From Nocardiopsis sp. YSL2 (lineage in GTDB: Bacteria; Actinomycetota; Actinomycetes; Streptosporangiales; Streptosporangiaceae): 64,000 nucleotides of DNA. The stretch is from assembly GCF_030555055.1 (NCBI RefSeq), contig NZ_JAMOAO010000001.1:5456001-5520000 (forward strand), read 5' to 3'. Below, one piece after another: positions 1 through 64,000 of the stretch. The position numbers were made by a program, and so were the translations under genes. The notes beneath the pieces are model-generated. The model ran no database searches and was not told the DNA's origin. It saw nothing but the letters and a program-made list of their open reading frames with translations. The stretch's first letter is position 1; each line of letters starts with the position of its first letter.

Positions 1-330
1 ACCGTGGGCATCTCCGCCGCGGCACGCTACGTCAGCGACTCCGAGTACAAGGGCGAGGTCGCCATCACCGGTCTGGGCACGCCCAACCAGATGCGCGAGT
101 TCGTCCACGACGGCACCGTCGAGGAGTTCGCCCTGTGGAACCCGCACGAGCTGGGCTACCTGGCCGGCTACACCGGCGCCGCGCTCAAGGCCGGACAGAT
201 CACCGGCGCCGAGGGCGAGACCTTCACCGCCGGTGAGCTGGGCGAGTACACGGTCGGCGAGGACGGCGAGGTCGTGCTCGGCCCGCCGACGGTGTTCAAC
301 GAGGACAACATCGACGACTTCGACTTCTAG
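1..330 (+). CDS. rhaS: Rhamnose-type ABC transporter substrate-binding protein, C-terminal end (partial)
   Basis: The window opens inside this gene. It is read from base 1 and ends at TAG 328-330, leaving 109 visible residues. They form the C-terminal lobe of a periplasmic-binding-protein fold (Peripla_BP_4 type), with a strand reading VAITGLGTPNQMREFV and the stretch ALWNPHELGYLA, which resembles rhamnose-binding RhaS proteins. The lipoprotein signal and N-terminal lobe lie outside the window. The next gene is a rhamnose mutarotase, which supports rhamnose as substrate. The permease and ATPase genes are presumably upstream, beyond the window. An autoinducer-2 or other pentose/deoxyhexose binding protein is the main alternative. 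The strong hairpin just after the stop probably ends or attenuates the transport transcript. Confidence 0.8.
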   Translation, partial: TVGISAAARYVSDSEYKGEVAITGLGTPNQMREFVHDGTVEEFALWNPHELGYLAGYTGAALKAGQITGAEGETFTAGELGEYTVGEDGEVVLGPPTVFNEDNIDDFDF

Positions 331-341
331 ATTCCTCCTCC

Positions 342-368
342 GGGCGGGCCGCTCCGGGCGGCCCGCCC
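342..368 (+). terminator. Strong hairpin after rhaS
   Basis: Perfect 11-bp inverted repeat GGGCGGGCCGC / GCGGCCCGCCC with loop TCCGG, starting 12 bases after the rhaS stop. There is no U-tract, as usual for actinomycete terminators. It lies upstream of rhaM, so it could partly terminate or stabilise the transporter message. Confidence 0.6.
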
Positions 369-480
369 GCCCACCCGTCACCCGCCACCGGCCGAGGGGC
401 ACTTCGTGCGGGGGCGTCCACCCTCAACGGACGCCTTCGGCGCGGTGCCCGCCCGTCCGCCCACCCGGAAGAAGAATCCC

Positions 481-798
481 TTGCAGCGCGTCTGCTTCAT
501 CCTGAAGGTCCGCCAGGAGCGCCTGGAGGAGTACAAGGAACGGCACGCCGCCGTCTGGCCCGAGATGCGCGCGGCGCTCAGCGAGACCGGATGGCACAAC
601 TACTCGCTCTTCTGCACCGACGACGGCATGGTCGTGGGCTACCTGGAGACCGAGGACTTCGAGGCGGCCCGCGCCGCGATGGCCCGCACCGACGTCAACG
701 AGCGCTGGCAGGCCGAGATGGCGCCCTTCTTCGAGGGACTGCCCGGCCGCCCCGACGAGGGCATGCTCCCGCTCACCGAGATCTTCCACCTGGCCTGA
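481..798 (+). CDS. rhaM: L-rhamnose mutarotase
   Basis: The 105-residue product matches the usual length of RhaM (about 104 residues), which interconverts the alpha and beta anomers of L-rhamnose in the cytoplasm so the sugar can be isomerised. Family features are visible: N-terminal RVCFILKVRQERLEEYKERH, then VWPEMRAALSETGWHNYSLF, with the His and Tyr residues typical of the ferredoxin-like dimeric barrel. I chose TTG at 481 because GGAAGAAG stands just upstream and the family starts here; a longer in-frame extension to GTG 406 has no conserved content. It follows the rhamnose-type binding protein and precedes a secreted polysaccharide-active enzyme, so this is the end of a rhamnose utilisation locus. 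Function is confident; physiological substrate range is inferred. Confidence 0.9.
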   Translation: MQRVCFILKVRQERLEEYKERHAAVWPEMRAALSETGWHNYSLFCTDDGMVVGYLETEDFEAARAAMARTDVNERWQAEMAPFFEGLPGRPDEGMLPLTEIFHLA

Positions 799-839
799 CC
801 CACGACACCGACCCGCTCCCCCTGTCGAAAGGCTTCCGG

Positions 840-2288
840 ATGTCCCCCCGCACCGCCCCCCGCACCCGCCTCCTGACCTCGGCGCTGGCTCTGACGCTGG
901 CCGTCCCCCTCGCGGGCGCCCTGGGGTCCCCGGCCGCCGCGGCCGCCGAACCCTCGGCCACGCCCCTGGGACAGCAGACCCTGGACGAGCGGGCCCTGTA
1001 CTTCGTCTCCTACGACGGACTCGTCAACAACGGCTCCTACCAGCAGTCCGGCATCATCACCCATGGCGACCACCAGTACGCCGCCTGGTACACCGAGACC
1101 CGGCACGCCGTCCTGGCCCGCCGCGGTCTCGACGGCGGCGAATGGCAGACCCTGGAGCTGCCGCACCGGCTCAGCGTCGACGACTCGCACAACAGCATCT
1201 CGCTGGGCGTGTCCGCCGAGGACCGCAGCCTGCACGTGGCCATGGACACCCACAACAACCGCGTCTACTACACGCGCTCGGCCGAGGGCCTGCTGTCCGG
1301 CGACGCCCCCTGGTCCCTCGACTCCTTCGAGCCGATCAGCCGGGACCTGGCCGGGCTGGACCTCGGATCGATCACCTACCCCCGGTTCATCAGTGCCCCC
1401 GACGACGGGCTGCAGCTCGCCTACCGGACCGGCGGATCCGGCAACGGCACCCTGGAGCTGGCCGAGTACGACGGGGACGACGGCGGCGACGGCCACTGGA
1501 CGCACCTGGGCGCGTGGTCCTCCCCCGAGGGCTCCTACGCGGCCAACGGCGCGGTGAGCACCAGCCGCAACATGTACCTGCACGGCATCGGCTACGGCGA
1601 CGACGGCCGACTGCACGCGTCGTTCACCTGGCGCGAGACCGCCGCGGGAGGCGACATCCTCTGCCACCCCGGCGGACTGTCCAACCACGACACCGGCTAC
1701 GTCTACAGCGACGACGAGGGCCGCACCTGGCGCACCGACGACGGCTCCGTGGCCGCGGTCACCGGCACCTCGCAGCGGGTGTCCGTGGACACCCCCGGCC
1801 ACGTGGTCGACCCCCTGCCGCTGAACTACGCGCTGATGAACCAGGAGTCGCAGGCGGTCGACGGCGAGGGCAACCCGCACGTCCTGATCAGCTACCGGCC
1901 GGGGCGGTTCGGGCACTGCTCCACCGACTTCGCCCGCGACCGCCGGAACCAGGGGTACGTCTTCCACCTGTACCAGGACGACGCGGGCCAGTGGCACAAG
2001 ACGGAGATCCCCGAGCCGCTCCAGGCCTTCGGCCGGTCCCGGCTGGTCATGACCGACGAGGACACCGCCTACGTGGTCATGCCCTTCGGCCGGATCATGG
2101 CGGCGACCGCCGAGTCCGGCTGGACGGACTGGACGATGGTCGACGACGGTTCGGACATCGACGCCTTCGGAGAGGTGCTCGTGGACGAGTCCAGGGTCGC
2201 CTCCGAGGGCGTGCTGTCGATCATGTACCAGGAGGCGGGCGACCGGCCCTCCACTCCCATCCGGGTCGCCGACTTCCGGCTCGGCTGA
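840..2288 (+). CDS. Secreted BNR-repeat beta-propeller enzyme (BNR_4 type; lyase or rhamnosidase-like)
   Basis: A 482-residue exported protein. Residues 1 to about 36 form a signal peptide: Arg-rich start, hydrophobic core, and an Ala-rich cleavage region ending SPAAAAAEPS. The mature part resembles BNR_4-type seven-bladed propellers, with DSHNSISLGVS, LHVAMDTHNN, SITYPRFIS and a long insertion holding Cys residues. This fold occurs in PL24/PL25 ulvan lyases and in GH145 rhamnosidases. I cannot choose among them without alignment of the catalytic His/Tyr/Arg residues. ATG 840 is preceded by GAAAGG and gives a proper signal peptide. It lies 41 bases after rhaM, probably in one transcript, which suggests it acts outside the cell on a rhamnose-containing polysaccharide whose product is imported. 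Confidence 0.7.
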   Translation: MSPRTAPRTRLLTSALALTLAVPLAGALGSPAAAAAEPSATPLGQQTLDERALYFVSYDGLVNNGSYQQSGIITHGDHQYAAWYTETRHAVLARRGLDGGEWQTLELPHRLSVDDSHNSISLGVSAEDRSLHVAMDTHNNRVYYTRSAEGLLSGDAPWSLDSFEPISRDLAGLDLGSITYPRFISAPDDGLQLAYRTGGSGNGTLELAEYDGDDGGDGHWTHLGAWSSPEGSYAANGAVSTSRNMYLHGIGYGDDGRLHASFTWRETAAGGDILCHPGGLSNHDTGYVYSDDEGRTWRTDDGSVAAVTGTSQRVSVDTPGHVVDPLPLNYALMNQESQAVDGEGNPHVLISYRPGRFGHCSTDFARDRRNQGYVFHLYQDDAGQWHKTEIPEPLQAFGRSRLVMTDEDTAYVVMPFGRIMAATAESGWTDWTMVDDGSDIDAFGEVLVDESRVASEGVLSIMYQEAGDRPSTPIRVADFRLG

Positions 2289-2294
2289 CCCCGC

Positions 2295-2326
2295 CCGGGG
2301 CCCGTGCGTTCGTGCCCGGGCCCCGG
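2295..2326 (+). terminator. Terminator-like hairpin ending the rhamnose locus
   Basis: Ten-bp perfect arms CCGGGGCCCG / CGGGCCCCGG enclose a 12-base loop, beginning seven bases after the stop of the propeller gene. Confidence 0.6.
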
Positions 2327-2388
2327 CACGCGGTTCCGGCCTGCGCGCTCCGGATTCCTCCGCTGACTTGTTCGATGGACTGAGTCGA

Positions 2389-2394
2389 TAGGGT
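2389..2394 (+). promoter_or_regulatory. Probable -10 hexamer TAGGGT of a leaderless TetR gene
   Basis: TAGGGT ends six bases before ATG 2401 and no Shine-Dalgarno sequence precedes the start. This is the usual layout of an actinobacterial leaderless transcript. Confidence 0.45.
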
Positions 2395-2400
2395 GCGGAT

Positions 2401-3024
2401 ATGGCTCACGTTCCCGCGGCTGAGCGCCGCCCTCAGTTGATCGACGCGGCCATCAGCCTGATGACCAGGGAGGGCATGGCCGCCGGCAGCACGCGCGCCA
2501 TCGCCGCGGAGCTCGGTGTCGCGCAGGCCACGGTCCACTACACCTTCGGAACGAAGGAGGACCTGTACCTGGCGGTCATGGACCGGCTCACCGAGGACCT
2601 GATCGCGCGGGTCGAGCAAGCGGCTCCGGAGGACGCCGGCTTCGAGGAGACCATCACCGCACTGGCCGGCGCCCTGTGGCGCACCATGCGCGAGGACGCG
2701 GCCAGGTACCACCTGCTCACGGAGCTGACCATGTTCGCCCTGCGCACCCCTCGCCTGGGCCGGGCCCGCCGGACCCACTACCAAGGGGTGACCGAGCTGA
2801 CGGCGAGGATGGTCACCGAGACGGCGGCGCGTACGGGCTACGAGCTCGCCCAGCCCGCCGAGGCGGTCGCCCGGTTCTTCCTCGCCGGCTTCGACGGGCT
2901 GACGATGCAGCACCTCTACGCACCGGAGGAGTCGGCGGAGCACGCCAGCCTGCGGGCTCTGGTCGCCGCGACCCTGGCTCTGGCCGGGGGACGGCTCGAC
3001 CTGGTGGAGGTACCGACGGACTGA
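2401..3024 (+). CDS. TetR/AcrR-family regulator, likely partner of the adjacent CYP102
   Basis: 207 residues, normal for TetR regulators. The N-terminal helix-turn-helix is clear at about residues 12-58: LIDAAISLMTREG, then TRAIAAELGVAQATVHYTF and the closing FGTKEDLY motif. The C-terminal part is the variable ligand-binding helical domain. The gene is convergent with the CYP102 gene and shares a terminator with it. In Bacillus megaterium the CYP102A1 gene is controlled by the TetR repressor BM3R1, so by analogy this protein may bind the palindromes at 6444-6490 and respond to fatty acids; that is inference. The start looks leaderless, with TAGGGT seven bases upstream. Regulation of another target is possible. 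Confidence 0.85.
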   Translation: MAHVPAAERRPQLIDAAISLMTREGMAAGSTRAIAAELGVAQATVHYTFGTKEDLYLAVMDRLTEDLIARVEQAAPEDAGFEETITALAGALWRTMREDAARYHLLTELTMFALRTPRLGRARRTHYQGVTELTARMVTETAARTGYELAQPAEAVARFFLAGFDGLTMQHLYAPEESAEHASLRALVAATLALAGGRLDLVEVPTD

Positions 3025-3048
3025 CGCCGCGGCGGAGAGGTCCGGGCC

Positions 3049-3076
3049 CCGGTGGCGGGGTCGGCCCCGCCACCGG
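3049..3076. terminator. Bidirectional terminator between convergent tetR and CYP102
   Basis: Perfect 12-bp stem CCGGTGGCGGGG / CCCCGCCACCGG with a TCGG tetraloop, in the 159-base gap between the two converging genes. Confidence 0.75.
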
Positions 3077-3183
3077 TGGGACGCGGTGTCGGCCGTCCGA
3101 GCACGCGGGCGTTGCGCGTCACGGCGGCCGCCGGGACCCGACCGTCCGGGGCCGTGGCGGCCGAGCGGTCCAGGGTGGCACGC

Positions 3184-6100
3184 TCAGCCGGCCCAGACGT
3201 CCTCGACGTAGTGCCCGGACCCGATGAGCCCGGTCAGCCAGGCGGAGGCCCCTGCATCGTCCGCGCCGGTGTGCTCGCGATAGACCGCCCGGAAGGCCTC
3301 CCGCACGGCAGGGGCCATGCGTCGGCCGTCACCGCAGACGTGGACCCGGCCACCGGCCTCCAGCACGGACCAGACCTCCGCGCTCTCGCGCATGATGCGG
3401 TCCTGGACGAACCGGGCTCCGTTCTCGGGCGCGTGCATGAAGGCGGGGCGCATACTGACGGCCCCGGCCGCCTCGGCGCGGGCGAGCTCCTCGCGGTGGA
3501 GGTAGTCGACGTCGGGATGGTCGCAGCCGAAGTAGCACAGCAGGGTCCCGGTCCTCCCCGTGTGCAGCCGGTCGAGGATCGCGCCGCGGAAGGGTGCCAG
3601 CCCGGTGCCGGCGCTCACCACGATGACCGGCACGGACGGGTCCTCGGGCAGACGGAACGCCTCGCCGCACGGCAGTACCCGGGCCTGCAGCGTGTCGCCG
3701 GCCGTCACGGTCCGGACGTGGTGGGAGGCGATGCCGTGGAAGGTGCCCTCTCCGCTCCGGTGCGGGGCGGAGAGCAGGGACACCATGAGGTCCACCTCCC
3801 CGGGGGACTTCCTGGCGGACGAGGAGATCGAGTAGCGGCGTGGGCGCAGGGCCGGCAGCGATTCCAGGAAGCGGGCGAAGGGCAGCTCGCAGGACCGGTA
3901 GCGCTCCAGGAGGTCCAGGACACTGAGTCCGGCGTCGGTGACCCGCTCACGGAAGGCGTCGGGAACCGCCGCGGCGAGTTCGGCCAGGGGGCGCTGCTCG
4001 GGCGGGCAGACGGTGTGCTCGGCGAGCACGGCGACCTGGTCCTGGGTCGCGGGGACCTGCAGTTCCACGAAGTCGGTCAGCAGTCGGCGCAGGGTCAGCG
4101 GGCGGTCGACGGGCAGGGCGTTGCGGCTGCGGCGGCGGGCCCGCAGGCGGACGGTGCGGTCCAGGTCGAGGTCGAAGCGCGCGGAGACCCGGCGGACGAG
4201 GGCGTCCGGGTTCTCGGGCAGGACCGCCAGATGATCACCGGTCCTGTAGGTGACGCCCTCGGGCAGCCGCAGCCTCACGAAGCGTTTGGACCGGCCGAGT
4301 TCATGGTCCGTGTCGACGAGCTCGCGCGCGTCGAGCACCTCCATCGGTTGCACGCCGTGCCGTGCCGTGAGTCCGCCGGTGACCGAGTCGGTGGTGTCCT
4401 CGATTTCGTACAGGCCCCGGTCCTCGCCCGGCTCGTCGGTGTCCGCGGCCGCGGACACCGGCTCACCGTCGCGTTCCAGCAGGGCCGTCCACAGGGCGCC
4501 CGTCCACCGGTCCACGGCACCCGTGAAGTCCCCGGACGCGTCGGCCGTGCCGCGCGGCACCAGCGGTGTGGCGCCGGCCGCTGCCAGGCGCTCGTCGATG
4601 AGGGCCGGGACGCGCTGATAGGTGGCCGCCCAGTTGCGGTCACCGACACCGAGCACGGCGTAGGCGACACCGTCGAGAGAGCCTGGCCGGAGCCCCTCCG
4701 TCCAGGCGACGAACTCGGCGGCGTCGTCGGTGGGCCTGCCGTTGTAGGAGGCGGCCACGATCACCACCGGGCCCGCGGCGGAGCTCAGCCCGCCGGCGTG
4801 CTCGTTGAGGGGGGCGACGGACGGGGCGAACCCGTACGCGTCGCCCTCCACCGCCAGATCGCGGGCGATACCGGCGCAGGTGCCCAGGTTGGAGCCGTGC
4901 AGCAGGGTCAGCGCGGTGCCGGCTGCCCGTCGCTCGGTGGGCTCCGCCCGGCCGGCGGTGGCGCTGTGCGGGGTCGCGGGGGGCCGGCGGCGCTCGCCGC
5001 TGGTGCGCCGGGCCAGCATGAGTGTGAACCCGTCGGGCTTGAGGGTGAGGGTCTGCTTGATCTTCAGCCGGTAGTCGGTGTGGTCGATCAGCCGGTAGCG
5101 GTGCACGAGCAGCCCCAGCAACAGGGTGGCCTCGTGCAGCGCGAACTGACGGCCGATACAGGCGCGTTCACCGCTGCCGAACGGCTTGTACAGGTGGACC
5201 GGGCGCGTCGCCTCCCGCTCGGGGGTGAAGCGCTCGGGGTCGAACAGCTCGACGTTCTCACCCCAGGCGGGGTCGCGGTGCAGGGCCGGGGTGAGCACCA
5301 TGAGGGTCTCGCCCCCGCGCACGGTGTACCGGCCCCCGATGACGGTGTCCTCGATGGGCTCCACGGCGAAGGCGGGTGCGGTCGGCCACAACCGCAGACT
5401 CTCGTTGAGGACCTGGCGGATGTACGTGAGCTTGCCGACGTCGCCGTAGCCGGGGTGCGGGTTGTCGGTGTCCCCCCACAGGGCGTCCACCTCGGCCTGG
5501 GCCCGGGCGAGCACCTCGGGGTGCTTGGTCAGGTAGTACAGGGCGAAGGACAGCGCGCCGCTGGTGGTCTCGTGCCCGGCGATGAGGAACGTGATCACCT
5601 GGTTGCGGATGTTGGCGTCGTCCAGCAGGTCGCCCGTCACTGGATCCGGGGTGTTCAGCATCCGGCCCAGCAGGTCGTCCGCGCTCGTGTCGCCGGTGGT
5701 CCTGCGCCGCCGGATGACCTCGTCGACCAGGTCCGTCATCAGCTCGGCGTCGCGGCGGTACTGCTCGGCCTGCTTCGGCCTGAACAGCTCCGCGCCCGGA
5801 ACGGACTCCACCTTGCTCTGGGCGAACGCCAGTGCCCGTGACATCGCGCCGACGAAGGGGTGCGGTTCGTCCCGGTGCAGGGACTGGAAGTCGTAGCCGA
5901 AGCCGCACAGGCCGATGGTGTCGAACGTCAGCCGGGTCATGTCCTCGGGAACGTCCACGGGCCGTGCACCGGCGGCCCGGTCCCACGTGTCGATCAGGGA
6001 GTGGGCGGCGTCGAGCATGGTCGCGTGGTAGTCGCGCATCGCCCCGAGTGAGAACGCGGGCATCAGGACGTCGTGTGCCTTGCGCCAGTTCGCTTCGTGG

Positions 6101-6396
6101 TGGAAGGCGGTGAACAAGCCGTCCCCGGCGAACTGGCGGATCTCGACCAGGTCCGCGTGCACGTTCTTGCGGAACCGGGTCTCGTCGGCCAGTTCCGCCA
6201 CCAGGTCCGCGCCACCGACGAAGACGTTCTCGGACCCGAAGGCGCGGACCCGGTACACCGGCCCCATCTCCTCGAACTCCTTCATCAGGTGCATGAGGCC
6301 GTCGATCCCCGTCGGGATGCCGAGGGCGTGGCCGACCAGGGGCAGCGCCGGGCGCTCGGGGATCGTCCGGGCCGCGGCAGCGGATGCCTGCGTCAT
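3184..6396 (-). CDS. Self-sufficient cytochrome P450/NADPH-P450 reductase fusion (CYP102 family)
   Basis: A 1,070-residue fused monooxygenase of P450 BM3 type that should hydroxylate medium- or long-chain fatty acids using NADPH and oxygen. The heme domain has the I-helix motif AGHETT (273-278), ESLR (332-335) and the heme loop FGSGERACIG with ligand Cys413. GDGLFTAF places a Phe at 95, equivalent to Phe87 of BM3. The reductase half has an FMN-binding flavodoxin domain (LLHGSNLGTCAGIARDLA, ASYNGRPTDDA), the FAD motif RPRRYSISSS, and the NADPH motifs SAGTGLAPFRG and CYFGC, ending GHYVEDVWAG. ATG 6396 was chosen over upstream in-frame codons because CGAAAGGC precedes it and the protein then aligns with the family. 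Overlapping palindromes directly upstream imply repression by a TetR protein, probably the one at 2401. No frameshift or missing key residue is seen. Confidence 0.95.
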   Translation of the reverse strand: MTQASAAAARTIPERPALPLVGHALGIPTGIDGLMHLMKEFEEMGPVYRVRAFGSENVFVGGADLVAELADETRFRKNVHADLVEIRQFAGDGLFTAFHHEANWRKAHDVLMPAFSLGAMRDYHATMLDAAHSLIDTWDRAAGARPVDVPEDMTRLTFDTIGLCGFGYDFQSLHRDEPHPFVGAMSRALAFAQSKVESVPGAELFRPKQAEQYRRDAELMTDLVDEVIRRRRTTGDTSADDLLGRMLNTPDPVTGDLLDDANIRNQVITFLIAGHETTSGALSFALYYLTKHPEVLARAQAEVDALWGDTDNPHPGYGDVGKLTYIRQVLNESLRLWPTAPAFAVEPIEDTVIGGRYTVRGGETLMVLTPALHRDPAWGENVELFDPERFTPEREATRPVHLYKPFGSGERACIGRQFALHEATLLLGLLVHRYRLIDHTDYRLKIKQTLTLKPDGFTLMLARRTSGERRRPPATPHSATAGRAEPTERRAAGTALTLLHGSNLGTCAGIARDLAVEGDAYGFAPSVAPLNEHAGGLSSAAGPVVIVAASYNGRPTDDAAEFVAWTEGLRPGSLDGVAYAVLGVGDRNWAATYQRVPALIDERLAAAGATPLVPRGTADASGDFTGAVDRWTGALWTALLERDGEPVSAAADTDEPGEDRGLYEIEDTTDSVTGGLTARHGVQPMEVLDARELVDTDHELGRSKRFVRLRLPEGVTYRTGDHLAVLPENPDALVRRVSARFDLDLDRTVRLRARRRSRNALPVDRPLTLRRLLTDFVELQVPATQDQVAVLAEHTVCPPEQRPLAELAAAVPDAFRERVTDAGLSVLDLLERYRSCELPFARFLESLPALRPRRYSISSSARKSPGEVDLMVSLLSAPHRSGEGTFHGIASHHVRTVTAGDTLQARVLPCGEAFRLPEDPSVPVIVVSAGTGLAPFRGAILDRLHTGRTGTLLCYFGCDHPDVDYLHREELARAEAAGAVSMRPAFMHAPENGARFVQDRIMRESAEVWSVLEAGGRVHVCGDGRRMAPAVREAFRAVYREHTGADDAGASAWLTGLIGSGHYVEDVWAG

Positions 6397-6443
6397 GGGA
6401 GTGCCTTTCGTTCCGCGTCTTCCGTCGCTCGCAGACCACCATA

Positions 6444-6490
6444 CGAGTGACATAGTCACTCGAACATGTCGAGTGACTGTGTTGAATGAC
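6444..6490. promoter_or_regulatory. Tandem palindromic operator upstream of CYP102
   Basis: Alternating copies of one 7-mer: GAGTGAC 6445-6451, GTCACTC 6455-6461, GAGTGAC 6471-6477 and a variant GAATGAC 6484-6490. The first two form an 8-bp-arm palindrome (CGAGTGAC, ATA, GTCACTCG); the second and third form a 10-bp-arm palindrome (AGTCACTCGA, ACATG, TCGAGTGACT). The block lies 48 bases upstream of the P450 start, where a repressor would act. Confidence 0.75.
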
Positions 6491-6613
6491 ACGGTCGGGT
6501 GAAGGAATGAAAGGCGGGGGAGGGGTGTCGTGGTGCGCGGCCCGGGCCGAACGCCGGGGCCCCACCATGACCGGGCCCGGCGCGGGCCCCGCCCCAACGG
6601 TGTGCCGGGCTCG

Positions 6614-6639
6614 CCCGCACCGGAGCGGTCCGGTGCGGG
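6614..6639 (-). terminator. Terminator hairpin downstream of GH43 gene
   Basis: Perfect 10-bp arms CCCGCACCGG / CCGGTGCGGG with loop AGCGGT, 12 bases beyond the stop of the minus-strand GH43 gene. Confidence 0.65.
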
Positions 6640-6651
6640 GAGCGGGGCGGG

Positions 6652-7656
6652 TCAGTGGACGTAGGGCCAGCCGGAGGAGTCCCAGCCGAGCCAGTTGAGC
6701 CCCAGCAGTGCCGTGCCGTCGTCGGCGTAGTAGTGGTAGGCGAGGATGTCGTTGTCGGTGTCGGCGAAGACGTCCTGGTGGCCGGGGCCGTGGATCCCGC
6801 CGTGCCCGGACAGGACCTCGGTGCCTCCGCCTGAGGTCATCGCGGTGCCGTTGCGGTCGCGGTAGGGGCCGGTGATGCTCCTGGAGCGGCCGACCATGAT
6901 GCGGTAGGTGCTGTCCGCGCCGCGGCAGCACAGGTCGAAGGAGACGAACAGGTAGTACCAGCCGCCGCGGTGGAAGAGGGTCGGTGCCTCGATGGCTCCG
7001 CCCCCGCGCCCGGCGATCGAGTACAGGTTTCCGTCGTAGCGCTTGCCGGTGGCCGGGTCGATCCGGACCATCTTGAGGCCCGACCAGAACGAGCCGAAGG
7101 CCATCCACCACCGGCCCCGCGTGTCCACCTGCAGGTGGGGATCGATGGCGTTGTAGTCGTTCGAGGTGAACGACTCGATGACCAGGCCCTCGTCGCGCCA
7201 GGTTCCGGAGTTCCCGCTGGTGCTGGTGGCCAGGAAGATCGCGGACCGGTTGGAGCCGAAACTCGAAGCGGAGTAGTAGAGGTGGTAGCGGCCGTTGGCA
7301 TGGGACAGGTGCGGAGCCCACAGGTTGCGGTCGCCGCCCGTGTACGGGGTGGTCCAGGGGGCGCCGCCGGGGAAGACCGTGCCCGCGTCCCTGAAGGCGG
7401 TCCGGTCGGCCGAGGTCTTCAGTGCGACGTCGTGGCCGGTGTGGGCGACCAGATAGCCGCCTTCGGGCCGTTTGACGAAGGACGGGTCGTGCAGTCTGAT
7501 GTCCCCTGTCACCACGCCGGGGCCGGGGTAGTCGGCGGGCGCGGGAGCGGCGGCGGCCATGGTCGGGACCGCGGACAGCGCTCCCGTGGCCAGGGCCGCG
7601 CCCAGCATCGTGCGTCGGGAGGGGAACACGGAGGGTGTGCGGGGGTGTCGTGTCAT
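6652..7656 (-). CDS. Secreted GH43 endo-1,5-alpha-L-arabinanase
   Basis: 334 residues with an export signal: a basic N-terminus containing PSRRTMLGAALATGAL, possibly Tat type with twin Arg, and an Ala-rich cleavage zone near residue 38. The mature protein is a five-bladed propeller of family GH43. The three acidic catalytic residues are recognisable in RLHDPSFV (general base Asp), YNAIDPHLQ (Asp that tunes the acid) and GAIEAPTLF (general acid Glu). SFDLCCRGADSTYRIMVGRS is typical of arabinanases. It should cut alpha-1,5-arabinan outside the cell. ATG 7656 has GGAGGC at a suitable distance. A perfect LacI-type palindrome lies 65 bases upstream, so induction by an arabino-oligosaccharide is likely; the LacI gene at 9730 probably uses a different operator. 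Confidence 0.9.
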   Translation of the reverse strand: MTRHPRTPSVFPSRRTMLGAALATGALSAVPTMAAAAPAPADYPGPGVVTGDIRLHDPSFVKRPEGGYLVAHTGHDVALKTSADRTAFRDAGTVFPGGAPWTTPYTGGDRNLWAPHLSHANGRYHLYYSASSFGSNRSAIFLATSTSGNSGTWRDEGLVIESFTSNDYNAIDPHLQVDTRGRWWMAFGSFWSGLKMVRIDPATGKRYDGNLYSIAGRGGGAIEAPTLFHRGGWYYLFVSFDLCCRGADSTYRIMVGRSRSITGPYRDRNGTAMTSGGGTEVLSGHGGIHGPGHQDVFADTDNDILAYHYYADDGTALLGLNWLGWDSSGWPYVH

Positions 7657-7720
7657 GGGGAGCCTCCTCGGCTCGGTGGGCGTTCTGACCGACAGGGGCC
7701 GCGGAGCACCGCAGCCGGGC

Positions 7721-7734
7721 TGTTAGCGCTAACA
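7721..7734. promoter_or_regulatory. LacI-type operator TGTTAGCGCTAACA upstream of GH43
   Basis: Perfect 14-bp palindrome with the central CG typical of LacI-family operators, 65 bases upstream of the GH43 start. Its sequence differs from the operator pair of the GH32 locus, so a regulator outside the window probably uses it. Confidence 0.7.
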
Positions 7735-7915
7735 TTCAGCGGAGAAGCTCCTGTGCGGAGTCCGTGGGGTGCGGGTGGCGGTGGGGAAGGGCGACGGGAG
7801 TCACGCGTCGCGGGTCCGGGCCGCCTCGGCCCGGTGGTCCGCCGGGCGCCCTGTCGGACACGGGGGGTGGTGTGTCGTGGGGGGTAGGGGGTCGGTTCGG
7901 CGGTCGCCGTTCCTC

Positions 7916-7936
7916 ATTACGAATACGCTTCGTAAT
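7916..7936. promoter_or_regulatory. Perfect palindrome, possible operator of unknown regulator
   Basis: ATTACGAA and TTCGTAAT flank TACGC, giving 8-bp perfect arms in an unusually AT-rich patch of an otherwise GC-rich gap (7657-8106). It sits between the divergent GH43 gene and the small membrane-protein gene. I cannot assign the protein that binds it. Confidence 0.45.
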
Positions 7937-8106
7937 TGTTCGGTCATCGTAAGGTGGCGTCCGGTGCGCGTCAACCCTCCTTTTCCGCACACGTGCGCGT
8001 TCGCGTGTGCCGGAAGCCCCCGCCTGGTTGGGGATCCACGCGGTGCGGGTAGGTCTTGGTCGAAACCCACGCCCCCCTGGCACCCCCCACCCCCCGGAGG
8101 CAGAGA

Positions 8107-8316
8107 GTGCGTTTACGGATCGTCCTGTCGACCCTGGTCGTCCTGTGGCTGCTGATCGGGCTGGTCGCCGCCTTCCAACGCGGCCTGTTCTTCCGTGATG
8201 AGGCCTCGTGCTCGACCGTCGGGCACACGTTCGGCACCATCTTCGTGGGCCCGCTGAACTACCTGGGGGTGAACCCGAGCGTGGAGTGCCCGCCGTTGCC
8301 CGAGCCCTCGGAGTAG
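8107..8316 (+). CDS. Small single-pass membrane protein, conserved actinobacterial type
   Basis: 69 residues. An N-terminal hydrophobic segment (IVLSTLVVLWLLIGLVAAF) forms one membrane helix, followed by an outward-facing tail with ASCSTVGHTFGTIFVGPLNY and LGVNPSVECP, including two Cys residues that could pair. I recall similar short proteins of unknown function in streptomycetes and relatives, but I do not know a role. GTG 8107 is preceded by CGGAGG at a good distance; an in-frame upstream extension is Pro-rich and unlikely. No operon partner is evident: GH43 is divergent and the next gene is over 600 bases downstream. Confidence 0.7.
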   Translation: MRLRIVLSTLVVLWLLIGLVAAFQRGLFFRDEASCSTVGHTFGTIFVGPLNYLGVNPSVECPPLPEPSE

Positions 8317-8948
8317 CGGAAGCGTCCCGCGACCGACGCACCCGCACGAGCGATCACGAGTCCAGTGCACGCCGGTGGGTGCCCCTGGTGACGAGTGATC
8401 CTGCCGGACGCCCCCGTCCGGGCCGCGGCAGGTGGCCGCCGCTCCGGTCCCCGGGGCGGCGTGTGGCGCAGGGCGGCCCGCGCCCGCCCCTGGGAGGGGG
8501 CGGGCGTTCGGTGTGTGTGCATCGCCGGCCACCGGAGCGGTCGTTTCGAACGTCTCAGCCGGTGGAGCGGGGCCGCCGCCGCGTGGGATGGATGGTCCCG
8601 TGGAGGGCTGTGTTCGTCACAGTGCGCATGAGGGCGCGCCGATGAGGGCACGACACCGGGACGCCCCGAACGCGGCGCGCGCTCGCGGGCCGGGGGTGTG
8701 CCGGTACGCGAGCGGCGGGCATCCGGCCCGGCTTCCGCGGAGGAGATAAGCCCTCTGTCCAGGTAGGAGAAGTGGGTCAAGGCTGTGCGGTGGTCGCGGG
8801 TTCTCCACGCGGCGGTTCGGCGGGGCCGCGGCCAGGGGGAGCCGACCGGGTGCTCCGTGTCGGGCGGACCCGCCCCGCCAGCGCGAACGCTGGTTACCGG
8901 CAAGTTCTACCGACTGGTAGCTTTGCCCGGAGGTCGGATCGGAGAGCG
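8317..8948. other. 632-base stretch without a convincing gene
   Basis: Both strands were read; no open frame here has a ribosome site or recognisable protein. It holds a terminator hairpin at 8481-8506 and, at 8907-8920, a 14-bp inverted repeat CTACC-GACT-GGTAG just before the thioesterase gene that could be a TetR-type operator or part of its promoter. Confidence 0.5.
8481..8506 (+). terminator. GC-rich hairpin
   Basis: CGCCCGCCCCT pairs with AGGGGGCGGGCG (one bulged G) across a GGG loop, followed by TTCGGTGTGTGT. It could end the small membrane-protein transcript. Confidence 0.5.
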
Positions 8949-9713
8949 ATGGGAGGAACAGTGCACGAGAGCGTCCTGACGCGGATCAGACCCGTTCCCC
9001 ACAGCCGGTTCCGGCTCTTCCTCCTGCACCACGCGGGCGGCTCCCCGCAGGGATACCGGGCCTGGATCCGCCACTTCCCGGCGGACTGGGACGTGTGCCT
9101 GGTCGAGGCGCCCGGACGCGGTCGCTCGTCGGACCGGGCACCCTTCACCGACGCCCGCGCGCTGGCCCGCCACCTGTGCGAGCGCCTACGGCCCCACCTG
9201 GACCGGCCCTTCGGCCTCTTCGGCCACAGCATGGGCGCCCTGGTGGCCTACGAGATGGCGCTGCGCCTGGCCGACGGCCCCACGCCCTCCTGGCTCGGCG
9301 TCTCGGCCTGGAGTCCCGCGCCCGGAGCCGAGTGGGACCGGCCGCGCCACCGGCTCACCGACGACCGCCTGCGTGCGTCGGTCGCCCGCATGGGCGGCAC
9401 TCCCGCCTCCGTGCTGGACGACCCCGACCGGTGGCGGGCCGCCGAACCCCTCATCCGCGCCGACCTCGCCGTCGTCGACACCTGGCGCCCCGGGCCCGGG
9501 ACGCCCCCGCTGCGCCATCCCGTGACGGTGCTGGGCGGCGAGGACGACCGCGGGATGCCCCCGTCGCGGCTGGCCGCCTGGCACGGCCGTACCGAGGGCC
9601 CCGTGCGCACGCACATCCTGCCCGGGGGCCACTTCTACTTCGTCGGCCGCCTGCGCGAGGTGGCCGCCCGCCTGACCGAGGACGTCCGCGCGGCCGAGCC
9701 CGTCTCCGTCTGA
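8949..9713 (+). CDS. Type II thioesterase (alpha/beta hydrolase, GrsT/RifR-like)
   Basis: 254 residues, the usual length for discrete thioesterases that remove wrong acyl groups from polyketide or peptide synthases. The family opening RLFLLHHAGGSPQGYRAW is present, followed by VEAPGRGRSSDRAPF, the nucleophile elbow LFGHSMGALVAYEMALRL (Ser), the Asp region VTVLGGEDDRGMP and the catalytic His in LPGGHFYF. ATG 8949 and GTG 8961 are both possible; GGGAGGA directly before 8961 favours the later one, GGAG before 8949 the earlier. No polyketide or peptide synthase gene is in the window, so the gene is an orphan here and its partner is unknown. Confidence 0.85.
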   Translation: MGGTVHESVLTRIRPVPHSRFRLFLLHHAGGSPQGYRAWIRHFPADWDVCLVEAPGRGRSSDRAPFTDARALARHLCERLRPHLDRPFGLFGHSMGALVAYEMALRLADGPTPSWLGVSAWSPAPGAEWDRPRHRLTDDRLRASVARMGGTPASVLDDPDRWRAAEPLIRADLAVVDTWRPGPGTPPLRHPVTVLGGEDDRGMPPSRLAAWHGRTEGPVRTHILPGGHFYFVGRLREVAARLTEDVRAAEPVSV

Positions 9714-9729
9714 CCGGCCGCGCCCCCGG

Positions 9730-10740
9730 TCACTCCGGCCGCAGGGGGCGGGTACTGCCGCGCACGACCAACCGTGTGGGCAGCATCATGGTCGGAGGCG
9801 GTGCCCCACCGGATTCGAGCAGGTCGAGCAGGATCTGGCCGATGAGGTTGCCCTGCTCCGCCACGGGCTGCTCGACGGTCGTCAGTTCCATCACCCCGGC
9901 GAGTTCATGGTTGTCGAAGCCGACCACGGAGATGTCCTCCGGGACGCGCAGGCCGCTGTGGCGGATCGCCCGCAGCGCCCCGAAGGCCATCTCGTCGGAC
10001 TGGGCGAAGACCGCGGTGGGGCGTGTGGGGCCGCTGAGCAGGGTGCTCATGGCCCGCTCGCCTCCCGCGACCGTGTAGTCGCCGACGGCCTCCAGGTCGG
10101 CGCGGGGGGCGATCCCCGCCTCCTTGAGCACGTCGTGGTAGGCGCGGGCGCGGTCGCGCGGTGTGGTGAAACTGTGCGCCACCGGCCCGCCGCCGCTGAT
10201 ATGGGCGATGTCGCGGTGGCCCAGCATGGTCAGGTGCCGCATCGCGCTGGTGGCGCCGGCCACGTCGTCGATGCGCACGCACGCGAAGCCCTCCATCTCC
10301 GTGCCCACCAGCCCCAGCGGGACGTCGAGCCCGGACAGGGCGGCGGCCTGCTCGGCCGAGAGCGGCATGCTCAGGACGGCCACGCCGTCCACCCGGCGCC
10401 GCAGCGGCATCGCCTCGAAGAAGCGGTCGCGACTGGTGGCGTCGGCCAGGTTGTAGAGCAGCAGGTCGAAGCCCTTCGCTCGCAGGACCTCCTCGATGCC
10501 CATGATCACCTGGCCGAAGAACCACCGGTTCACGTAGGGCGCCACCACGGCGATCGTGTGGGTGCGTCCGCTGGCCAGGCGGGAGGCACTCGGCGTGATG
10601 GTGTAGTCCAGCTCCCGCGCGATGCGCACGATCCGCAGCCGTGTCCCCTCGGCGACACTGGGCAGCCCGCGCAGGGCACGCGAGACCGTCGCCGTGGAGA
10701 CCCCGGCACGGTTGGCCACATCCGCAAGACTCGCTCCCAC
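9730..10740 (-). CDS. LacI-family transcriptional repressor of the GH32/ABC sugar locus
   Basis: 336 residues. The N-terminal LacI headpiece is textbook: SLADVANRAGVSTATVSRAL, then the hinge region YTITPSASRLASGRTHTIAV, and a periplasmic-binding-like effector domain ending TTVEQPVAEQGNLIGQILLDLL and the closing RLVVRGSTR. I set the start at GTG 10740 because GGGAGGA stands seven bases before it; GTG 10755 would place that site inside the gene. It lies 54 bases downstream of the GH32-like gene on the same strand, so the two are likely cotranscribed. The two copies of TGTAAGCGATTGCA in the divergent promoter region are its probable binding sites. The inducer is inferred to be a fructose-containing sugar. 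Confidence 0.9.
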   Translation of the reverse strand: MGASLADVANRAGVSTATVSRALRGLPSVAEGTRLRIVRIARELDYTITPSASRLASGRTHTIAVVAPYVNRWFFGQVIMGIEEVLRAKGFDLLLYNLADATSRDRFFEAMPLRRRVDGVAVLSMPLSAEQAAALSGLDVPLGLVGTEMEGFACVRIDDVAGATSAMRHLTMLGHRDIAHISGGGPVAHSFTTPRDRARAYHDVLKEAGIAPRADLEAVGDYTVAGGERAMSTLLSGPTRPTAVFAQSDEMAFGALRAIRHSGLRVPEDISVVGFDNHELAGVMELTTVEQPVAEQGNLIGQILLDLLESGGAPPPTMMLPTRLVVRGSTRPLRPE

Positions 10741-10794
10741 TGCGCTTCCTCCCACTCGTCGGCCGCCCCGGCCGGTCGTGCGGCCAAGCGCATC

Positions 10795-12189
10795 CTAGTC
10801 CGCCACGCCCTGGGGACGCGCGGGCTCGGGCCGCGTGCGCGCCGGTTCCGGCGGCGCGGCGGCGCGCGCGTCGGAGCGCAGCGCGACCGACACGTCGTCG
10901 CGGTCGGCGTAGGGGTCGCGCAGGGGGCGGACGCGCAGAGCGAGAGGGCGCCCGCCGACGGTACGGGCGTGGCAGGCGCCCGGCGCGCGACCGTAGGACA
11001 TCGCGCAGGCGACGAACTCACCGTCGGCGTAGATTTCGAGGTACTCGCCGAACAGGAGCGCGCGCAGCCGCTCGACCGGGCGCGCGAACACGGTCTCCTG
11101 TACGGGGCCGTCCGCGCCGCCGCGGACGCGCAGCCGCTCGGGTGTGACGTCCACGGTGAATCCCGACCCGCCCCGGAGTACGAGGCGGGCCGGTTCTCCC
11201 CCGAGAGCGGCGTCCGCGACGGCGTTCCATACGTGGTCATCGGGGTCGGTCACCGGCCCCAGGTACGGCTCGACGCCCCGCCACCAGGCGAGCCGGGGAC
11301 GGCCTCCCGGCCCCGTCTCCAGGACCTTGGGCTGGGCGAGCATGCCCCGGCACGGCGTGCCGCCGTCGTCCAGCCCGGTCCGGCGCTGGACGGTGTGCAA
11401 CAGCAGGCGCTCGCCCCCGGGCCCGTCGACCAGGCGCGGAGCGTAGGGTCCGGGCGGTGCGAGGGGGCCGAGCCGCTCCCAGTCCCCGTCCAGCCGGTCG
11501 GCCCTCCACGCCTCGATGTGGTGGGAGGAGCCGATGGAGCCGAGCAGGAGCCAGCCCCCCTCGACGCGTTCGAGGACCGGGCACTCCAGCTCGTCGATGT
11601 CGCCGGGCACGAGCAGGGGCGGCCGGACGGTCCAGTGCTCCAGGTCGTCGGAGACGGCGAGCCCGACGCAGCCGGAGTCCTCGACGGGCCCGTCAGCGAT
11701 CCGCGCGCACACGAGCATGGCGTAGCGGAACCCGAACAGGCCTCCCTTGGGTTCCACGATCCACGGGTCCCGCCACGCCTCCTCCGCGCCGGTCCGGTAC
11801 CAGCGCGCGTCCGGGCGCACGACCACGTCGGCGACGCGCCGCCACCCCGAGCCGTCGTCGGCGCCGGTCCGTGCCAGTCCCACGGCCTGACGCCTGTCCC
11901 CGTCGTCGTGCACCCCCGTGTAGGCCATGGTCCACCCGTCCCCGACACGCAGCGGGTGCATCGTCCACACGCTGGCGTCGTCGAACGCCCCGGGCGCCCC
12001 CACGCCGAAGGCGGGTGCGAGCGGCTCCCACCGGACGAGGTCGTGGGAGACCGCCCGTCCGTAGGAGGTCTCCAACAGGCTGACGTCGGGGTGCTCGATC
12101 CACGGGGCCTGCAGGTGCAGCAGGACGTAGGCGGGTCCCTCGACGACGGCGAAGTCGTTGAGGCAGGCCCCCGGGGGTGCGTAGCGCAT
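10795..12189 (-). CDS. GH32-like glycoside hydrolase (beta-fructosidase type)
   Basis: 464 residues without a signal peptide, so probably cytoplasmic. The three acidic motifs of clan GH-J can be placed: CLNDFAVVEG (nucleophile Asp, corresponding to WMNDPNG), EEAWRDPWI (RDP, transition-state stabiliser) and DIDELECPVLERV (acid/base Glu in the EC motif). The C-terminal third resembles the beta-sandwich module of GH32 enzymes. It should hydrolyse sucrose, levan or inulin-type oligosaccharides imported by the divergent ABC system. The first motif departs from the NDPNG consensus, so specificity is uncertain. ATG 12189 was chosen; GGAGAGG is 11 bases upstream. A LacI-type operator lies about 80 bases upstream. 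Confidence 0.75.
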   Translation of the reverse strand: MRYAPPGACLNDFAVVEGPAYVLLHLQAPWIEHPDVSLLETSYGRAVSHDLVRWEPLAPAFGVGAPGAFDDASVWTMHPLRVGDGWTMAYTGVHDDGDRRQAVGLARTGADDGSGWRRVADVVVRPDARWYRTGAEEAWRDPWIVEPKGGLFGFRYAMLVCARIADGPVEDSGCVGLAVSDDLEHWTVRPPLLVPGDIDELECPVLERVEGGWLLLGSIGSSHHIEAWRADRLDGDWERLGPLAPPGPYAPRLVDGPGGERLLLHTVQRRTGLDDGGTPCRGMLAQPKVLETGPGGRPRLAWWRGVEPYLGPVTDPDDHVWNAVADAALGGEPARLVLRGGSGFTVDVTPERLRVRGGADGPVQETVFARPVERLRALLFGEYLEIYADGEFVACAMSYGRAPGACHARTVGGRPLALRVRPLRDPYADRDDVSVALRSDARAAAPPEPARTRPEPARPQGVAD

Positions 12190-12267
12190 GGTCGCTCGGT
12201 CCTCTCCGTGGTCGGCGTCGCGGCGGTGCGGCCCCGGGGCCGAGCACGCCACGCAGCACCCTAATAA

Positions 12268-12281
12268 TGCAATCGCTTACA
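12268..12281. promoter_or_regulatory. LacI-type operator, copy 1 (GH32 side)
   Basis: TGCAATCGCTTACA, the exact reverse complement of copy 2 at 12410-12423. Identity between the copies extends to 17 bases. It lies in the promoter of the GH32-like gene. Confidence 0.75.
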
Positions 12282-12409
12282 TCATAGCAAGGAGTCACTC
12301 CCTGCTGATGGCAGACTCTATACCCCCAGTTGGAAACCGTCTGTGTGACGTGATGTGGTCGTCCGTGTGCGTGTGGTGCAAGTTTGATTACGTCCTCGCA
12401 ACGAGTCAA

Positions 12410-12423
12410 TGTAAGCGATTGCA
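12410..12423. promoter_or_regulatory. LacI-type operator, copy 2 (ABC transporter side)
   Basis: TGTAAGCGATTGCA with the central CG of LacI operators, about 136 bases before the binding-protein start. The two copies are 142 bases apart, which would allow either separate repression or looping. Confidence 0.75.
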
Positions 12424-12559
12424 TTCCTGTTGCGCGTGGCTAGCGTTGGGTGGCACAGCTCACAGGGCATCCCGGTCCGGCCCGCGGTCCTTCAGATGCG
12501 GCGGCACCGCCGCCACACGCGGCCGGCACACCCGGGGTGCCCGCTTGGAGGAGATGACT

Positions 12560-13900
12560 GTGCGATCCATGCGAAACCGACCACGCGCCGCCCTGCGCGC
12601 CACCGCCGTGCTGTCGGTCCCGATCCTCGCCCTGGCCGCGTGCGGCACCGGGGGAGGGGCCGCCGGGGCGGGCGACGGCGCCGGCGTCATCACCGTCTGG
12701 GCCCACCAGGGCCAGGACCGCGAGGTCGTCGCCATCCAGGACGCCGTGACGGCGTTCGGTGAGGCCAACCCCGACATCTCCGTGGAGCTCACGCTCATTC
12801 CGGAGGCCGACTACACGACCACCCTCACCACGGCGAGCCCGGACGAACTGCCCGACGTGGTCGAGTTCGACGGCCCCACCATGGCCAGCCTGGTCTACAA
12901 CGGCAAGCTCTCCCCGATCGACGACTTCGTGTCGGAGCAGACCCGCACCAACGCCACCGAGTCGATCCTCGCCCAGGGCACCCTCGACGGGTCCCTCTAC
13001 GGCCTGGGCATGTTCGACTCCGCGCTCGGCGTCTACGGCAACGCCGCGCTTCTGGACGAGGCCGGGATCGACTACCCGGAGGGCCTGGAGGACGCCTGGA
13101 CCGCGCAGGAGTTCACCTCCGCGCTGGCGGACCTGGCCGCCGAGGACGGGGACGGCCGTGTCCTGGACGTCAAGCAGAACTACGGCTTCGGCTCCGGCAG
13201 CGAGTGGACGACGTACGCCTTCAGCCCCGTGGTCTGGTCCGCGGGCGGCGCACTGATCGACGGCGACACGGCCGACGGCGCGCTCAACACCCCCGCCACC
13301 GTCGAGGCACTGAGCCTGGTCCAGGAATGGGCCGACTACACCGACGCCAACACCGACGACGACGCGTTCGCCTCCGGTGAGGTCGCGCTGTCCCTGGTCG
13401 GGCACTGGGAGTACCCCAACTACTCCGAGGCGTTGGGCGAGGACCTCGTCGTGCTCCCGCTTCCCGACTTCGGCCACGGCGTCAAGACGGGCCAGGGCTC
13501 CTGGGCCTGGGGTGTGGCCGGCACCTCCGAGAACGGTTCCGCCGCCGGCGAGTTCATCGACTTCCTCATGGCCGACGAGCAGGTCGCCGTCATGACGGCC
13601 GCCAACGGCGCACCGCCCGGAACCACGACCGCCATCGCGTCCAGCGACCTCTACGGACCCGGCGGGGATCTGGAACTGTTCGCCGACCAGCTGGCGGCGA
13701 CCTGCGGGGACGGCCCCGTCACCGCCGACTGCGTGTCCGTGCCCCGCCCGGTGACCGCCGGATACCCGGTGATCACCCGCCAGTTCGCCGACGCCTTCGC
13801 CGCCATCTGGGACGGGGCGGACGCCGCCGACGCGCTCGACGGTGCTGCCACCGCGATCGACACCGACTTCGCCGACAACGACTCCTTCCGCATCCGCTAG
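12560..13900 (+). CDS. ABC sugar transporter substrate-binding lipoprotein
   Basis: 446 residues of the SBP_bac_1 family. The N-terminus is a lipoprotein signal with lipobox LAAC (VPILALAACGTG), so the protein is anchored outside the membrane. The mature part shows the usual family segments ITVWAHQGQDREVV, DELPDVVEFDG, GSLYGLGMFDSALGVYGN, and the late GSWAWGVAGTSENGSAAGEF. GGAGGAG at 12547-12553 is only two bases from ATG 12554 but eight from GTG 12560, so I chose GTG. Two permease genes follow; no ATPase is present, so a shared MsiK-like ATPase elsewhere is likely. The divergent GH32-like hydrolase and LacI gene suggest fructo-oligosaccharides or sucrose as substrate. Confidence 0.88.
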   Translation: MRSMRNRPRAALRATAVLSVPILALAACGTGGGAAGAGDGAGVITVWAHQGQDREVVAIQDAVTAFGEANPDISVELTLIPEADYTTTLTTASPDELPDVVEFDGPTMASLVYNGKLSPIDDFVSEQTRTNATESILAQGTLDGSLYGLGMFDSALGVYGNAALLDEAGIDYPEGLEDAWTAQEFTSALADLAAEDGDGRVLDVKQNYGFGSGSEWTTYAFSPVVWSAGGALIDGDTADGALNTPATVEALSLVQEWADYTDANTDDDAFASGEVALSLVGHWEYPNYSEALGEDLVVLPLPDFGHGVKTGQGSWAWGVAGTSENGSAAGEFIDFLMADEQVAVMTAANGAPPGTTTAIASSDLYGPGGDLELFADQLAATCGDGPVTADCVSVPRPVTAGYPVITRQFADAFAAIWDGADAADALDGAATAIDTDFADNDSFRIR

Positions 13901-13933
13901 CCGCGGCCCCCGGGCCGCGCCGGGGCCGCGTCC

Positions 13934-13961
13934 GCGCGCCGCCGCCACGGCGGCGGCGCGC
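13934..13961 (+). terminator. Hairpin between binding protein and permeases
   Basis: GCGCGCCGCCGCC pairs with GGCGGCGGCGCGC around CCACGG. It stands in the 114-base gap between the first two genes of the transporter operon and could terminate partially or protect the upstream mRNA, giving excess binding protein. Confidence 0.55.
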
Positions 13962-14014
13962 CCGGCCCGGGACCGACCGCCCCTCACACCCACCGAACCC
14001 AAGGACGACTTCTC

Positions 14015-14956
14015 ATGACCGCTCCCGCTCCACCGCGCGCGCACCGACAGCGCCGCCGGCCGCGGAGTCAGACGTGGGCGGGTCCACTGATGGCCCTGCC
14101 CGCGGTCACCGGGCTGGTGCTGTTCGCGGCCCTGCCCTTCACGATGGCCATCGGGCTGTCCCTGTTCAACGTGCGGCTCGACTCCTTCCGGCCGCCCGAC
14201 TTCATGGCCCTGGAGCAGTACCGGCGCATCCTCGTCTCACCGGAGTTCAGCGGCGACTTCTACCGGGCGCTGGGCAACAACGTCCTGTTCGCCGCCGTGA
14301 TCGTGCCGGTCCAGACGGTCGCCGCCCTGGCGCTGGCGCTGCTGCTCAACCGCCCGCTGCGCGGGATGCCGGTGTTCCGGACCTTCTTCTTCATGCCGGT
14401 CGTCTTTCCGATGGCCCTGATCGCGACGGTCTGGCGGCTCTTCTTCGACCCCGGGCCGGACGGCATCCTCAACGCCGTTCTCGGCGCGGCGAGCTTCGGC
14501 CTGTTCTCTCCGCACGACTGGCTCGGTGAGGCGGGCACCGCCATGCCCTCCATCATGCTGCTGTCCCTGTGGCAGGGGGTCGGCTTCCAGATGGTCATCC
14601 TCCTCGCCGGCCTGCAGGGCATCCCCGACCAGCTCTACGAGGCGGCCGAGGTCGACGGGGCCGGCCGGTGGCAGAGGTTCCGGGCGGTCACCCTGCCGGG
14701 CCTGCGCAACACGCTCGTCTTCGTCGCGCTGGTCACCACGATCCTGTCGTTCCGCCTGTTCGACCAGGTGTACATCCTCACCCGGGGCGGCCCGGACGGT
14801 GCGACCAGCACGGTGATGCACCTGGCCGTGACCACCGCGTTCGCGGAGAGCAACGTCAGCCGGGCGGCGTCGATGACCGTGGTGCTCTTCGTCGTCGTCC
14901 TCGGCCTCACCCTGCTCCAGCGCCGTCTCGTCACCCAGGAACGGGAGATCTCATGA
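14015..14956 (+). CDS. ABC sugar transporter permease, MalF/UgpA type
   Basis: 313 residues with about six membrane helices: ALPAVTGLVLFAALPFTMAI first, LTLPGLRNTLVFVALVTTIL near the end. The cytoplasmic EAA loop that contacts the ATPase is visible as YEAAEVDGAGRWQRFRAVTL, with the conserved Gly. The Arg-rich N-terminus is cytoplasmic. ATG 14015 follows AAGGACG. Its stop overlaps the next start as ATGA, so the two permeases are translationally coupled and should assemble as a heterodimer. Confidence 0.93.
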   Translation: MTAPAPPRAHRQRRRPRSQTWAGPLMALPAVTGLVLFAALPFTMAIGLSLFNVRLDSFRPPDFMALEQYRRILVSPEFSGDFYRALGNNVLFAAVIVPVQTVAALALALLLNRPLRGMPVFRTFFFMPVVFPMALIATVWRLFFDPGPDGILNAVLGAASFGLFSPHDWLGEAGTAMPSIMLLSLWQGVGFQMVILLAGLQGIPDQLYEAAEVDGAGRWQRFRAVTLPGLRNTLVFVALVTTILSFRLFDQVYILTRGGPDGATSTVMHLAVTTAFAESNVSRAASMTVVLFVVVLGLTLLQRRLVTQEREIS

Positions 14957-15858
14957 CCGTGCTCGCCGACCGGCCGACCGCGCCCGCACGGGTGCGGCCG
15001 CCGCACCGCCGACCGGCCCGCCGCCGGCGTGCGTTCCTGCGCCGAGCACTCGACCACTTCCTGATGGGCGCGGTGACGCTGGTCTTCGCCTCGCCGATCC
15101 TGTACATGTTCGTCGGCAGCCTCAAACCCGACGACCAGGTGCTCGACGGTCTGGGGGGCTTCGTCCCCAGCAACCTCTCCCTGGACAACTACGCCGACGT
15201 CTTCGCGACCTTCGACGATCCGAGCACCGGGTACTTCCTGGACTTCCTCGGCACGTCGGTGATCGTCACCGGCGTCGTGGTCCTGGCGGGCCTGGCGGTC
15301 AACTCCATGGCCGCCTACGCCCTGGCCCGTCTGCGCTGGCGGGGACGCGACGCCGTTCTCATCCTGGTCCTGGCGCTGGTCGTGCTGCCCTTCGAGGCCA
15401 TCGCGGTACCGCTCTTCTACCTGCTCAACGATTTCCGCAACACCCTGGCGGTCCAGTCGGTCCCCCTGATCGCCAACGCCTTCTCGGTCTTCCTCTTCTA
15501 CTCCTTCTTCCTGAAGATCCCGAAGGAGATCGAGGAGGCGGGCCGGATGGACGGCGCGGGGCCGCTGCGGATCTTCGTGCGGATCATCGTCCCAATGAGC
15601 AAACCGGTGTTCGCGACCGTGGCCATCCTGTCCTTCCTCACCCAGTGGGGGATGTTCCTGTGGCCGGTGCTCATGGTCAGCGACCCGGCCGTGCGGCCCC
15701 TCCCGCTGGCGATCAGCGTCTACCAGGGACAGCCGCCCTTCCAGTGGGGGGACATCATGGCGTTCGGCGTGATGATGGTGCTGCCCATGCTCGTCGTGTT
15801 CCTCGTCTTCCAGCGCTGGTTCGTGCAGAGCGTGGCCTCCACCGGCCTCAAGGGCTGA
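14953..15858 (+). CDS. ABC sugar transporter permease, MalG/UgpE type
   Basis: 301 residues, six membrane helices, with the EAA loop IEEAGRMDGAGPLRIFVRII and the family end SVASTGLKG, close to the FVAGLTAGAVKG-like ends of MalG permeases. ATG 14953 overlaps the stop of the preceding permease by four bases. It completes the binding-protein/permease/permease set; the energy-coupling ATPase is not encoded nearby. Confidence 0.93.
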   Translation: MTVLADRPTAPARVRPPHRRPARRRRAFLRRALDHFLMGAVTLVFASPILYMFVGSLKPDDQVLDGLGGFVPSNLSLDNYADVFATFDDPSTGYFLDFLGTSVIVTGVVVLAGLAVNSMAAYALARLRWRGRDAVLILVLALVVLPFEAIAVPLFYLLNDFRNTLAVQSVPLIANAFSVFLFYSFFLKIPKEIEEAGRMDGAGPLRIFVRIIVPMSKPVFATVAILSFLTQWGMFLWPVLMVSDPAVRPLPLAISVYQGQPPFQWGDIMAFGVMMVLPMLVVFLVFQRWFVQSVASTGLKG

Positions 15859-15946
15859 GAGCGCCGGGGCCGGAGCCCGGTCCGCCGACCGGACGGGGGG
15901 TGCGGTTACAAGGCACACCCCCCTGTCCGGGTGGTTCGAACCGGGT

Positions 15947-15952
15947 TACCTT
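15947..15952 (+). promoter_or_regulatory. Probable -10 hexamer TACCTT of a leaderless GNAT gene
   Basis: TACCTT is followed by six bases and then ATG 15959. No ribosome binding site is present. Confidence 0.4.
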
Positions 15953-15958
15953 TGTGGT

Positions 15959-16480
15959 ATGGGACTTGAGCTGCCGACCGACCGACTCCGTATCCGGGAG
16001 TGGGAGCTGAGCGATGCCGAGGCCGCCCTGAAGGTGTACGGGGCCGAGGAAGTCGCTCACTGGCTGACGCCGGAGTGGCAACCGGTGAACGACGTCGACG
16101 CGATGCGCTCGGTACTGCACGCATGGATCGAGGCCGGGCCGAACCTGGTCCCGCCGGCGGGCCGCTGGGCGATCGTCCGCGAATCCGACGGGGAGCTGGT
16201 GGGCGGCCTGTCGCTGAAGCTCCTGCCGCCGTTCGAGGAGGACTTCGAGCTCACCTGGGCCCTGCGCCCGGACGTGTGGGGGCAGGGCTACGCCACCGAG
16301 GCGAGCCAGGCGCTCATGGACTGGGCGTTCAAGCAGGGCATTGAGGAGGTGTTCGCCGTCGCGCGCCCCAACAACACCCGGGCGATCGCGGTGGCGCGCC
16401 GGCTCGGCATGGAGTGGGTGGGCGAGACGGAGAAGTACTACGACATGCGGCTGCAGGTCTTCCGCATGCGTCCCGCCTGA
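15959..16480 (+). CDS. GNAT-family N-acetyltransferase (RimJ/RimL-like)
   Basis: 173 residues of the Acetyltransf_3 group. It opens ELPTDRLRIREWELSDAEA, as in RimJ/RimL-type enzymes, and has the acetyl-CoA pyrophosphate loop WGQGYATEAS followed by ALMDWAFKQGIEEVFAV and the helix RPNNTRAIAVARRLGMEWVG. Such proteins acetylate the N-terminus of ribosomal proteins or small amines; the substrate cannot be told from sequence. The gene appears monocistronic and leaderless, and is convergent with an aldo/keto reductase 24 bases away. Confidence 0.88.
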   Translation: MGLELPTDRLRIREWELSDAEAALKVYGAEEVAHWLTPEWQPVNDVDAMRSVLHAWIEAGPNLVPPAGRWAIVRESDGELVGGLSLKLLPPFEEDFELTWALRPDVWGQGYATEASQALMDWAFKQGIEEVFAVARPNNTRAIAVARRLGMEWVGETEKYYDMRLQVFRMRPA

Positions 16481-16504
16481 GGCCCGCGTGCCGGACCAGC
16501 GCGG

Positions 16505-17548
16505 TCACGGCCGCGCGAAGAGCGGCGGGTCGATCCGCGCGAACCCCTCCTGGCGCTCGTAGGGGAACCGGGGATAGGGGGCGGGCCGGTGGCTGACCGC
16601 GTCCAGGCGCTCGACCTGGGCGGGGGTGAGCTCCCAGCCGACCGCGCCCAGGTTCTCGCGCAACTGCTCCTCGTCGCGCGCCCCGATGATGACCGAGGAC
16701 ACCGTGGGCCGGCGCAGCAGCCAGTTGATCGCGACCTGGGGGACGCTGCGGCCGGCCTCCTCGGCGATCTCCTCCAGGACGTCGACCACGTCGTAGAGCA
16801 GTCCGTCGGCCACGGGCGGTCCCAGCTCGACGGTCCGGTGCAGGCGGCTGCGCTCGGGCAGGGGCCGCCCGCGCCGGATCCGGCCGGTGAGCCGTCCCCA
16901 CCCCAACGGGCTCCACACCATCGCGCCCACGCCCTGGTCCAGGCCCAGCGGCATGAGCTCCCACTCGTAGTCGCGGCCGACCAGGGAGTAGTAGACCTGG
17001 TGGACGACGTGGCGCGGCAGGTGCAGCCGGTCGGCGGCGGCCAGCGACTTCATCAGCTGCCAGCCGGCGAAGTTGGACGCCCCCACGTAGCGGACCTTGC
17101 CGTCGCGGACCAGGGTGTCGAGTGCGGAGAGGCTCTCCTCGACGGGGGTGGCGGCGTCGAACCCGTGCAGCTGGAGCAGGTCGATGCGGTCGGTGTCCAG
17201 GCGGCGCAGCGCGTCCTCGGCGGCGCGGATGACCCGGGAGCGCGAGGCGCCCGCGTCCTGGGGACCCTCGCCCATGGGCAGGCCGAACTTGGTGGAGAGC
17301 AGGACCTGGTCGCGGCGGCCCTTGACCGCGGCGCCGAGGACCTCCTCCGCGGCTCCGTCGGAGTAGACGTCGGCGCTGTCGAAGAGGGTCAGGCCCGCGT
17401 CGAGGCTGATGTCGACCAGGCGTCGTGCCTGGTCGACGTCGGTGCCGCCCCACTCGCTGAAGAGCGGGCCGTGTCCGGCGAAGGTGCCGGTGCCCAGGCT
17501 CAGTTCGGGTACGCGCAGGCCGCTGGCGCCCAGGGTGCGGTATCGCAT
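16505..17548 (-). CDS. Aldo/keto reductase
   Basis: 347 residues, a full-length NADPH-dependent (alpha/beta)8-barrel reductase close to the YajO/Kv-beta-like group. Catalytic tetrad segments are visible: LFDSADVYSDGAAEE (Asp, Tyr), LLSTKFGLPMG (Lys) and DLLQLHGFD (His). The cofactor end is VIIGARDEEQLRENLGAV. ATG 17548 has TAGGAGGA ahead. It is divergent from a TetR regulator across a 97-base region with inverted repeats, the usual layout of a reductase controlled by its neighbour. The substrate is unknown. Confidence 0.9.
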   Translation of the reverse strand: MRYRTLGASGLRVPELSLGTGTFAGHGPLFSEWGGTDVDQARRLVDISLDAGLTLFDSADVYSDGAAEEVLGAAVKGRRDQVLLSTKFGLPMGEGPQDAGASRSRVIRAAEDALRRLDTDRIDLLQLHGFDAATPVEESLSALDTLVRDGKVRYVGASNFAGWQLMKSLAAADRLHLPRHVVHQVYYSLVGRDYEWELMPLGLDQGVGAMVWSPLGWGRLTGRIRRGRPLPERSRLHRTVELGPPVADGLLYDVVDVLEEIAEEAGRSVPQVAINWLLRRPTVSSVIIGARDEEQLRENLGAVGWELTPAQVERLDAVSHRPAPYPRFPYERQEGFARIDPPLFARP

Positions 17549-17571
17549 GGAGTCCTCCTACAGAGACCACT

Positions 17572-17634
17572 AACGGGTCTAATGTTCCGTTAAGATGGCT
17601 CGTACGCTAGCACGACCGAGGCTTTAATGGAACT
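17572..17634. promoter_or_regulatory. Operator candidates between AKR and TetR
   Basis: TAACGG (17572) and CCGTTA (17588) are inverted around ten bases. GTTCCGTTAA (17585-17594) and TTAATGGAAC (17625-17634) form a second inverted pair, 9/10 matching. Both lie in the divergent promoter region and could bind the TetR protein. Confidence 0.5.
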
Positions 17635-17645
17635 GGAGTCCCTTT

Positions 17646-18251
17646 ATGGCTGCTGAACCGGGAAGCGTCCGACCCGGAGGGCGCACCGCGCGGGTCCGGG
17701 CCGCGGTCCTGGCCGCCGCGGGCGACGCCCTGGCCGAACACGGGATGGCCGGCCTCGACCTGGCCGACGTGGCGCGGCGCGCGGAGGTCGGCAGGACCAC
17801 CGTCTACCGCCGCTGGGGGAGTGTGCCCGCGCTGGTCGCGGACCTGCTGGAGGACATGGCGGAACAGTCCCTGCCGCGGGTGGAGACCGGATCGCTGCTG
17901 GAGGACCTGCTGGCCAACGCCCGCCTGGTGCGCCGCACCCTGGTCGATCCCCGCCAGGGGGCGCTGTTCAAGGCGATGATCGCCGCCGCGGCCTGCGACG
18001 ACCGCACCGCCGACGCGCTGCACCGCTTCTACGCCGCGAGGATCGCCGAGTGGGCGCCGTGCGTGGACCAGGCGGTCGAGCGCGGCGAGGTCCCGCCCGG
18101 CACCGACGCCGACGAGGTGGTCCGGGCGGTCTCCGCACCGCTGTACTACCGCTTGCTGGCCAGCGGCGACCCCCTGGACGAGGCCGCCGCTGAGCGCGGG
18201 GCCCGGGCCGCGGTCGAGGCGGCCCGGGCGGGGGTCTTCGTGTCGGAGTGA
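17646..18251 (+). CDS. TetR/AcrR-family regulator
   Basis: 201 residues. The DNA-binding domain covers about residues 13-62, with VLAAAGDALAEHGMAGLDL, VARRAEVGRTTVYRRWGSVP in helix-turn-helix position, then a helical effector domain (LVDPRQGALFKAMIAAAACD) like the TetR_C_11/16 type. ATG 17646 follows CTGGAG. It is divergent from the aldo/keto reductase at 16505 and ends 20 bases from a second, convergent reductase, so it may control one or both. The ligand is unknown. Confidence 0.88.
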   Translation: MAAEPGSVRPGGRTARVRAAVLAAAGDALAEHGMAGLDLADVARRAEVGRTTVYRRWGSVPALVADLLEDMAEQSLPRVETGSLLEDLLANARLVRRTLVDPRQGALFKAMIAAAACDDRTADALHRFYAARIAEWAPCVDQAVERGEVPPGTDADEVVRAVSAPLYYRLLASGDPLDEAAAERGARAAVEAARAGVFVSE

Positions 18252-18271
18252 CCCCGGGGGCGGGCCCTGGG

Positions 18272-19144
18272 CTAGGCCCCCAGGAACCGGCCGATCCGCT
18301 CCGTCTGGTCCTCCGTCAGCTGTACGGCGGCCGCCGCCGTGTTCTCCTCCAGGTGGGCCACGCGCGAGGTGCCGGGGATGGGCACCATCACCGGCGAGCG
18401 GTGCAGCAGCCAGGCCAGGGACAGCTGGACCGGGCTCACGGCGTGCTCGGCGGCGATCGCGGCCAGGGGCGACCCCGGGCCCGCCAGCTCACCGCGCGCG
18501 ACCGGCGCCCAGGGCAGGAAGGCGATCCCGTCGCGCTCGCACTGGTCGAGCACGTCCTCGTGCTCGCGGAAGGCGGCGTCGTAGCGGTTCTGGACCGAGG
18601 CGACGGGCGCGATGGCGCGGGCGGCCGAGAGTTCGTCCACGGTCACCTCGCTGAGCCCGATGTGCCGGATCTTGCCCTGCGCGCGCAGTTCCATCAGCGC
18701 GCCGAGCTGGTCGGCGAGCGGCACATCGGGGTCGATCCTGTGCAGCTGGAACAGGTCCAGGCGCTCCACGCCCAGTCGGCGCAGGCTGAGCTCGGCCTGC
18801 TGCTTGAGGTACTCGGGGCGGCCCAGGCGGTGCCACTGGGACGGGCCGGTGCGCGCCAGGCCGGCCTTGGTCGCGATGACCAGGTCCTCGGGATAGGGGT
18901 GCAGGGCCTCGCGGATGAGTTCCTCGCTGATCGCCGGGCCGTAGGAGTCGGCGGTGTCGATGAGCGAGACGCCCAGCTCGACGGCGCGGCGCAGGACGGC
19001 CAGGGCCTCGTCCCGGTCGCGGGGCGGACCCCACACCCCCTCGCCCACGATCCGCATCGCGCCGAAGCCGAGCCGGTGCACGGGCAGGTCCCCGCCCAGC
19101 GCGAAGGTCCCCGCCCGCGCGGCATTGCTGTGTACGTCGATCAC
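18272..19144 (-). CDS. Aldo/keto reductase
   Basis: 290 residues, an aldo/keto reductase shorter than its neighbour and of a different subgroup. Barrel and active-site landmarks: [35 protein letters not shown] (Asp, Tyr), [13 protein letters not shown] (Lys), [14 protein letters not shown] (His), and the NADP-binding end [21 protein letters not shown] 19144 has GGAGGGGG seven bases upstream. It stands between a TetR gene and the pca cluster without an obvious functional tie to either. Confidence 0.9.
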
Positions 19145-19246
19145 GTGGCCCCCTCCGGATGGCTGAGGGGCAGGATCTCAGCAGGTGAGGCGGGCTGGCA
19201 AGGAGGCGTGTTGGGCCGGGCCCGCCGGGGTCCGGCCGCCCGGGTC

Positions 19247-20050
19247 TCAGCTGCCGGAGTCGCGGCGGGCGACCGAGGCCAGGTCGGACTCGATGCGGGC
19301 GGTGGTCTCCAACAGCACGGGCAGCAGGTCGCGCCGGATGTCCTCGTTGGAGGAGCGGTTGGCGTGGGCGGAGACGTTGGTGGCGGCGATGACCCGGCCC
19401 GAGGCGTCGCGGACCGGGGCGGCCAGGGACCGCAGGCCCTCCTCCAACTCCTGGTCGACGATGCAGTAGCCGCGCTCGCGTACCCGCAGGACCTCCGCCC
19501 GCAGCTCGGAGGGGTCGGTGATGGTGAAGCGGGTGAGCGGCTTGAGTTCGACGCGGTCGAGGTAGGCGTCGAGTTCGGCGTCGTCGAGCCCGGCGAGCAG
19601 CACGCGGCCCATCGAGGTGGCCGAGGCGGGGAAGCGGGTACCCACGGTGATCGCGACGGCCATGATGCGCGAGGTCGCCACACGCGCGACGTAGAGGACG
19701 TCGTCGCCCTCCAGGACCGAGACCGAGGCGGACTCGTGCACGCGGGCGGACAGGTCCTCCAGGTGCGGCTGGGCCACGTCGGGCAGGCCCGCGGAGGCGA
19801 CGTAGGCGTAGCCGAGCTCCAGCACGCGGGGGGTGAGGGAGAACAGCCGGCCGTCGGTGCGCACGTAGCCGAGGTCGCCCAGGGTGAGCAGGAAGCGGCG
19901 GGCGGCCGCGCGCGTCAGGTCGGTCTCGCGGGCGACCTCGCTCAACGTCATGGAGGGCCGCTCCGCGGAGAAGGCGCGGATCACCATCAGGCCCCGTTCC
20001 AGGGACTGGACGAAGTGGGAGCCGCGAGCGGTGTCGTCGTCGGTGGGCAT
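19247..20050 (-). CDS. pcaR: IclR-family regulator of the protocatechuate genes (PcaR-like)
   Basis: 267 residues: an N-terminal winged helix (HFVQSLERGLMVIRAF, then MTLSEVARETDLTRAAARRF) and the IclR effector domain (LPDVAQPHLEDLSARVHESA, GRVLLAGLDDAELDAYL, GYCIVDQELEEGLRSLAAPV). This is the PcaR/PcaU/PobR branch, whose members sense beta-ketoadipate or protocatechuate. The gene is divergent from pcaI with 175 bases between starts. Two related 15-bp boxes in that gap (20182-20215) are probable binding sites. ATG 20050 has AGGAAGG ahead. Activator or repressor action cannot be told from sequence. Confidence 0.9.
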   Translation of the reverse strand: MPTDDDTARGSHFVQSLERGLMVIRAFSAERPSMTLSEVARETDLTRAAARRFLLTLGDLGYVRTDGRLFSLTPRVLELGYAYVASAGLPDVAQPHLEDLSARVHESASVSVLEGDDVLYVARVATSRIMAVAITVGTRFPASATSMGRVLLAGLDDAELDAYLDRVELKPLTRFTITDPSELRAEVLRVRERGYCIVDQELEEGLRSLAAPVRDASGRVIAATNVSAHANRSSNEDIRRDLLPVLLETTARIESDLASVARRDSGS

Positions 20051-20181
20051 GGGGCCTTCCTGGGTCGGGTGTCGTGCGGAGGCGCGTGGCCCTTCGCGAT
20101 GTTCTCATGCCGCACAGCGGGGATGGCACCGGTGGGCGCCTTGACCCCGACCATGGTCAGCGCTACTGTCGTACCCAAGAT

Positions 20182-20215
20182 GTTCGCTGTGTGAACATGC
20201 ATTCGCTATACGAAC
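20182..20215. promoter_or_regulatory. Paired IclR-type boxes upstream of pcaI
   Basis: GTTCGCTGTGTGAAC (20182-20196) and ATTCGCTATACGAAC (20201-20215) match at 11 of 15 positions and start 19 bases apart, so they lie on nearly the same helix face. Each is itself an imperfect inverted repeat. They end ten bases before the pcaI start. Confidence 0.65.
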
Positions 20216-20225
20216 GGGAGGTCAC

Positions 20226-21062
20226 ATGATCGTCCCCCTGGACGAGGCGGTCCGCGAGCTCGTCCACGACGGCGACACGGTCGCTCTGGAGGGGTTCACC
20301 CACCTCATCCCCGTCGCCGCAGGGCACGAGATCATCCGCCAGGGCCTGCGCGACCTCACGCTGGTCCGGATGACCCCCGACATCGTCTACGACCAGCTCA
20401 TCGGCGCCGGGTGCGCCGCCAAGCTCGTCTTCTCCTGGGGCGGCAACCCCGGAGTGGGCTCCCTGCACCGGTTCCGCGACGCCGTGACCTCCTCCTGGCC
20501 GGTTCCGCTGGAGATCGAGGAGCACAGCCACGCGGGTATGGCCAACCGCTACGTCGCCGGCGCCTCCGGTCTTCCCTTCGCCGTGCTGCGCGGCTACAGC
20601 GGCACCGACCTGGTGGCGCACAACCCGAACATCAAGTCCATCGCCTGCCCCTTCACCGGGCAGGAGCTCGCCGCGGTCCCCGCGCTCAACCCCGACGTCA
20701 CCATCGTGCACGCCCAGCGCGCCGACGCCGACGGCAACGTCCAGCTGTGGGGCATCACCGGCATCCAGAAGGAGGCCGCCCTGGCGGCCGAGCGGGTCCT
20801 GGTCACCGTCGAGGAGGTCGTGGACACCCTCGACCCCGTCCCCGGGCAGGTGATCCTGCCCGGGCGCGTGGTCACCGCCGTCAGCCCGGTCCCCGGCGGA
20901 GCCGCGCCCTCCTACGCGCACGGGTACTACGAGCGCGACAACGACGCCTACAAGGCCTGGGACGCGATCGGCCGCGACCGCGCCGCCTTCACCGCCTGGC
21001 TGGAGCGGCTCACGGGCGAGGCGTCCAGCACCAGTCCTCAGCCCGCGGGGAGGGCCCTGTGA
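20226..21062 (+). CDS. pcaI: 3-oxoadipate CoA-transferase, subunit A
   Basis: 278 residues. With PcaJ it transfers CoA from succinyl-CoA to 3-oxoadipate (beta-ketoadipate). The subunit-A segments VALEGFTHLIPVAAGHEIIR, VFSWGGNPGVGSLHRFRDAV and IVHAQRADADGNVQLWGI are present. ATG 20226 is preceded by GGGAGG. Its stop overlaps the GTG of pcaJ (GTGA), so the two subunits are translationally coupled. It is the first gene of the pca operon, divergent from the IclR regulator. Confidence 0.93.
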   Translation: MIVPLDEAVRELVHDGDTVALEGFTHLIPVAAGHEIIRQGLRDLTLVRMTPDIVYDQLIGAGCAAKLVFSWGGNPGVGSLHRFRDAVTSSWPVPLEIEEHSHAGMANRYVAGASGLPFAVLRGYSGTDLVAHNPNIKSIACPFTGQELAAVPALNPDVTIVHAQRADADGNVQLWGITGIQKEAALAAERVLVTVEEVVDTLDPVPGQVILPGRVVTAVSPVPGGAAPSYAHGYYERDNDAYKAWDAIGRDRAAFTAWLERLTGEASSTSPQPAGRAL

Positions 21063-21814
21063 CCACCGTGACCTGGACCGCCGACGAGATCATGACGGTC
21101 ACCGCGGCGCGCTCGCTGCGCGACCGGATGGCCTGCTTCGTCGGCATCGGCCTGCCCAGCACCGCCGCGAACGTCGCACGGCGCACGCACGCGCCCGGAC
21201 TGTGGATGATCTACGAGTCCGGGACGCTCGGCGCCGTCCCCGACCACCTGCCGCTGTCCATCGGCGACGGGATCCTGGCCGAGACCGCCGACACGGTGGT
21301 GTCCGTGCCCGAGGTGTTCAACTACTGGCTCCAGCCGGGGCGGATCGACGTGGGCTTCCTCGGTGCCGCCCAGATCGACCGGTACGCCAACATCAACACC
21401 ACGGTGATCGGCGACTACGACGCCCCGAAAGTGCGCCTGCCCGGGGCCGGCGGCGCTCCGGAGATCGCCGCCTCCTGCCGCGAGGTGGTGGTCATCATGC
21501 GCCAGAGCACACGGGCGTTCGTCGACCGCGTCGACTTCGTGACCTCGGTCGGCCACGGGGCCGGACCGGGCGACCGCGAGCGGCTCGGGCTCACGGGGGC
21601 GGGGCCGACGCGCGTCATCACCGACCTCGGCGTCATGGAGCCCCACCCCGAGACCAGGGAACTCGTCCTGACCGGCGTGCACCCGGGTGTGGACACGGCG
21701 GCGGTCAGGGAGGCGACCGGGTGGGACCTGAAGGTCTCCGAGGACCTCGTGCGCACCCCGGAGCCGACCACGGAGGAGCTCGCGGTGCTGCGGGAGCTGA
21801 CCGGGTCGGCCTGA
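21059..21814 (+). CDS. pcaJ: 3-oxoadipate CoA-transferase, subunit B
   Basis: 251 residues. The B subunit carries the catalytic Glu that forms the acyl-CoA intermediate; here it is expected in LWMIYESGTLGAVPDHLPLS (the YESG motif). Further family marks are CFVGIGLPSTAANVARRTHA and VFNYWLQPGRIDVGFLGAAQ. GTG 21059 overlaps the pcaI stop by four bases and has GGGAGG in front. A 95-base gap with a palindrome follows before pcaF. Confidence 0.93.
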   Translation: MTTVTWTADEIMTVTAARSLRDRMACFVGIGLPSTAANVARRTHAPGLWMIYESGTLGAVPDHLPLSIGDGILAETADTVVSVPEVFNYWLQPGRIDVGFLGAAQIDRYANINTTVIGDYDAPKVRLPGAGGAPEIAASCREVVVIMRQSTRAFVDRVDFVTSVGHGAGPGDRERLGLTGAGPTRVITDLGVMEPHPETRELVLTGVHPGVDTAAVREATGWDLKVSEDLVRTPEPTTEELAVLRELTGSA

Positions 21815-21836
21815 GCCGGGAGCGCCCGACTAGGAT

Positions 21837-21853
21837 ACCTAACACTGTTAGGT
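21837..21853. promoter_or_regulatory. Perfect palindrome before pcaF
   Basis: ACCTAAC-ACT-GTTAGGT: 7-bp perfect arms, 23 bases after the pcaJ stop and 57 before pcaF. It is AT-richer than its surroundings and is more like a repressor operator than a terminator. Confidence 0.55.
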
Positions 21854-21909
21854 TCAACATCGCCCGCGACCGGCCCCGCGCCGGCCGCGCCACACCCTGG
21901 AGGCCCACG

Positions 21910-23082
21910 GTGACCGACGCCTACATCCTCGACGCCGTCCGCACCCCCTTCGGCAAGTTCGGCGGCGCCCTGTCCGGCGTGCGCCCCGACGACCTCGCCG
22001 CGCACGTGCTCTCGTCGCTGGCCGACCGCAACAGCGCCGACCCCGCCGCCTACGACGAGGTCTACCTCGGCAACGCCAACGGCGCCGGCGAGGAGAACCG
22101 CAACGTCGCCCGCATGGCCGCGCTCCTGGCCGGCCTGCCCACCGGCCTGCCCGGAGCCACCGTCAACCGGCTGTGCGGATCCGGCCTGGAGGCCGTCGTC
22201 CAGGCCGCCCGTACGGTGGAGACCGGCGACGCGAGCCTGACCCTGGCCGGGGGAGTGGAGTCCATGAGCCGGGCCCCCTGGGTCCTGCCCAAGCCCGCCA
22301 AGGGCTTCCCCGCCACCGACGCCACGCTGCACTCCACCACCCTGGGCTGGCGCATGGTGAACCCGGCGATGCCCGACCAGTGGACGATCTCGCTGGGAGA
22401 GAGCACCGAGCGGCTGGCCGCGAAGTTCGGCATCGACCGCGCCGAACAGGACGCCTTCGCCCTGGCCAGCCACACCAAGGCCGCCCGTGCCTGGGCCGAA
22501 GGGATCTTCGACGGCCAGATCGTCCAGGTCCCCGGCGCCGAACTGGAGCGCGACGAGTGCATCCGGGCGACCACCGCCGACAAGCTCGCCGGGCTCAAGA
22601 CCTCCTTCCGCGCCGAGGGCACCGTCACCGCGGGCAACGCCTCGCCGCTCAACGACGGCGCCGCGGGCCTGGTCATCGGCGACCGCCGGGGCGCCGAGGC
22701 CGCCGGGCTGGAGCCCATGGCCCGCATCGCCGGTCGCGGCACGGCCGGCGTCGACCCCGACGTGTTCGGCATCGGTCCCGTCCAGGCCGCCGAGACCGCG
22801 CTGCGGCGCGCCGGTATCGGCTGGGGCGACCTGTCGGTGGTCGAACTCAACGAGGCCTTCGCCGCCCAGTCGCTCGCCTGCCTGCGCGGCTGGCCGGACC
22901 TCGACCCCGCCATCGTCAACCCGCACGGTGGCGCCATCGCCATCGGCCACCCGCTGGGCGCCTCCGGCGCGCGCGTGGTCGGCCAGCTCGCCCACGAACT
23001 GCGCCGCCGCGGCGGCGGCTGGGGCCTGGCCGCCCTGTGCATCGGGGTCGGCCAGGGGATCGCCGTCGTCCTGGAGGCCTGA
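21910..23082 (+). CDS. pcaF: 3-oxoadipyl-CoA thiolase
   Basis: 390 residues, full-length thiolase. The acylation Cys lies in TVNRLCGSGLEAV; the C-terminal signatures are NPHGGAIAIGHPLGASGARV and the second catalytic Cys in ALCIGVGQG. It cleaves 3-oxoadipyl-CoA to succinyl-CoA and acetyl-CoA, the last step of the pathway. GTG 21910 follows TGGAGG. Placement between pcaJ and pcaH supports PcaF rather than a fatty-acid or PHB thiolase. A palindrome at 21837 suggests it may have its own promoter in addition to read-through from pcaIJ. Confidence 0.93.
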   Translation: MTDAYILDAVRTPFGKFGGALSGVRPDDLAAHVLSSLADRNSADPAAYDEVYLGNANGAGEENRNVARMAALLAGLPTGLPGATVNRLCGSGLEAVVQAARTVETGDASLTLAGGVESMSRAPWVLPKPAKGFPATDATLHSTTLGWRMVNPAMPDQWTISLGESTERLAAKFGIDRAEQDAFALASHTKAARAWAEGIFDGQIVQVPGAELERDECIRATTADKLAGLKTSFRAEGTVTAGNASPLNDGAAGLVIGDRRGAEAAGLEPMARIAGRGTAGVDPDVFGIGPVQAAETALRRAGIGWGDLSVVELNEAFAAQSLACLRGWPDLDPAIVNPHGGAIAIGHPLGASGARVVGQLAHELRRRGGGWGLAALCIGVGQGIAVVLEA

Positions 23083-23142
23083 ACCGGGTCGCACACGAGC
23101 AGACTGAGAACACGAGTACGCGGGCCGCGGCCCGGGGGCGTG

Positions 23143-23183
23143 TTCCGTGGATGCGCCGCGCAGCAGGGTGAGTATCCACGGAA
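23143..23183. promoter_or_regulatory. Long inverted repeat before pcaH
   Basis: TTCCGTGGAT (23143-23152) and ATCCACGGAA (23174-23183) are perfect 10-bp inverted copies 21 bases apart, centred about two helical turns from each other. They lie in the 145-base pcaF-pcaH gap. They could be paired regulator sites for a second promoter or an RNA stem. Confidence 0.55.
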
Positions 23184-23227
23184 TATGCTCCAGGTCCGGG
23201 CACCGCACCGAGGGAAAGACCACCGCC

Positions 23228-23986
23228 ATGCCCACCACACCGGACGGGACCCCGCCCGGGCTCATCGTGCCCGGCTACATCCGCGACCACGACACCCACC
23301 CGCCGCTGGACTACCCCGGCTACAAGAGCACCGCGCTGCGCCACCCCGAGCGCCCGCTCACCCTGCTCCCGCACACGCTCACCGAGATCACCTCGCCCGT
23401 CCTGGGTCAGGACCGCCTCGGCGAGCTCGACCACGACCTGACCCGACAGCACGAGGAGGAACCGCAGGGCCAGCGCATCATCCTGCACGGCCAGGTGCGC
23501 GACAGCGACGGCACCCCCGTCCCGCACACCCTGGTCGAGATCTGGCAGGCCAACGCCGCCGGGCGCTACCGCCACACCGCGGACAACTGGCCCGCCCCCC
23601 TGGACCCCCACTTCAGCGGGGTCGGACGCGTCCTCACCGACGCCGAGGGCCGCTACCGGTTCGTCACCATCCGGCCGGGCGCCTACCCCTGGAAGAACCA
23701 CCGCAACGCCTGGCGGCCCGCGCACATCCACTTCTCGCTGTTCGGCCGCGCCTTCACCCAGCGGCTCGTCACGCAGATGTACTTCCCCGACGACCCGCTG
23801 TTCTTCCAGGACCCGATGTGGAACTCGGTGCCCGACCCCAAGGTGCGCGAGCGCATGCTCGCCCGGTTCGACTACGACACCACCGAACCCGAGTGGGCCC
23901 TGGCCTACCGCTGGGACATCGTGCTGCGCGGACGCGAACAGACCCCGTTCGAGTCCGACGAGGAGATCATGGAGGACGACGCTTGA
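23228..23986 (+). CDS. pcaH: Protocatechuate 3,4-dioxygenase, beta subunit
   Basis: 252 residues. It opens the ring of protocatechuate between C3 and C4 to give 3-carboxy-cis,cis-muconate, using non-heme Fe(III). All four iron ligands of the Pseudomonas enzyme can be placed: Tyr in NAAGRYRH, Tyr in RPGAYPW, and the two His of WRPAHIHF. VEIWQANAAGRY and PLDPHFSGVGRVLTD are typical of intradiol dioxygenases. ATG 23228 has AGGGAAAG upstream. The stop overlaps the TTG start of pcaG. The alpha and beta subunits form the active oligomer. Confidence 0.95.
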   Translation: MPTTPDGTPPGLIVPGYIRDHDTHPPLDYPGYKSTALRHPERPLTLLPHTLTEITSPVLGQDRLGELDHDLTRQHEEEPQGQRIILHGQVRDSDGTPVPHTLVEIWQANAAGRYRHTADNWPAPLDPHFSGVGRVLTDAEGRYRFVTIRPGAYPWKNHRNAWRPAHIHFSLFGRAFTQRLVTQMYFPDDPLFFQDPMWNSVPDPKVRERMLARFDYDTTEPEWALAYRWDIVLRGREQTPFESDEEIMEDDA

Positions 23987-24546
23987 GCACCCACCCCACC
24001 ACGCCGTCCCAGACGGTCGGCCCCTACCTGCACATCGGCCTGCCCTGGGCCGACGGCCCCTACGCCGTCGCCGAGGGAGCACCCGGCGCGGTGTGGATCC
24101 GCGGCACCGTCTACGACGGCGCGGGCGCGGTCGTCACCGACGCCCTCATCGAGACCTGGCAGGCCGATCCGGCGGGCCGCTTCGACCACCCCGACGACCC
24201 GCGCGGCGCCACGTCCCACCCTGGTTTCCGCGCCTTCGGGCGCTGCCCCACCGACGCCTCCGGCGAGTACGGCGTCCTCACCCTCAAGCCCGGCTCAGTG
24301 CCCGGCCCCGAGGGAGACCAGGCGCCGCACATCGACGTGTCGGTGTTCGCGCGCGGCATGCTGAACCGCGTCGTGACGCGGGTGTACTTTCCGGAGGAGG
24401 AGGCGGCCAACGCCGCCGACCCCGTCCTGAACAGCATCGCCGACCCCGAGGCCCGGGCCACGCTGGTGGCCCGCCCCGCCCCGGACGGCTACCGCTTCGA
24501 CGTCCGCCTCCAGGGCGACGGAGAGACCGTCTTCTTCGACATCTAG
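23983..24546 (+). CDS. pcaG: Protocatechuate 3,4-dioxygenase, alpha subunit
   Basis: 187 residues, the smaller non-iron-binding partner of PcaH. It keeps the intradiol fold: TPSQTVGPYLHIGLPW, ALIETWQADPAGRFDHP, FGRCPTDASGEYGVLTLKPG, PHIDVSVFARGMLNRVVTRV. The Tyr and His iron ligands of PcaH are naturally absent. The start TTG 23983 overlaps the pcaH stop (TTGA), with ATGGAGG eight bases earlier, so translation is coupled and subunits are made in equal amounts. Confidence 0.95.
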   Translation: MSTHPTTPSQTVGPYLHIGLPWADGPYAVAEGAPGAVWIRGTVYDGAGAVVTDALIETWQADPAGRFDHPDDPRGATSHPGFRAFGRCPTDASGEYGVLTLKPGSVPGPEGDQAPHIDVSVFARGMLNRVVTRVYFPEEEAANAADPVLNSIADPEARATLVARPAPDGYRFDVRLQGDGETVFFDI

Positions 24547-24558
24547 CGAGGAACCAGC

Positions 24559-25926
24559 ATGCCCGGCCTGTTCGACGGTGTCCTCAACCACGGCCCCGTG
24601 GGTCCGCTGACCGATGACACCGCCTGGCTCCAGGCCCTGCTCGACACCGAGGCCGCGCTCGCGCGCGCCCTGGCCGACACCGGGTCGATCACTCCGGACC
24701 GGGCCGAGACGATCGCCTCCGCCTGCGCCGCGGACCGCTACGACCCCGACGCCCTGGGGCGGGCCGCCGCGGGCGGAGGCAATCCGGTCATCCCGCTGGT
24801 CAAGGAGCTCACCGCCGCCGTGCGCGAGGTCGATCCGGAGGCCGCGCGCCACGTCCACCAGGGCGCCACCAGCCAGGACGTCATGGACACCGCCGCCATG
24901 CTGGTGGCCCGCCGCGCCGGACGGGCCGTCCTGGTCGATCTGGCCGACCTCACCGCCGGGCTGCGCGACCTGGCCGCCCGCCACCGCACCACGCCCATGC
25001 CCGGGCGCACCCTGCTCCAACAGGCGCTGCCCACCACCTTCGGGGCGGTCGCCGCCGGCTGGGCCCACGGCCTGTCCGAGGCCGCCGACCGGCTCGACGC
25101 CGTGCTGCGGACCGGGCTGGCGGTCCAGCTCGGCGGCGCCGTGGGCACCCTGGCCTCCCTGGGGCCCGAGGGCCCCGCCGTGACCGCGGCCCTGGCGACC
25201 CGCCTGGACCTGCCCGAACCCGTCCTGCCCTGGCACACCGAACGCGGTCGCGTCGCCGACCTGGCCGGCGCCCTGGGGCGGGTCTGCGGCGCCGTCGGCA
25301 CCAGCGCGCAGGACATCGTCCTGCTCGCCCAGACCGAGGTCGGCGAGGTGACCGAGGACGGCGGCCCCGGCGTCGGCGGGTCCTCCACGCTTCCGCACAA
25401 GCGCAACCCCGTCGCCGCCGTCAGCGCGCTGGCCGCCGCCCGCCAGGCGCCCGGACTGGTCGCCACCCTCCTGGCCGCCCAGATCCAGGAGCACCAGCGG
25501 GCGGCCGGCGCCTGGCACTCCGAGTGGCTGCCCCTGACCGACCTGCTGCGCCGCACCGGCAGCGCGGTGTCCTGGCTGCGGACCGGCGCCACGAGGCTGC
25601 GGGTGCACCCCGAGCGCATGCGCGCCAACCTCGACGCCACCGCGGGACTGGCCCTGAGCGAGCGCGTCACCACCGACCTGGCGCCGGAACTGGGCCGGCT
25701 CGACGCCCACCGGCTGGTCACCGCGGCCTGCGAGCGGACCGCGGCCACCGGCCGCCCCCTGGCCGAGGTCCTGGCCGAGCACCTGGCGGGCACCCGCACC
25801 CGCGAGCGGATCGAGACACTGCTGGACCCGGCGGGCTACCTGGGCGCCGCCGCGGAGTTCACCGACCGGGTCACCGCGGCCGGAGGCCGGCGGGGCCGGA
25901 CGAGCACCGACGAAGGACGAGCATGA
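24559..25926 (+). CDS. pcaB: 3-carboxy-cis,cis-muconate cycloisomerase
   Basis: 455 residues of the fumarase/aspartase superfamily. Signatures: HVHQGATSQDVMDTA (second conserved region with catalytic His) and the flexible loop GVGGSSTLPHKRNPVAAV with the catalytic Ser. It lactonises 3-carboxymuconate to 4-carboxymuconolactone. Adenylosuccinate lyase is excluded by context and by the PcaB-like start FDGVLNHGPVGPLTDDTAW. ATG 24559 follows GAGGAAC, 12 bases after pcaG. The stop overlaps the next start as ATGA. Confidence 0.95.
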   Translation: MPGLFDGVLNHGPVGPLTDDTAWLQALLDTEAALARALADTGSITPDRAETIASACAADRYDPDALGRAAAGGGNPVIPLVKELTAAVREVDPEAARHVHQGATSQDVMDTAAMLVARRAGRAVLVDLADLTAGLRDLAARHRTTPMPGRTLLQQALPTTFGAVAAGWAHGLSEAADRLDAVLRTGLAVQLGGAVGTLASLGPEGPAVTAALATRLDLPEPVLPWHTERGRVADLAGALGRVCGAVGTSAQDIVLLAQTEVGEVTEDGGPGVGGSSTLPHKRNPVAAVSALAAARQAPGLVATLLAAQIQEHQRAAGAWHSEWLPLTDLLRRTGSAVSWLRTGATRLRVHPERMRANLDATAGLALSERVTTDLAPELGRLDAHRLVTAACERTAATGRPLAEVLAEHLAGTRTRERIETLLDPAGYLGAAAEFTDRVTAAGGRRGRTSTDEGRA

Positions 25927-27056
25927 GCGTTGACCTGTACTACACCGAGAGCGGACCCGCCGACGCCCCGCCCCTGGTCCTGGCGGGATCCCTGGGCGCC
26001 ACCGTGGACATGTGGGAGCCCCAGGCGCAGGCGCTCTCCGCGGTCTTCCGCGTGATCCGGATCGACCACCGCGGCCACGGGGGCTCACCCGTGCCCGAGG
26101 GCCCCTACTCCATGGCCGACCTGGGCGGGGACGTCGTGCGGCTGCTCGACCGGCTGGGGATCGGGCGCGCCCATGTCGCGGGGCTGTCCATCGGCGGCAT
26201 GGTCGGCCAGTGGCTCGCGCTGCACGCGCCCGAGCGCGTGGACCGCCTCGCGCTGCTGGCCACCTCCGCGCACATGGGCCCCGCCCGGAACTGGCGCGAC
26301 CGTGCCGACCTGGTGCGGCGCGAGGGCACCGGCGCCGTCGCCGACTCCGTGGTCGAGCGCTGGTTCACCCCCGACTACGCCAAGGCGCACCCCGCCGAGG
26401 TCGCCGTCCTGCGCGAGGGGATCGCCGCGACGGCCGCCGAGGGCTACGCGGGCTGCTGCGGCGCCATCGAGAACTGGGACGTCCGCGAGGACCTGGGGAG
26501 GATCCAGGCGCCCACCCTGGTCGTCTCCGGCGCCGACGACCCGGCGACCCCGCCGTCGGAGCACGGGGCCCTGATCGCCGAACGCGTCCCGGGCGCTCGA
26601 CTGGCGGTCCTGGACGAGGCGGCCCACCTGCTCTCATGGGAACAGAGCGCCAAGGTCAACACCCTGCTGACCGCCCACTTCACCGCAGGCGACCGCGCCT
26701 CCGCGGGGATGCGGGTGCGCCGCAGTGTCCTCGGGGACGCGCACGTGGACCGCGCCGAGGCGCACAAGACGCCCTTCACCGAACCGTTCCAGGACCTCAT
26801 CACCCGCTACGCCTGGGGCGAGATCTGGACCCGGCCGGGACTGGACCGCCGCACGCGCAGCTGCATGGTGCTGACCGCGCTGGTCGCGCACGGCCACTGG
26901 GCCGAGTTGGCGATGCATGTGCGCGCGGCCCTGCGCAACGGGCTGACCAGGGACGACATCGGCGAGGTGTTCCTGCAGGCCGCGATCTACTGCGGCGTCC
27001 CCGCCACCAACAAGGCCTTCGCGGTCGCCCAGGAGGTCTTCGCCGAGCACGACTGA
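25923..27056 (+). CDS. pcaL: Fused 3-oxoadipate enol-lactonase / 4-carboxymuconolactone decarboxylase
   Basis: 377 residues in two domains. Residues 1 to about 255 are an alpha/beta hydrolase (PcaD) with nucleophile elbow AGLSIGGMVG, Asp in SGADDPATP and His in DEAAHLLSWE. From about residue 258 comes a carboxymuconolactone decarboxylase (PcaC) domain: RRSVLGDAHVDRAEAHKTPF, TRSCMVLTALVAHGHWAEL, EVFLQAAIYCGVPATNKAF. Together they convert 4-carboxymuconolactone to 3-oxoadipate in two steps. This fusion is typical of actinobacteria. ATG 25923 overlaps the pcaB stop. It is the last gene of the operon and is followed by a terminator. Confidence 0.95.
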   Translation: MSVDLYYTESGPADAPPLVLAGSLGATVDMWEPQAQALSAVFRVIRIDHRGHGGSPVPEGPYSMADLGGDVVRLLDRLGIGRAHVAGLSIGGMVGQWLALHAPERVDRLALLATSAHMGPARNWRDRADLVRREGTGAVADSVVERWFTPDYAKAHPAEVAVLREGIAATAAEGYAGCCGAIENWDVREDLGRIQAPTLVVSGADDPATPPSEHGALIAERVPGARLAVLDEAAHLLSWEQSAKVNTLLTAHFTAGDRASAGMRVRRSVLGDAHVDRAEAHKTPFTEPFQDLITRYAWGEIWTRPGLDRRTRSCMVLTALVAHGHWAELAMHVRAALRNGLTRDDIGEVFLQAAIYCGVPATNKAFAVAQEVFAEHD

Positions 27057-27064
27057 CCACCGCA

Positions 27065-27096
27065 GGGCCGGGGTCGGGAACGCCCGGACCCGGCCC
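27065..27096. terminator. Terminator between convergent pcaL and DUF574 gene
   Basis: GGGCCGGG and CCCGGCCC arms with an inner GGG/CCC pair and AACG loop, interrupted by a small mismatch, nine bases past the pcaL stop and 13 before the end of the opposing gene. Confidence 0.6.
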
Positions 27097-27108
27097 CGGG
27101 GCGGCGGA

Positions 27109-27945
27109 TCAGCGCCGGAAGGCGACGCCCGACAACTCCCACAGCTTGCTCTCGGCCGACTCGGGCCGGAACCGGGGGTCGGCGCCGGGCATGCGCCAGG
27201 TGGCGCAGTCCACGGCGAAGGGGCCCTCGTCGCGTCCGTCGAGCCACGGGCTGGCCATCTCCAGGCCGTCGAAGACCACGGCGGCCTCCTCGGGGCTGCG
27301 CACGCGGCCCCACGGCGTGCCGAAGGACAGGATCTTGTCGGTCATCCAGACCGCGGCGTCCGGGTCGTCGGAGACGATGTGCGAGAAGATGACGCACGAG
27401 CCCGGGGCCAGCCGGTCCATGAGTCGGCGCACCATGCCGAACGGGTCGCTGTCGTCGGGCAGGCAGTGCAGGAGCGACACCAGCATCACGCACAGCGGCC
27501 GGTCGAGGTCCAGGAGCCGGGTGGTCTCGGGGGCGCCGAGGATGCCGTCGGTGTCACGGATGTCGGCCAGCAGGAAGCTCGTCCTGACACTGTCGTCGAT
27601 CAGCGCGCGGCCGTGCGAGAGCACGATGGGGTCGTGGTCGACGTAGACGACCCTGGCCTCGGGGTTGTGCCGCTGGGCCGCGTGGTGGGTGTTGTCGGCG
27701 GTGGGCAGGCCGGCGCCCAGATCGAGGAACTGGTCCACTCCCTGGGAGGCGACGTATTCGACCGCCCGCGCGAGATAGGCGCGGTTGTCATTGGCGAAGG
27801 TGACCAGTTCGGGAATACCGTTCGCGAGGGCCTCGCACGCTTTGCGATCCGCCTCGAAGTTGTCCTTTCCGCCGAGCAGGAAATCGTACATGCGTGCGAT
27901 GCTGGGGGTTTCCATGTCGATGTTGGGGGGGAAGCGGTCAGCCAT
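27109..27945 (-). CDS. SAM-dependent methyltransferase, DUF574 family (Methyltransf_19)
   Basis: 278 residues. The family opening PNIDMETPSIARMYDFLLGG and KDNFEADR are clear, followed by the SAM-binding region QFLDLGAGLPTADNTHHAAQ, YVDHDPIVLSHGRALI and the later PLCVMLVSLLHCLPDDSDPF. DUF574 proteins are abundant paralogues in streptomycetes and their relatives; their substrates are unknown. ATG 27945 begins the conserved sequence. No strong ribosome site precedes it. The gene stands alone between the pca operon and the SWIM/SNF2 pair. Confidence 0.9.
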   Translation of the reverse strand: MADRFPPNIDMETPSIARMYDFLLGGKDNFEADRKACEALANGIPELVTFANDNRAYLARAVEYVASQGVDQFLDLGAGLPTADNTHHAAQRHNPEARVVYVDHDPIVLSHGRALIDDSVRTSFLLADIRDTDGILGAPETTRLLDLDRPLCVMLVSLLHCLPDDSDPFGMVRRLMDRLAPGSCVIFSHIVSDDPDAAVWMTDKILSFGTPWGRVRSPEEAAVVFDGLEMASPWLDGRDEGPFAVDCATWRMPGADPRFRPESAESKLWELSGVAFRR

Positions 27946-28062
27946 CGAGGGGCACCAATCCGGTCGGTCGGGCGGAGATGATCTCCAGGCGAATCGTAAC
28001 CGTGTTCCACCGTTCCCATGGGCGTTTTGAGAACTCCGGTGACGGGATTTCGACGGCCATTC

Positions 28063-28770
28063 TCATGTCCGGGCGGGTGTGAATGCGGGGATCTCGTCGG
28101 CGAGCGTTCCCGGCGCCGCGGCCCGTACACGCGCACCGGCACCGGAGGGGGCGGAGAAAGGGGAGGGCAGGGGTGGAGCGGACCAGAACCCGGCCGCCGT
28201 GCCCGCCACGGCGCCGCCCGACCCGCCCCCGTCCGACTCCTCGGCGGCATCGGCCTCCGGCGGACCGGCGGGCGGCTCGGCCTCCTCCCGAACCCCGGCG
28301 GCGCCGACCCGCGCGACCAGCTCCCGGCGCGCACGCCCGCACCAGGCGGCCAGGGTGAAGGGGTCGCGGTCGGCCTCGCGCCCCAGCGCGGCCACCGCGG
28401 CGGCCAGGTGCGCGCACCGCCCCCGCCACTCGTCGCACGAGCAGTGGGCCACCAGGTCGCCCCAGCCGCGCGGCACCAGGTCCAGGCCCAGGAGGGAGAA
28501 CACCCGCGCCGCCTCGGGCGGCAGCTCCCCCGCCAGCAGCCGCGCCCGGAACACGGGCTGCGAGGCCAGCGCAGCGCAGGCGCGCTCCCACTCGTGGTCG
28601 GGGAAGACCGGCCGGATCAGGCTCACCTCGAAGCCGCCGCGCACCCGCGCGACCACCTCGCCCCCACGCACCGCGAGCCGTTCGACCGCCGGCGGCACGG
28701 GCGCCGGGACGGCCGGTCCCGTGCTCGCGCCCAGGGCCTGTTCCAGCAGCGCCGACCACGACCCGCTCAT
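28063..28770 (-). CDS. SWIM zinc-finger protein, partner of SNF2 helicase
   Basis: 235 residues. The SWIM motif CSCDEWRGRCAHLAAAVAAL (CxC, then CxH) lies near residues 110-130. The N-terminal half has FEVSLIRPVFPDHEWERACA and PPEAARVFSLLGLDLVPRGW. The C-terminal third is low-complexity, rich in Gly, Ala, Pro and Glu, and probably disordered. ATG 28770 overlaps the stop of the SNF2 gene (ATGA), so the two are translationally coupled. Such SWIM/SNF2 pairs recur in actinobacteria; a role in DNA repair or chromatin-like remodelling is assumed by family and unproven. Confidence 0.85.
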   Translation of the reverse strand: MSGSWSALLEQALGASTGPAVPAPVPPAVERLAVRGGEVVARVRGGFEVSLIRPVFPDHEWERACAALASQPVFRARLLAGELPPEAARVFSLLGLDLVPRGWGDLVAHCSCDEWRGRCAHLAAAVAALGREADRDPFTLAAWCGRARRELVARVGAAGVREEAEPPAGPPEADAAEESDGGGSGGAVAGTAAGFWSAPPLPSPFSAPSGAGARVRAAAPGTLADEIPAFTPART

Positions 28771-31700
28771 CCGGCCACCGCCTCCGGCGCCAGGCGCACG
28801 ACCTCGCGCAGATCCGCCACCGACAGCCCCGCAAGCCACTGCTCGCCGGTGGCCACCGCCCCGTCGGCCAGCGCGCTCTTGCGCTCGATCATCTCGTCCA
28901 CCCGTTCCTCCACGGTGCCCACGCACACCATCTTGCGCACCTGCACGTCGCGCCGCTGCCCGATCCGGAACGCCCGGTCGGTGGCCTGGTTTTCCACCGC
29001 CGGGTTCCACCACCGGTCCACGTGCACGACGTGGTTGGCCGCGGTCAGGTTCAGCCCCGTGCCCGCCGCCTTGAGCGAGAGCAGGAACACCATCGGCCCC
29101 GACACGCTCTGGAAGTGCTCGGTCATCCGCTCGCGCTCGGCCCGCGGCGTCCCGCCGTGCAGCCACAGCACCGGAACGCCGGTCCGCGCCGCGAGGTAGG
29201 GCGCCAGGCGCTCACCGAACCGCGCGTACTGCGTGAAGCACAGCGCCTTGTCGCCCTCGGCCACCGCCTCGCCCAGGATCGACTCCAACCGGTCGAGCTT
29301 GCCCGAGCGGCCCGACAGCGCCGAACCGTCGCCCAGGAACTGCGCCGGGTGGTTGCAGATCTGCTTGAGCCGCGACATCGTCGCCAGCACCAGGCCCTTG
29401 CGCTCCTTCTCGTCGGCCTCGGACATGCGCTGGGCCATCTCGTCCACGACCGCCTTGTACAGGGAGGCCTGTTCCGGGGTGAGCGTGCACCAGGTCCGCA
29501 TCTCCTGCTTCTCCGGCAGGTCGGCGATGATGGAGCGGTCGGTCTTGAGCCGGCGCAGCACGAACGGACCCGTCAGCCGGCGCACCAGGTCGGTTCCCGT
29601 GCCGGACCCCGGACCCGCGCCGTCGCCGTCGGCCGCGGCCTCGGCCGGGTCGGCCACCGCGCGCTGGAAGTCCTGGGCCGAGCCCAGCAGCCCCGGGTTG
29701 GCGAACTCCATCACCGACCACAGCTCGCCCAGGTTGTTCTCCACCGGCGTTCCGGTCAGCGCGATCCGGGTCGCGGCGGGCAGGGCCCGCACCGCGCGCG
29801 CCTGCCGGGTGGCGTGGTTCTTCAGCGCCTGGGCCTCGTCGCACACCACCCGGTGCCAGGGCAGCGCGGCCAACTCGTCGTCGCGCGCCACCACCCCGTA
29901 GGTGGTCACCACCAGGTCGCAGGCGCCCACCAGCCGTGCCAGTGCGTTGCCGCCCGGCCGGTCCGTCCCGTGCTGGACGTGCACCCGCAGCTCCGGGGCG
30001 AACCGCGCCGCCTCACGCCGCCAGTTGCCCACCAAGGAGACCGGGCACACCAGCAGGGTGGGGCCCGGGGCGGGCCCCTCGGCCCGCTCGTCGGTGAGCA
30101 GCGCCAGGAGCTGCACGGTCTTGCCCAGGCCCATGTCGTCGGCCAGGACCGCGCCCAGGCCCAGCTCGCCCAGGAACCGCAGCCAGGCCGCTCCCCGGTC
30201 CTGGTAGGGGCGCAGGGTCCCGGTGAAGCCCGGGGGAGCACCCATCGGCCGCGGCTCGGCCTTGGCCCCGCCGTCCAGCAGCGCGCCCAGCGGGCCGTCG
30301 GCCACCACGTCGGAGACCGGCAGCGGCACCGCGGGGTCCGCGCCGACCGCCATCCGCAGCGCCTGGTCCCGGCGCATGGAACCGCGCTTGCGGAGCAGGT
30401 CCAGAGCGGCGCCGACCCGCTCGGGGTCCATCTCCATCCACCGGCCCCGCACCCGCACCAGCGAGCGCTTGAGCCGTGCCAGCTCGGCCAGTTCCGCCAG
30501 TTCGGACTCCTCCAGGGGCCGGTCGGAGCCGGTGCCGCGCAGCAGCGCCTCGAAGGAGACGTCGACCAGGTCGGTGGGTCCGACCCCGCCGCGCCGCCGC
30601 TTGCGCGGCTCGTCGTCGACCGCCATGCGCAGGGTGAGCGGACCGCGTCCGCTCCACTCGGGCAGGACGACCGCGAACCCGGCGGCGCCCAGCCGCGGCG
30701 CCGCCCGGCCCACGAACTCCTCGGCGCCGGCGGTGTTCAGCGGCAGCCGCGCCGGGGCGAGGTCGGACAGGGCACGGTGCAGGGCGGGGTAGTGCCGGGC
30801 CGCCCGGCGCAGGTCCGCCAGCGCGGTCGTGCCGACGTCGTCGGGCAGCCACGCCGCGCCCTCGCCCAGCCACACCTGTTCCAGCGGCAGGCGCAGACCG
30901 GGGTCGCTGTCCGAGCGCACCCAGAACTCCACCTGCCAGGGGCCGTCCCGGTCGGGTTCGCGCAGCAGGAACAGCAGCCGCGCCCGGCCCGCGCCGCGCA
31001 CGCGCTCACGCCATCGGCGCAGCGGCCCGCGCAGCTCCTGGGCGGTGTCGGCGTCCACGCGGGTGAGCTCACCGGTCAGCGCCGCCGCCAGCCGTGCGGC
31101 GGGAGCGGTCTCGGCGTTCCGGTCGAGGGCGGGCCGGGCCGGCGCGGGTGCCAGGCGCCGGGCGGCGGCGTCGGTGAGCAGTTCCAGGGGGGCCAGGACG
31201 CACGCGCGGGCGGGGGAGTCGTTCCCGGTCAGGTGGGCGTGCGCGCTCGGCGGCAGGGCGGCGGTGAGGGCGGCCAGGTGCTCCTCGGCGGTGTCCATCG
31301 GCGCGGGCCGCCAGCGCGCCCGGGGCGGGTCGCCCACGAGGTCGGGCAGCACGGCCCCGGCGGTCACGAGCCGCTCGGCGAAATCGTGCACCGCCGCCAG
31401 GTGGACCAGCGACGGCCCCGGGGCCGGAACGGTGGTGCCCGCGAGACCGGGCAGCACGATGTCGGCGTCGGCCGCGCTCAGGGACAGCCCCGGGACCCGC
31501 CAGGGCGACCGGACGCCCTCCTCGGGCGCCGCGTCCGCTCGGGAGGGGCAGGGGGCGGTGCCGTCGCCGGGCAGGCGCACGACCAGGCCGGTGTCCTGAG
31601 CCCGTTCGGCCACGGGTCCGGCGCCCGTCGACGCGAGGAGGGCGCGCAGGGTGTCGGCGTCGGCCGCGCGGGGGTGCGCCGGGGGGCCGTCCGCGGACGC

Positions 31701-31805
31701 GCTCGCCCCGGACGGGCCCCCGTCCGCCTCACCCCACAGCACCAGTGCGTCCCTGACCCACGCGCCGTGCACGACCCGCACGCGGCCTCCCGTCATCGCG
31801 TCCAT
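28767..31805 (-). CDS. SNF2-family DEAD/DEAH helicase (HelZ-like)
   Basis: 1,012 residues. The C-terminal half is a complete SNF2 ATPase: LADDMGLGKTVQLLALL (Walker A, motif I), VVTTYGVVARD, VVCDEAQALKNH (motif II), IALTGTPVENNLGELWSVME (motif III), then helicase C with FQSVSGPMVFLLSLKAAGTG, HVDRWWNPAVENQATDRAFR and IGQRRDVQV. The N-terminal 450 residues are a variable region preceding a bacterial SNF2_N domain of the HepA type. The start ATG 31805 looks leaderless, with CATACT (31818-31813 on the minus strand) seven bases upstream. Coupled by ATGA to the SWIM gene. Confidence 0.92.
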   Translation of the reverse strand: MDAMTGGRVRVVHGAWVRDALVLWGEADGGPSGASASADGPPAHPRAADADTLRALLASTGAGPVAERAQDTGLVVRLPGDGTAPCPSRADAAPEEGVRSPWRVPGLSLSAADADIVLPGLAGTTVPAPGPSLVHLAAVHDFAERLVTAGAVLPDLVGDPPRARWRPAPMDTAEEHLAALTAALPPSAHAHLTGNDSPARACVLAPLELLTDAAARRLAPAPARPALDRNAETAPAARLAAALTGELTRVDADTAQELRGPLRRWRERVRGAGRARLLFLLREPDRDGPWQVEFWVRSDSDPGLRLPLEQVWLGEGAAWLPDDVGTTALADLRRAARHYPALHRALSDLAPARLPLNTAGAEEFVGRAAPRLGAAGFAVVLPEWSGRGPLTLRMAVDDEPRKRRRGGVGPTDLVDVSFEALLRGTGSDRPLEESELAELAELARLKRSLVRVRGRWMEMDPERVGAALDLLRKRGSMRRDQALRMAVGADPAVPLPVSDVVADGPLGALLDGGAKAEPRPMGAPPGFTGTLRPYQDRGAAWLRFLGELGLGAVLADDMGLGKTVQLLALLTDERAEGPAPGPTLLVCPVSLVGNWRREAARFAPELRVHVQHGTDRPGGNALARLVGACDLVVTTYGVVARDDELAALPWHRVVCDEAQALKNHATRQARAVRALPAATRIALTGTPVENNLGELWSVMEFANPGLLGSAQDFQRAVADPAEAAADGDGAGPGSGTGTDLVRRLTGPFVLRRLKTDRSIIADLPEKQEMRTWCTLTPEQASLYKAVVDEMAQRMSEADEKERKGLVLATMSRLKQICNHPAQFLGDGSALSGRSGKLDRLESILGEAVAEGDKALCFTQYARFGERLAPYLAARTGVPVLWLHGGTPRAERERMTEHFQSVSGPMVFLLSLKAAGTGLNLTAANHVVHVDRWWNPAVENQATDRAFRIGQRRDVQVRKMVCVGTVEERVDEMIERKSALADGAVATGEQWLAGLSVADLREVVRLAPEAVAG

Positions 31806-31847
31806 CGGCCCCAGTATGGCCGGGGCCGACGACAGCCCGGGACGCCG

Positions 31848-33257
31848 TCACAGCCGTTCGGGGGCCTCGTTCCCGACCGCTTCGATGCCCTCGCGCATCC
31901 GGGTCCGCCACAGCAGCAGGCCGCCGACGACGAAGAACACGATGAGGGAGAGGATCGCGACCCGGTAGCCGCCGGTGAGGCTCACCGCGATGGTGACCGC
32001 GAGCGACCCCAGGAACGTCGATCCCCGGTCGGAGATCTGGTAGAGGCTGAAGTACTCCGCCTCGCGGCCCGGAGGGATCAACTGGGAGAACAGCGCTCGG
32101 GCCAGCGACTGCGTGCCGCCCAGGACCAGGCCGATGCCCACGCCCATCGCCACGAACAGCGGGACGTTGCCCGCCGGCAGGAAGTAGGCGAGGGCGACCA
32201 GCAGGCACCACACCGCCAGGCTGCCCAGGACCGTGGCCTTGCTGCCCGCCACCCGGGCCACGCGCCCGGCCAGGAAGGCTCCGGCGAAGGCGACGAACTG
32301 GATGACCAGGATGGTCATGATCAGCGCGTCCTCCCCCAGGCCCAGGTCCTGGGTCGCGAACGGCGCAGCGTAGCGGATGGCCGCCTGCACACCGTCGTTG
32401 AACAGGATGAACGCCAGCAGGAACAGGATGGTGTTGGGGTAGCGGCGCATGTCGCGCAGGGTGTGGGCGAACTGGCGCAGGGAGCCCCCGGCGGCCCGAC
32501 CCGGCCCCTTCCCCACGGCCAGGGCACCGTAGCGGTCGCGCAGCGGCCGGACCGACAGGACCGTGAAGCCCGCCCACCACAGGCCCACGGACACGAACGC
32601 GATCCGCACGGCGTGGCCGGTGTCGATGCCCAGCGAGTCCGCCGAGAGCACCAGGCCCAGGTGGACGGCGAGCAGCAGGGCGCCGCCGAGGTAGCCGATG
32701 CCCCACCCCGCGACCGACACCCGGTCGCGTTCGTCCGGGGTGGCGATCTCCGGCAGGAACGCGTTGTAGACCACGATCGAGAGTCCGTACAGGACGTTGG
32801 CCAGCACGAACAGCACCGACGCCGCGTGGTATCCGTCGGTGGCCGCGTACAGGCCCGCGGTGCACGCCGAGCCGCCCAGGGCCAGCCAGAGCAGCCAGCG
32901 CCTCTTGTGCCGGGAGCGGTCGACCATGGCGCCGACCGAGGGCAGCAGGACGATCTGGAGCAGGATCGCCAGGGTGGTCAGCGCCGGGTAGAGCGCGTTG
33001 GGGTGCAGCGTGAACCAGTCCACGCCCAGCGGGGCCAGGGCCAGGGAGGAGTCCTGGCACGCCGCCGCGTCGGCGGCCCCCGCGGAGGCACACGCCAGGG
33101 TGCTCATGTAGGGGCCGATGAGGACGGTCACCACGGACGTGATGAACACCGAGTTGGCCCAGTCGTACAGGTACCAGCCGCGCTGCTCGCGTCTGCGCTG
33201 TCGCGGATCGGGGGAGGGCGAGTTGTCCGCTCTCGGTGCGGGAGGGGCGTCGGCCAT
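31848..33257 (-). CDS. MFS transporter, UMF1 (Atg22-like) family
   Basis: 469 residues with about 12 membrane helices. The UMF1 opening RGWYLYDWANSVFITSVVTV is diagnostic; other marks are VGAMVDRSRHKRRWLL, NAFLPEIATPDERDRVSVAG and LILFNDGVQ-like AFILFNDGVQAAIRYAAPF. The family resembles yeast vacuolar amino acid effluxer Atg22; bacterial substrates are unknown. ATG 33257 lies six bases after the stop of the glycerophosphodiesterase gene, so the two form an operon. Confidence 0.9.
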   Translation of the reverse strand: MADAPPAPRADNSPSPDPRQRRREQRGWYLYDWANSVFITSVVTVLIGPYMSTLACASAGAADAAACQDSSLALAPLGVDWFTLHPNALYPALTTLAILLQIVLLPSVGAMVDRSRHKRRWLLWLALGGSACTAGLYAATDGYHAASVLFVLANVLYGLSIVVYNAFLPEIATPDERDRVSVAGWGIGYLGGALLLAVHLGLVLSADSLGIDTGHAVRIAFVSVGLWWAGFTVLSVRPLRDRYGALAVGKGPGRAAGGSLRQFAHTLRDMRRYPNTILFLLAFILFNDGVQAAIRYAAPFATQDLGLGEDALIMTILVIQFVAFAGAFLAGRVARVAGSKATVLGSLAVWCLLVALAYFLPAGNVPLFVAMGVGIGLVLGGTQSLARALFSQLIPPGREAEYFSLYQISDRGSTFLGSLAVTIAVSLTGGYRVAILSLIVFFVVGGLLLWRTRMREGIEAVGNEAPERL

Positions 33258-33263
33258 GGGGGA

Positions 33264-34088
33264 CTATCCGTTCTGGAGGGTGCTGTCGGCGCCGGGGTCG
33301 GCGCCCGGCCACAGGCCGCGGCGGACCATGATCTCCTTGAGCGCGAGCGTGTTGTCGGTGACGATGCCGTCCACGCCCGCGTCGATCAGGCGCTCCATCA
33401 CCGCGGGTTCGTTGATGGTCCACACGTGGACCTGCAGGCCCCGCCGGTGCGCGGTGCGGATGAGGTCCCGGCTCAGGACGGGGAAGGACCCCTGGCGCAG
33501 GGGGATCTGCGCGCAGACCGGGGCGCGGCCGATCAGCGGCCGCAGCGGCCGCCAGAGCGAGGCCAGGCGCAGGCGCACCACGTCGAGGGGGCCGCAGGAG
33601 GTGGCGACCGGGTGGTCGAACAGGCGGCGGGCGCGGTCGAGCCGCCGCTGGTCGAAGGAGCCCACGCACACCCGGTCCCAGGCCTGGGTGCGGCGCAGCA
33701 CGTCCAGGAGGGGTTCCACCGCCGCGTCCGACTTCAGGTCGATGTTGAACCGGGCCTCGGGCCAGGTGCCGAGCAGGTCCTCCAGGACGGGCACGGGCTC
33801 GCTCCCGGCCACGCGGGCCCGGGCGACCTCGTGGTAGGGGAGGTCGCCGATGGCGCCGCTCATGTCGGTGGCGCGGTCCAGCGTGTGGTCGTGGAAGGCC
33901 ATCAGGACGCCGTCGCTGGTGGCGTGCACGTCCGTCTCCAGGTACGTGTAGCCCAGGTCCACGGCGTGCTGGAAGGCGACCGCGGTGTTCTCCAGCTCGG
34001 TCCGGCGTACTCCCTGGCCGTCGGTGAACCACCCGCCGCGGTGGGCGAGCGCCAGGGGAGGGCGTGGGGAGAGGTAGGCGTCTGTCAC
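33264..34088 (-). CDS. Glycerophosphodiester phosphodiesterase
   Basis: 274 residues, cytoplasmic GDPD TIM-barrel enzyme that hydrolyses glycerophosphodiesters to glycerol-3-phosphate and an alcohol. Catalytic and metal residues are in ALAHRGGW (His, Arg), RTELENTAVAF, YLETDVHATSDGVLMAFHD (Glu, Asp, His), RFNIDLKSD and the closing VHVWTINEPAVMERLIDAGV. GTG 34088 is chosen because a leaderless -10 (CATACT, 34100-34095 on the minus strand) is six bases away and no ribosome site is seen. It precedes the UMF1 transporter by six bases. Confidence 0.92.
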   Translation of the reverse strand: MTDAYLSPRPPLALAHRGGWFTDGQGVRRTELENTAVAFQHAVDLGYTYLETDVHATSDGVLMAFHDHTLDRATDMSGAIGDLPYHEVARARVAGSEPVPVLEDLLGTWPEARFNIDLKSDAAVEPLLDVLRRTQAWDRVCVGSFDQRRLDRARRLFDHPVATSCGPLDVVRLRLASLWRPLRPLIGRAPVCAQIPLRQGSFPVLSRDLIRTAHRRGLQVHVWTINEPAVMERLIDAGVDGIVTDNTLALKEIMVRRGLWPGADPGADSTLQNG

Positions 34089-34155
34089 GTCGCCAGTATG
34101 CCCGCTGCGCGTCGTGGCCGGTGGGCCGTCCCCGGCCGGGCCGCCGCGCGAAAAG

Positions 34156-34167
34156 CTGGAATTCCAG
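34156..34167. promoter_or_regulatory. Palindrome CTGGAATTCCAG upstream of the Rv3235-family gene
   Basis: Perfect 12-bp palindrome in the divergent region between the GDPD gene and the Rv3235-family gene. Two shorter inverted repeats (GCACA/TGTGC near 34171 and TCCTG/CAGGA near 34191) follow. Function is unknown. Confidence 0.35.
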
Positions 34168-34240
34168 GTGGCACACGGGTGTGCGGATCGCTCCTGGCAG
34201 GAGTGAAGGCGGATGTCCTCCCCATGGAAGGAACCTGTTC

Positions 34241-34705
34241 ATGTCGCACTCCCGGCCCTGTCACCCCTGCCCCCGGCTCCTCTGCCAGCGCGACTCCCTC
34301 GCCCACCGCCCCGTCACCACGCCCGCCCGCACGCCGCTGCGCCGCCCGGCCGCGGCCCGCCGCCGCGCACCGCTGCGCGGCCACCGCACCCCGGGCGAGG
34401 TGCACCTGCTGGCGCAGCGCGTGGCGGAGGTGCTGGTGGGCCGGCGCAGGCCCGAGGCCCTGCGCGACCAGCTGGCGGTGCCCGTGCGCGAGGAGCTGCG
34501 CCGCCTGCGCGGGTCGGTGCCCTGTGCTCTGGCGCCCCGCCTCACCCGGGTCTTCCACCAGCCCCTGCCCGGCCGCACCGTGGAGGCCAACGCCGTGATC
34601 ATGTGCGACCACCGCACCCGGGTCTTCGCCTTCCGGGCCCGCCGCGAGGACGACCGGTGGGTGTGCACCAGCCTGGAGACCGACACCTCCAGGCGCGCGC
34701 GGTGA
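34241..34705 (+). CDS. Rv3235-family protein
   Basis: 154 residues. The N-terminal 50 residues are basic and poorly conserved in character; the C-terminal part, GEVHLLAQRVAEVLVGRRRP, EALRDQLAVPVREELRRL, and ANAVIMCDHRTRVFAFRARR ending in a Trp-containing strand, is the pattern I associate with the Rv3235 family (DUF6459). These actinobacterial proteins, often near secA, have no established function. ATG 34241 is preceded by AAGGAAC. It precedes the S9 peptidase by 191 bases with a terminator between, so they are probably separate units. Confidence 0.75.
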   Translation: MSHSRPCHPCPRLLCQRDSLAHRPVTTPARTPLRRPAAARRRAPLRGHRTPGEVHLLAQRVAEVLVGRRRPEALRDQLAVPVREELRRLRGSVPCALAPRLTRVFHQPLPGRTVEANAVIMCDHRTRVFAFRARREDDRWVCTSLETDTSRRAR

Positions 34706-34711
34706 GCCGCC

Positions 34712-34742
34712 CCGGCCCGTGGCGCCGTTCCGGCGCCGGGCC
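34712..34742 (+). terminator. Hairpin after Rv3235-family gene
   Basis: Inner stem GGCGCCG / CGGCGCC with a TTC loop, extended by GGCCC / GGGCC outside, seven bases after the stop. Confidence 0.5.
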
Positions 34743-34847
34743 CGCCTCAGCGGTGAGTGAAATCCCCTGGATCTGCCCTCATCCGCGCAGATAGGGTCCT
34801 GCGGACACGGCCCCTGACCCGCCGGCCGGGGGCTCCCCAGGCCCACA

Positions 34848-34888
34848 GAAGGAGGAGGCGGCCCGGGCCCATCCGGCCCCGGGCCGCC
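34848..34888 (+). promoter_or_regulatory. Shine-Dalgarno plus 10-bp hairpin bridging to the S9 peptidase start
   Basis: GAAGGAGGAGGC (34848-34859) is a very strong ribosome site but lies about 40 bases from ATG 34897. A perfect stem GGCGGCCCGG (34857-34866) / CCGGGCCGCC (34879-34888) fills the gap. If folded, it leaves an eight-base spacing. No ATG, GTG or TTG stands at a normal distance from the site. Confidence 0.6.
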
Positions 34889-34896
34889 GACGATGC

Positions 34897-36801
34897 ATGA
34901 GACCCGTTGACATCGCCCGCCTGCACAGCCTCGGCGCACCCACCCTGTCCCCCGACGGCCGCCGCGCGGTCTTCACCCTCACCCGCCCCGACCTGGAGGC
35001 GGACACCTACACCAGCGCGCTGTGGACGGTCCCCACCGACGGCTCCGCGCCGCCCGCCCGCCTGACCCGGGGGGACCGCGACAGCGCCCCCTCGTACTCG
35101 CCCGACGGCCGCTGGATCGCCTTCCTGCGGGCCGACGGCGACAAGCGCCCCCAGATCCACGTGCTGCCCGCCGACGGCGGCGAGCCCTGGAAGGTGACCG
35201 ACCACCCCCTGGGCGCGGGCGAGATCGCCTGGAGCCCCGACTCCACCCGGATCGCCCACACCGCCCGCGTCCCCGAGCCCGGACGCTACGCGGGTACCGA
35301 GCCGGACAAGGAGCGGCCGCGCCGCATCACCGGGCTCAAGTACCGCCTCGACGGCCTGGGCTTCACCAACGACCGCCGCAGCCACGTGTTCGTCACGGCC
35401 CCGATCGATCCCTCCGGAGCTGCGGGCGAGCCGGTCCGGGTGACCGGCGGCGACGCCGACCACTCCGCCCCGCAGTGGCGCCCCGACGGCTCCGAACTGG
35501 TGTTCTGCGCCGCGCTGCACACCACCCGCGACACCGACCTGGTGGCGGACGCCTGGGCGTGCGCCCCGGAGGAGGGCGCCGAGCCGCGCCGGGTGAGCGC
35601 AGGCGACCTCGGCGTCAGCAGTGCGCGCTTCTCCCCGGACGGGTCGACCGTGTACTTCCTGGCCGACGAGCTCGGCGCGGACCTGAACGACTTCGTCGGG
35701 CAGACCACGGGCGCCTGGTCGGTCCCGGCCGACGCCTCGGCCGCGCCCACCCGGCTGACCCCCGGGGAGGGGCCCCGGCTCCAGCCGGGCCTGCGGGTGA
35801 CGGGGGACGGTCTGCTGGTTCTGGCCGAGAACCGGGGCGCCGTCGACCTGGTCCTGGTGCCCTTCGAAGCCGGTGTGCGACGGCTCTCCGCCGGCGGAGC
35901 GCAGACGCAGTCCTTCGACCACGTGGACGGGGCAGACGGCGGCGTCACCGTGGCGGTCGTGGCCGACGGGCGCAGCAGCGGTGAACTGGTGCTGGTCACC
36001 GCGGACGGGGAGCGGCGGCTCACCGGCTTCGCCGAGCTCGACCCGCTGCCGATGACGGAGCTGACGGCGCACACCGCCGACGGCTATCCCGTGCACGGGT
36101 GGGTGGCGCTCCCGGAGGGGGAGGGGCCGCACCCGGTCGTGCTCATGATCCACGGCGGTCCGTTCTCGCAGTACGGTCCCCAGCTCTTCGACGAGACCCA
36201 GGTCTACGCCGCCGCCGGGTACGCGGTGGTGATGTGCAACCCGCGCGGCTCCTCGGGCTACGGGCACGACCACGGCCGGGCGATCATCGGCTCCGTGGGA
36301 GCGACCACCGCGACCGACGTGCTGGCGTTCCTGGACGAGGCGCTCAAGGACGACCGGCTCGACGCGGCGCGCGTGGGGATCATGGGCGGCTCGCACGGCG
36401 GGTTCATGACGACGTGGATCGCCGCGCACCACGGTGAGCGGTTCCGCGCGGCCATCAGCGAGCGCGCCGTCAACGCGCTGGACAGCTTCCACGGTTCCTC
36501 CGACATCGGGGCGTTCTTCCCCGGTCCGCTGTACGGGCCGCCGGAGGTCTGGGCGAAGGAGAGCCCGCTGACCTACGCCGACCGGATCGACCTGCCCTTC
36601 CTGATCATCCACTCCGAGCAGGACTGGCGCTGCCCGGTGGAACAGGCGCAGCGGCTGTTCGTGGCGTTGCGCGCACGCGGGCACGAGACGGAGATGCTGC
36701 TCTTCCCGGGGGAGGGGCACGAGATGTCGCGCTCGGGCCTGCCCAGCCACCGGGTGGCCAGGTTCGAGGCCGTCCTGGACTGGTGGGCGCGCCACCTGTG
36801 A
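34897..36801 (+). CDS. S9-family serine peptidase (acylaminoacyl/dipeptidyl peptidase type)
   Basis: 634 residues, no signal peptide, probably cytoplasmic. Residues 1 to about 370 are beta-propeller blades of WD40-like/TolB type (LSPDGRRAVF, YSPDGRWIAF, WSPDSTRIAH, FSPDGSTVYF). The rest is the prolyl-oligopeptidase hydrolase domain: VVLMIHGGPFSQYG, VVMCNPRGSSGYGHDHGRAI, nucleophile GIMGGSHGGFMT, Asp in HSEQDWRCPVEQAQRLF and His in FPGEGHEMSRSG. It should trim short peptides. ATG 34897 gives the family start IARLHSLGAPTLSPDG; an ATG at 34893 is out of frame and closes after five codons. Its strong ribosome site is separated by a hairpin. Confidence 0.92.
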   Translation: MRPVDIARLHSLGAPTLSPDGRRAVFTLTRPDLEADTYTSALWTVPTDGSAPPARLTRGDRDSAPSYSPDGRWIAFLRADGDKRPQIHVLPADGGEPWKVTDHPLGAGEIAWSPDSTRIAHTARVPEPGRYAGTEPDKERPRRITGLKYRLDGLGFTNDRRSHVFVTAPIDPSGAAGEPVRVTGGDADHSAPQWRPDGSELVFCAALHTTRDTDLVADAWACAPEEGAEPRRVSAGDLGVSSARFSPDGSTVYFLADELGADLNDFVGQTTGAWSVPADASAAPTRLTPGEGPRLQPGLRVTGDGLLVLAENRGAVDLVLVPFEAGVRRLSAGGAQTQSFDHVDGADGGVTVAVVADGRSSGELVLVTADGERRLTGFAELDPLPMTELTAHTADGYPVHGWVALPEGEGPHPVVLMIHGGPFSQYGPQLFDETQVYAAAGYAVVMCNPRGSSGYGHDHGRAIIGSVGATTATDVLAFLDEALKDDRLDAARVGIMGGSHGGFMTTWIAAHHGERFRAAISERAVNALDSFHGSSDIGAFFPGPLYGPPEVWAKESPLTYADRIDLPFLIIHSEQDWRCPVEQAQRLFVALRARGHETEMLLFPGEGHEMSRSGLPSHRVARFEAVLDWWARHL

Positions 36802-36807
36802 CCGGCC

Positions 36808-36835
36808 GGGGCCGGGGCCCGACGGCCCCGGCCCC
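36808..36835 (+). terminator. Strong terminator after S9 peptidase
   Basis: Perfect 12-bp stem GGGGCCGGGGCC / GGCCCCGGCCCC with loop CGAC, followed by CGTTT. Confidence 0.8.
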
Positions 36836-36850
36836 CGTTTCTTCGGCTGT

Positions 36851-36864
36851 GTGGTTCATGTCAC
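36851..36864. promoter_or_regulatory. Crp-like site GTG-N6-GTCAC upstream of NlpC/P60 gene
   Basis: GTG-GTTCAT-GTCAC fits the Streptomyces Crp consensus GTG(N6)GNCAC. It stands about 430 bases upstream of the NlpC/P60 start. Mycobacterial and streptomycete Crp proteins are known to control cell-wall hydrolase genes, which makes the match plausible. Confidence 0.4.
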
Positions 36865-37278
36865 GGGTTCAGGTGTCATGACCTTGTTTTGACGTGCGAT
36901 GAGCGGGCAGAGAATGTGTCCGTTTCTCCTCCGTGGCGGGTGATCCCGGTTGCTGGGAAGGTTCGTGCAGGTCAGGGGGTTGCCCAAGGGAAGGTAACGA
37001 AAGGGTCGCGTTCGGGTCGGGGATGAATTAGTGTTCCCTCAGGCCGGAACGCCCTGATCTGTCACCACCTGGGTGACGGCGTCCGGTCTCCGTCGCACTC
37101 TGCTCATCTTGTCCGTCCTTGTCCCAGGAGCAGAGGCCGCCGCAGACAGCCGGCCCGCCCCCGCGGCCCACACGCCGCAGCCGGACCCCCTCCCACGCAT
37201 CCCCGCACACCTGCCACAGGTGTGCCTTCGGGATGCCCTGCGCCGGTAGGCGGGAGTGGGAGGAAGGCAGTCGGTCCA
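36865..37278 (+). other. Long leader region of the NlpC/P60 gene
   Basis: No gene is seen on either strand. The region is AT-richer around 36880-37040 (a likely promoter zone, with GAATTAGTG near 37025) and then GC-rich. A hairpin CACACCTG / CAGGTGTG stands at about 37206-37225. GGTAGGCGGGAG near 37246 recalls the 3-prime end of ydaO-type c-di-AMP riboswitches, which often precede such genes, but I could not fit the rest of that consensus. Confidence 0.4.
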
Positions 37279-38280
37279 GTGACTCGCACACCCCGTTCGC
37301 GTACCCCGCGCCGTGGCGCCACGGTCGGCGCCCTCACCCTGGGCGCCCTCGTCCTGTCGTCGGGCCTGGCCGCGGCCGAGCCCACCCAGGAGGAGGCCCA
37401 GGAGCGCTACGAGGAGCTCCAACAGGAGCTGTCCGAACTCAACGAGGCCTACAACCAGGCCCAGGAGGACCACGTGGCGGCCGAGGTCGAGGCCGAGGAG
37501 GTCGAGGGGCGGCTGGAGGCGGCCGAGGAGGAGCTGGACGAGGTGTCCGGCCAGGCCGTCAACATCGCCCAGTCCGCCTACGTCGGCGCCAGCTACAGCA
37601 CCTTCGGCGTCCTCTTCGGCGTCTCGCCCGACGACGCCCTGCAGAACATCGCCGACCTGGACTTCCTGTCCGTGGGGCAGGACATCGTCCTGGAGGACCA
37701 CGTCGGGGCGGTCGAGCGCTTCGAGGGGCTCAAGACGCAGGCCCAGGAGGCCGAGACCGCCGCCGCCGAGGCCGTGGAGGCCGCCGAGGCGGCCCAGGAG
37801 GAGGGCGAGGCCGCGCTGGAGGAGCAGGAGGAGCTCGTCGCCGAGCTCGCCCCGGAGCCGGTCGCGGCCCCCTCCTCCGGCGGATCCGCGCAGAACGCGC
37901 AGGCCGCGGCGGCCTCGGGCGACGTCCAGGCCGTCCTGGACTTCGCCCGCGCCCAGATCGGCAAGCCCTACGTGTGGGGCGGTACCGGTCCGGACTCCTA
38001 CGACTGCTCGGGCCTGGTCCAGGCCGCCTGGGCGCAGGCCGGGGTCAGTCTGCCCCGCACCACCTACGACCAGGTCAACGCCGGTACGCCCGTCTCACGC
38101 GACGAGCTGCAGCCGGGCGACCTGCTGTTCTTCTACAGCGCGTCGGCGCCCAGCCACGTGGGGATCTACTCCGGCGACGGCATGATGATCCACGGCTCCA
38201 ACCCCTCCAAGCCGCTGGAGGAGGTCGACCTGGCCTCGTACTGGGACAGCGTCTTCACCGGCGCGGTCCGGGTGGGCTGA
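37279..38280 (+). CDS. Secreted NlpC/P60 peptidoglycan endopeptidase (RipA-like)
   Basis: 333 residues. A signal peptide covers about residues 1-33 (ATVGALTLGALVLSSGLAAA). Residues 35-110 and 145-190 are Glu/Ala-rich coiled coils (EEAQERYEELQQELSELNEA). The C-terminal NlpC/P60 domain has catalytic Cys243 in YDCSGLVQAAW, His293 in SHVGIYSG and a third polar residue in MMIHGSN. It should cut the stem peptide of peptidoglycan during growth or division. GTG 37279 is the only start that gives a signal peptide; GGGAGGAAGG lies rather far upstream, 12-20 bases. Long leader and possible Crp site suggest transcriptional and RNA-level control. Confidence 0.9.
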   Translation: MTRTPRSRTPRRGATVGALTLGALVLSSGLAAAEPTQEEAQERYEELQQELSELNEAYNQAQEDHVAAEVEAEEVEGRLEAAEEELDEVSGQAVNIAQSAYVGASYSTFGVLFGVSPDDALQNIADLDFLSVGQDIVLEDHVGAVERFEGLKTQAQEAETAAAEAVEAAEAAQEEGEAALEEQEELVAELAPEPVAAPSSGGSAQNAQAAAASGDVQAVLDFARAQIGKPYVWGGTGPDSYDCSGLVQAAWAQAGVSLPRTTYDQVNAGTPVSRDELQPGDLLFFYSASAPSHVGIYSGDGMMIHGSNPSKPLEEVDLASYWDSVFTGAVRVG

Positions 38281-38290
38281 CCCGCGCGGG

Positions 38291-38312
38291 CGGCGCCGGC
38301 CGCGCGGCGCCG
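38291..38312 (+). terminator. Hairpin after NlpC/P60 gene
   Basis: CGGCGCC / GGCGCCG, seven-bp arms with an eight-base loop, ten bases past the stop. Confidence 0.45.
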
Positions 38313-38353
38313 ACCGGAGCGCCGCCGGGGTGGCCGGTGCCGCCCCGGCCGCG

Positions 38354-38359
38354 TATCCT
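38354..38359 (+). promoter_or_regulatory. Probable -10 hexamer TATCCT
   Basis: TATCCT ends seven bases before ATG 38367 and no ribosome site is present, so the small membrane-protein mRNA is probably leaderless. Confidence 0.4.
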
Positions 38360-38366
38360 TCCGCGC

Positions 38367-38540
38367 ATGGGACGACTTCTGATCAGGATCGCCGCAGGTG
38401 TCGCGGCCGTGCTGCTCCTCTTCTGGCTCCTCTCCATCGTGGTCGGCCTGCTGGTATGGATCGTCATGATCGCGGCCGTCGTCGGCGTGGTCTGGCTGGG
38501 CGTGAAGATGCTCAGGTCCGACACCGGACCCGGGCGCTGA
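38367..38540 (+). CDS. Small two-helix membrane protein
   Basis: 57 residues, almost entirely hydrophobic: IAAGVAAVLLLFWLLSIV and VWIVMIAAVVGVVWLGVKM form one long or two closely spaced membrane helices, with a basic N-terminus and a short polar tail. I do not recognise the family. Codon use is normal for the region, the start has a leaderless promoter, and a strong terminator follows at 38555, which together support a real gene. Function is unknown. Confidence 0.6.
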   Translation: MGRLLIRIAAGVAAVLLLFWLLSIVVGLLVWIVMIAAVVGVVWLGVKMLRSDTGPGR

Positions 38541-38554
38541 GCCGCCGCCGGAGG

Positions 38555-38589
38555 GGAGGCGCCGTGCTCCGCGCGAGCGCGGCGCCTCC
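38555..38589 (+). terminator. Strong terminator
   Basis: GGAGGCGCCG pairs perfectly with CGGCGCCTCC; inside, GCTC pairs with GAGC around CGCGC. It begins 14 bases after the stop of the small membrane protein. Confidence 0.75.
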
Positions 38590-38666
38590 TGCGTGTGCGT
38601 GGCCCGCGCTCGCACGGATGCGTGACACCGGGGTGATCAGCACCACATGAGGACACCAAACAGGGT

Positions 38667-38685
38667 TATAGTGACTCTGTGTCAC
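38667..38685 (+). promoter_or_regulatory. Promoter -10 TATAGT and overlapping palindrome at the GT2 start
   Basis: TATAGT (38667-38672) lies six bases before GTG 38679, a near-consensus leaderless promoter. AGTGAC-TCTGT-GTCACT (38670-38685) overlaps it and the first codons; a protein bound there would block transcription start. Confidence 0.55.
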
Positions 38686-40406
38686 TGAATAAGTACGTAG
38701 GGTGCGATGGTGTCTCCCATCGAGGCCGGGTGGAACGCGTTCCGACCCGCGTCTTCCGCAACGACTGGGGTGCGCTGACACCGCCCGTCCTCGGACGCTG
38801 GACACCCGAGATGCGGGTCAGCGTGGTGATCCCGGCCCGAGGCGGCCAGCGCCGCCTCGATCTCGCCCTGGCCTCCCTGGCCGCCCAGACCTACCCCGGC
38901 GACCTGATCGAGGTCGTCGTCGTGGACGACCACTCCTCGCCACCCCTGCGGCTGCCCGCCCTGCGCCCCGAGCACTGCCGGATCCTGGCCGCTCCCGACG
39001 GCGGCTGGGGCGCCGGGTTCGGGCGCTCCTACGGTGCCCACGCCAGCACCGGCGACATCCTGCTCTGGATGGACGCCGACATGATCGCCGCCCCCGGCTT
39101 CGTCGAGGCTCAGGCCCGCTGGCAGCACACGCACGCCGAGTGCGTCACCCTCGGCCGGGTCCGCTTCGCCGACACCGGCCCGGCCCATCCCGCCGAAGTG
39201 CTCTCCCTGTCCCGGGCCGGACGGCTCCACGACGCCCTCGACACCGGGCGCCACCACGAGTGGATCACCCACCTGCTCGCGACCAGTGAGGATCTGCGCG
39301 ACGCCGACCACCTGGGCTTCCATGCCTACATGGGCGCGGCCGCCGCCCTGCGCCGCAGCCTGTACGAGGCGGCCGGCGGCGTCGACCCCGACCTGGACCT
39401 GGGCCAGGACACCGAGTTCGGCTACCGCCTCTGGCAGGCCGGAGCCGTCCTGCTGCCCGAGCCCGCGGCGACCGCCTGGCACGTCGGCCGAGCCACCACC
39501 GCCCGCACCCGCCTGCCCTCCGAGCGCTACCGCACCGAGGTCCTGGCCGAACTCATGCCCCACCCGCACGCCTACCGCGAGCGCCTCCCCGCGCACCGGC
39601 GCCGCGTCCCGCTCGTGCACGCCGTGGTCGACGTGCGCGGCGCCTCCTACGACCTCGTCCGCGGCTGCGTCGACCGCCTTCTGGACAGCGCCGAGACCGA
39701 CCTGGTGCTCACCCTGGTCGCCGACTGGGAGGGCGCCGACCACGACCCCGCGGCGCCCGGCGGCCCGCACCTGGACCTGCGCCTGGTCCAGGCCAACTAC
39801 CTGCGCGAGCCACGGATCACCTTCGCCGGGGCCCCGCCGCTCACCGGCTTTCCCTCGCCCTTCCTGCTCCAGGTGCCCGTCGCCTGGGGCCTGGGCCAGG
39901 TGGCCCTGTCCCGGCTCCTGGCCAGCGCCGAGCGCCACCGGGCCGGGCTCACCGAACTCTTCCCCGCGGCCTCGCCCTCCCACGACGCCGGAGTGCGGCT
40001 GTGGCGCACCAGGGCGCTGGCGCGAGCGCTGCGGGTCCGCGCGGACGGGGAGGACCTCGCCGACGTGGTCGCCGCCCTGCACGGCCGCTACCGCATCCAC
40101 GCGGGCGAGGACACGCTGGCCGACCTGTCCCTGTACCGGTCGGTCCCACCGCCACCGCGCGCCCAGTCGGACCCGCCCGCCCGCGCTCCCGCGGTCGCCG
40201 TGCCCCGGCAGTCCGGGCCTGCGGCTCCGGACGGGTCCGGTGTGTCCGAGGCGACGGCCGGGCGGGACGGCCGGGGCTCCGGGCAGGGGCGGCCGGCGGT
40301 CGGGGCGGTCGCCCCCGTCGGTGATCGTGCGGGCCGCGTCCGCGCCTGGCTCGCGGCCGTGTGGCACCGGACCCGCCGCCGGGGGCGCGGGCCCGCGCGC
40401 GCCTGA
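38679..40406 (+). CDS. Family 2 glycosyltransferase
   Basis: 575 residues. Residues 45-280 are a GT-A domain: MRVSVVIPARGGQRRLDLAL, VVVVDDHSSPPL, GDILLWMDADMIAAPGF (the DxD metal motif) and GVDPDLDLGQDTEFGYRLWQ (the ED-type acceptor-site motif). Residues 280-490 are an unassigned second domain, and the last 80 residues are a low-complexity Pro/Gly/Arg tail. There is no membrane helix, so it is cytoplasmic or peripheral. GTG 38679 is supported by TATAGT at leaderless distance, and RVFRNDWGALTPPVLGRWTP before the GT-A domain looks structured. The acceptor is unknown; cell-wall or exopolysaccharide synthesis is the usual role. Confidence 0.88.
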   Translation: MSLNKYVGCDGVSHRGRVERVPTRVFRNDWGALTPPVLGRWTPEMRVSVVIPARGGQRRLDLALASLAAQTYPGDLIEVVVVDDHSSPPLRLPALRPEHCRILAAPDGGWGAGFGRSYGAHASTGDILLWMDADMIAAPGFVEAQARWQHTHAECVTLGRVRFADTGPAHPAEVLSLSRAGRLHDALDTGRHHEWITHLLATSEDLRDADHLGFHAYMGAAAALRRSLYEAAGGVDPDLDLGQDTEFGYRLWQAGAVLLPEPAATAWHVGRATTARTRLPSERYRTEVLAELMPHPHAYRERLPAHRRRVPLVHAVVDVRGASYDLVRGCVDRLLDSAETDLVLTLVADWEGADHDPAAPGGPHLDLRLVQANYLREPRITFAGAPPLTGFPSPFLLQVPVAWGLGQVALSRLLASAERHRAGLTELFPAASPSHDAGVRLWRTRALARALRVRADGEDLADVVAALHGRYRIHAGEDTLADLSLYRSVPPPPRAQSDPPARAPAVAVPRQSGPAAPDGSGVSEATAGRDGRGSGQGRPAVGAVAPVGDRAGRVRAWLAAVWHRTRRRGRGPARA

Positions 40407-40716
40407 CCCGCCGCGACGGCCTGACCCGCACTCGCGGTGACCGGGCCCGCCGTCCCTGGGCGGGCGCCGGCCCTCCCGTCGACCTCACGCCGCACGCGCG
40501 GTGCGGGAGGGAACCGGGATGGTCGGTGCTGTGCGTGGGACTCGGCGGGATCCGGCGCAGGCTGGACCGGGCGCGGCCCGGGGCCCGCCGACGCTGCCGG
40601 GCCGACGGGGGAAGACGCCGGCCCGACGAACGGGCGGGCACCGCGGAGCGCGCCACCACCCGGCCGCAGGGGTGACCGAGTGCGATGCGATCACTGCGTA
40701 CGGTACCCGATCGGGA
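40407..40716. other. 310-base gap without a gene
   Basis: GC-rich spacer between the GT2 gene and the pstS terminator. All frames are arginine/glycine-rich shadows with no ribosome site; I see nothing functional here. Confidence 0.5.
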
Positions 40717-40759
40717 GGGGGCGGCGGACACGCCGCGGTGCGGTGTGTCCGCCGCCCCC
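40717..40759 (-). terminator. Very strong terminator after pstS
   Basis: Perfect 15-bp stem GGGGGCGGCGGACAC / GTGTCCGCCGCCCCC with a 13-base loop, 17 bases beyond the pstS stop. Confidence 0.85.
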
Positions 40760-40776
40760 CGGGCGTGCGCCGCGGA

Positions 40777-41955
40777 TCAGTCCGCGGCGCCGATCGCGTC
40801 GATCGACTCCAGCAGCTGTTCGCGCAGCGACTCGTTCACCGGTGTGGAGCCCGTCTCCTCCGAGACCAGCTCCTGGCCCTCCGGGCTGACCACGTAGCGC
40901 AGGAACGCCTGGACCCGCTCGGTGATCCGGGCGTCGTCGTACTCCGCGCACACCGCCTCGTAGCTCACCAGCACGAGCGGATAGCTGCCCGGCTCGGTCG
41001 TGCCGTAGTCCAGGGCCAGCGCCAGGTCGAACTCGCTGGCGTTCTCCTCACGGCGGGGGGAGTCGGCGACCACCTGCGCCGCGGCCTCCGGCGAGATCTC
41101 CACGAACTCCCCGCCCACGCCCACGGCGACCGTGGACATCTCGTGCACGTGGGACATCTCCACGTATCCGATGGCCCCCTCGGCGCGCCCGACCGTGTCC
41201 GCGATACCGCTGTTGCCCTGGGCGGACTCGCGCGGCGTGATCGGCCACATGCCGTCCGCCTCGTGCGGCCAGGCGTCCGGCGCGGCCTCCTGCAGGTATC
41301 GCGTGAAGTTCTCCGTGGTCCCGGAGTCGTCGGCGCGGTTGACCGGGGTGATCGGCATGTCGGGCAGGTCCGCGTCCGGGTTCGCCTCGGCGATCTCAGG
41401 ATCGTCCCAGTGGGTGATCTCCTGGTTGAAGATCTTGGCGATCGTGTCCGGCCGCAGGTTCAGCGAGTCCACGCCCTCCAGGTTGAAGACCACGGCGATG
41501 GCGACCACGTACGCGGGCAGGTTGAGGGTGTTCGCGCCCCCGCACCGCTCCATCGCGTCGGTGTTCTCCTCGGGGGTGAAGGCGGCGTCCGTCCCGGCGA
41601 AGTCGACCGCGCCGTCGATGAACTGGCTGCGGCCGCCGCCCGACCCGATCGAGTCGTAGTACACGCGTGCGTCCTCGCACGCCGACTGGTAGCCCGCGAT
41701 CCAGGTGGTCATCGCGTTCTCCTGGGCGCTGGACCCCGCCCCCGAGAGGCTGCCGGAGAAGCACTCCAGGTCCGCGGGCGTCGGCAGGTCCCGCGCCCCC
41801 GGCACGGCGTTGTCGCTGCCGCAGGCGGTGGCCGCCAGCAGCAGGCCGGCCAGCGCGGCCGAGGCCGCACCCCGGTGGGCGCCGAGCGGGCGCTGGGCTC
41901 GGGTCTGGGTGCGCGAACGCTTCTTGGACGGCACGACTGGATCTGTCCCCTTCAT
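40777..41955 (-). CDS. pstS: Phosphate ABC transporter substrate-binding lipoprotein
   Basis: 392 residues. The N-terminus is basic, then hydrophobic with lipobox TACGS (LAGLLLAATACGSDN). Phosphate-binding segments are recognisable: SLSGAGSSAQENAMTTW, YDSIGSGGGRSQFIDGAVDF, FAGTDAAFT, and VNRADDSGTTENFTRYL. Typical PstC, PstA and PstB genes do not follow; a strong terminator does, so this is a solitary copy. ATG 41955 has GAGAGGACC about 11 bases upstream; GTG at codon 8 is possible. A PhoP-box-like element (GTTCCATCACC) occurs upstream only once, so Pho control is unproven. Confidence 0.92.
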   Translation of the reverse strand: MKGTDPVVPSKKRSRTQTRAQRPLGAHRGAASAALAGLLLAATACGSDNAVPGARDLPTPADLECFSGSLSGAGSSAQENAMTTWIAGYQSACEDARVYYDSIGSGGGRSQFIDGAVDFAGTDAAFTPEENTDAMERCGGANTLNLPAYVVAIAVVFNLEGVDSLNLRPDTIAKIFNQEITHWDDPEIAEANPDADLPDMPITPVNRADDSGTTENFTRYLQEAAPDAWPHEADGMWPITPRESAQGNSGIADTVGRAEGAIGYVEMSHVHEMSTVAVGVGGEFVEISPEAAAQVVADSPRREENASEFDLALALDYGTTEPGSYPLVLVSYEAVCAEYDDARITERVQAFLRYVVSPEGQELVSEETGSTPVNESLREQLLESIDAIGAAD

Positions 41956-42146
41956 CGGTCTCGGTGGTCCTCTCCGTGTGTGCACCGCGCGCGGCCCCTC
42001 CGGGGCGGTTCGCCGCAGGTGATGGAACACCGCCGAGCATTTAACCATTGGCGGGCCGTGGCCCCGACCCGGGTCCCGCGGGCCACGGATGCGCCGGACC
42101 TGCGGCGGCATGCATGACACGCGGGCGGGACGGGCACGGATCATCC

Positions 42147-44540
42147 GTGAAGAGCACCGACGACACGCCCGCGGACACCGCTCCGACGTCAACCTACCGC
42201 CTCCAACTGGGCCCCGGGTTCACCCTGGACGACGCCACTGACCAGCTCGACTACCTGCACCGGCTCGGTGTCGGCGCCGTCTACCTCTCCCCGGTGCTCA
42301 CCGCCGCGCCCGGGTCGTCGCACGGCTACGACGTGGTCGATCCCACCCGCGTCGCGCCCGTCCTGGGCGGCGACACCGCCCGCGCGGCCCTGGCCGACAA
42401 GGCACACGGGCTCGGCCTGGGCGTGGTCGCCGACATCGTGCCCAACCACATGTCCGTGGCCCAGCCCGCCGCCAACCCCTGGTGGTGGGACGTCCTCGAA
42501 CACGGCCGGGACTCGGTCTTCGCGCGCTGCTTCGACATCGACTTCGACCGGGGACCGCTCCTGGTGCCCGTCCTGGCCGACGACGGCGACGGCGGCCGGG
42601 CCGCCCTGGACGACCTCGCCGTCGCCGACGGCTGCCTGGTCTACCACGACAAGCGCTACCCGCTGGCGCCGGGCACCCACGAGCCCGGCGCACCGGTCCA
42701 GCGGCTGCACGAGCGCCAGCACTACCGCCTGGTGTCCTGGAGGCGCGGGGACACGGAGCTGAACTACCGCCGCTTCTTCGACGTCAACGAACTGGCCGCC
42801 GTCCGCGTGGAGGACCCGGGCGTGTTCGACGCCACCCACGCCGAGATCCTGCGCTGGGCCGGGCTCGGCCAACTCGACGGACTGCGCGTGGACCACGTCG
42901 ACGGACTCACCGATCCCGGCGGCTACCTGCGCCGCCTCGCCGAGCGCTTCGGCGGGTGGATCGTGGTGGAGAAGATCCTCGCCCCCGACGAGGACCTGCC
43001 CCAGTCCTGGCCGGTGGCGGGCACCACCGGCTACGACGCCCTGCGCGAGGTCTGCGGGGCGTTCACCGACCCCGGAGGCGAGCCCGCCCTGACCGCGCTG
43101 GCCGAAGCGCAGGGAGTCGAGACCGACACGGGGGCCGCCGACGACCACGCCCGCCACCAGGCCGCCTCCGAGCTGCTGTGCGCCGAGGTCCGCCGCATCG
43201 CCGCCCTGCTCCCCGCCCAGCCGCCCGCCACCACCCCCCGGCCCTCGGCCATGGCCGACCGTCAGCGGGAGGACGCCGTCGCCGAGCTGCTGTGCGCCTT
43301 CGACGTCTACCGCTCCTACCTGCCCGAGCAGACCGACGCCTGGACGCGCGCGGTGCGCCGCGCCATCGACCGCCGACCCGACCTCGCCTTCGACCTGGAG
43401 GTCATCGACCGCCGCGTACGCGCCGACCCCAGGGGCGAGGCCGCGCGGCGCATCCAGCAGACCAGCGGCATGGTCGTGGCCATGGGCACGGAGAACACCG
43501 CCTTCTACCGCGCCACCCGCTTCGTCGCCCTCAACGAGGTCGGCGGCGACCCCGGCCGCTTCGCCGTGGACCCCGGCGAACTGCACACGGCCGCGGCCCG
43601 TCGCGCCGCCGCCCGACCGCACACCATGACCACCCTGTCCACCCACGACACCAAGCGCTCGGAGGACGTGCGGGCCCGGCTGGCCGCGCTCTCGGAGGTG
43701 GCCGAGGACTTCGCCGACGCCGTCCGCCGCTGGACCGAGCGCCGCCCCCTGCCCGAACCCGCCCTGAACCTGCTCGGCTGGCAGACCCTCGTCGGCGCCT
43801 GGCCCATCGGCACGGACCGGCTCGCGGAGTACCTGCTCAAGGCGGCCCGGGAGGCGCGCCTGGGCACCTCCTGGACCGCACCCGACACCGGCTTCGAGGA
43901 ACACGTGCGGGCCTGGCCCGGCCAGGTGCTGGCCGACGCCGACCTGTGCGCCGAGGTCGCCGCGATGGCCGAGTCGCTGCTGCGGCCCGGGTGGAGCAAC
44001 TCCCTGGGGCAGAAGGCCGTCCAGCTCCTGGGCCCCGGCGTCCCCGACGTCTACCAGGGGACCGAGCTGTGGGACCTGTCCCTGGTGGACCCCGACAACC
44101 GCCGACCCGTGGACTGGGCGGCCCGCACCGCGCTGCTCGAACGGATCGAGTCGGGATGGCGACCGCCCGTGGACGCCTCCGGCGCCGCCAAGCTCCACCT
44201 GGTCCGCACCTGCCTGCGCGCGCGCCGCGACCTCGACCCCGCCGGCTACCTCCCGCTCACCGCCACCGGGCCGGCCGCCCGCCACGCACTGGCCTTCGCC
44301 CGCACCTCGCGCGGGGCCGCCCGGCCCGACCTGGCGGTGGTCGCCACCCGGCTGCCGATCGCGCTGGCCGAGACGGGCGGATGGGGTGAGACGTCCCTCG
44401 CGCTGCCCTCGGGGCCGGGCGCGTGGACCGACCGGCTCACCGGACGCGCCCTGGCACCGGCCACCGCCGACGGCCTCACCCTGGCGGGCCTGGCCGGCCT
44501 GCTCGACCGCTACCCGGTGGCCGTGCTGGTCCGGGAGTGA
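42147..44540 (+). CDS. treY: Maltooligosyl trehalose synthase
   Basis: 797 residues, a GH13 enzyme that turns the reducing end of a maltooligosaccharide into a trehalosyl unit. It begins TPTSTYRLQL-like (APTSTYRLQLGPGFTLDDA), with VADIVPNHMSV (region I), GLRVDHVDGLTDP (region II with the nucleophile Asp), GWIVVEKILAPDE (region III acid Glu) and TLSTHDTKRSEDVRARLAAL (region IV). GTG 42147 is preferred since it stands nearest the conserved start, though the ribosome site is weak; ATG 42114 is the alternative. TreZ is encoded 3 kb downstream in the same direction. The debranching enzyme TreX is not in the window. Confidence 0.93.
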   Translation: MKSTDDTPADTAPTSTYRLQLGPGFTLDDATDQLDYLHRLGVGAVYLSPVLTAAPGSSHGYDVVDPTRVAPVLGGDTARAALADKAHGLGLGVVADIVPNHMSVAQPAANPWWWDVLEHGRDSVFARCFDIDFDRGPLLVPVLADDGDGGRAALDDLAVADGCLVYHDKRYPLAPGTHEPGAPVQRLHERQHYRLVSWRRGDTELNYRRFFDVNELAAVRVEDPGVFDATHAEILRWAGLGQLDGLRVDHVDGLTDPGGYLRRLAERFGGWIVVEKILAPDEDLPQSWPVAGTTGYDALREVCGAFTDPGGEPALTALAEAQGVETDTGAADDHARHQAASELLCAEVRRIAALLPAQPPATTPRPSAMADRQREDAVAELLCAFDVYRSYLPEQTDAWTRAVRRAIDRRPDLAFDLEVIDRRVRADPRGEAARRIQQTSGMVVAMGTENTAFYRATRFVALNEVGGDPGRFAVDPGELHTAAARRAAARPHTMTTLSTHDTKRSEDVRARLAALSEVAEDFADAVRRWTERRPLPEPALNLLGWQTLVGAWPIGTDRLAEYLLKAAREARLGTSWTAPDTGFEEHVRAWPGQVLADADLCAEVAAMAESLLRPGWSNSLGQKAVQLLGPGVPDVYQGTELWDLSLVDPDNRRPVDWAARTALLERIESGWRPPVDASGAAKLHLVRTCLRARRDLDPAGYLPLTATGPAARHALAFARTSRGAARPDLAVVATRLPIALAETGGWGETSLALPSGPGAWTDRLTGRALAPATADGLTLAGLAGLLDRYPVAVLVRE

Positions 44541-44578
44541 CCGGAACCGGCGCCGACCCGGCTACGCTGGGCGCGATC

Positions 44579-45457
44579 ATGGCGCGAGAGAACACCACAC
44601 ACCACACCGGCCCCCGGCTGCGCATGCCCGACCGTGTCGCGGCGGTGCTGGCCTGCCCCGTCTGCGGCGACGGGCTCGACCGCGGAGAGCGCGGGTTGGC
44701 CTGCGACCGGGGGCACGCCTTCGACATCGCCCGGGAGGGCTACGCCGGGCTGCTCACCGGATCCACCCCGCCCGGCACCGGCGACAGCAAGGAGATGGTC
44801 GCCGACCGCGTGCGCTTCCAGGCCGCCGGCCACTACGATCCCCTCGGCCGCGCCCTGGCCGAGGCCCTGGCACAGACGGTTCCGGCGCCGCTGATCGCAG
44901 ACGTCGGCGGCGGCACCGGCCACTACCTGACCCAGGTGCTCGACGCCCGGCCCGACGCCGTGGGGCTCACCCTCGACGTGTCCAAGTTCGCCGTCCGCAG
45001 GGCCGCCCGCGCCCACGAGCGCGGCGGAGCCGTCACCGCCGACACCTGGCGGCCCCTGCCGCTGCGCACCGGATCGGTCGACGCCCTGCTCAACGTTTTC
45101 GCCCCGCGCAACGCCGCCGAGTTCCGGCGCGTCCTGCGCCCCGACGGCGTGCTGGTCGTCGTCACCCCCGACACCGATCACCTCGCCGAACTCCGGGCGC
45201 CCCTGGGGCTGCTGGAGGTGGACCCGCGCAAGGACGAGCGCCTCGCCGAGTCCCTGCACGGCGACTTCGCTCCGGCGCAGGCCCGGCCGCTGCGCTTCAC
45301 CATGGAACTCACCCACGAGGACGCGGCCACCGTCGTCGGCATGGGCCCCAGCGCCCGCCACATCACCCCCGCCGACCTGCGCGACCGCATCGCCGCACTG
45401 CCCGCCCCCGTCACGGTCACCGCGTCCGTGCGGCTGCACGGCTACCACCCGTGCTGA
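44579..45457 (+). CDS. RlmA-type 23S rRNA (guanine-N1) methyltransferase
   Basis: 292 residues. The N-terminal zinc ribbon CPVCGDGLDRGERGLACDRG followed by HAFDIAREGYAGLL is the hallmark of RlmA(I)/RlmA(II) enzymes, which methylate G745 or G748 in hairpin 35 of 23S rRNA. The SAM-binding region is ADVGGGTGHYLTQVL and VGLTLDVSKFAVRRAARAH, then VDALLNVFAPRNAAEFRRVL. In tylosin and mycinamicin producers the RlmA(II) relative (TlrB) helps macrolide resistance. Its position between treY and treZ is probably incidental. ATG 44579 lies ten bases after TACGCT, so the mRNA has little or no leader. Confidence 0.88.
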   Translation: MARENTTHHTGPRLRMPDRVAAVLACPVCGDGLDRGERGLACDRGHAFDIAREGYAGLLTGSTPPGTGDSKEMVADRVRFQAAGHYDPLGRALAEALAQTVPAPLIADVGGGTGHYLTQVLDARPDAVGLTLDVSKFAVRRAARAHERGGAVTADTWRPLPLRTGSVDALLNVFAPRNAAEFRRVLRPDGVLVVVTPDTDHLAELRAPLGLLEVDPRKDERLAESLHGDFAPAQARPLRFTMELTHEDAATVVGMGPSARHITPADLRDRIAALPAPVTVTASVRLHGYHPC

Positions 45458-45546
45458 CACCGCCGGTCGGTCCGGCGGGCGCGGCGAGGCACCCCGGTCA
45501 CGATCGCCCGGCGTGAAGGGTCCGGCACCGGGGTAGGTGACCCTCC

Positions 45547-47331
45547 GTGAGCGAACAGGAGACCGTGTCCACCACCACCGCGACGCCCGGACGGGGGGTG
45601 GACGGCGACTTCGCCGTCTGGGCGCCCCACGCCGCCCGCGTCACCCTGCGTGCCGACGGCGCCGACCACCGCATGCGGCGCGGCGACGACGGCTGGTGGC
45701 GCGCCGGCGTCGACACCGCTGGACCCGGAACCGACTACGCCTACCTCCTGGACGAGGACCCGCGGCCGCTGCCCGACCCGCGCTCGCTCCGGCAGCCCGG
45801 GGGTGTCCACGCCGCGAGCCGCGTCTACGACCACGCCGCCCACACCTGGACCGACGGCTCCTGGACCGGCCGCGCCCTGCCCGGCGGCGTGGTCTACGAG
45901 CTGCACGTGGGCACCTTCACCCCCGAAGGGGACCTGTGGTCGGCCGCCGAACGGCTGGACCACCTGGCCGACCTCGGCGTCACCCACGTCGAACTCCTGC
46001 CGCTCAACGCCTTCGACGGCACCCACGGATGGGGCTACGACGGCGTCCTGTGGTCGGCCGTGCACGAGCCCTACGGCGGCCCCGACGCGCTCAAGGCCTT
46101 CGTCGACGCCGCCCACGCCCGCGGCCTGGCCGTCCTGTTGGACGTGGTCTACAACCACCTGGGACCCTCCGGGGCCTACCTGCCCCGCTTCGGCCCCTAC
46201 TTCTCCGGGGAGAACGCCTGGGGGCCCTCGCTCAACCTCGACGGACCTGACTCCGACCCCGTGCGCCGCCACGTCCTGGACGGCGCGCTCGACTGGCTGC
46301 GCCACTTCCACCTGGACGGGTTGCGCCTGGACGCCGTCCACGCCCTGCGCGACGACCGCGCCACACCGCTGCTCGCCGCGCTCTCCGACGAGGTCGAGGC
46401 GCTGGCCACCGCCCTGGGCCGGCCGCTGGCGCTGATCGCCGAGTCCGACCGCAACGACCCGCGCACGGTCGCGCCCCGCGAGGCGGGCGGCCTGGGGATG
46501 GACGCGCAGTGGTCCGACGACCTCCACCACGCCCTGCACGTGGCCCTCACCGGAGAGACCCACGGCTACTACGCCGACTTCGACGATCCCGAGGCGCTGC
46601 CCACCACGCTGACCCGCGCGTTCTGGCACGCGGGCACCTACTCCTCCTTCCGCCGCCGCACCCACGGCGCCCCCGTGGACACCGTGCGCGTCCCGGGCCA
46701 CCGCTTCCTCGGCTACCTGAGCAACCACGACCAGATCGGCAACCGCGCGCGCGGCGACCGCATGGGCGAGCGGCTCTCGCCCACACTGCTCGCCTGCGGC
46801 GCCGCGCTGGTCCTGTGCTCGCCCTTCACACCCATGCTCTTCATGGGCGAGGAGTGGGCCGCCACCACTCCCTGGCCCTTCTTCGCCTCCTTCACCGACC
46901 CCGACCTGGTGGAGGGCGTACGGCGCGGCCGCCGACGCGAGTTCGCCGCCCTGGGATGGGCCGAGGAGGACGTACCCGACCCCATGGACCCCGCCACCCG
47001 CGACTCCGCCGTCCTGGACTGGGACCAGCGCGACCACAAGCACCACGCGCTGGTCCTGGAGACCTACCGCTCCCTCATCGCCCTGCGCCGGGACGAACCC
47101 GAACTGGCCGACCCGCGCCTGGACCGGTTCGAGGTCGTGGCGAGCGGCGACGGCCGTCAGCTCGTCCTGGTCCGCGGCGGCCTTCGCGTGGTCTGCAACC
47201 TGGACCCGGTCGACGCCGAAGTCGAACTCGACGCCCCGCCCCGCGAACTCCTGTTCGCCAACGGCCGCCCGCGCGTGCGCGGCACACTGGTCGACCTGCC
47301 GGGGGAGTGCTTCGCCGTCCTGCGGCTGTGA
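45547..47331 (+). CDS. treZ: Maltooligosyl trehalose trehalohydrolase
   Basis: 594 residues. N-terminal CBM48-like module (FAVWAPHAARVTLRADG), GH13 barrel with VVYELHVGTFTPEGDLWSAA, LLDVVYNHLGPSG, LDGLRLDAVHALRDD (nucleophile Asp), LALIAESDRNDPRTV (acid Glu) and FLGYLSNHDQIGNRARG. It releases free trehalose from the maltooligosyltrehalose made by TreY. GTG 45547 was chosen by family length; upstream GGTGA is weak. Together TreY and TreZ make trehalose from glycogen-like glucan as an osmoprotectant or spore reserve. Confidence 0.95.
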   Translation: MSEQETVSTTTATPGRGVDGDFAVWAPHAARVTLRADGADHRMRRGDDGWWRAGVDTAGPGTDYAYLLDEDPRPLPDPRSLRQPGGVHAASRVYDHAAHTWTDGSWTGRALPGGVVYELHVGTFTPEGDLWSAAERLDHLADLGVTHVELLPLNAFDGTHGWGYDGVLWSAVHEPYGGPDALKAFVDAAHARGLAVLLDVVYNHLGPSGAYLPRFGPYFSGENAWGPSLNLDGPDSDPVRRHVLDGALDWLRHFHLDGLRLDAVHALRDDRATPLLAALSDEVEALATALGRPLALIAESDRNDPRTVAPREAGGLGMDAQWSDDLHHALHVALTGETHGYYADFDDPEALPTTLTRAFWHAGTYSSFRRRTHGAPVDTVRVPGHRFLGYLSNHDQIGNRARGDRMGERLSPTLLACGAALVLCSPFTPMLFMGEEWAATTPWPFFASFTDPDLVEGVRRGRRREFAALGWAEEDVPDPMDPATRDSAVLDWDQRDHKHHALVLETYRSLIALRRDEPELADPRLDRFEVVASGDGRQLVLVRGGLRVVCNLDPVDAEVELDAPPRELLFANGRPRVRGTLVDLPGECFAVLRL

Positions 47332-47358
47332 GCGGGCCGCTCCTGGGCCGTCGGATGG

Positions 47359-47580
47359 TCAGCGGGCGAAGCGCTTGAGAGTGTCGGTGTCCAAGACGAT
47401 CCCGACACCAGGGACCCGTACGGCCTCGCCGTAGGGGTGCTCTGACCGGTCCAGGTATCGACCTGCCACCGGTCGGGAGTGGACTACGACGGCGTTGGCG
47501 TCGCGGTCCACCAGCAGGTAGACGCCGATACCGGTTGCCGCGTACGCGGCGGGTTCCTCGACACGGTCCGCGGAGTTATC
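47359..47580 (-). pseudogene. Uma2-family (DUF820) nuclease-like gene, C-terminal remnant
   Basis: About 73 residues from NSADRVEEPAAYAATGIGVY through LLVDRDANAVVVHSRP to VGIVLDTDTLKRFAR match the C-terminal half of Uma2 proteins, PD-(D/E)XK-fold restriction-endonuclease-like proteins common in actinomycetes. The N-terminal 110 or so residues, with the catalytic acidic residues, are missing. The match begins at about 47580, where the erm stop codon (47578-47576) lies, so the gene was cut by whatever event joined it to erm. The frame continues upstream to a GTG at 47628 inside erm, but that part is unrelated. I infer it is dead. Confidence 0.65.
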
Positions 47581-48403
47581 GGCTTCGCAGGACTTCCTCG
47601 ACCGAGTTCGTTCCCTCGTCGAGCACACCGAACACCGTCAGCCACTGGTCCGGGGAGACCGTCCCCACGGGTGCGTCCGGCGGGACTCCGGCCGCGCGCA
47701 GCGCCGCCGCCACCCGGCGGGCCGGGTGTGCCCGGCGCAGCGACGCGCCCAGCGACCCGCCCACCCCGCCGAACCCCAGCTCCACCAGGTGCCGGTAGGC
47801 CGCTCGGCGCTCGGCCGCCACCAGGGGCCGCGCGCGTCGGTCCAATACGAGGATCCCGGCGTCCACGCGGGGCACCGGCCGGAACCGGTCGCGGTCGATC
47901 CGGCCCGCCAGCGACCACGACCACTCCGGCCACGTCAGCACCGTCAACCGGCTCCAGCGCCCGCAGGCGCCGGTGCGCTTGCGCGCGTACTCCAGCTGCG
48001 TGACCAGCGTGGCCCGGGTCAGGTCCCGTGCCGCAAGGCACCACCGCACGATGTCGGCGGTGCGGGCGTAGGGGATGTTGCCCACCACGGCGAAGGGGCC
48101 GCGGGGCGGGCGGGAGCGGGTGAAGTCGGCGCGCACCACCCGCAGCGGCCGGCCGCGGTAGCGCGCGGCCAGGCGGTCGGCCAGGCGGGGGTCGAGCTCG
48201 TAGGCGGTCACCCGGCCGGCCGCGGGGACGAGGAAGCGGGTGATCGCGCCCTCGCCGGGACCGATCTCGACCACCAGGTCGTCGGGTCCGATCCCGGACA
48301 GGCGCACCACGCGCCGGGCGGCACCGGGATCGGCGAGGAAGTTCTGGGACAGGCGGCGCCGGGTGTCTCCGGCGGAGGTGCGTCGCGGGCGTGCGGTACG
48401 TGC
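47576..48403 (-). CDS. erm: Erm-family 23S rRNA (adenine-N6)-dimethyltransferase
   Basis: 275 residues. KsgA/Dim1 fold with RRLSQNFLADPGAARRVVRL, SAM site VEIGPGEGAITRFL, YELDPRLADRLAARY, the NIPY motif in VVGNIPYARTADIVRWCL, and LVTQLEYARKRTGACGRWSR then RFRPVPRVDAGILVLDRR. The QLEYARKRTG block separates Erm from the housekeeping KsgA. It should dimethylate A2058 and give macrolide-lincosamide-streptogramin B resistance. I chose GTG 48403 because GGAACGGA stands before it; GTG 48478 would add 25 residues without a ribosome site. Upstream are a GC-rich structured leader and a 32-codon leader peptide, so expression is probably induced by translation or transcription attenuation. Confidence 0.9.
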   Translation of the reverse strand, partial: ARTARPRRTSAGDTRRRLSQNFLADPGAARRVVRLSGIGPDDLVVEIGPGEGAITRFLVPAAGRVTAYELDPRLADRLAARYRGRPLRVVRADFTRSRPPRGPFAVVGNIPYARTADIVRWCLAARDLTRATLVTQLEYARKRTGACGRWSRLTVLTWPEWSWSLAGRIDRDRFRPVPRVDAGILVLDRRARPLVAAERRAAYRHLVELGFGGVGGSLGASLRRAHPARRVAAALRAAGVPPDAPVGTVSPDQWLTVFGVLDEGTNSVEEVLRSR

Positions 48404-48665
48404 CACGGTGCGGTCCGTTCCAGCCACGGGGTGGCCGACAAGGACGGGCGCCGAGTTCGGGCGCGGCACTGTGCGCACGCCGGGGAAGGTCCGGGCGGCC
48501 CGTCCTGGAGGAAAGTGGACAGGCGGGACCTGGACCGGAGCGGGGAGGGTGCGCGCGCCACCGCGCCCGAACGCGCACGAGTGGCGCGGGCGGGCGGCGT
48601 GGGGCGCGGGCGGCCTCGACGCCTCCGGGCGCGAACGCGCGCCGAACAGAGGCCTCGGGCGCCGG
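48404..48665 (-). promoter_or_regulatory. Structured erm leader (attenuator candidate)
   Basis: Between the leader-peptide stop and erm lie several competing GC-rich repeats, including CGCGCCAC / GTGGCGCG (near 48551 and 48580) and GGGCGCG / CGCGCGCC near 48627. This layout resembles erm attenuators, where a stalled ribosome on the leader peptide changes the RNA fold. Pairings were judged by eye only. Confidence 0.45.
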
Positions 48666-48764
48666 CTACCGGTCCAGGGAAGCGGACCGGGGCCGGACGA
48701 CGAGTTCAGGGGCGCTCAGGGACCAGGTCAGGGCCCGGTCCTCTATCGCGCAGAAGCAGCACAT
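48666..48764 (-). CDS. Erm leader peptide, 32 codons
   Basis: A short reading frame from ATG 48764 to TAG 48666, upstream of and in the same direction as erm. The peptide starts MCCFCAIEDRALTWSLSAPE and ends RSASLDR. It is too short for usual gene callers. It has its own sigma-70-like promoter with TACGGT seven bases before the ATG, so translation would begin on a leaderless mRNA. The three Cys residues near the start and the codon run after them could sense ribosome-bound drug, but that is inference. Known erm leader peptides are 8-38 residues long, so the size fits. Sequence similarity to known leaders was not seen. Confidence 0.6.
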   Translation of the reverse strand: MCCFCAIEDRALTWSLSAPELVVRPRSASLDR

Positions 48765-48771
48765 GCGCCCC

Positions 48772-48812
48772 ACCGTAGGAGGGTCCCCCACGGCCGGGCA
48801 ACGGGTTTTCCC
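48772..48812 (-). promoter_or_regulatory. WhiB7-like promoter of the erm leader
   Basis: On the minus strand: GGGAAAAC (48812-48805), three bases, TTGCCC (48801-48796), an 18-base spacer, TACGGT (48777-48772), seven bases, ATG. An AT-rich hexamer just upstream of -35 is the signature of WhiB7/WblC-activated promoters, which drive erm genes in mycobacteria and streptomycetes. Confidence 0.55.
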
Positions 48813-48828
48813 TGCGGGGTGGGCGGTC

Positions 48829-48869
48829 GGGAAAACGACTCGCCCCGGCGGGCGTGACCACGCCATACT
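48829..48869 (+). promoter_or_regulatory. WhiB7-like promoter of the divergent methyltransferase
   Basis: GGGAAAAC (48829-48836), three bases, TCGCCC (48840-48845), an 18-base spacer, CATACT (48864-48869), seven bases, ATG 48877. Every spacing equals that of the opposite erm-leader promoter, and the AT elements are exact inverted copies. Confidence 0.5.
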
Positions 48870-48876
48870 CGCGACC

Positions 48877-49578
48877 ATGCCGAACTTCGCGGACTTCGAC
48901 ACCCGCCACTACCGCACGGTCGACGTGGCCACCGGCTACGACGGCTGGTCGAGCACCTACGAGGACTCCGTCCTGGACGCCATGGACCTCGCCCTGCTGG
49001 AGGGCCTCGCCCACCCCGACTGGGCCGCCGTCCGGCGCGCCGCCGACCTGGGATGCGGCACCGGGCGCACGGGCGCCTGGCTGCGCGGACGGGGCGTGGC
49101 GCGCGTGGACGGCGTCGACCTCAGCGCCGGAATGCTCAAGCTGGCCGACGCGCGCGGCGCCCACGACAGCCTCACCCAGGGGGACGTGCGCGCGAGCGGT
49201 CTGTCCGAGGGCGCCTACGACCTGGTGATCGCCTCACTGATCGACGAGCACCTGCCCGACCTGGCCCCGCTCTACGCCGAGGCCCGGCGCCTGGCCGCGC
49301 CGGGCGGGACCTTCGCCCTGGTCGCCTACCACCCGCAGTTCATGATGGTGTCGGGCATGCCCACGCACTTCACCGACGACGCGGGGGAGGACGTGGCCAT
49401 CACCACCCACGTGCACCTGCTCAGCGACCACGTGCGCGCGGCTCTGGCCGCCGGGTGGCGGCTGGCCGAGCTGTCGGAGGCCACCGTGGACGACGACTGG
49501 GTCGCGGCCAAGCCGAAGTGGGAACGGTTCCGCGGCCACCCCATCTCCGCCGCCCTGGTGTGGGACCTCCCGGCCTGA
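48877..49578 (+). CDS. Class I SAM-dependent methyltransferase
   Basis: 233 residues, Methyltransf_25/11 type. SAM-binding glycine loop RAADLGCGTGRTGAWLRG, VDGVDLSAGMLKLADARG, then AYDLVIASLIDEHLPDL and APGGTFALVAYHPQFMMVSG. The substrate is unknown; similar small enzymes act on O or N of metabolites. Its promoter mirrors that of the erm leader, so it may be part of the same antibiotic response, possibly a drug- or rRNA-modifying enzyme. ATG 48877 is leaderless, seven bases after CATACT. It is convergent with the APH-type kinase gene 42 bases away. Confidence 0.85.
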   Translation: MPNFADFDTRHYRTVDVATGYDGWSSTYEDSVLDAMDLALLEGLAHPDWAAVRRAADLGCGTGRTGAWLRGRGVARVDGVDLSAGMLKLADARGAHDSLTQGDVRASGLSEGAYDLVIASLIDEHLPDLAPLYAEARRLAAPGGTFALVAYHPQFMMVSGMPTHFTDDAGEDVAITTHVHLLSDHVRAALAAGWRLAELSEATVDDDWVAAKPKWERFRGHPISAALVWDLPA

Positions 49579-49620
49579 CGGATCGGGTTCCCCGCGCCGC
49601 CCGCGCGGCCCCGGCCGGGC

Positions 49621-50400
49621 TCACGGCGCGGTCAGGGCCGCCAGCCACACGTCGCGGTAGCGCTCCACGTAGTCGGCGGCCGGACCCCAGTGCTCCGCGT
49701 GACCCTGCGCGTGCAGCCGGGCCCACGGCTGGACGCCCGTGCGCGCCCCCTCCCGCAGGGTGTGGAACATCCCCCGCACCCGGTACAGGACCGCGTCGGG
49801 CAGTTCCCGCCGCTGGGCGCCGTCGCAGCCGTACCCGTCGGCCAGCGCGCGCAGGCGACGGGCGTCGGCCCGCGGGTCGCCGCCGGGGTGCAGGGGAACG
49901 AAGCCGTGCGCGGCGTAGCCCAGGTCCTCCATCCGCGAGCCCGGGGCGGCGCCGTCCCAGTCCACGAAGACCCAGCGGTCGCCGTCGCGGACCAGGTTCC
50001 ACGGCGCGAGGTCGTGGTGGCACACGACCTCCTCGCGCAGCGGCCGCAGCCATGCCTCCCACACGGCGTCCCGCGGCGGCCGGTAGTCGGCGGTCAGGTC
50101 GTGCAGGCGCCGGATCGTCCCCCCGACCCGGCCCAGCTCGGCCGCGCTCAGTGGTGCCATCCGATCGGCCATCGTCCCGGGCACGTACTCCAGCACCTGT
50201 CGGCCGCGGTCGTCGCGGCCCAGCCCGGCCGGAGCGCCCTCGTAGCCGCGGCGCTCCAGATAGCGCAGCAGGTCCAGGACCGACGGTGAGGAGCGGAGCC
50301 AGGGCTTGCGCACCGTCGCGCCCGCTCGCACGACCTCCGCGGCCACGTTGCCGCCCGTCATCGGTGTCTCGTCCGGCCCGGAGGGCCACAGGTCCGCCAT
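49621..50400 (-). CDS. APH-family phosphotransferase (aminoglycoside/choline kinase fold)
   Basis: 259 residues. The kinase core is present: Brenner motif VCHHDLAPWNLVRDG (catalytic Asp and Asn) and metal-binding VFVDWDGAAPGSRMEDLGYA. The N-terminal lobe is short, with VLEYVPGTMADRM acting as hinge. It phosphorylates a hydroxyl of an unknown small molecule; aminoglycosides, macrolides or host metabolites are all possible. ATG 50400 was chosen by similarity to family starts; no clear ribosome site. Its neighbours (erm, methyltransferase, MFS exporter) fit a resistance role but do not prove it. Confidence 0.83.
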   Translation of the reverse strand: MADLWPSGPDETPMTGGNVAAEVVRAGATVRKPWLRSSPSVLDLLRYLERRGYEGAPAGLGRDDRGRQVLEYVPGTMADRMAPLSAAELGRVGGTIRRLHDLTADYRPPRDAVWEAWLRPLREEVVCHHDLAPWNLVRDGDRWVFVDWDGAAPGSRMEDLGYAAHGFVPLHPGGDPRADARRLRALADGYGCDGAQRRELPDAVLYRVRGMFHTLREGARTGVQPWARLHAQGHAEHWGPAADYVERYRDVWLAALTAP

Positions 50401-50515
50401 GGCCCCATGCTCGGGCCGGGCGGGCGGGCGCGTCCACCGGTTTTGCCGGGCACGGGGCAGGCCGGACCCGTGGCCGACTCCGGCTCCCGGCGTCGGGCGC
50501 CGGGGTCTGTCGGGG

Positions 50516-51778
50516 CTATCCGGCGTGGTGTCGCGCCCCGTCCGAGTCCAGGGCCGCGCGGTCGATCCGCGCCATCGGCACGAGCAGCGTCAGCACGAGC
50601 AGCGCCATCACCGCGAACACAGCCCGCACGCCCAGGAACTCGGCCAGGAGCCCGCCCGCGGCCGCACCCAGCGGCATGGTGCCCCAGGCCAGCAGCCGGT
50701 AGGCGCTGTTGACCCGGCCGAGCAGGGCATCGGGGGTGGTCCGCTGGCGCAGCGACACCGTGATGACGTTCCACACCGCGATCCCGACCCCGCCGACCAG
50801 GAAACAGGCCGCCACCCCGTACGGGTTCGTGCTCAGCGCCGGCGCGCCGACCAGCAGGGCGAAGGTCAGGACGGTCACCCACAGCGACCGCCCCCGGCCC
50901 AGGAACCGTTCGATCCGTTCGGCGCCCAGCGCTCCGAGCAGGCTGCCCGCGGCGGTCGCGGTCAGCAGCACCCCGTACCCGGGCTCGGTCAGGCCCAGGG
51001 CCGACTCCGGGCCGACCGCGTACAGCACCAGCACGGCGAACGCCGCGTTGGTCGCGAAGTTGGACACGCCCACCATGACCGCGAGCGCCCGCAGCAGGCG
51101 GTGCCTCCACAGGAACCGCAGGCCCTCGGCGATGTCGGACCGCAGGGGCGCGGGCGCCCCCCGCGCGACCCGGTAGCGGCCGCCGACGGTCAGCAGCGCC
51201 CCCAGCGCCGCCAGCCACAGCCCGGCCGGAGTGGCGAAGGCGGTGACCAGACCCAGCGCCGCCAGCAGACCGCCCAGCGGCGGGCCGACGAACTGCTGCG
51301 CGGTCAGCTCCGCGGCGTGCAGGCGGCCGTTGGCGGCCGAGAGCCGGCCGCGCGGCACCACCTGCGGCAGGATCGACTGCGCGGAGGTGTCGTAGACGGT
51401 CTCGGCCACACCCACGCACAGCGCCACGGCGTACAGCGCCCAGATCGACGCCGTGCCCGAGGCCAGGACCAGTGCGAGGGCGGTGAGGGCGAGGGCGCGA
51501 ACGAGGTTGGCGCCGAGCATCGCCGTGCGCCGGTCGACCCGGTCGGCCAGGGCTCCGGCGGGCAGCGCGCACACCAGCCAGGGGAGGGTGAGCGCGAAGG
51601 TCACGCCCGCCACCAGGGGTGGGGAGTCGGTCAGCCGCAGCGCGGCCAGGGGCAGGGCGACCTTGAGCACGCCGTCGGCCAGGTTGGACAGCACGGAGGA
51701 ACCCCACAGCCGCCAGAAGCGGCCGCCCAGGGCCGCGGAGGGGGAGGGGGCGTCGGTGGGGCGGGAGGATTCGTCCAT
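50516..51778 (-). CDS. MFS transporter (MFS_3/EntS-like exporter)
   Basis: 420 residues with about 12 membrane helices. FWRLWGSSVLSNLADGVLKV is the usual MFS_3 start; motif A follows as GALADRVDRRTAMLGANLVR, and the second half has RQRTTPDALLGRVNSAYRLL and PLGAAAGGLLAEFLGVRAVF. Such proteins export drugs or siderophores. The ATG 51778 lies 16 bases from a perfect 10-bp-arm palindrome that also serves the divergent ArsR-type regulator, so the exporter is probably repressed by it. Confidence 0.9.
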   Translation of the reverse strand: MDESSRPTDAPSPSAALGGRFWRLWGSSVLSNLADGVLKVALPLAALRLTDSPPLVAGVTFALTLPWLVCALPAGALADRVDRRTAMLGANLVRALALTALALVLASGTASIWALYAVALCVGVAETVYDTSAQSILPQVVPRGRLSAANGRLHAAELTAQQFVGPPLGGLLAALGLVTAFATPAGLWLAALGALLTVGGRYRVARGAPAPLRSDIAEGLRFLWRHRLLRALAVMVGVSNFATNAAFAVLVLYAVGPESALGLTEPGYGVLLTATAAGSLLGALGAERIERFLGRGRSLWVTVLTFALLVGAPALSTNPYGVAACFLVGGVGIAVWNVITVSLRQRTTPDALLGRVNSAYRLLAWGTMPLGAAAGGLLAEFLGVRAVFAVMALLVLTLLVPMARIDRAALDSDGARHHAG

Positions 51779-51794
51779 GGGTCGAGGATTCCAG

Positions 51795-51818
51795 ATCGAT
51801 TGAGAAAACTCAATCGAT
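51795..51818. promoter_or_regulatory. Perfect operator between MFS and ArsR-type genes
   Basis: ATCGATTGAG-AAAA-CTCAATCGAT, 10-bp perfect arms around four A, in the 74-base gap between the divergent starts. The AT-rich dyad is typical of ArsR/HTH_20 operators. Confidence 0.8.
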
Positions 51819-51852
51819 TCATCGGTTCCCCATGGTTGTTACGCTGACGGCC

Positions 51853-52404
51853 ATGAGCGACGAGGAAGAGCACGGCGCCCCCGCCCCGGCGCCGCGCCGG
51901 CGGCGCCCGGCCACCGTCCGCGAGGCCAAGGCCCTGGCCCACCCGCTGCGCGTGCGTATCCTGCGCCTGTGCCTGCACCGCGAGCTCACCAACCGGGAAC
52001 TCGCGGACCGCCTCGACACCGCGCCCGGCACCGTCCTCTACCACGTGCGACAGCTCGTGGCCGCGGGCCTGCTGGTGGCCGAACCCGTGCGCACCGGCGC
52101 CGGCGGGGCGCTGGAGAAGCCCTACCGCGCCACCGGCGAGTCCTGGTGGCTGGACGGGTCCCAGCCGCCGGGGGGCACCGACGGCTCCGCCCCGGTGAGC
52201 GCCTTCCAGCAGGAGTTGGCCGAAGCCGGCCCCGAGTCGGTACGCGCGTTCGCGCGCTTCGCGCTGCACCTGTCCGACGAACAGGTCGCCGAACTCGACC
52301 GCCGCATCCTCGCCGTCCTGGACGAGTACGTGGCCACCGACCACCAGCGCCGGGACCAGCCGCTGTACGGCGGGGCGTTCATCCTGCACCGCCCCGCCGA
52401 ATGA
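51853..52404 (+). CDS. ArsR-type winged-helix regulator (HTH_20)
   Basis: 183 residues. The winged helix lies at about residues 22-90: REAKALAHPLRVRILRLCLH, ELTNRELADRLDTAPGTVLY, HVRQLVAAGLLVAEPV, with the GALEKPYRAT wing typical of HTH_20 proteins of actinobacteria. The C-terminal helices probably dimerise. No metal-binding Cys is seen, so it senses something other than metals. ATG 51853 is leaderless (TACGCT seven bases upstream). It is divergent from the MFS exporter across a perfect palindrome and is the likely repressor of both. Confidence 0.9.
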   Translation: MSDEEEHGAPAPAPRRRRPATVREAKALAHPLRVRILRLCLHRELTNRELADRLDTAPGTVLYHVRQLVAAGLLVAEPVRTGAGGALEKPYRATGESWWLDGSQPPGGTDGSAPVSAFQQELAEAGPESVRAFARFALHLSDEQVAELDRRILAVLDEYVATDHQRRDQPLYGGAFILHRPAE

Positions 52405-52498
52405 GCCTCAGCCGCCGCCCGGACACACGCGAGGGCGGGGGCCGAGGCAGGAGGCGGAACACGGGAGCCGTGTCCCCGCGCCGGCGCTGCGCCCCGCC

Positions 52499-54763
52499 TC
52501 ACAGGCGCAGCCAGGTCCCGGCGGGGGCCTGCTGGCCGCGCCCGGGGACGGAGTAGTCGCACACCCCGTCGGCGAAGACCGCGGCGGCGCGCTCGGCCTG
52601 CTCCTCGTCGAAGTCGGCCGGGTGCTCGGCGGCGTCGAAGGGCCGCAGGCGGCACGCCAGGACGTCGGAGGACAGCGGCGCGCCCGCCACCGTGCGCGGA
52701 GACGTGTGCACGGGAAAGGCGTCCGCGCAGGGATCGCCGCCGGTCAGGGGGCGCTGCTCGGCCGCCACGCGCTCGGCCGCCGGCCCGCCCACCCAGCACG
52801 AGTCCACGAGCCACTCCGGCCGGGCCGTGCGCACGTGCTCGGCGCGCGGCCGCTCGGGACGGGCCCTCTCCTGCTCGCGGATGCCGCTCACCCAGGCGTC
52901 GATTTCGGTCAGGGCCCGCCCGGAGACCGGCGCCGACGCGGAGAAGCGACCGTGCTCGCGCGACTCCGCCAGCATCACGTGGTTGTCCGCGTGGCCGTTG
53001 GCCGCGACCATGCGCGCCCGCGTGGAGAAGGAGTGGTAGCGCTGGTGGATGTCCCCGCCGGGAGTGTCGTCCTGATACGCGCGGTAGTCCACCACGGGGA
53101 TGTCGGCCAGCCCGTTTCCGGTGTACAGCACCCGCCCGGTCCGGTAGGCGGCGACGACCGCGCCCGGGTCGGCGCGCATCCGCTCCCCGACCACCCGGCC
53201 GTCCTCGTCCAGGCCCCCGATGTGCTCGTTCAGGTGCAGGAAGGCGTCCACGTCGAGTGTGCCGTCGAGCAGGGCGCCGAGACCGTACTGGACGCCGACG
53301 TTGTCCAGCGGGCGCCGGGGCAGGCCGGTGTCCGGGTCGGTGCCGTAGACGTTGACGGTGTGCGCGAACAGCTCACAGCGGGCCCCGCCGGGGTTGTCCT
53401 CGGGGTGGTAGACCTCGTGCTCGGACCACCGGGCGGGGCACGTGCCCGCGGGGTCCAGGCGTACGGCCGAGTCGGCCATCCTCTCGATGTTCGCCCAGTG
53501 CCCGAACCCCGACACCGCCGTCTGCCGGTCGCGCGTGAGCGCGTCGGGGTGGGCCCGCGTGTAGGCGTGCAGCAGGCGGGCGTCGGCCACCGCCGGGACC
53601 ACGGACGAGACCACGTCCGGGAAGCTCTGGGCGACCACGATCCCGTCCAGCAGGCCCGGGTGGTTGTCGGCGATCTGGTGCGCCTGGTAGGCGCCGCCGG
53701 AGTTGCCCCAGCCCAGGGTCGCGTCGGGCACCCCGTGGGAGAGGACGAAGCGCTCCTTGACCGCGGCGGCGCTCTCGGCGGCCAGCAGGTCGTTGCAGTT
53801 GTGGCCGAACACGTTCAGAGAGGACGAGGCGACCGCGTACCCCCGGGCGAGCATGCCGGGGTCCAGGACACCGGCGGTGGAGCGGCCCTGGACGTACCAG
53901 CCGCCCGCGCATCCGCCGCCGAACCTGAACACGAGCCGGCCGTTCCAGCCCGGGTGCCGGTGCCAGGGGTCGGGACCCTCCTCACCCGGCGCGTACAGCA
54001 CCGCCGTCTCGTAGATCGACCGGTTCGCCGTACCCGTCTCCACGCGCACGGTGTAGGGGACCGTCCGACCCGTGGTGGTCGTGGTCTCGGCCGCGTCGGC
54101 GGGCACCCGGTCCGGGTCGGGCAGCTCCGCCCACGCTCCGCCGGTGGTCCGGTATATGTACCGGACCACGGTCCGCGCCGAGCAGTCCGCGTCCAACGGC
54201 GGTCCCAGCGTCCCGCCGCCGTGCAGCGCGAAGTCGTCGGTCTGGCACACGAACGGCTCCTCGTGCGGGCCGGAGAACACCGGACCGGCGGCGGGGTGGT
54301 TGGTGACCGGGAGCCGCGCCGAGCGGTCGGAGCCGCGCACCGTCGCCACCAGGGCGGAGCCGCCCACGGGCAGGCCGGTGACCACGCCCTCCAGCGCCAG
54401 TCCGCCGTCGCCGAGCACGACCGTGCGCAGGTTCCCGGTGACGTCGGCGCCGTCGGCGGCCAGCCGCACCAGGTGCGGTTCGACCGAGGCGGGCAGGGCC
54501 ACGCGCACCAGCGCGGTGCCGTCCGTCACGGTGTCGGGGCGGGAGGAGAGCACCTCGACCGTGAGCGGACGGGTGCCGTCGGGGGCCGCCTCCGCGCCCA
54601 CGGGCGGTGCCGGGGGAGGCCTCGCGGGCGCGGCCGAGGAGGGCAGCGCCGCGGCGACGACGGCGGGCAGTCCGGCCAGGGGCGCGCCGGAGACCGTGAA
54701 GAGGGCGGCCAGTGCGGCCGCGCCGGCGCCGAGCAGGACCCGCGTGCCGCGGCGGCTCAGCAC
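52499..54763 (-). CDS. Secreted DUF6351-family protein (alpha/beta-hydrolase-like)
   Basis: 754 residues. A signal peptide covers about residues 1-45 (VLLGAGAAALAALFTVSGAP, then an Ala/Pro-rich linker). An immunoglobulin-like strand region follows (LTVEVLSSRPDTVTDGTALV), then a long hydrolase-like domain with FRFGGGCAGGWYVQGRSTAG, nucleophile-type elbow GWGNSGGAYQAHQIADNHPG and a late His region NGHADNHVMLAES. This matches what I know as DUF6351, found in actinobacteria and fungi, without defined activity; an esterase or tannase-like role is possible. GTG 54763 is the only start that yields the signal peptide. The gene stands alone. Confidence 0.8.
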   Translation of the reverse strand: MLSRRGTRVLLGAGAAALAALFTVSGAPLAGLPAVVAAALPSSAAPARPPPAPPVGAEAAPDGTRPLTVEVLSSRPDTVTDGTALVRVALPASVEPHLVRLAADGADVTGNLRTVVLGDGGLALEGVVTGLPVGGSALVATVRGSDRSARLPVTNHPAAGPVFSGPHEEPFVCQTDDFALHGGGTLGPPLDADCSARTVVRYIYRTTGGAWAELPDPDRVPADAAETTTTTGRTVPYTVRVETGTANRSIYETAVLYAPGEEGPDPWHRHPGWNGRLVFRFGGGCAGGWYVQGRSTAGVLDPGMLARGYAVASSSLNVFGHNCNDLLAAESAAAVKERFVLSHGVPDATLGWGNSGGAYQAHQIADNHPGLLDGIVVAQSFPDVVSSVVPAVADARLLHAYTRAHPDALTRDRQTAVSGFGHWANIERMADSAVRLDPAGTCPARWSEHEVYHPEDNPGGARCELFAHTVNVYGTDPDTGLPRRPLDNVGVQYGLGALLDGTLDVDAFLHLNEHIGGLDEDGRVVGERMRADPGAVVAAYRTGRVLYTGNGLADIPVVDYRAYQDDTPGGDIHQRYHSFSTRARMVAANGHADNHVMLAESREHGRFSASAPVSGRALTEIDAWVSGIREQERARPERPRAEHVRTARPEWLVDSCWVGGPAAERVAAEQRPLTGGDPCADAFPVHTSPRTVAGAPLSSDVLACRLRPFDAAEHPADFDEEQAERAAAVFADGVCDYSVPGRGQQAPAGTWLRL

Positions 54764-55081
54764 GGGCGGCCCGCGGCGCGGGAGGGGCCGGCGGCGCGCT
54801 CGCCGACCGGGTACGTCTGATCACCCGGGCGGGTAGGACCCGTGTGGCGGCCGGCGGCGTTCCGGTTACTCCGTGGCCGCCGAGGACTGCGCGCTCCCAT
54901 AGGGGGAGCGGTACCCCGAACCGGGACGAACCGAACCCGGACCGGGGCGGGTGCGGAAGGCACTCCCGCCCCGCGGCGGACCACCGGCTCGCGAACGCAC
55001 GCCGGGCGGCCCGTCCGGCCCGGGCCGACCGCCGTCACGGCTCCGCGTCCCCGCCGTCCCCGGGAACGCCGAACCCCGCGG
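54764..55081. other. 318-base gap without a gene
   Basis: GC-rich spacer between the DUF6351 start and the end of the PNPOx-like gene. It must hold the DUF6351 promoter, but I see no clear hexamers, palindromes or open frame. Confidence 0.4.
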
Positions 55082-55648
55082 TCAGCTCCTGGCGATCCGT
55101 CGGCCGGAGATCCGGCTCGGCACGATCTTGAGGACCTGGTCGCGCACACCCGAGGCCCAGGGCTTGGCGAGCTGCCCCTGCGGGATGCGGCTCAGCTCAC
55201 CGGTGTCGCGAATCCACCGGCACCGGCCCGAGACGAGCACGCTCCACCCCTCGAAGCGCTCGTGGTCGAAGTGGTCCACCTCGAAGGCGGCGTACCCGCG
55301 CCCGTGCCGCATGATGGTCCCGGCCAGGTTGGACCGGAACACGATCGTGTCGTTGAGCAGCGTGTAGTTCACCGGCAGCACCGTGGGGGCGGCGTCGCCC
55401 TCGATGGTGAAGGCCACCCGCCCGATGCCGCGTGTGGACAGCAGGTTGAGGCAGGTCTCCCGTTCCAGCACGGTGAAGCTGGAGTCCGTGCTCTCGGCGA
55501 TGTCCGCGCCCACCAGCAGTTCGGCGTCCTCGCTCAGCTGCTCGGTGCCCGCCAGGTCCGAGGCCGCGCGCGGAGCAGGGGCTGCGGGTGCCCCCGTGAC
55601 ACCCCCGCGCCCCTGTGCCGACTCGTTCGAACCGCTTGAAGAAGTCAT
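55082..55648 (-). CDS. Pyridoxamine 5'-phosphate oxidase-like (split-barrel flavin) protein
   Basis: 188 residues. The N-terminal 50 residues are low-complexity Ser/Gly/Ala. From about residue 58 comes the split barrel: VLERETCLNLLSTRGIGRVA, LPVNYTLLNDTIVFRSNLAG, GYAAFEVDHFDHERFEGWSV, VSGRCRWI. This is the PNPOx_2 type (Mycobacterium Rv2074/Rv3131-neighbour class) that binds FMN, F420 or heme. It is divergent from a DevR homologue, and related proteins belong to the DosR dormancy regulon. ATG 55648 has AGGGGG six bases upstream. Confidence 0.85.
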   Translation of the reverse strand: MTSSSGSNESAQGRGGVTGAPAAPAPRAASDLAGTEQLSEDAELLVGADIAESTDSSFTVLERETCLNLLSTRGIGRVAFTIEGDAAPTVLPVNYTLLNDTIVFRSNLAGTIMRHGRGYAAFEVDHFDHERFEGWSVLVSGRCRWIRDTGELSRIPQGQLAKPWASGVRDQVLKIVPSRISGRRIARS

Positions 55649-55775
55649 CACACGCCCCCTGTCACACGCCGGTCCGGCTGCCTTCCCGCCACCATCATCC
55701 TCGTTGCTCGTACCGTCGACGTGGTCCGTCGGTCCCGGCCGGGGCGCAGAAGGTCCTCGATCCTCGCCTCCCCCG

Positions 55776-55789
55776 GGGACCTGGGGCTC
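55776..55789. promoter_or_regulatory. Degenerate DevR (DosR)-box candidate
   Basis: GGGACCTGGGGCTC resembles the imperfect GGGAC/GTCCC dyad bound by DevR, in the 281-base region between the PNPOx-like gene and devR. The second half deviates, so this is weak. Confidence 0.3.
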
Positions 55790-55929
55790 AAACAGCGCGG
55801 GACGTTCGGCTCACGACCCGCACCGCCCACAGTGGCTAGGCTGTGCTTCCAGAGCCGTGGCCCCGTCTGTCCGCGGTGGCCGGGCGACCCGGAATTCCCA
55901 GGGCGGCGGTGACGAAAGGTGGTCGGCCG

Positions 55930-56595
55930 ATGAGCGGTGACGGCATGATCCGAGTGTTCCTCGTGGACGACCACGAGGTGGTGCGGCGCGGTGTGGGATC
56001 CCTCCTGGCCGACGAGGCCGACATCGACATCGTGGGCGAGGCCGGCACCGCCGCACGTGCCAAGGCCCGGATCCCGGCGCTCGCCCCGGACGTGGTCGTT
56101 CTGGACGTGCGCCTGCCCGACGGCGACGGGGTCACGCTGTGCCGGGAGATCCGCTCCCAGCTCCCCGAGACGCGCATCCTCATGCTGACCTCCTACTCCG
56201 ACGACGATGCGCTCTACGGCGCCGTGATGGCCGGGGCGTCGGGGTACATCCTCAAACAGATCCAGGGCACCGACCTCGTCGGCGCCGTGCGCACCGTGGC
56301 GGAGGGCCGCTCACTGCTCGACCCGGAGTCCACGACCCGGATGCTGCGCCGGCTGCGCGAGGACGCCGTGCGCCAGGACCCCCTCAGCGACCTCACCGAG
56401 CAGGAGCGGCGCGTCCTGGAGCTGATCGGCGAGGGCATGACCAACCGGGAGATCGGCGCCAGGATGTTCCTGGCCGAGAAGACGGTGAAGAACTACGTCT
56501 CGCGGGTGCTCGCCAAACTGGGCATGGCACGGCGTACCCAGGCGGCCTCCTACGCGACCAAGCTGTCCATGGGCGATGACCGGGCCCACCGGTAG
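55930..56595 (+). CDS. devR: DevR/DosR-type response regulator (NarL family)
   Basis: 221 residues. Receiver domain with RVFLVDDHEVVRRGVGSLL, phospho-acceptor Asp59 in DVVVLDVRLPDGDG, and LMLTSYSDDDALYGAVMAGA. LuxR-type DNA-binding domain: LTEQERRVLELIGEGMTNRE, then MFLAEKTVKNYVSRVLAKLG, very close to mycobacterial DosR. It is convergent with the DevS-type kinase and shares a terminator with it. ATG 55930 has AAAGGTGG upstream; Met6 is a possible shorter start. Expected function: switch on hypoxia, nitric-oxide or dormancy genes, including the PNPOx-like gene. Confidence 0.92.
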   Translation: MSGDGMIRVFLVDDHEVVRRGVGSLLADEADIDIVGEAGTAARAKARIPALAPDVVVLDVRLPDGDGVTLCREIRSQLPETRILMLTSYSDDDALYGAVMAGASGYILKQIQGTDLVGAVRTVAEGRSLLDPESTTRMLRRLREDAVRQDPLSDLTEQERRVLELIGEGMTNREIGARMFLAEKTVKNYVSRVLAKLGMARRTQAASYATKLSMGDDRAHR

Positions 56596-56602
56596 CGTCC
56601 GG

Positions 56603-56624
56603 CCCGGCCGCCGCAGCGGCCGGG
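56603..56624. terminator. Bidirectional terminator between devR and devS
   Basis: Perfect 9-bp stem CCCGGCCGC / GCGGCCGGG with loop CGCA in the 44-base convergent gap. Confidence 0.75.
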
Positions 56625-56639
56625 ATGCTCCTCGGGATG

Positions 56640-58412
56640 TCAGTCGTCGCGGTGCGGGTCGGCCGCACCGGCCCGGCAGGGCACCCGCCACACGACCGTG
56701 GTGCCCTGCTCCTCGGCCGTGGTGACCGTGACGTGTCCGCCCAGCTCCCGGGCGCGCGACTCGACGTTGCGCAGCCCGCTGCGAACGGCGCCCTCGGGAA
56801 TGCCGCACCCGTCGTCGACCACCCGCAGGCACAGGTCGTCCCCGACCGACAGCTCCACGTCCACCCGGGTCGCCCCGGCGTGCCGGGAGATGTTGGACAG
56901 CAGCTCACGCAGGACCGCCGTCAGGTGTTCGCCGACCGTCTCGTCGACCTCGTTGTCGATGGGGCCCTGAGTCAGCAGGCGGGGCGCGAACCCGAGGGTG
57001 TCGCCGGCGCTGTTGACCAGGTCCAGCACCCGGGAGCGCAGCCAGGAGGCGTCCGACCCGGTGCTCTGCAGCGCGAAGATCGTGGAGCGGATCTGGCGGA
57101 TGGTGTCGTCCAGGTCGGTGACCGCGCCCTGGACCCGGGCCGCGGTGCCCGTGTCGTCGATCCGCCGCACGGTGCCCATCAGGGTGATGGCCGTGGCGTA
57201 GAGCCGCTGGATGACGGTGTCGTGCAGGTCGCGGGCGATCCGGTCGCGGTCCTCCAACACGGTCAGGCGCTCGGAGTCCAGACGGGCCTCGGCCAGTTCC
57301 AGGGCGACGGCCGCCTGGTCGGCGAAGGACGACAGCACGCCCACCCAGCTCTCCTGAAAGGCGTCCTTGTCCCGGGAACGGGCCAGGAAGAGGATGCCGC
57401 GCACGCCCTCGGGCGGTCCGAAGGGCAGCACGAGCACGGGTCCGGCGCCCAGGTCCTTCAGGAAGTCCGCGCCCTGGTGCTCGGGTGCGGAGACGTCGGC
57501 CATCATGGCGTCACCGCCCATGTAGACGCGCCCCAGCAGAGTGTCGGGGCCGCAGGAGAGGACGGCTCCCTCCAGGCCCGCCCACGGCCGGCCGCCGTGG
57601 TCCCCGACGGCGTCCCAGACCCGCACGGTGAGCGTGCGGGGCTCGGATCCGGGCATGGCGATGACCGCGAAGTCGGCGTGCGCCATGACGCGGGCCCGGC
57701 GCGCGACCAGCCGCAGCACCTGGTCGGGAGCGGCCCCGGTCAGCAGCTGCGTGGTGATCTGCCCGGAGGCGTCGAGCCAGGTCTCACGGCTCTGGGACTG
57801 GGAGTACAGCTGCGCGTTCTCGATGGCCGTGCCCGCCGCGGTGGCCAGGGCCCGCAGCAGCAGTTCGTCGTCCTCGGTGAACCGGCTGGCGTCGCGCTTG
57901 TCGGTCATGTACAGGTTGCCGAACACCTGGTCGCGGATGCGGATGGGCACCCCCAGGAAGGAGTGCATGGGCGGGTGGCCCTCGGGGAACCCGCGCGACT
58001 CGGGGTGATCGTGCACGTCGCTGAGCCGCAGCGCGTGCGGTTCCTTGATCAGCAGGCCGAGGATGCCCTTGCCCTCGGGCCAGTGCTCGATGGCGGCGAT
58101 CTCCTCGGGCTGGAGGCCGACCGGGATGAACCGGGCGAGTTCGCCGTTGGAGCCGATCACGCCCAGGGCGCCGTAGCGGGCGTTGACCAGGCGGGCGGCG
58201 GTCTCGGTGATGCGCAGCAGCAGCGGGTCCAGCTGCAGGCCCTCCCCGATGGAGATGACCGCCTCCAGCAGCGTGCGGATCCGGTCCTGGGTCGCGTAGA
58301 TGTCGGACATGCGCGCCCTGACCTCGTCCAGGAGGTCGTCCAGCCCGGCGCGGGGCAGGGACAGCCGGTACCGCTCGTCGTGCTCGTACGGCTCGTCGCC
58401 TGTCTGGCTCAT
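56640..58412 (-). CDS. devS: DevS/DosS-type GAF sensor histidine kinase
   Basis: 590 residues: GAF-A (about 45-200), GAF-B (about 230-375), HisKA_3 dimerisation domain with phospho-acceptor His397 in DRIARDLHDTVIQRLY, and HATPase (LTAVLRELLSNISRHAG, VVDDGCGIPEG). GAF-A keeps a His at 146 in GFPEGHPPMHSFLG, aligned with His149, the proximal heme ligand of M. tuberculosis DosS, so it should bind heme and sense oxygen, NO or CO. GFPEGHPPM followed by VFGNLYMTDKRDASRFTEDD is typical of this group. ATG 58412 follows GGAGATG. Partner regulator is the convergent DevR. Confidence 0.92.
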   Translation of the reverse strand: MSQTGDEPYEHDERYRLSLPRAGLDDLLDEVRARMSDIYATQDRIRTLLEAVISIGEGLQLDPLLLRITETAARLVNARYGALGVIGSNGELARFIPVGLQPEEIAAIEHWPEGKGILGLLIKEPHALRLSDVHDHPESRGFPEGHPPMHSFLGVPIRIRDQVFGNLYMTDKRDASRFTEDDELLLRALATAAGTAIENAQLYSQSQSRETWLDASGQITTQLLTGAAPDQVLRLVARRARVMAHADFAVIAMPGSEPRTLTVRVWDAVGDHGGRPWAGLEGAVLSCGPDTLLGRVYMGGDAMMADVSAPEHQGADFLKDLGAGPVLVLPFGPPEGVRGILFLARSRDKDAFQESWVGVLSSFADQAAVALELAEARLDSERLTVLEDRDRIARDLHDTVIQRLYATAITLMGTVRRIDDTGTAARVQGAVTDLDDTIRQIRSTIFALQSTGSDASWLRSRVLDLVNSAGDTLGFAPRLLTQGPIDNEVDETVGEHLTAVLRELLSNISRHAGATRVDVELSVGDDLCLRVVDDGCGIPEGAVRSGLRNVESRARELGGHVTVTTAEEQGTTVVWRVPCRAGAADPHRDD

Positions 58413-58610
58413 GAGGGTTCATCTCCGGCAGGTGTCGAAGCTTGTGGCTCCGACCTTACGACGGTTCGGATCTCCCCGCCTCCCGGGATCGCGGCGCGGG
58501 GCGCAGAAGGCACCCCGAGCCGCTCGCGCTGACCCGCCACGCACCGCCGTCGACCTCGGCCGGTGGGCGCATGTCGGGTGCGCCTGCGTGGAATCGTCCG
58601 GACCGTGCTC

Positions 58611-61600
58611 TCACCAGCGCAGGAAGCGCAGCAGGTCGGTTTTGACCAGCGTGGATCCCGTACCGAGGAGGTGGGCTCCCGTCACCCTCTGGGTCGCGCT
58701 CACATGCACGGTCAGGTCCTCGACGCCCGCCAGTGCCGTGAGGTCGATGTGGCCGGCGTACTGGAGGTAGAGGTCCTGCAGGTGGGGCAGGTCCGCGATC
58801 CAGGGAGCGATGACCCACGTGGGGCGCCCCGCGGCGTGGTTGCCCAGGTGTAGGTGGCGGAGCTCGGGCATCCGAGTGATCCACGCCGGATTGCCGGGGC
58901 GGCTCCAGGACGGGCCCTCGACGCGCAGCGCTGTGACCTTGGCCAGCTCCGCAAGGGGCCGGAAGGAGACCGGCTGATCCCCTTCGTTCTCTCGGATGAC
59001 CAGGTGCGTCAGCGTTCCGCCCTGGCTCTCCAATCCGTCGAGGCCTTCGAGGCCGGGAGCGGCGAGTACCGTGAGCCTGTGAACGGAGTCGGGGCGGCTC
59101 GTCAGGTAGCGCAGATCCGGCATACCGGTCCGCACGAAGGCGAGGGCGTCCAACCCTGTCTCGGGAACCACGTCCCCGAACGGCACCGCGGGAAGCGAGC
59201 GGGCCAGCACCAGGCGTTCGAGACTGGCGAATTGCCTGGTCAGGTGAAGATCAAGGGTGCGGTCCGGCCAGCTGAGGTCGAGTTCCTCGATCGGGCTCCC
59301 GGTGAGGGGAGCGATGGACGACGCGGAGGCGCTGCCGTAGACCTCGACCCGGTCCAGGAGCGGGATCTCCCGCAGGGGTGCCAGATCGATTCCGTGCCAG
59401 TCCTCACCGTCCCGGTTCCGCAGGTGGACGAACGTGACGCCGGACATGGAGGCCAGCTCGTCCACACGCTCCCCGTGCCCGCCCTCCACGGAGACCCGAC
59501 TGTTGCCCGGCATGTGGAGGGAGTGCAGTGGGATCTGGTCCACGGTCACGGGCACGTAATAGTGCGGGCGCCGCTTCTCCGCCACGGGGAAGAAGGCTCT
59601 GGCGAGGTCCGGAGTGCGTTCTTTCCACCAGGCCTGCTGCGCGGCGAGGAAGACACGTTCGGAGTCGAACCTGAGCGCGTCCTCGATGATCGGGACGGAC
59701 CGCGGTCCGCCGATCGCCGACGCGGTCTCGATGGCCTTCACGGCTTGGCGGGCGTTCTTCGGCGGCGCCTCCGAGAGCAGGGGGAGCGCGTACTCACCGA
59801 CCAGGGCCAGAGCGTGCACGTGGGCCTCGGTGCGCGGCGGGAGGATGCTCCGCACCCTGTCCCGCACCTCGTCCCGGAGCCGAGGGGACAGCCGGGGCGA
59901 GGTCTCCAGGCAGGCGAAGGCCACCAGCAGCAAGCGGTCGCGGTGCTTCTTGACCCGGCCGGAACGCTCCAACAGGCCGCCGATCAGCTCCTCCCTCTGC
60001 GCGGGTGTGGCGTGCCCGGCGGCCATCACCACGACCTCGTGCCACTGTTCGTCGTGCGCGTGCTTGATCAGGAGCGGGAAGCTGTCCTCCTCCACGAGTG
60101 CCTTGGCCGCCAGGTACTCCTCGAAGGTGCGGTGCAGGAAGCTCACCCGGTCCACGGCCGGGCACTGGAGAAGGCCGCCGCGCACGACCAGGTGGGAGAA
60201 CACCTCCTCCGGCCGCTCACTGACGCGGTGCATGGCCGCCAGAACACGTGTGACCTGGCGCTGCGCGGTGGCCGTCGGCGCGTCCGAGCTCCCGTTCAGC
60301 ACGAGCCACCTGGCCAGCTCCTGGTGGAGCAGGACCAGCTCCTGGCGCGACAGGTCGATCCCCTCGATACCGCGCTGCTGGTCGCGGTCCTTGAGCAGCA
60401 TGGCCAGCGCCGCCTCGTACACCTCCATCCGGTCCCGGGGCAGCGACGTGTGCCGGTCGCGGTACAGGGCGCACAGCAGCGCGCAGAGCAGGGGAGTGGA
60501 CGCGATCGCGCGCAGGTGGCGCTGGCCCAGGACCTTTCGGGTCAGCTCGGACTGGTAGCGGGTCAGCAGGGCGCGTTCGGCCTCGTCGGCGGTCTGGCCG
60601 CGCACGGCCTCGTGCCAGTGGTGGACGAAGGACCGCACGTCCCGTTCCCGCAGCGGTCGGATCTCCGCGCTGGTGAAACCGTCGGCGTCCAGCCACGCCT
60701 CACCCGCGGCCCCGGGCCTGGCCGTCACCACGTACCGGCAGTCGGGGAAGTCGGTGAGCAGGTCGCGCAGCCAGCGGCGGGCGTCCTCGCGCCGCCCGGG
60801 CGGGAGTTCGTCGACGCCGTCCACCAGCACGACCCCGCGGCCCTCGGCGAGTACGCGCGTGGCCCACCCCGGAGGCGCCTGGTCGGCGAGGTGGCGCCCG
60901 GCGTGCCGGACGAAGTCGGCCGGTTCGGGGAGGGGATCGTCCACGTACTGGCGGAGGGGCACCAGGAACGGGACCAGGCCGTTTCAGGCCGCCATCTCGT
61001 CGGGGAAGTCGCCCCGTCCGGCGCGTACCCCGATCCAGCGCAGCAGCGTGGTCTTGCCCGTGCCCGCCGACCCGCGCAGGAACGCGCGACGATGGGTCGC
61101 GAGTGCCTCCTCCACGCGCACGTCGTGTCCGTCCGGCGCGTACCCGGGGTCCTCGATGTCCGCGTGGGACACCCGCAGACTGAGGTAGGCCGGTGTGAGC
61201 GGGTACCGGCGGGTGTGGGCGTCGGTGCCGAAGAGCTCGAGCACGTCCCAGCGCTCGGCCGCCTTGCGGCGGTAGGCGGTCTCGAACGCCGCCTCGGGGT
61301 CCTCTTCCCGGCCCACCTGGCGCGGGGGGATCCGGTCCAGGACCTCCTCCAACTGCTCCAGGATGAGGGCCTCGCGGCGCAGGAGCTCGGTGAACGCCCC
61401 GCTCTGGAAGTTCGGCAGTGTGGACACTGTGGCCAGCACGTAGGCGCAGGCCTCGGGCAGGACCCGGTCGTAGAGGCCCACGGCCGCGGCGCTCAGGTCC
61501 CGCGTGGCGTGCGGGTTGCGTCCGCGGATGTGGCGCTCCAGGTACAGCGGGTCCAGATCCTGCTCGAAGAGTGTGCGGTCGGTGAGACCGGCCCGCGTGA

Positions 61601-61874
61601 AGGCGTCGGCGACGGCGAGGACGGCGGCCTCGCGCTCGTTCTCCGGCAGCCCCCGGAACTCGTGGTCGAGGTCGGACATGATCCGGTCGGCGATGCTCTC
61701 CTCGATCTCGGCGAACCGGCGTTCCAGCCTGCGCTGGTCCCGTTTGCCGGACACCTTCTGCTGAACCAGGTCGACCACCGTCGTGGTGGCGCTCTGAGCG
61801 ATCGGGTTACCGATCCACAGGCCGCACGCGGCCTTGACCACGGCCACGCCCAGTTTGAGTGCGACGTCGTACAC
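58611..61874 (-). pseudogene. NACHT NTPase with C-terminal leucine-rich repeats, interrupted by in-frame TGA
   Basis: About 1,087 codons. Residues 1-250 are an N-terminal helical domain of the actinobacterial NACHT kind (YDVALKLGVAVVKAACGLWI). Walker A is GSAGTGKTT (268-276). At 60986-60984 a TGA follows FPDEMAA, and the same frame resumes at once with NGLVPFLVPLRQYVDD; Walker B is VVLVDGVDE near residue 348-356. Then come a winged-helix/helical region (ELARWLVLNG, FLHRTFEEYLAAKALVEEDS) and a C-terminal leucine-rich repeat array from about 780. In relatives this position is usually Trp, so TGG to TGA is the simplest explanation. GTG 60962 could restart, but that product lacks Walker A. NACHT proteins often give anti-phage defence. 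The family identification is firm; whether it is dead, recoded or a sequencing error is open. Confidence 0.85.
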
Positions 61875-62039
61875 GGAGGGCTTTCCGGTGGGGCGACAGG
61901 GGGCGGTTCCGAGCTTATGGCCCGGCGGCCGCCCGGCCCGGTGACCCGGCCCGGCCGGAACCGGCCAGTCCTGAGCGCGCCCGACCGCGGGCGGGCCGGG
62001 ACGGCACCACGGCCCCGGCCCGCTCCCTCGGCCGTCCGG

Positions 62040-62450
62040 CTAGGTCGGCACCTCCGCCACGCCGAGCTGGCGCATGAGGCTCAGGTTGTCGTTGTAGTCG
62101 TGCTCGCGATAGATCTTGCCGTCCCGGAGCTCCAGGACGTTGCAGTAGGCCATCTCCACGGACCTGCCCGTCGCGGGGATGCCCGCCATCTCGTCGCGGT
62201 GCACACCGCGCATCGTCGCCTCCATGACCGCGACGTCGCCCATCTCCAACTGCCGGTGGATGTCGATCTCGAAGCCGGGGAACGCGGTGGTGAACACCGA
62301 GATCTTCTCGATGCTCCCCTCGACGCCGTGCTCGGTGCCCTCCTCGTCGGTGAAGGCGTAGTCCGGGTGCAGCAGCGACCGGATCCGGTCGAAGTCAGCC
62401 GCCTGAATGGCCTCGAAGTACTCTCGCTGGATCTCTGTGGCCCGTCCCAC
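62040..62450 (-). CDS. SnoaL-like polyketide cyclase/ester cyclase family protein
   Basis: 136 residues, NTF2-like fold: EIQREYFEAIQAADFDRIRS, LLHPDYAFTDEEGTEHGVEG, FPGFEIDIHRQLEMGDVAVM, and the closing ELRDGKIYREHDYNDN. Members catalyse aldol cyclisation in polyketide synthesis but most are uncharacterised dimeric proteins that bind small ligands. GTG 62450 follows GGGGGATGAACC. It lies 165 bases downstream of nothing related; the NACHT gene starts 165 bases away on the same strand. Specific function unknown. Confidence 0.82.
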   Translation of the reverse strand: MGRATEIQREYFEAIQAADFDRIRSLLHPDYAFTDEEGTEHGVEGSIEKISVFTTAFPGFEIDIHRQLEMGDVAVMEATMRGVHRDEMAGIPATGRSVEMAYCNVLELRDGKIYREHDYNDNLSLMRQLGVAEVPT

Positions 62451-62693
62451 GGTTCATCCCCCCTCGGATGCTCGGCCGGCGTGGGTCGCCCGTGCCCGGT
62501 GGTCCGCGGGGTCGGCCCGAACGCCGAGGAGGGGAACTCGTGCGGGCGCCGACGGAAGTCGTCGGGCACTGGACGGTCGGACCGGGCCACCGGCGGTCGC
62601 GCGCGAGCGGAGCCGGTTGTCTCCACGATCGCACAGCTCGACCCCGAAGCGCGGTCAAAGTCGCCTGTGAAGTGCGACGATGGCCGCTTCCGG

Positions 62694-63338
62694 TCACGTC
62701 CGGCGGGCCAGGAGGTAGGCCTGGGGCACGCTCTCGCCCGGGTCGGGCTCGCGGACCGCACGGACGCGGACCGAGAGTCCCGCGTCCGTGAGCAGGTCGG
62801 CGACCTCGTCCGGCTGGAGCCGGTGGAAGTCGAGGGAGACCTCGTGTCCGAGCGGCCGGTCCAGGTACAGGGGCTCGTCACCGACCTGGAAGGCGAGCAT
62901 GAGGTGCCCGCCCGGGACCAGCACCCGGCGGAACTCCGCGAACGCCTCGGGCAGGTGTTCCGGCGGCGTGTGGATGATCGAGTAGTAGGCCAGCGCGCCG
63001 CCCACCGAGCCGTCGGGCAGGTCCAGGTCCAGGATCGAGCCCACCTCGAAGCGCAGGCCGGGGTGGTCACGGCGGGCCAACTCGACCATCGCGGGGGAGA
63101 GGTCGACCCCGAACACCGGCAGGCCCAGATCGCGCAGGTACGCCGTCACGCGCCCGGACCCGCACCCCAGGTCGGCGACCGGGCCCGCGCCCGAGGCGCG
63201 GACGAGCTCGGCGAACACACCCAGCATCGCCCGGTCCACCGGCATCGCGTCGAGCGCGTCGCGGAACCGCTCGGTGTAGTCGGCGGCGAAGGCGTCGTAG
63301 AACGTGCGCGCCTCGGCGAGGAAGTCGGCTGGGGCCAC
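62694..63338 (-). CDS. Class I SAM-dependent methyltransferase
   Basis: 214 residues, Methyltransf_25 type. ARTFYDAFAADYTERFRDAL start, SAM loop VADLGCGSGRVTAYLRDLG, GVDLSPAMVELARRDHPG, the acidic GSILDLDLPDGSVGGALAYY and IIHTPPEHLPEAFAEFRRVL. Many actinomycete paralogues act on small molecules; substrate unknown. GTG 63338 is supported by TAGAGT eight bases upstream (leaderless). The TAG of that hexamer is also the stop codon of the upstream HTH gene, so the two genes are tightly packed but may be separately transcribed. Confidence 0.85.
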   Translation of the reverse strand: MAPADFLAEARTFYDAFAADYTERFRDALDAMPVDRAMLGVFAELVRASGAGPVADLGCGSGRVTAYLRDLGLPVFGVDLSPAMVELARRDHPGLRFEVGSILDLDLPDGSVGGALAYYSIIHTPPEHLPEAFAEFRRVLVPGGHLMLAFQVGDEPLYLDRPLGHEVSLDFHRLQPDEVADLLTDAGLSVRVRAVREPDPGESVPQAYLLARRT

Positions 63339-63349
63339 GGTCGGGCACT

Positions 63350-63598
63350 CTACTCGGGTTCGTGGTCGAGCGGCCGTCCGGACGCCGTGCGGCCGTCCCG
63401 CAGGGTGAACACGTCGCCCGCCCGGAAATAGCGCCAGCCGTACTTGCTGCGGAAGGACTTCACGTCGTCGAGGCGGCCGGTACGGGCCCACGCGCGCATC
63501 GTCGACGGACAGACGCCGACGACGGCCGCCGCCTCGCCGTTGGTGAAGTACATGTCCGGGTGGGTCTCTTCCAGAAAGCGGATGTCTCGTTCGTCCAT
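63350..63598 (-). CDS. MerR/excisionase-type helix-turn-helix protein
   Basis: 82 residues. HTH core FTNGEAAAVVGVCPSTMRAW, then ARTGRLDDVKSFRSKYGWRY and RAGDVFTLR, the wing typical of MerR-like/HTH_17 (BldC- or Xis-like) DNA-binding domains. It is too short to have an effector domain. ATG 63598 is preferred; GTG 63670 would add 24 polar residues and run into the divergent promoter. It is divergent from the XRE gene, so it may be its regulator or partner. Role unknown. Confidence 0.75.
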   Translation of the reverse strand: MDERDIRFLEETHPDMYFTNGEAAAVVGVCPSTMRAWARTGRLDDVKSFRSKYGWRYFRAGDVFTLRDGRTASGRPLDHEPE

Positions 63599-63683
63599 GA
63601 GCCCAGCATCCGCCTCGCCTCCGCCATTGCGCGAGGAAGAAGCATGTGTCTCCAAAGTTAGGGTGCGCAATTCAATGTCGAGT

Positions 63684-63689
63684 TACGCT
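63684..63689 (+). promoter_or_regulatory. Probable -10 hexamer TACGCT of a leaderless XRE gene
   Basis: TACGCT ends six bases before ATG 63696, with no ribosome site. The surrounding 63640-63700 is clearly AT-richer than the rest of the window. Confidence 0.4.
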
Positions 63690-63695
63690 TTCATC

Positions 63696-64000
63696 ATGGC
63701 GCAACGATTTCCCCAGCACCTCACCAAATTGCGGATATTGTCCGGATTGTCGCAGAGGCAACTCGCGTCTCGGGCAAGAGTCTCCCCGTCCGCGTGCTGT
63801 CGGTGGGAGAAGGGCGAGGTCGTCCCCAGGCGCGGACATGTGGAGAACCTGGACCGCGTTCTGAATGCCGAGGGCCGTCTCATTCGCACCTGGCAGCGGG
63901 ACACCACGGACGGATCGTTGCCGTCATTCATGCAAGACGCCGGATTATTGCAGGCGGAGGCCATCACGATTGACTTCGTGTCCCCCGTGCTGGTGTCCGG
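63696..64000 (+). CDS. XRE-family helix-turn-helix regulator, N-terminal part (runs off window)
   Basis: 101 complete codons are visible and the frame is open to the window end. The HTH is LTKLRILSGLSQRQLASRAR followed by VSPSACCRWEKGEVVPRRGH, then LDRVLNAEGRLIRTWQRDT. The segment FMQDAGLLQAEAITIDFVSP with VLVSG looks like the start of the DUF5753 (Scr1-type) domain common in actinomycete regulators, which often are paired with small DUF397 proteins. The codon use is less GC-rich than in most of the window. The start is leaderless. Its target and the rest of the protein lie beyond the right edge. Confidence 0.8.
   Translation, partial: MAQRFPQHLTKLRILSGLSQRQLASRARVSPSACCRWEKGEVVPRRGHVENLDRVLNAEGRLIRTWQRDTTDGSLPSFMQDAGLLQAEAITIDFVSPVLVS

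Follow-up and report, generated by a model that had tools for sequence, protein, structure and literature searches.

We found that an erm gene and a divergently oriented gene for a class I SAM-dependent methyltransferase (MT) in Nocardiopsis sp. YSL2 are very probably served by two independent promoters, arranged back to back, that are activated by WblC (WhiB7) and read by the principal sigma factor. WblC control of erm is already known, and MT looks like an unreported member of the regulon. In the window (the whole 64,000-nucleotide stretch of DNA that was analysed), the erm-leader promoter lies on the minus strand and consists of a WblC AT element (GAAAAC; 48805..48810), 3 bp (CCG), a -35 box (TTGCCC; 48796..48801), an 18-bp spacer and a -10 box (TACGGT; 48772..48777), which is 7 bp from the ATG (48764..48762) of a leader upstream open reading frame (uORF). 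The MT promoter, on the plus strand, has its AT element (GAAAAC) at 48831..48836, followed after 3 bp (GAC) by the -35 box TCGCCC (48840..48845; TGGC, TTGC or TCGC in relatives) and, after an 18-bp spacer, by the -10 box CATACT (48864..48869; C/G/A-ATACT in relatives), again 7 bp from the ATG at 48877. Since only 7 bp separate -10 and ATG on both sides, the erm-leader and MT transcripts are predicted to be leaderless. Read directly, the bases agree exactly with the elements and equal spacings that the original prediction gave for both strands, and its claim that the AT elements are exact inverted copies (GTTTTCCC at 48805-48812 and GGGAAAAC at 48829-48836, separated by 16 bp) is correct.

Both promoters were scored against the WblC consensus of Streptomyces coelicolor, which was derived from ChIP- and RNA-seq and comprises GAAAWY, 3 bp, TKGMNN, 16-19 bp and TANNNT, with transcription starting 7-8 bp downstream of the -10 (PMC7157823). 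The erm-leader site scores 13/13 and the MT site 11/13, and a best score of at least 10 is reached in about 3% of dinucleotide-shuffled upstream regions. The AT element matches at 6/6 bases in both cases and both spacers are of 18 bp, with the -35 and -10 boxes agreeing at 7/7 informative bases on the erm side versus 5/7 on the MT side. As the latter departs from the consensus in the -35 (TCG versus TKG) and the -10 (CATACT versus TANNNT), MT may be activated more weakly than erm. Across the whole 6.42-Mb genome, the 17-base pattern GGGAAAACNNNTYGCCC has two matches, which are exactly these two promoters, the exact consensus has four (none for the reversed control) and a looser form has ten (again none for the reversed control). 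Summed over 37 Nocardiopsis genomes, the exact consensus has 215 matches versus 7 for its reverse. The pair resembles the WblC/WhiB7 regulon promoters of S. coelicolor and mycobacteria in its AT element placed 3 bp before the -35, its 17-18 bp spacer and its predicted start 7-8 bp past the -10, and differs from them in being a divergent pair in Nocardiopsis.

Minor grooves of AT-rich DNA are also read by Lsr2-like proteins, and the AT elements are short, so that these blocks could be chance matches or sites of another AT-preferring protein (e.g., Lsr2). We regard this as exceedingly improbable and largely refuted: the AT element stands at a fixed 3 bp from the -35, the distance from -10 to ATG is likewise fixed, the motif is rare in the genome with an empty reversed control, and the elements are kept in other genera.

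The presumed activator is itself encoded in the genome. There are 12 WhiB-family matches, and the WblC gene lies at G000:C1:1481499-1481642 and codes for a C-terminal AT hook, RGRP. Among eight WhiB-family loci inspected, that of this gene, L010, has GVWGG followed by RGRP, a combination that is the hallmark of WhiB7 (PMC10727445). The promoter of wblC itself, ahead of a uORF, reads AAAAAT AGG TTGCTG, 18 bases and TAGTGT, which is the geometry seen at erm and MT. The ten loose-form matches precede wblC, genes for an RsgA GTPase, an ABC exporter, an MFS pump, an RNHCP protein, a glyoxalase-fold protein and an amidase, erm, a frameshifted methyltransferase-like gene and one site without an evident gene. 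WblC-activated genes of S. coelicolor include wblC and the RsgA/EngC GTPase gene (SCO6149) (PMC7157823). The predicted WblC promoters of the genes for the RsgA GTPase, ABC exporter, MFS pump, RNHCP protein and glyoxalase-fold protein are at G000:C1:1752485, 1914857, 1964233, 3697480 and 5414699, respectively. At another locus (L197), a WblC-consensus promoter (G000:C1:4048328-4048365) has its -10 exactly 7 nt from the ATG of an ORF for a second, unrelated methyltransferase-like protein (MTEDWLRLNRENWDDRA...), the frame of which appears to shift after about 90 codons, either by a real frameshift or by a sequencing error. Within the window, a further exact WblC consensus (GAAATCCCCTGGAT...TAGGGT; 34759-34797, plus strand) stands upstream of an ORF judged by eye to be S9-type-peptidase-like. 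The fit to the consensus, its rarity across the genome, the conservation described below and the presence of a wblC whose own promoter has this geometry together support the original prediction of WhiB7-like divergent promoters.

On the minus strand, the erm-leader promoter is followed by a predicted leaderless uORF of 32 codons (MCCFCAIEDRALTWSLSAPELVVRPRSASLDR; 48666..48764), a long leader RNA (48404..48665) and erm, a 23S rRNA A2058 methyltransferase gene of the ErmE/H/O/R/S/V group (PF00398), the longest ORF of which spans 47576..48478. Alignment of the starts points to an internal GTG, that of VARTARPRRT near 48403, as the probable conserved start of erm. Like known members of that group, the Nocardiopsis protein passes NF000337 (338 bits, cut-off 320), and it also scores 257 bits against NF000499 (cut-off 212). 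Unlike them, it is preceded by a Nocardiopsis-conserved, predicted leaderless uORF behind the WblC promoter, with the pattern MxxFx[AG][IV], and by a structured leader of about 260 nt. The erm-side WblC site and the uORF are present at 24/24 erm leaders of relatives, one of which precedes a broken erm; in the N. listeri MAG (L092), the break in erm comes some 50 codons in, and the WblC promoter and leader peptide are intact. Leader positions F4 and [AG]6-[IV]7 are invariant in 23 aligned leaders, and the leader of L084 has C at position 4. The 3′ end of the uORF forms a hairpin (CCGGTCC..GGACCGG) common to relatives, the 3′ arm of which is also complementary to a conserved distal segment (CCGGTCCAGG) of the leader RNA, a putative attenuator, with compensatory changes in some species. 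These complementary segments, which could form mutually exclusive helices involving the uORF, stay at conserved places, and some of the base exchanges are compensatory (CTGG/CCAG to TCGG/CCGG), but the pairing exceeds chance or shuffles only modestly in such GC-rich RNA. No Rfam family matches the leader even at E 1. Because we found no overall purifying selection on the leader codons (dN/dS about 1), sensing by the leader peptide would rest on its few invariant positions and the RNA complementarity. The erm leader looks like a translation-coupled attenuator of the kind found in classical erm genes.

MT is present in 40/40 Nocardiopsis genomes (Nocardiopsis being a soil bacterium), and a close-match erm (>60% identity) is found in 30/40, always on the contig of MT and divergent from it. 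We also compared 70 orthologous MT loci, taken from Nocardiopsis, Streptomonospora, Nocardia, Streptomyces, Saccharopolyspora, Amycolatopsis, Actinomadura, Pseudonocardia and others. The MT promoter geometry recurs at 60/70 of these loci, which are related sequences and not independent draws, versus 0.26% of 20,859 ATG/GTG positions drawn at random from these loci. An AT tetranucleotide occurs in the 12-nt interval at -50 in 62/70 loci and in at most 2/70 in any interval further upstream, and some of the ten loci outside the 60 carry variants (e.g., the mixed A/T tracts of L093, L105 and L138). The promoter recurs at MT orthologs from additional Nocardia-type genomes and was not found upstream of distant homologs in Mycobacteriaceae. 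As it is kept in true orthologs across genera and absent from the distant homologs, the predicted WblC promoter does not depend on erm and belongs to the MT gene family. Conservation of the AT elements between related genomes, which the original prediction had named beforehand as one of the points on which it could fail, is what we found, both at all 24 erm leaders and at most MT orthologs of several genera.

The neighborhood of MT is less constant. Only in the Nocardiopsis group does erm adjoin MT. Outside Nocardiopsis and Streptomonospora, we rejected erm or another resistance gene as a conserved partner, as there is no adjacent erm and the neighbors vary by genus. In some Streptomyces and Saccharopolyspora (L107/L109 and L128/L130), a FAD_binding_3 monooxygenase gene is found just upstream of MT on the same strand, and these two pairs of monooxygenases have no mutual match at E 1e-10. 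In the window, the opposite strand beyond MT codes for an APH-type phosphotransferase (49621-50400, minus strand) and an MFS_3 transporter (50516-51778, minus strand), at neither of which did the WblC pattern searches give a match.

The original prediction had stressed the symmetry of the two promoters. The exact inverted copies and equal spacings stand for this locus, but the symmetry is not conserved in relatives. There, the AT elements come within a few bases of each other in L083 and are separated by roughly 180-340 bp in L071 and L084, while in L093, L105 and L138 the two divergent -35 boxes flank a single AT tract, which seems to serve both promoters. In these shared-tract species, simultaneous binding of WblC in both directions seems sterically unlikely. 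One could read the perfect inverted GTTTTCCC...GGGAAAAC copies of this locus and the one-tract arrangement of the three relatives as signs that the inverted pair is a single unit, a palindrome at which two WblC molecules fire both promoters together. This is very improbable, given that the spacing is not conserved and that MT keeps its own element without erm, and we rejected the mirror symmetry as a functional palindrome because of this variation among relatives. On this comparison, each promoter is conserved separately and the symmetry is an incidental by-product of two strong motif copies, because the spacing of the AT elements ranges from a shared tract to more than 300 bp.

The MT protein (METHYLTRANSFERASE; 233 amino acids; 48877..49578, plus strand) is assigned only a generic class I fold by Pfam (PF08241) and NCBIfam. 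Its AlphaFold2 model (pLDDT 94.6) is nearest to the solved folds of putative methyltransferases (3bkw and 3g5l) and of the small-molecule enzymes ToxA, MitM, CcbJ and NovO. It shares the fold and the SAM motif of 3bkw, 3g5l, METTL27 (7qcb) and ToxA, with about 20% identity, a level at which substrate cannot be transferred. Its pI is 4.9 (family median 5.4) versus 11.7 for Erm. Because MT is acidic and its fold is like that of small-molecule class I enzymes, methylation of a small molecule is likelier than that of rRNA, and the substrate is most likely an antibiotic or a stress metabolite. That MT might instead act under WblC control as a 23S/16S rRNA or ribosomal-protein methyltransferase, shielding the ribosome as Erm does, is suggested by its adjoining erm in Nocardiopsis and by the abundance of translation-related genes in the WblC regulon (PMC7157823). 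We consider this unlikely in light of the difference in pI from Erm, the lack of an RNA-binding domain among its Pfam or NCBIfam matches, nearest folds that are generic class I and include the above small-molecule enzymes, and the absence of an erm neighbor outside the Nocardiopsis group, where the neighboring genes are unrelated.

The claim that MT belongs to the same antibiotic response as erm is well supported by the comparative evidence, namely the conserved element and a WblC with the same promoter geometry. As the promoter is kept even in genera without an adjacent erm, MT is likely a member of the antibiotic-stress response, and we infer that it may itself be a resistance enzyme. Specifically, we tentatively posit that MT founds a WblC-induced leaderless family, spread over several actinomycete genera, whose members would methylate a translation inhibitor itself and thereby inactivate it, a possibility we hold to be more doubtful than not; if true, this would be distinct from the target methylation by Erm. 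It is quite conceivable, if somewhat short of probable, that MT is an ordinary metabolic enzyme induced by WblC for metabolic adjustment and confers no resistance: genes of amino-acid and redox metabolism are also WblC-induced (PMC7157823), and MT, unlike erm, is universal in Nocardiopsis. Yet its patchy distribution elsewhere (6/114 sampled genera of the class) and variable neighborhoods are more like those of an accessory defense gene.

With the binding of WblC, induction by drugs, the start sites, attenuation and the MT substrate all inferred, we propose that stress from ribosome-targeting antibiotics triggers the system. WblC bound to the sigma factor would insert its AT hook into the minor groove of GAAAAC, which lies 3 bp before each of the weak -35 boxes, and so activate transcription. 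Leftward, this would yield a leaderless mRNA that begins with the erm leader peptide and continues through the structured leader RNA into erm, the leader probably placing a second control on Erm via ribosome stalling. Rightward, it would yield a leaderless mRNA for the class I methyltransferase, most likely directed at a small-molecule substrate.

Among known targets of WblC/WhiB7 are erm genes such as SCO6089 (lrm) (PMC7157823) and erm41 (MAB_2297) (PMC10727445); the MT family is not named as a conserved target in the main texts of the papers searched. In M. abscessus, WhiB7 directly targets the 'aconitate methyltransferase' MAB_2845 (21.8-fold) (PMC10727445). This other annotated methyltransferase offers a parallel to MT and not evidence of orthology. 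In a sample of 301 genomes from the Nocardia family, we found no close MT ortholog outside Nocardia and one other genus, and the distant homologs are without the promoter. We therefore rejected MAB_2845 as an MT ortholog, and judge from this absence of orthologs that it probably belongs to a different family.

The intrinsic antibiotic tolerance of actinomycetes is set by WblC/WhiB7, many of whose target genes are without a known role. Two WblC promoters can sit so close that one AT tract appears to serve both in some species, and such a shared tract offers a natural experiment on the choice of direction by WblC. With a precise WblC promoter in Nocardiopsis, Nocardia, Streptomyces and others, whether or not erm is present, MT is a candidate for a new intrinsic-resistance function.
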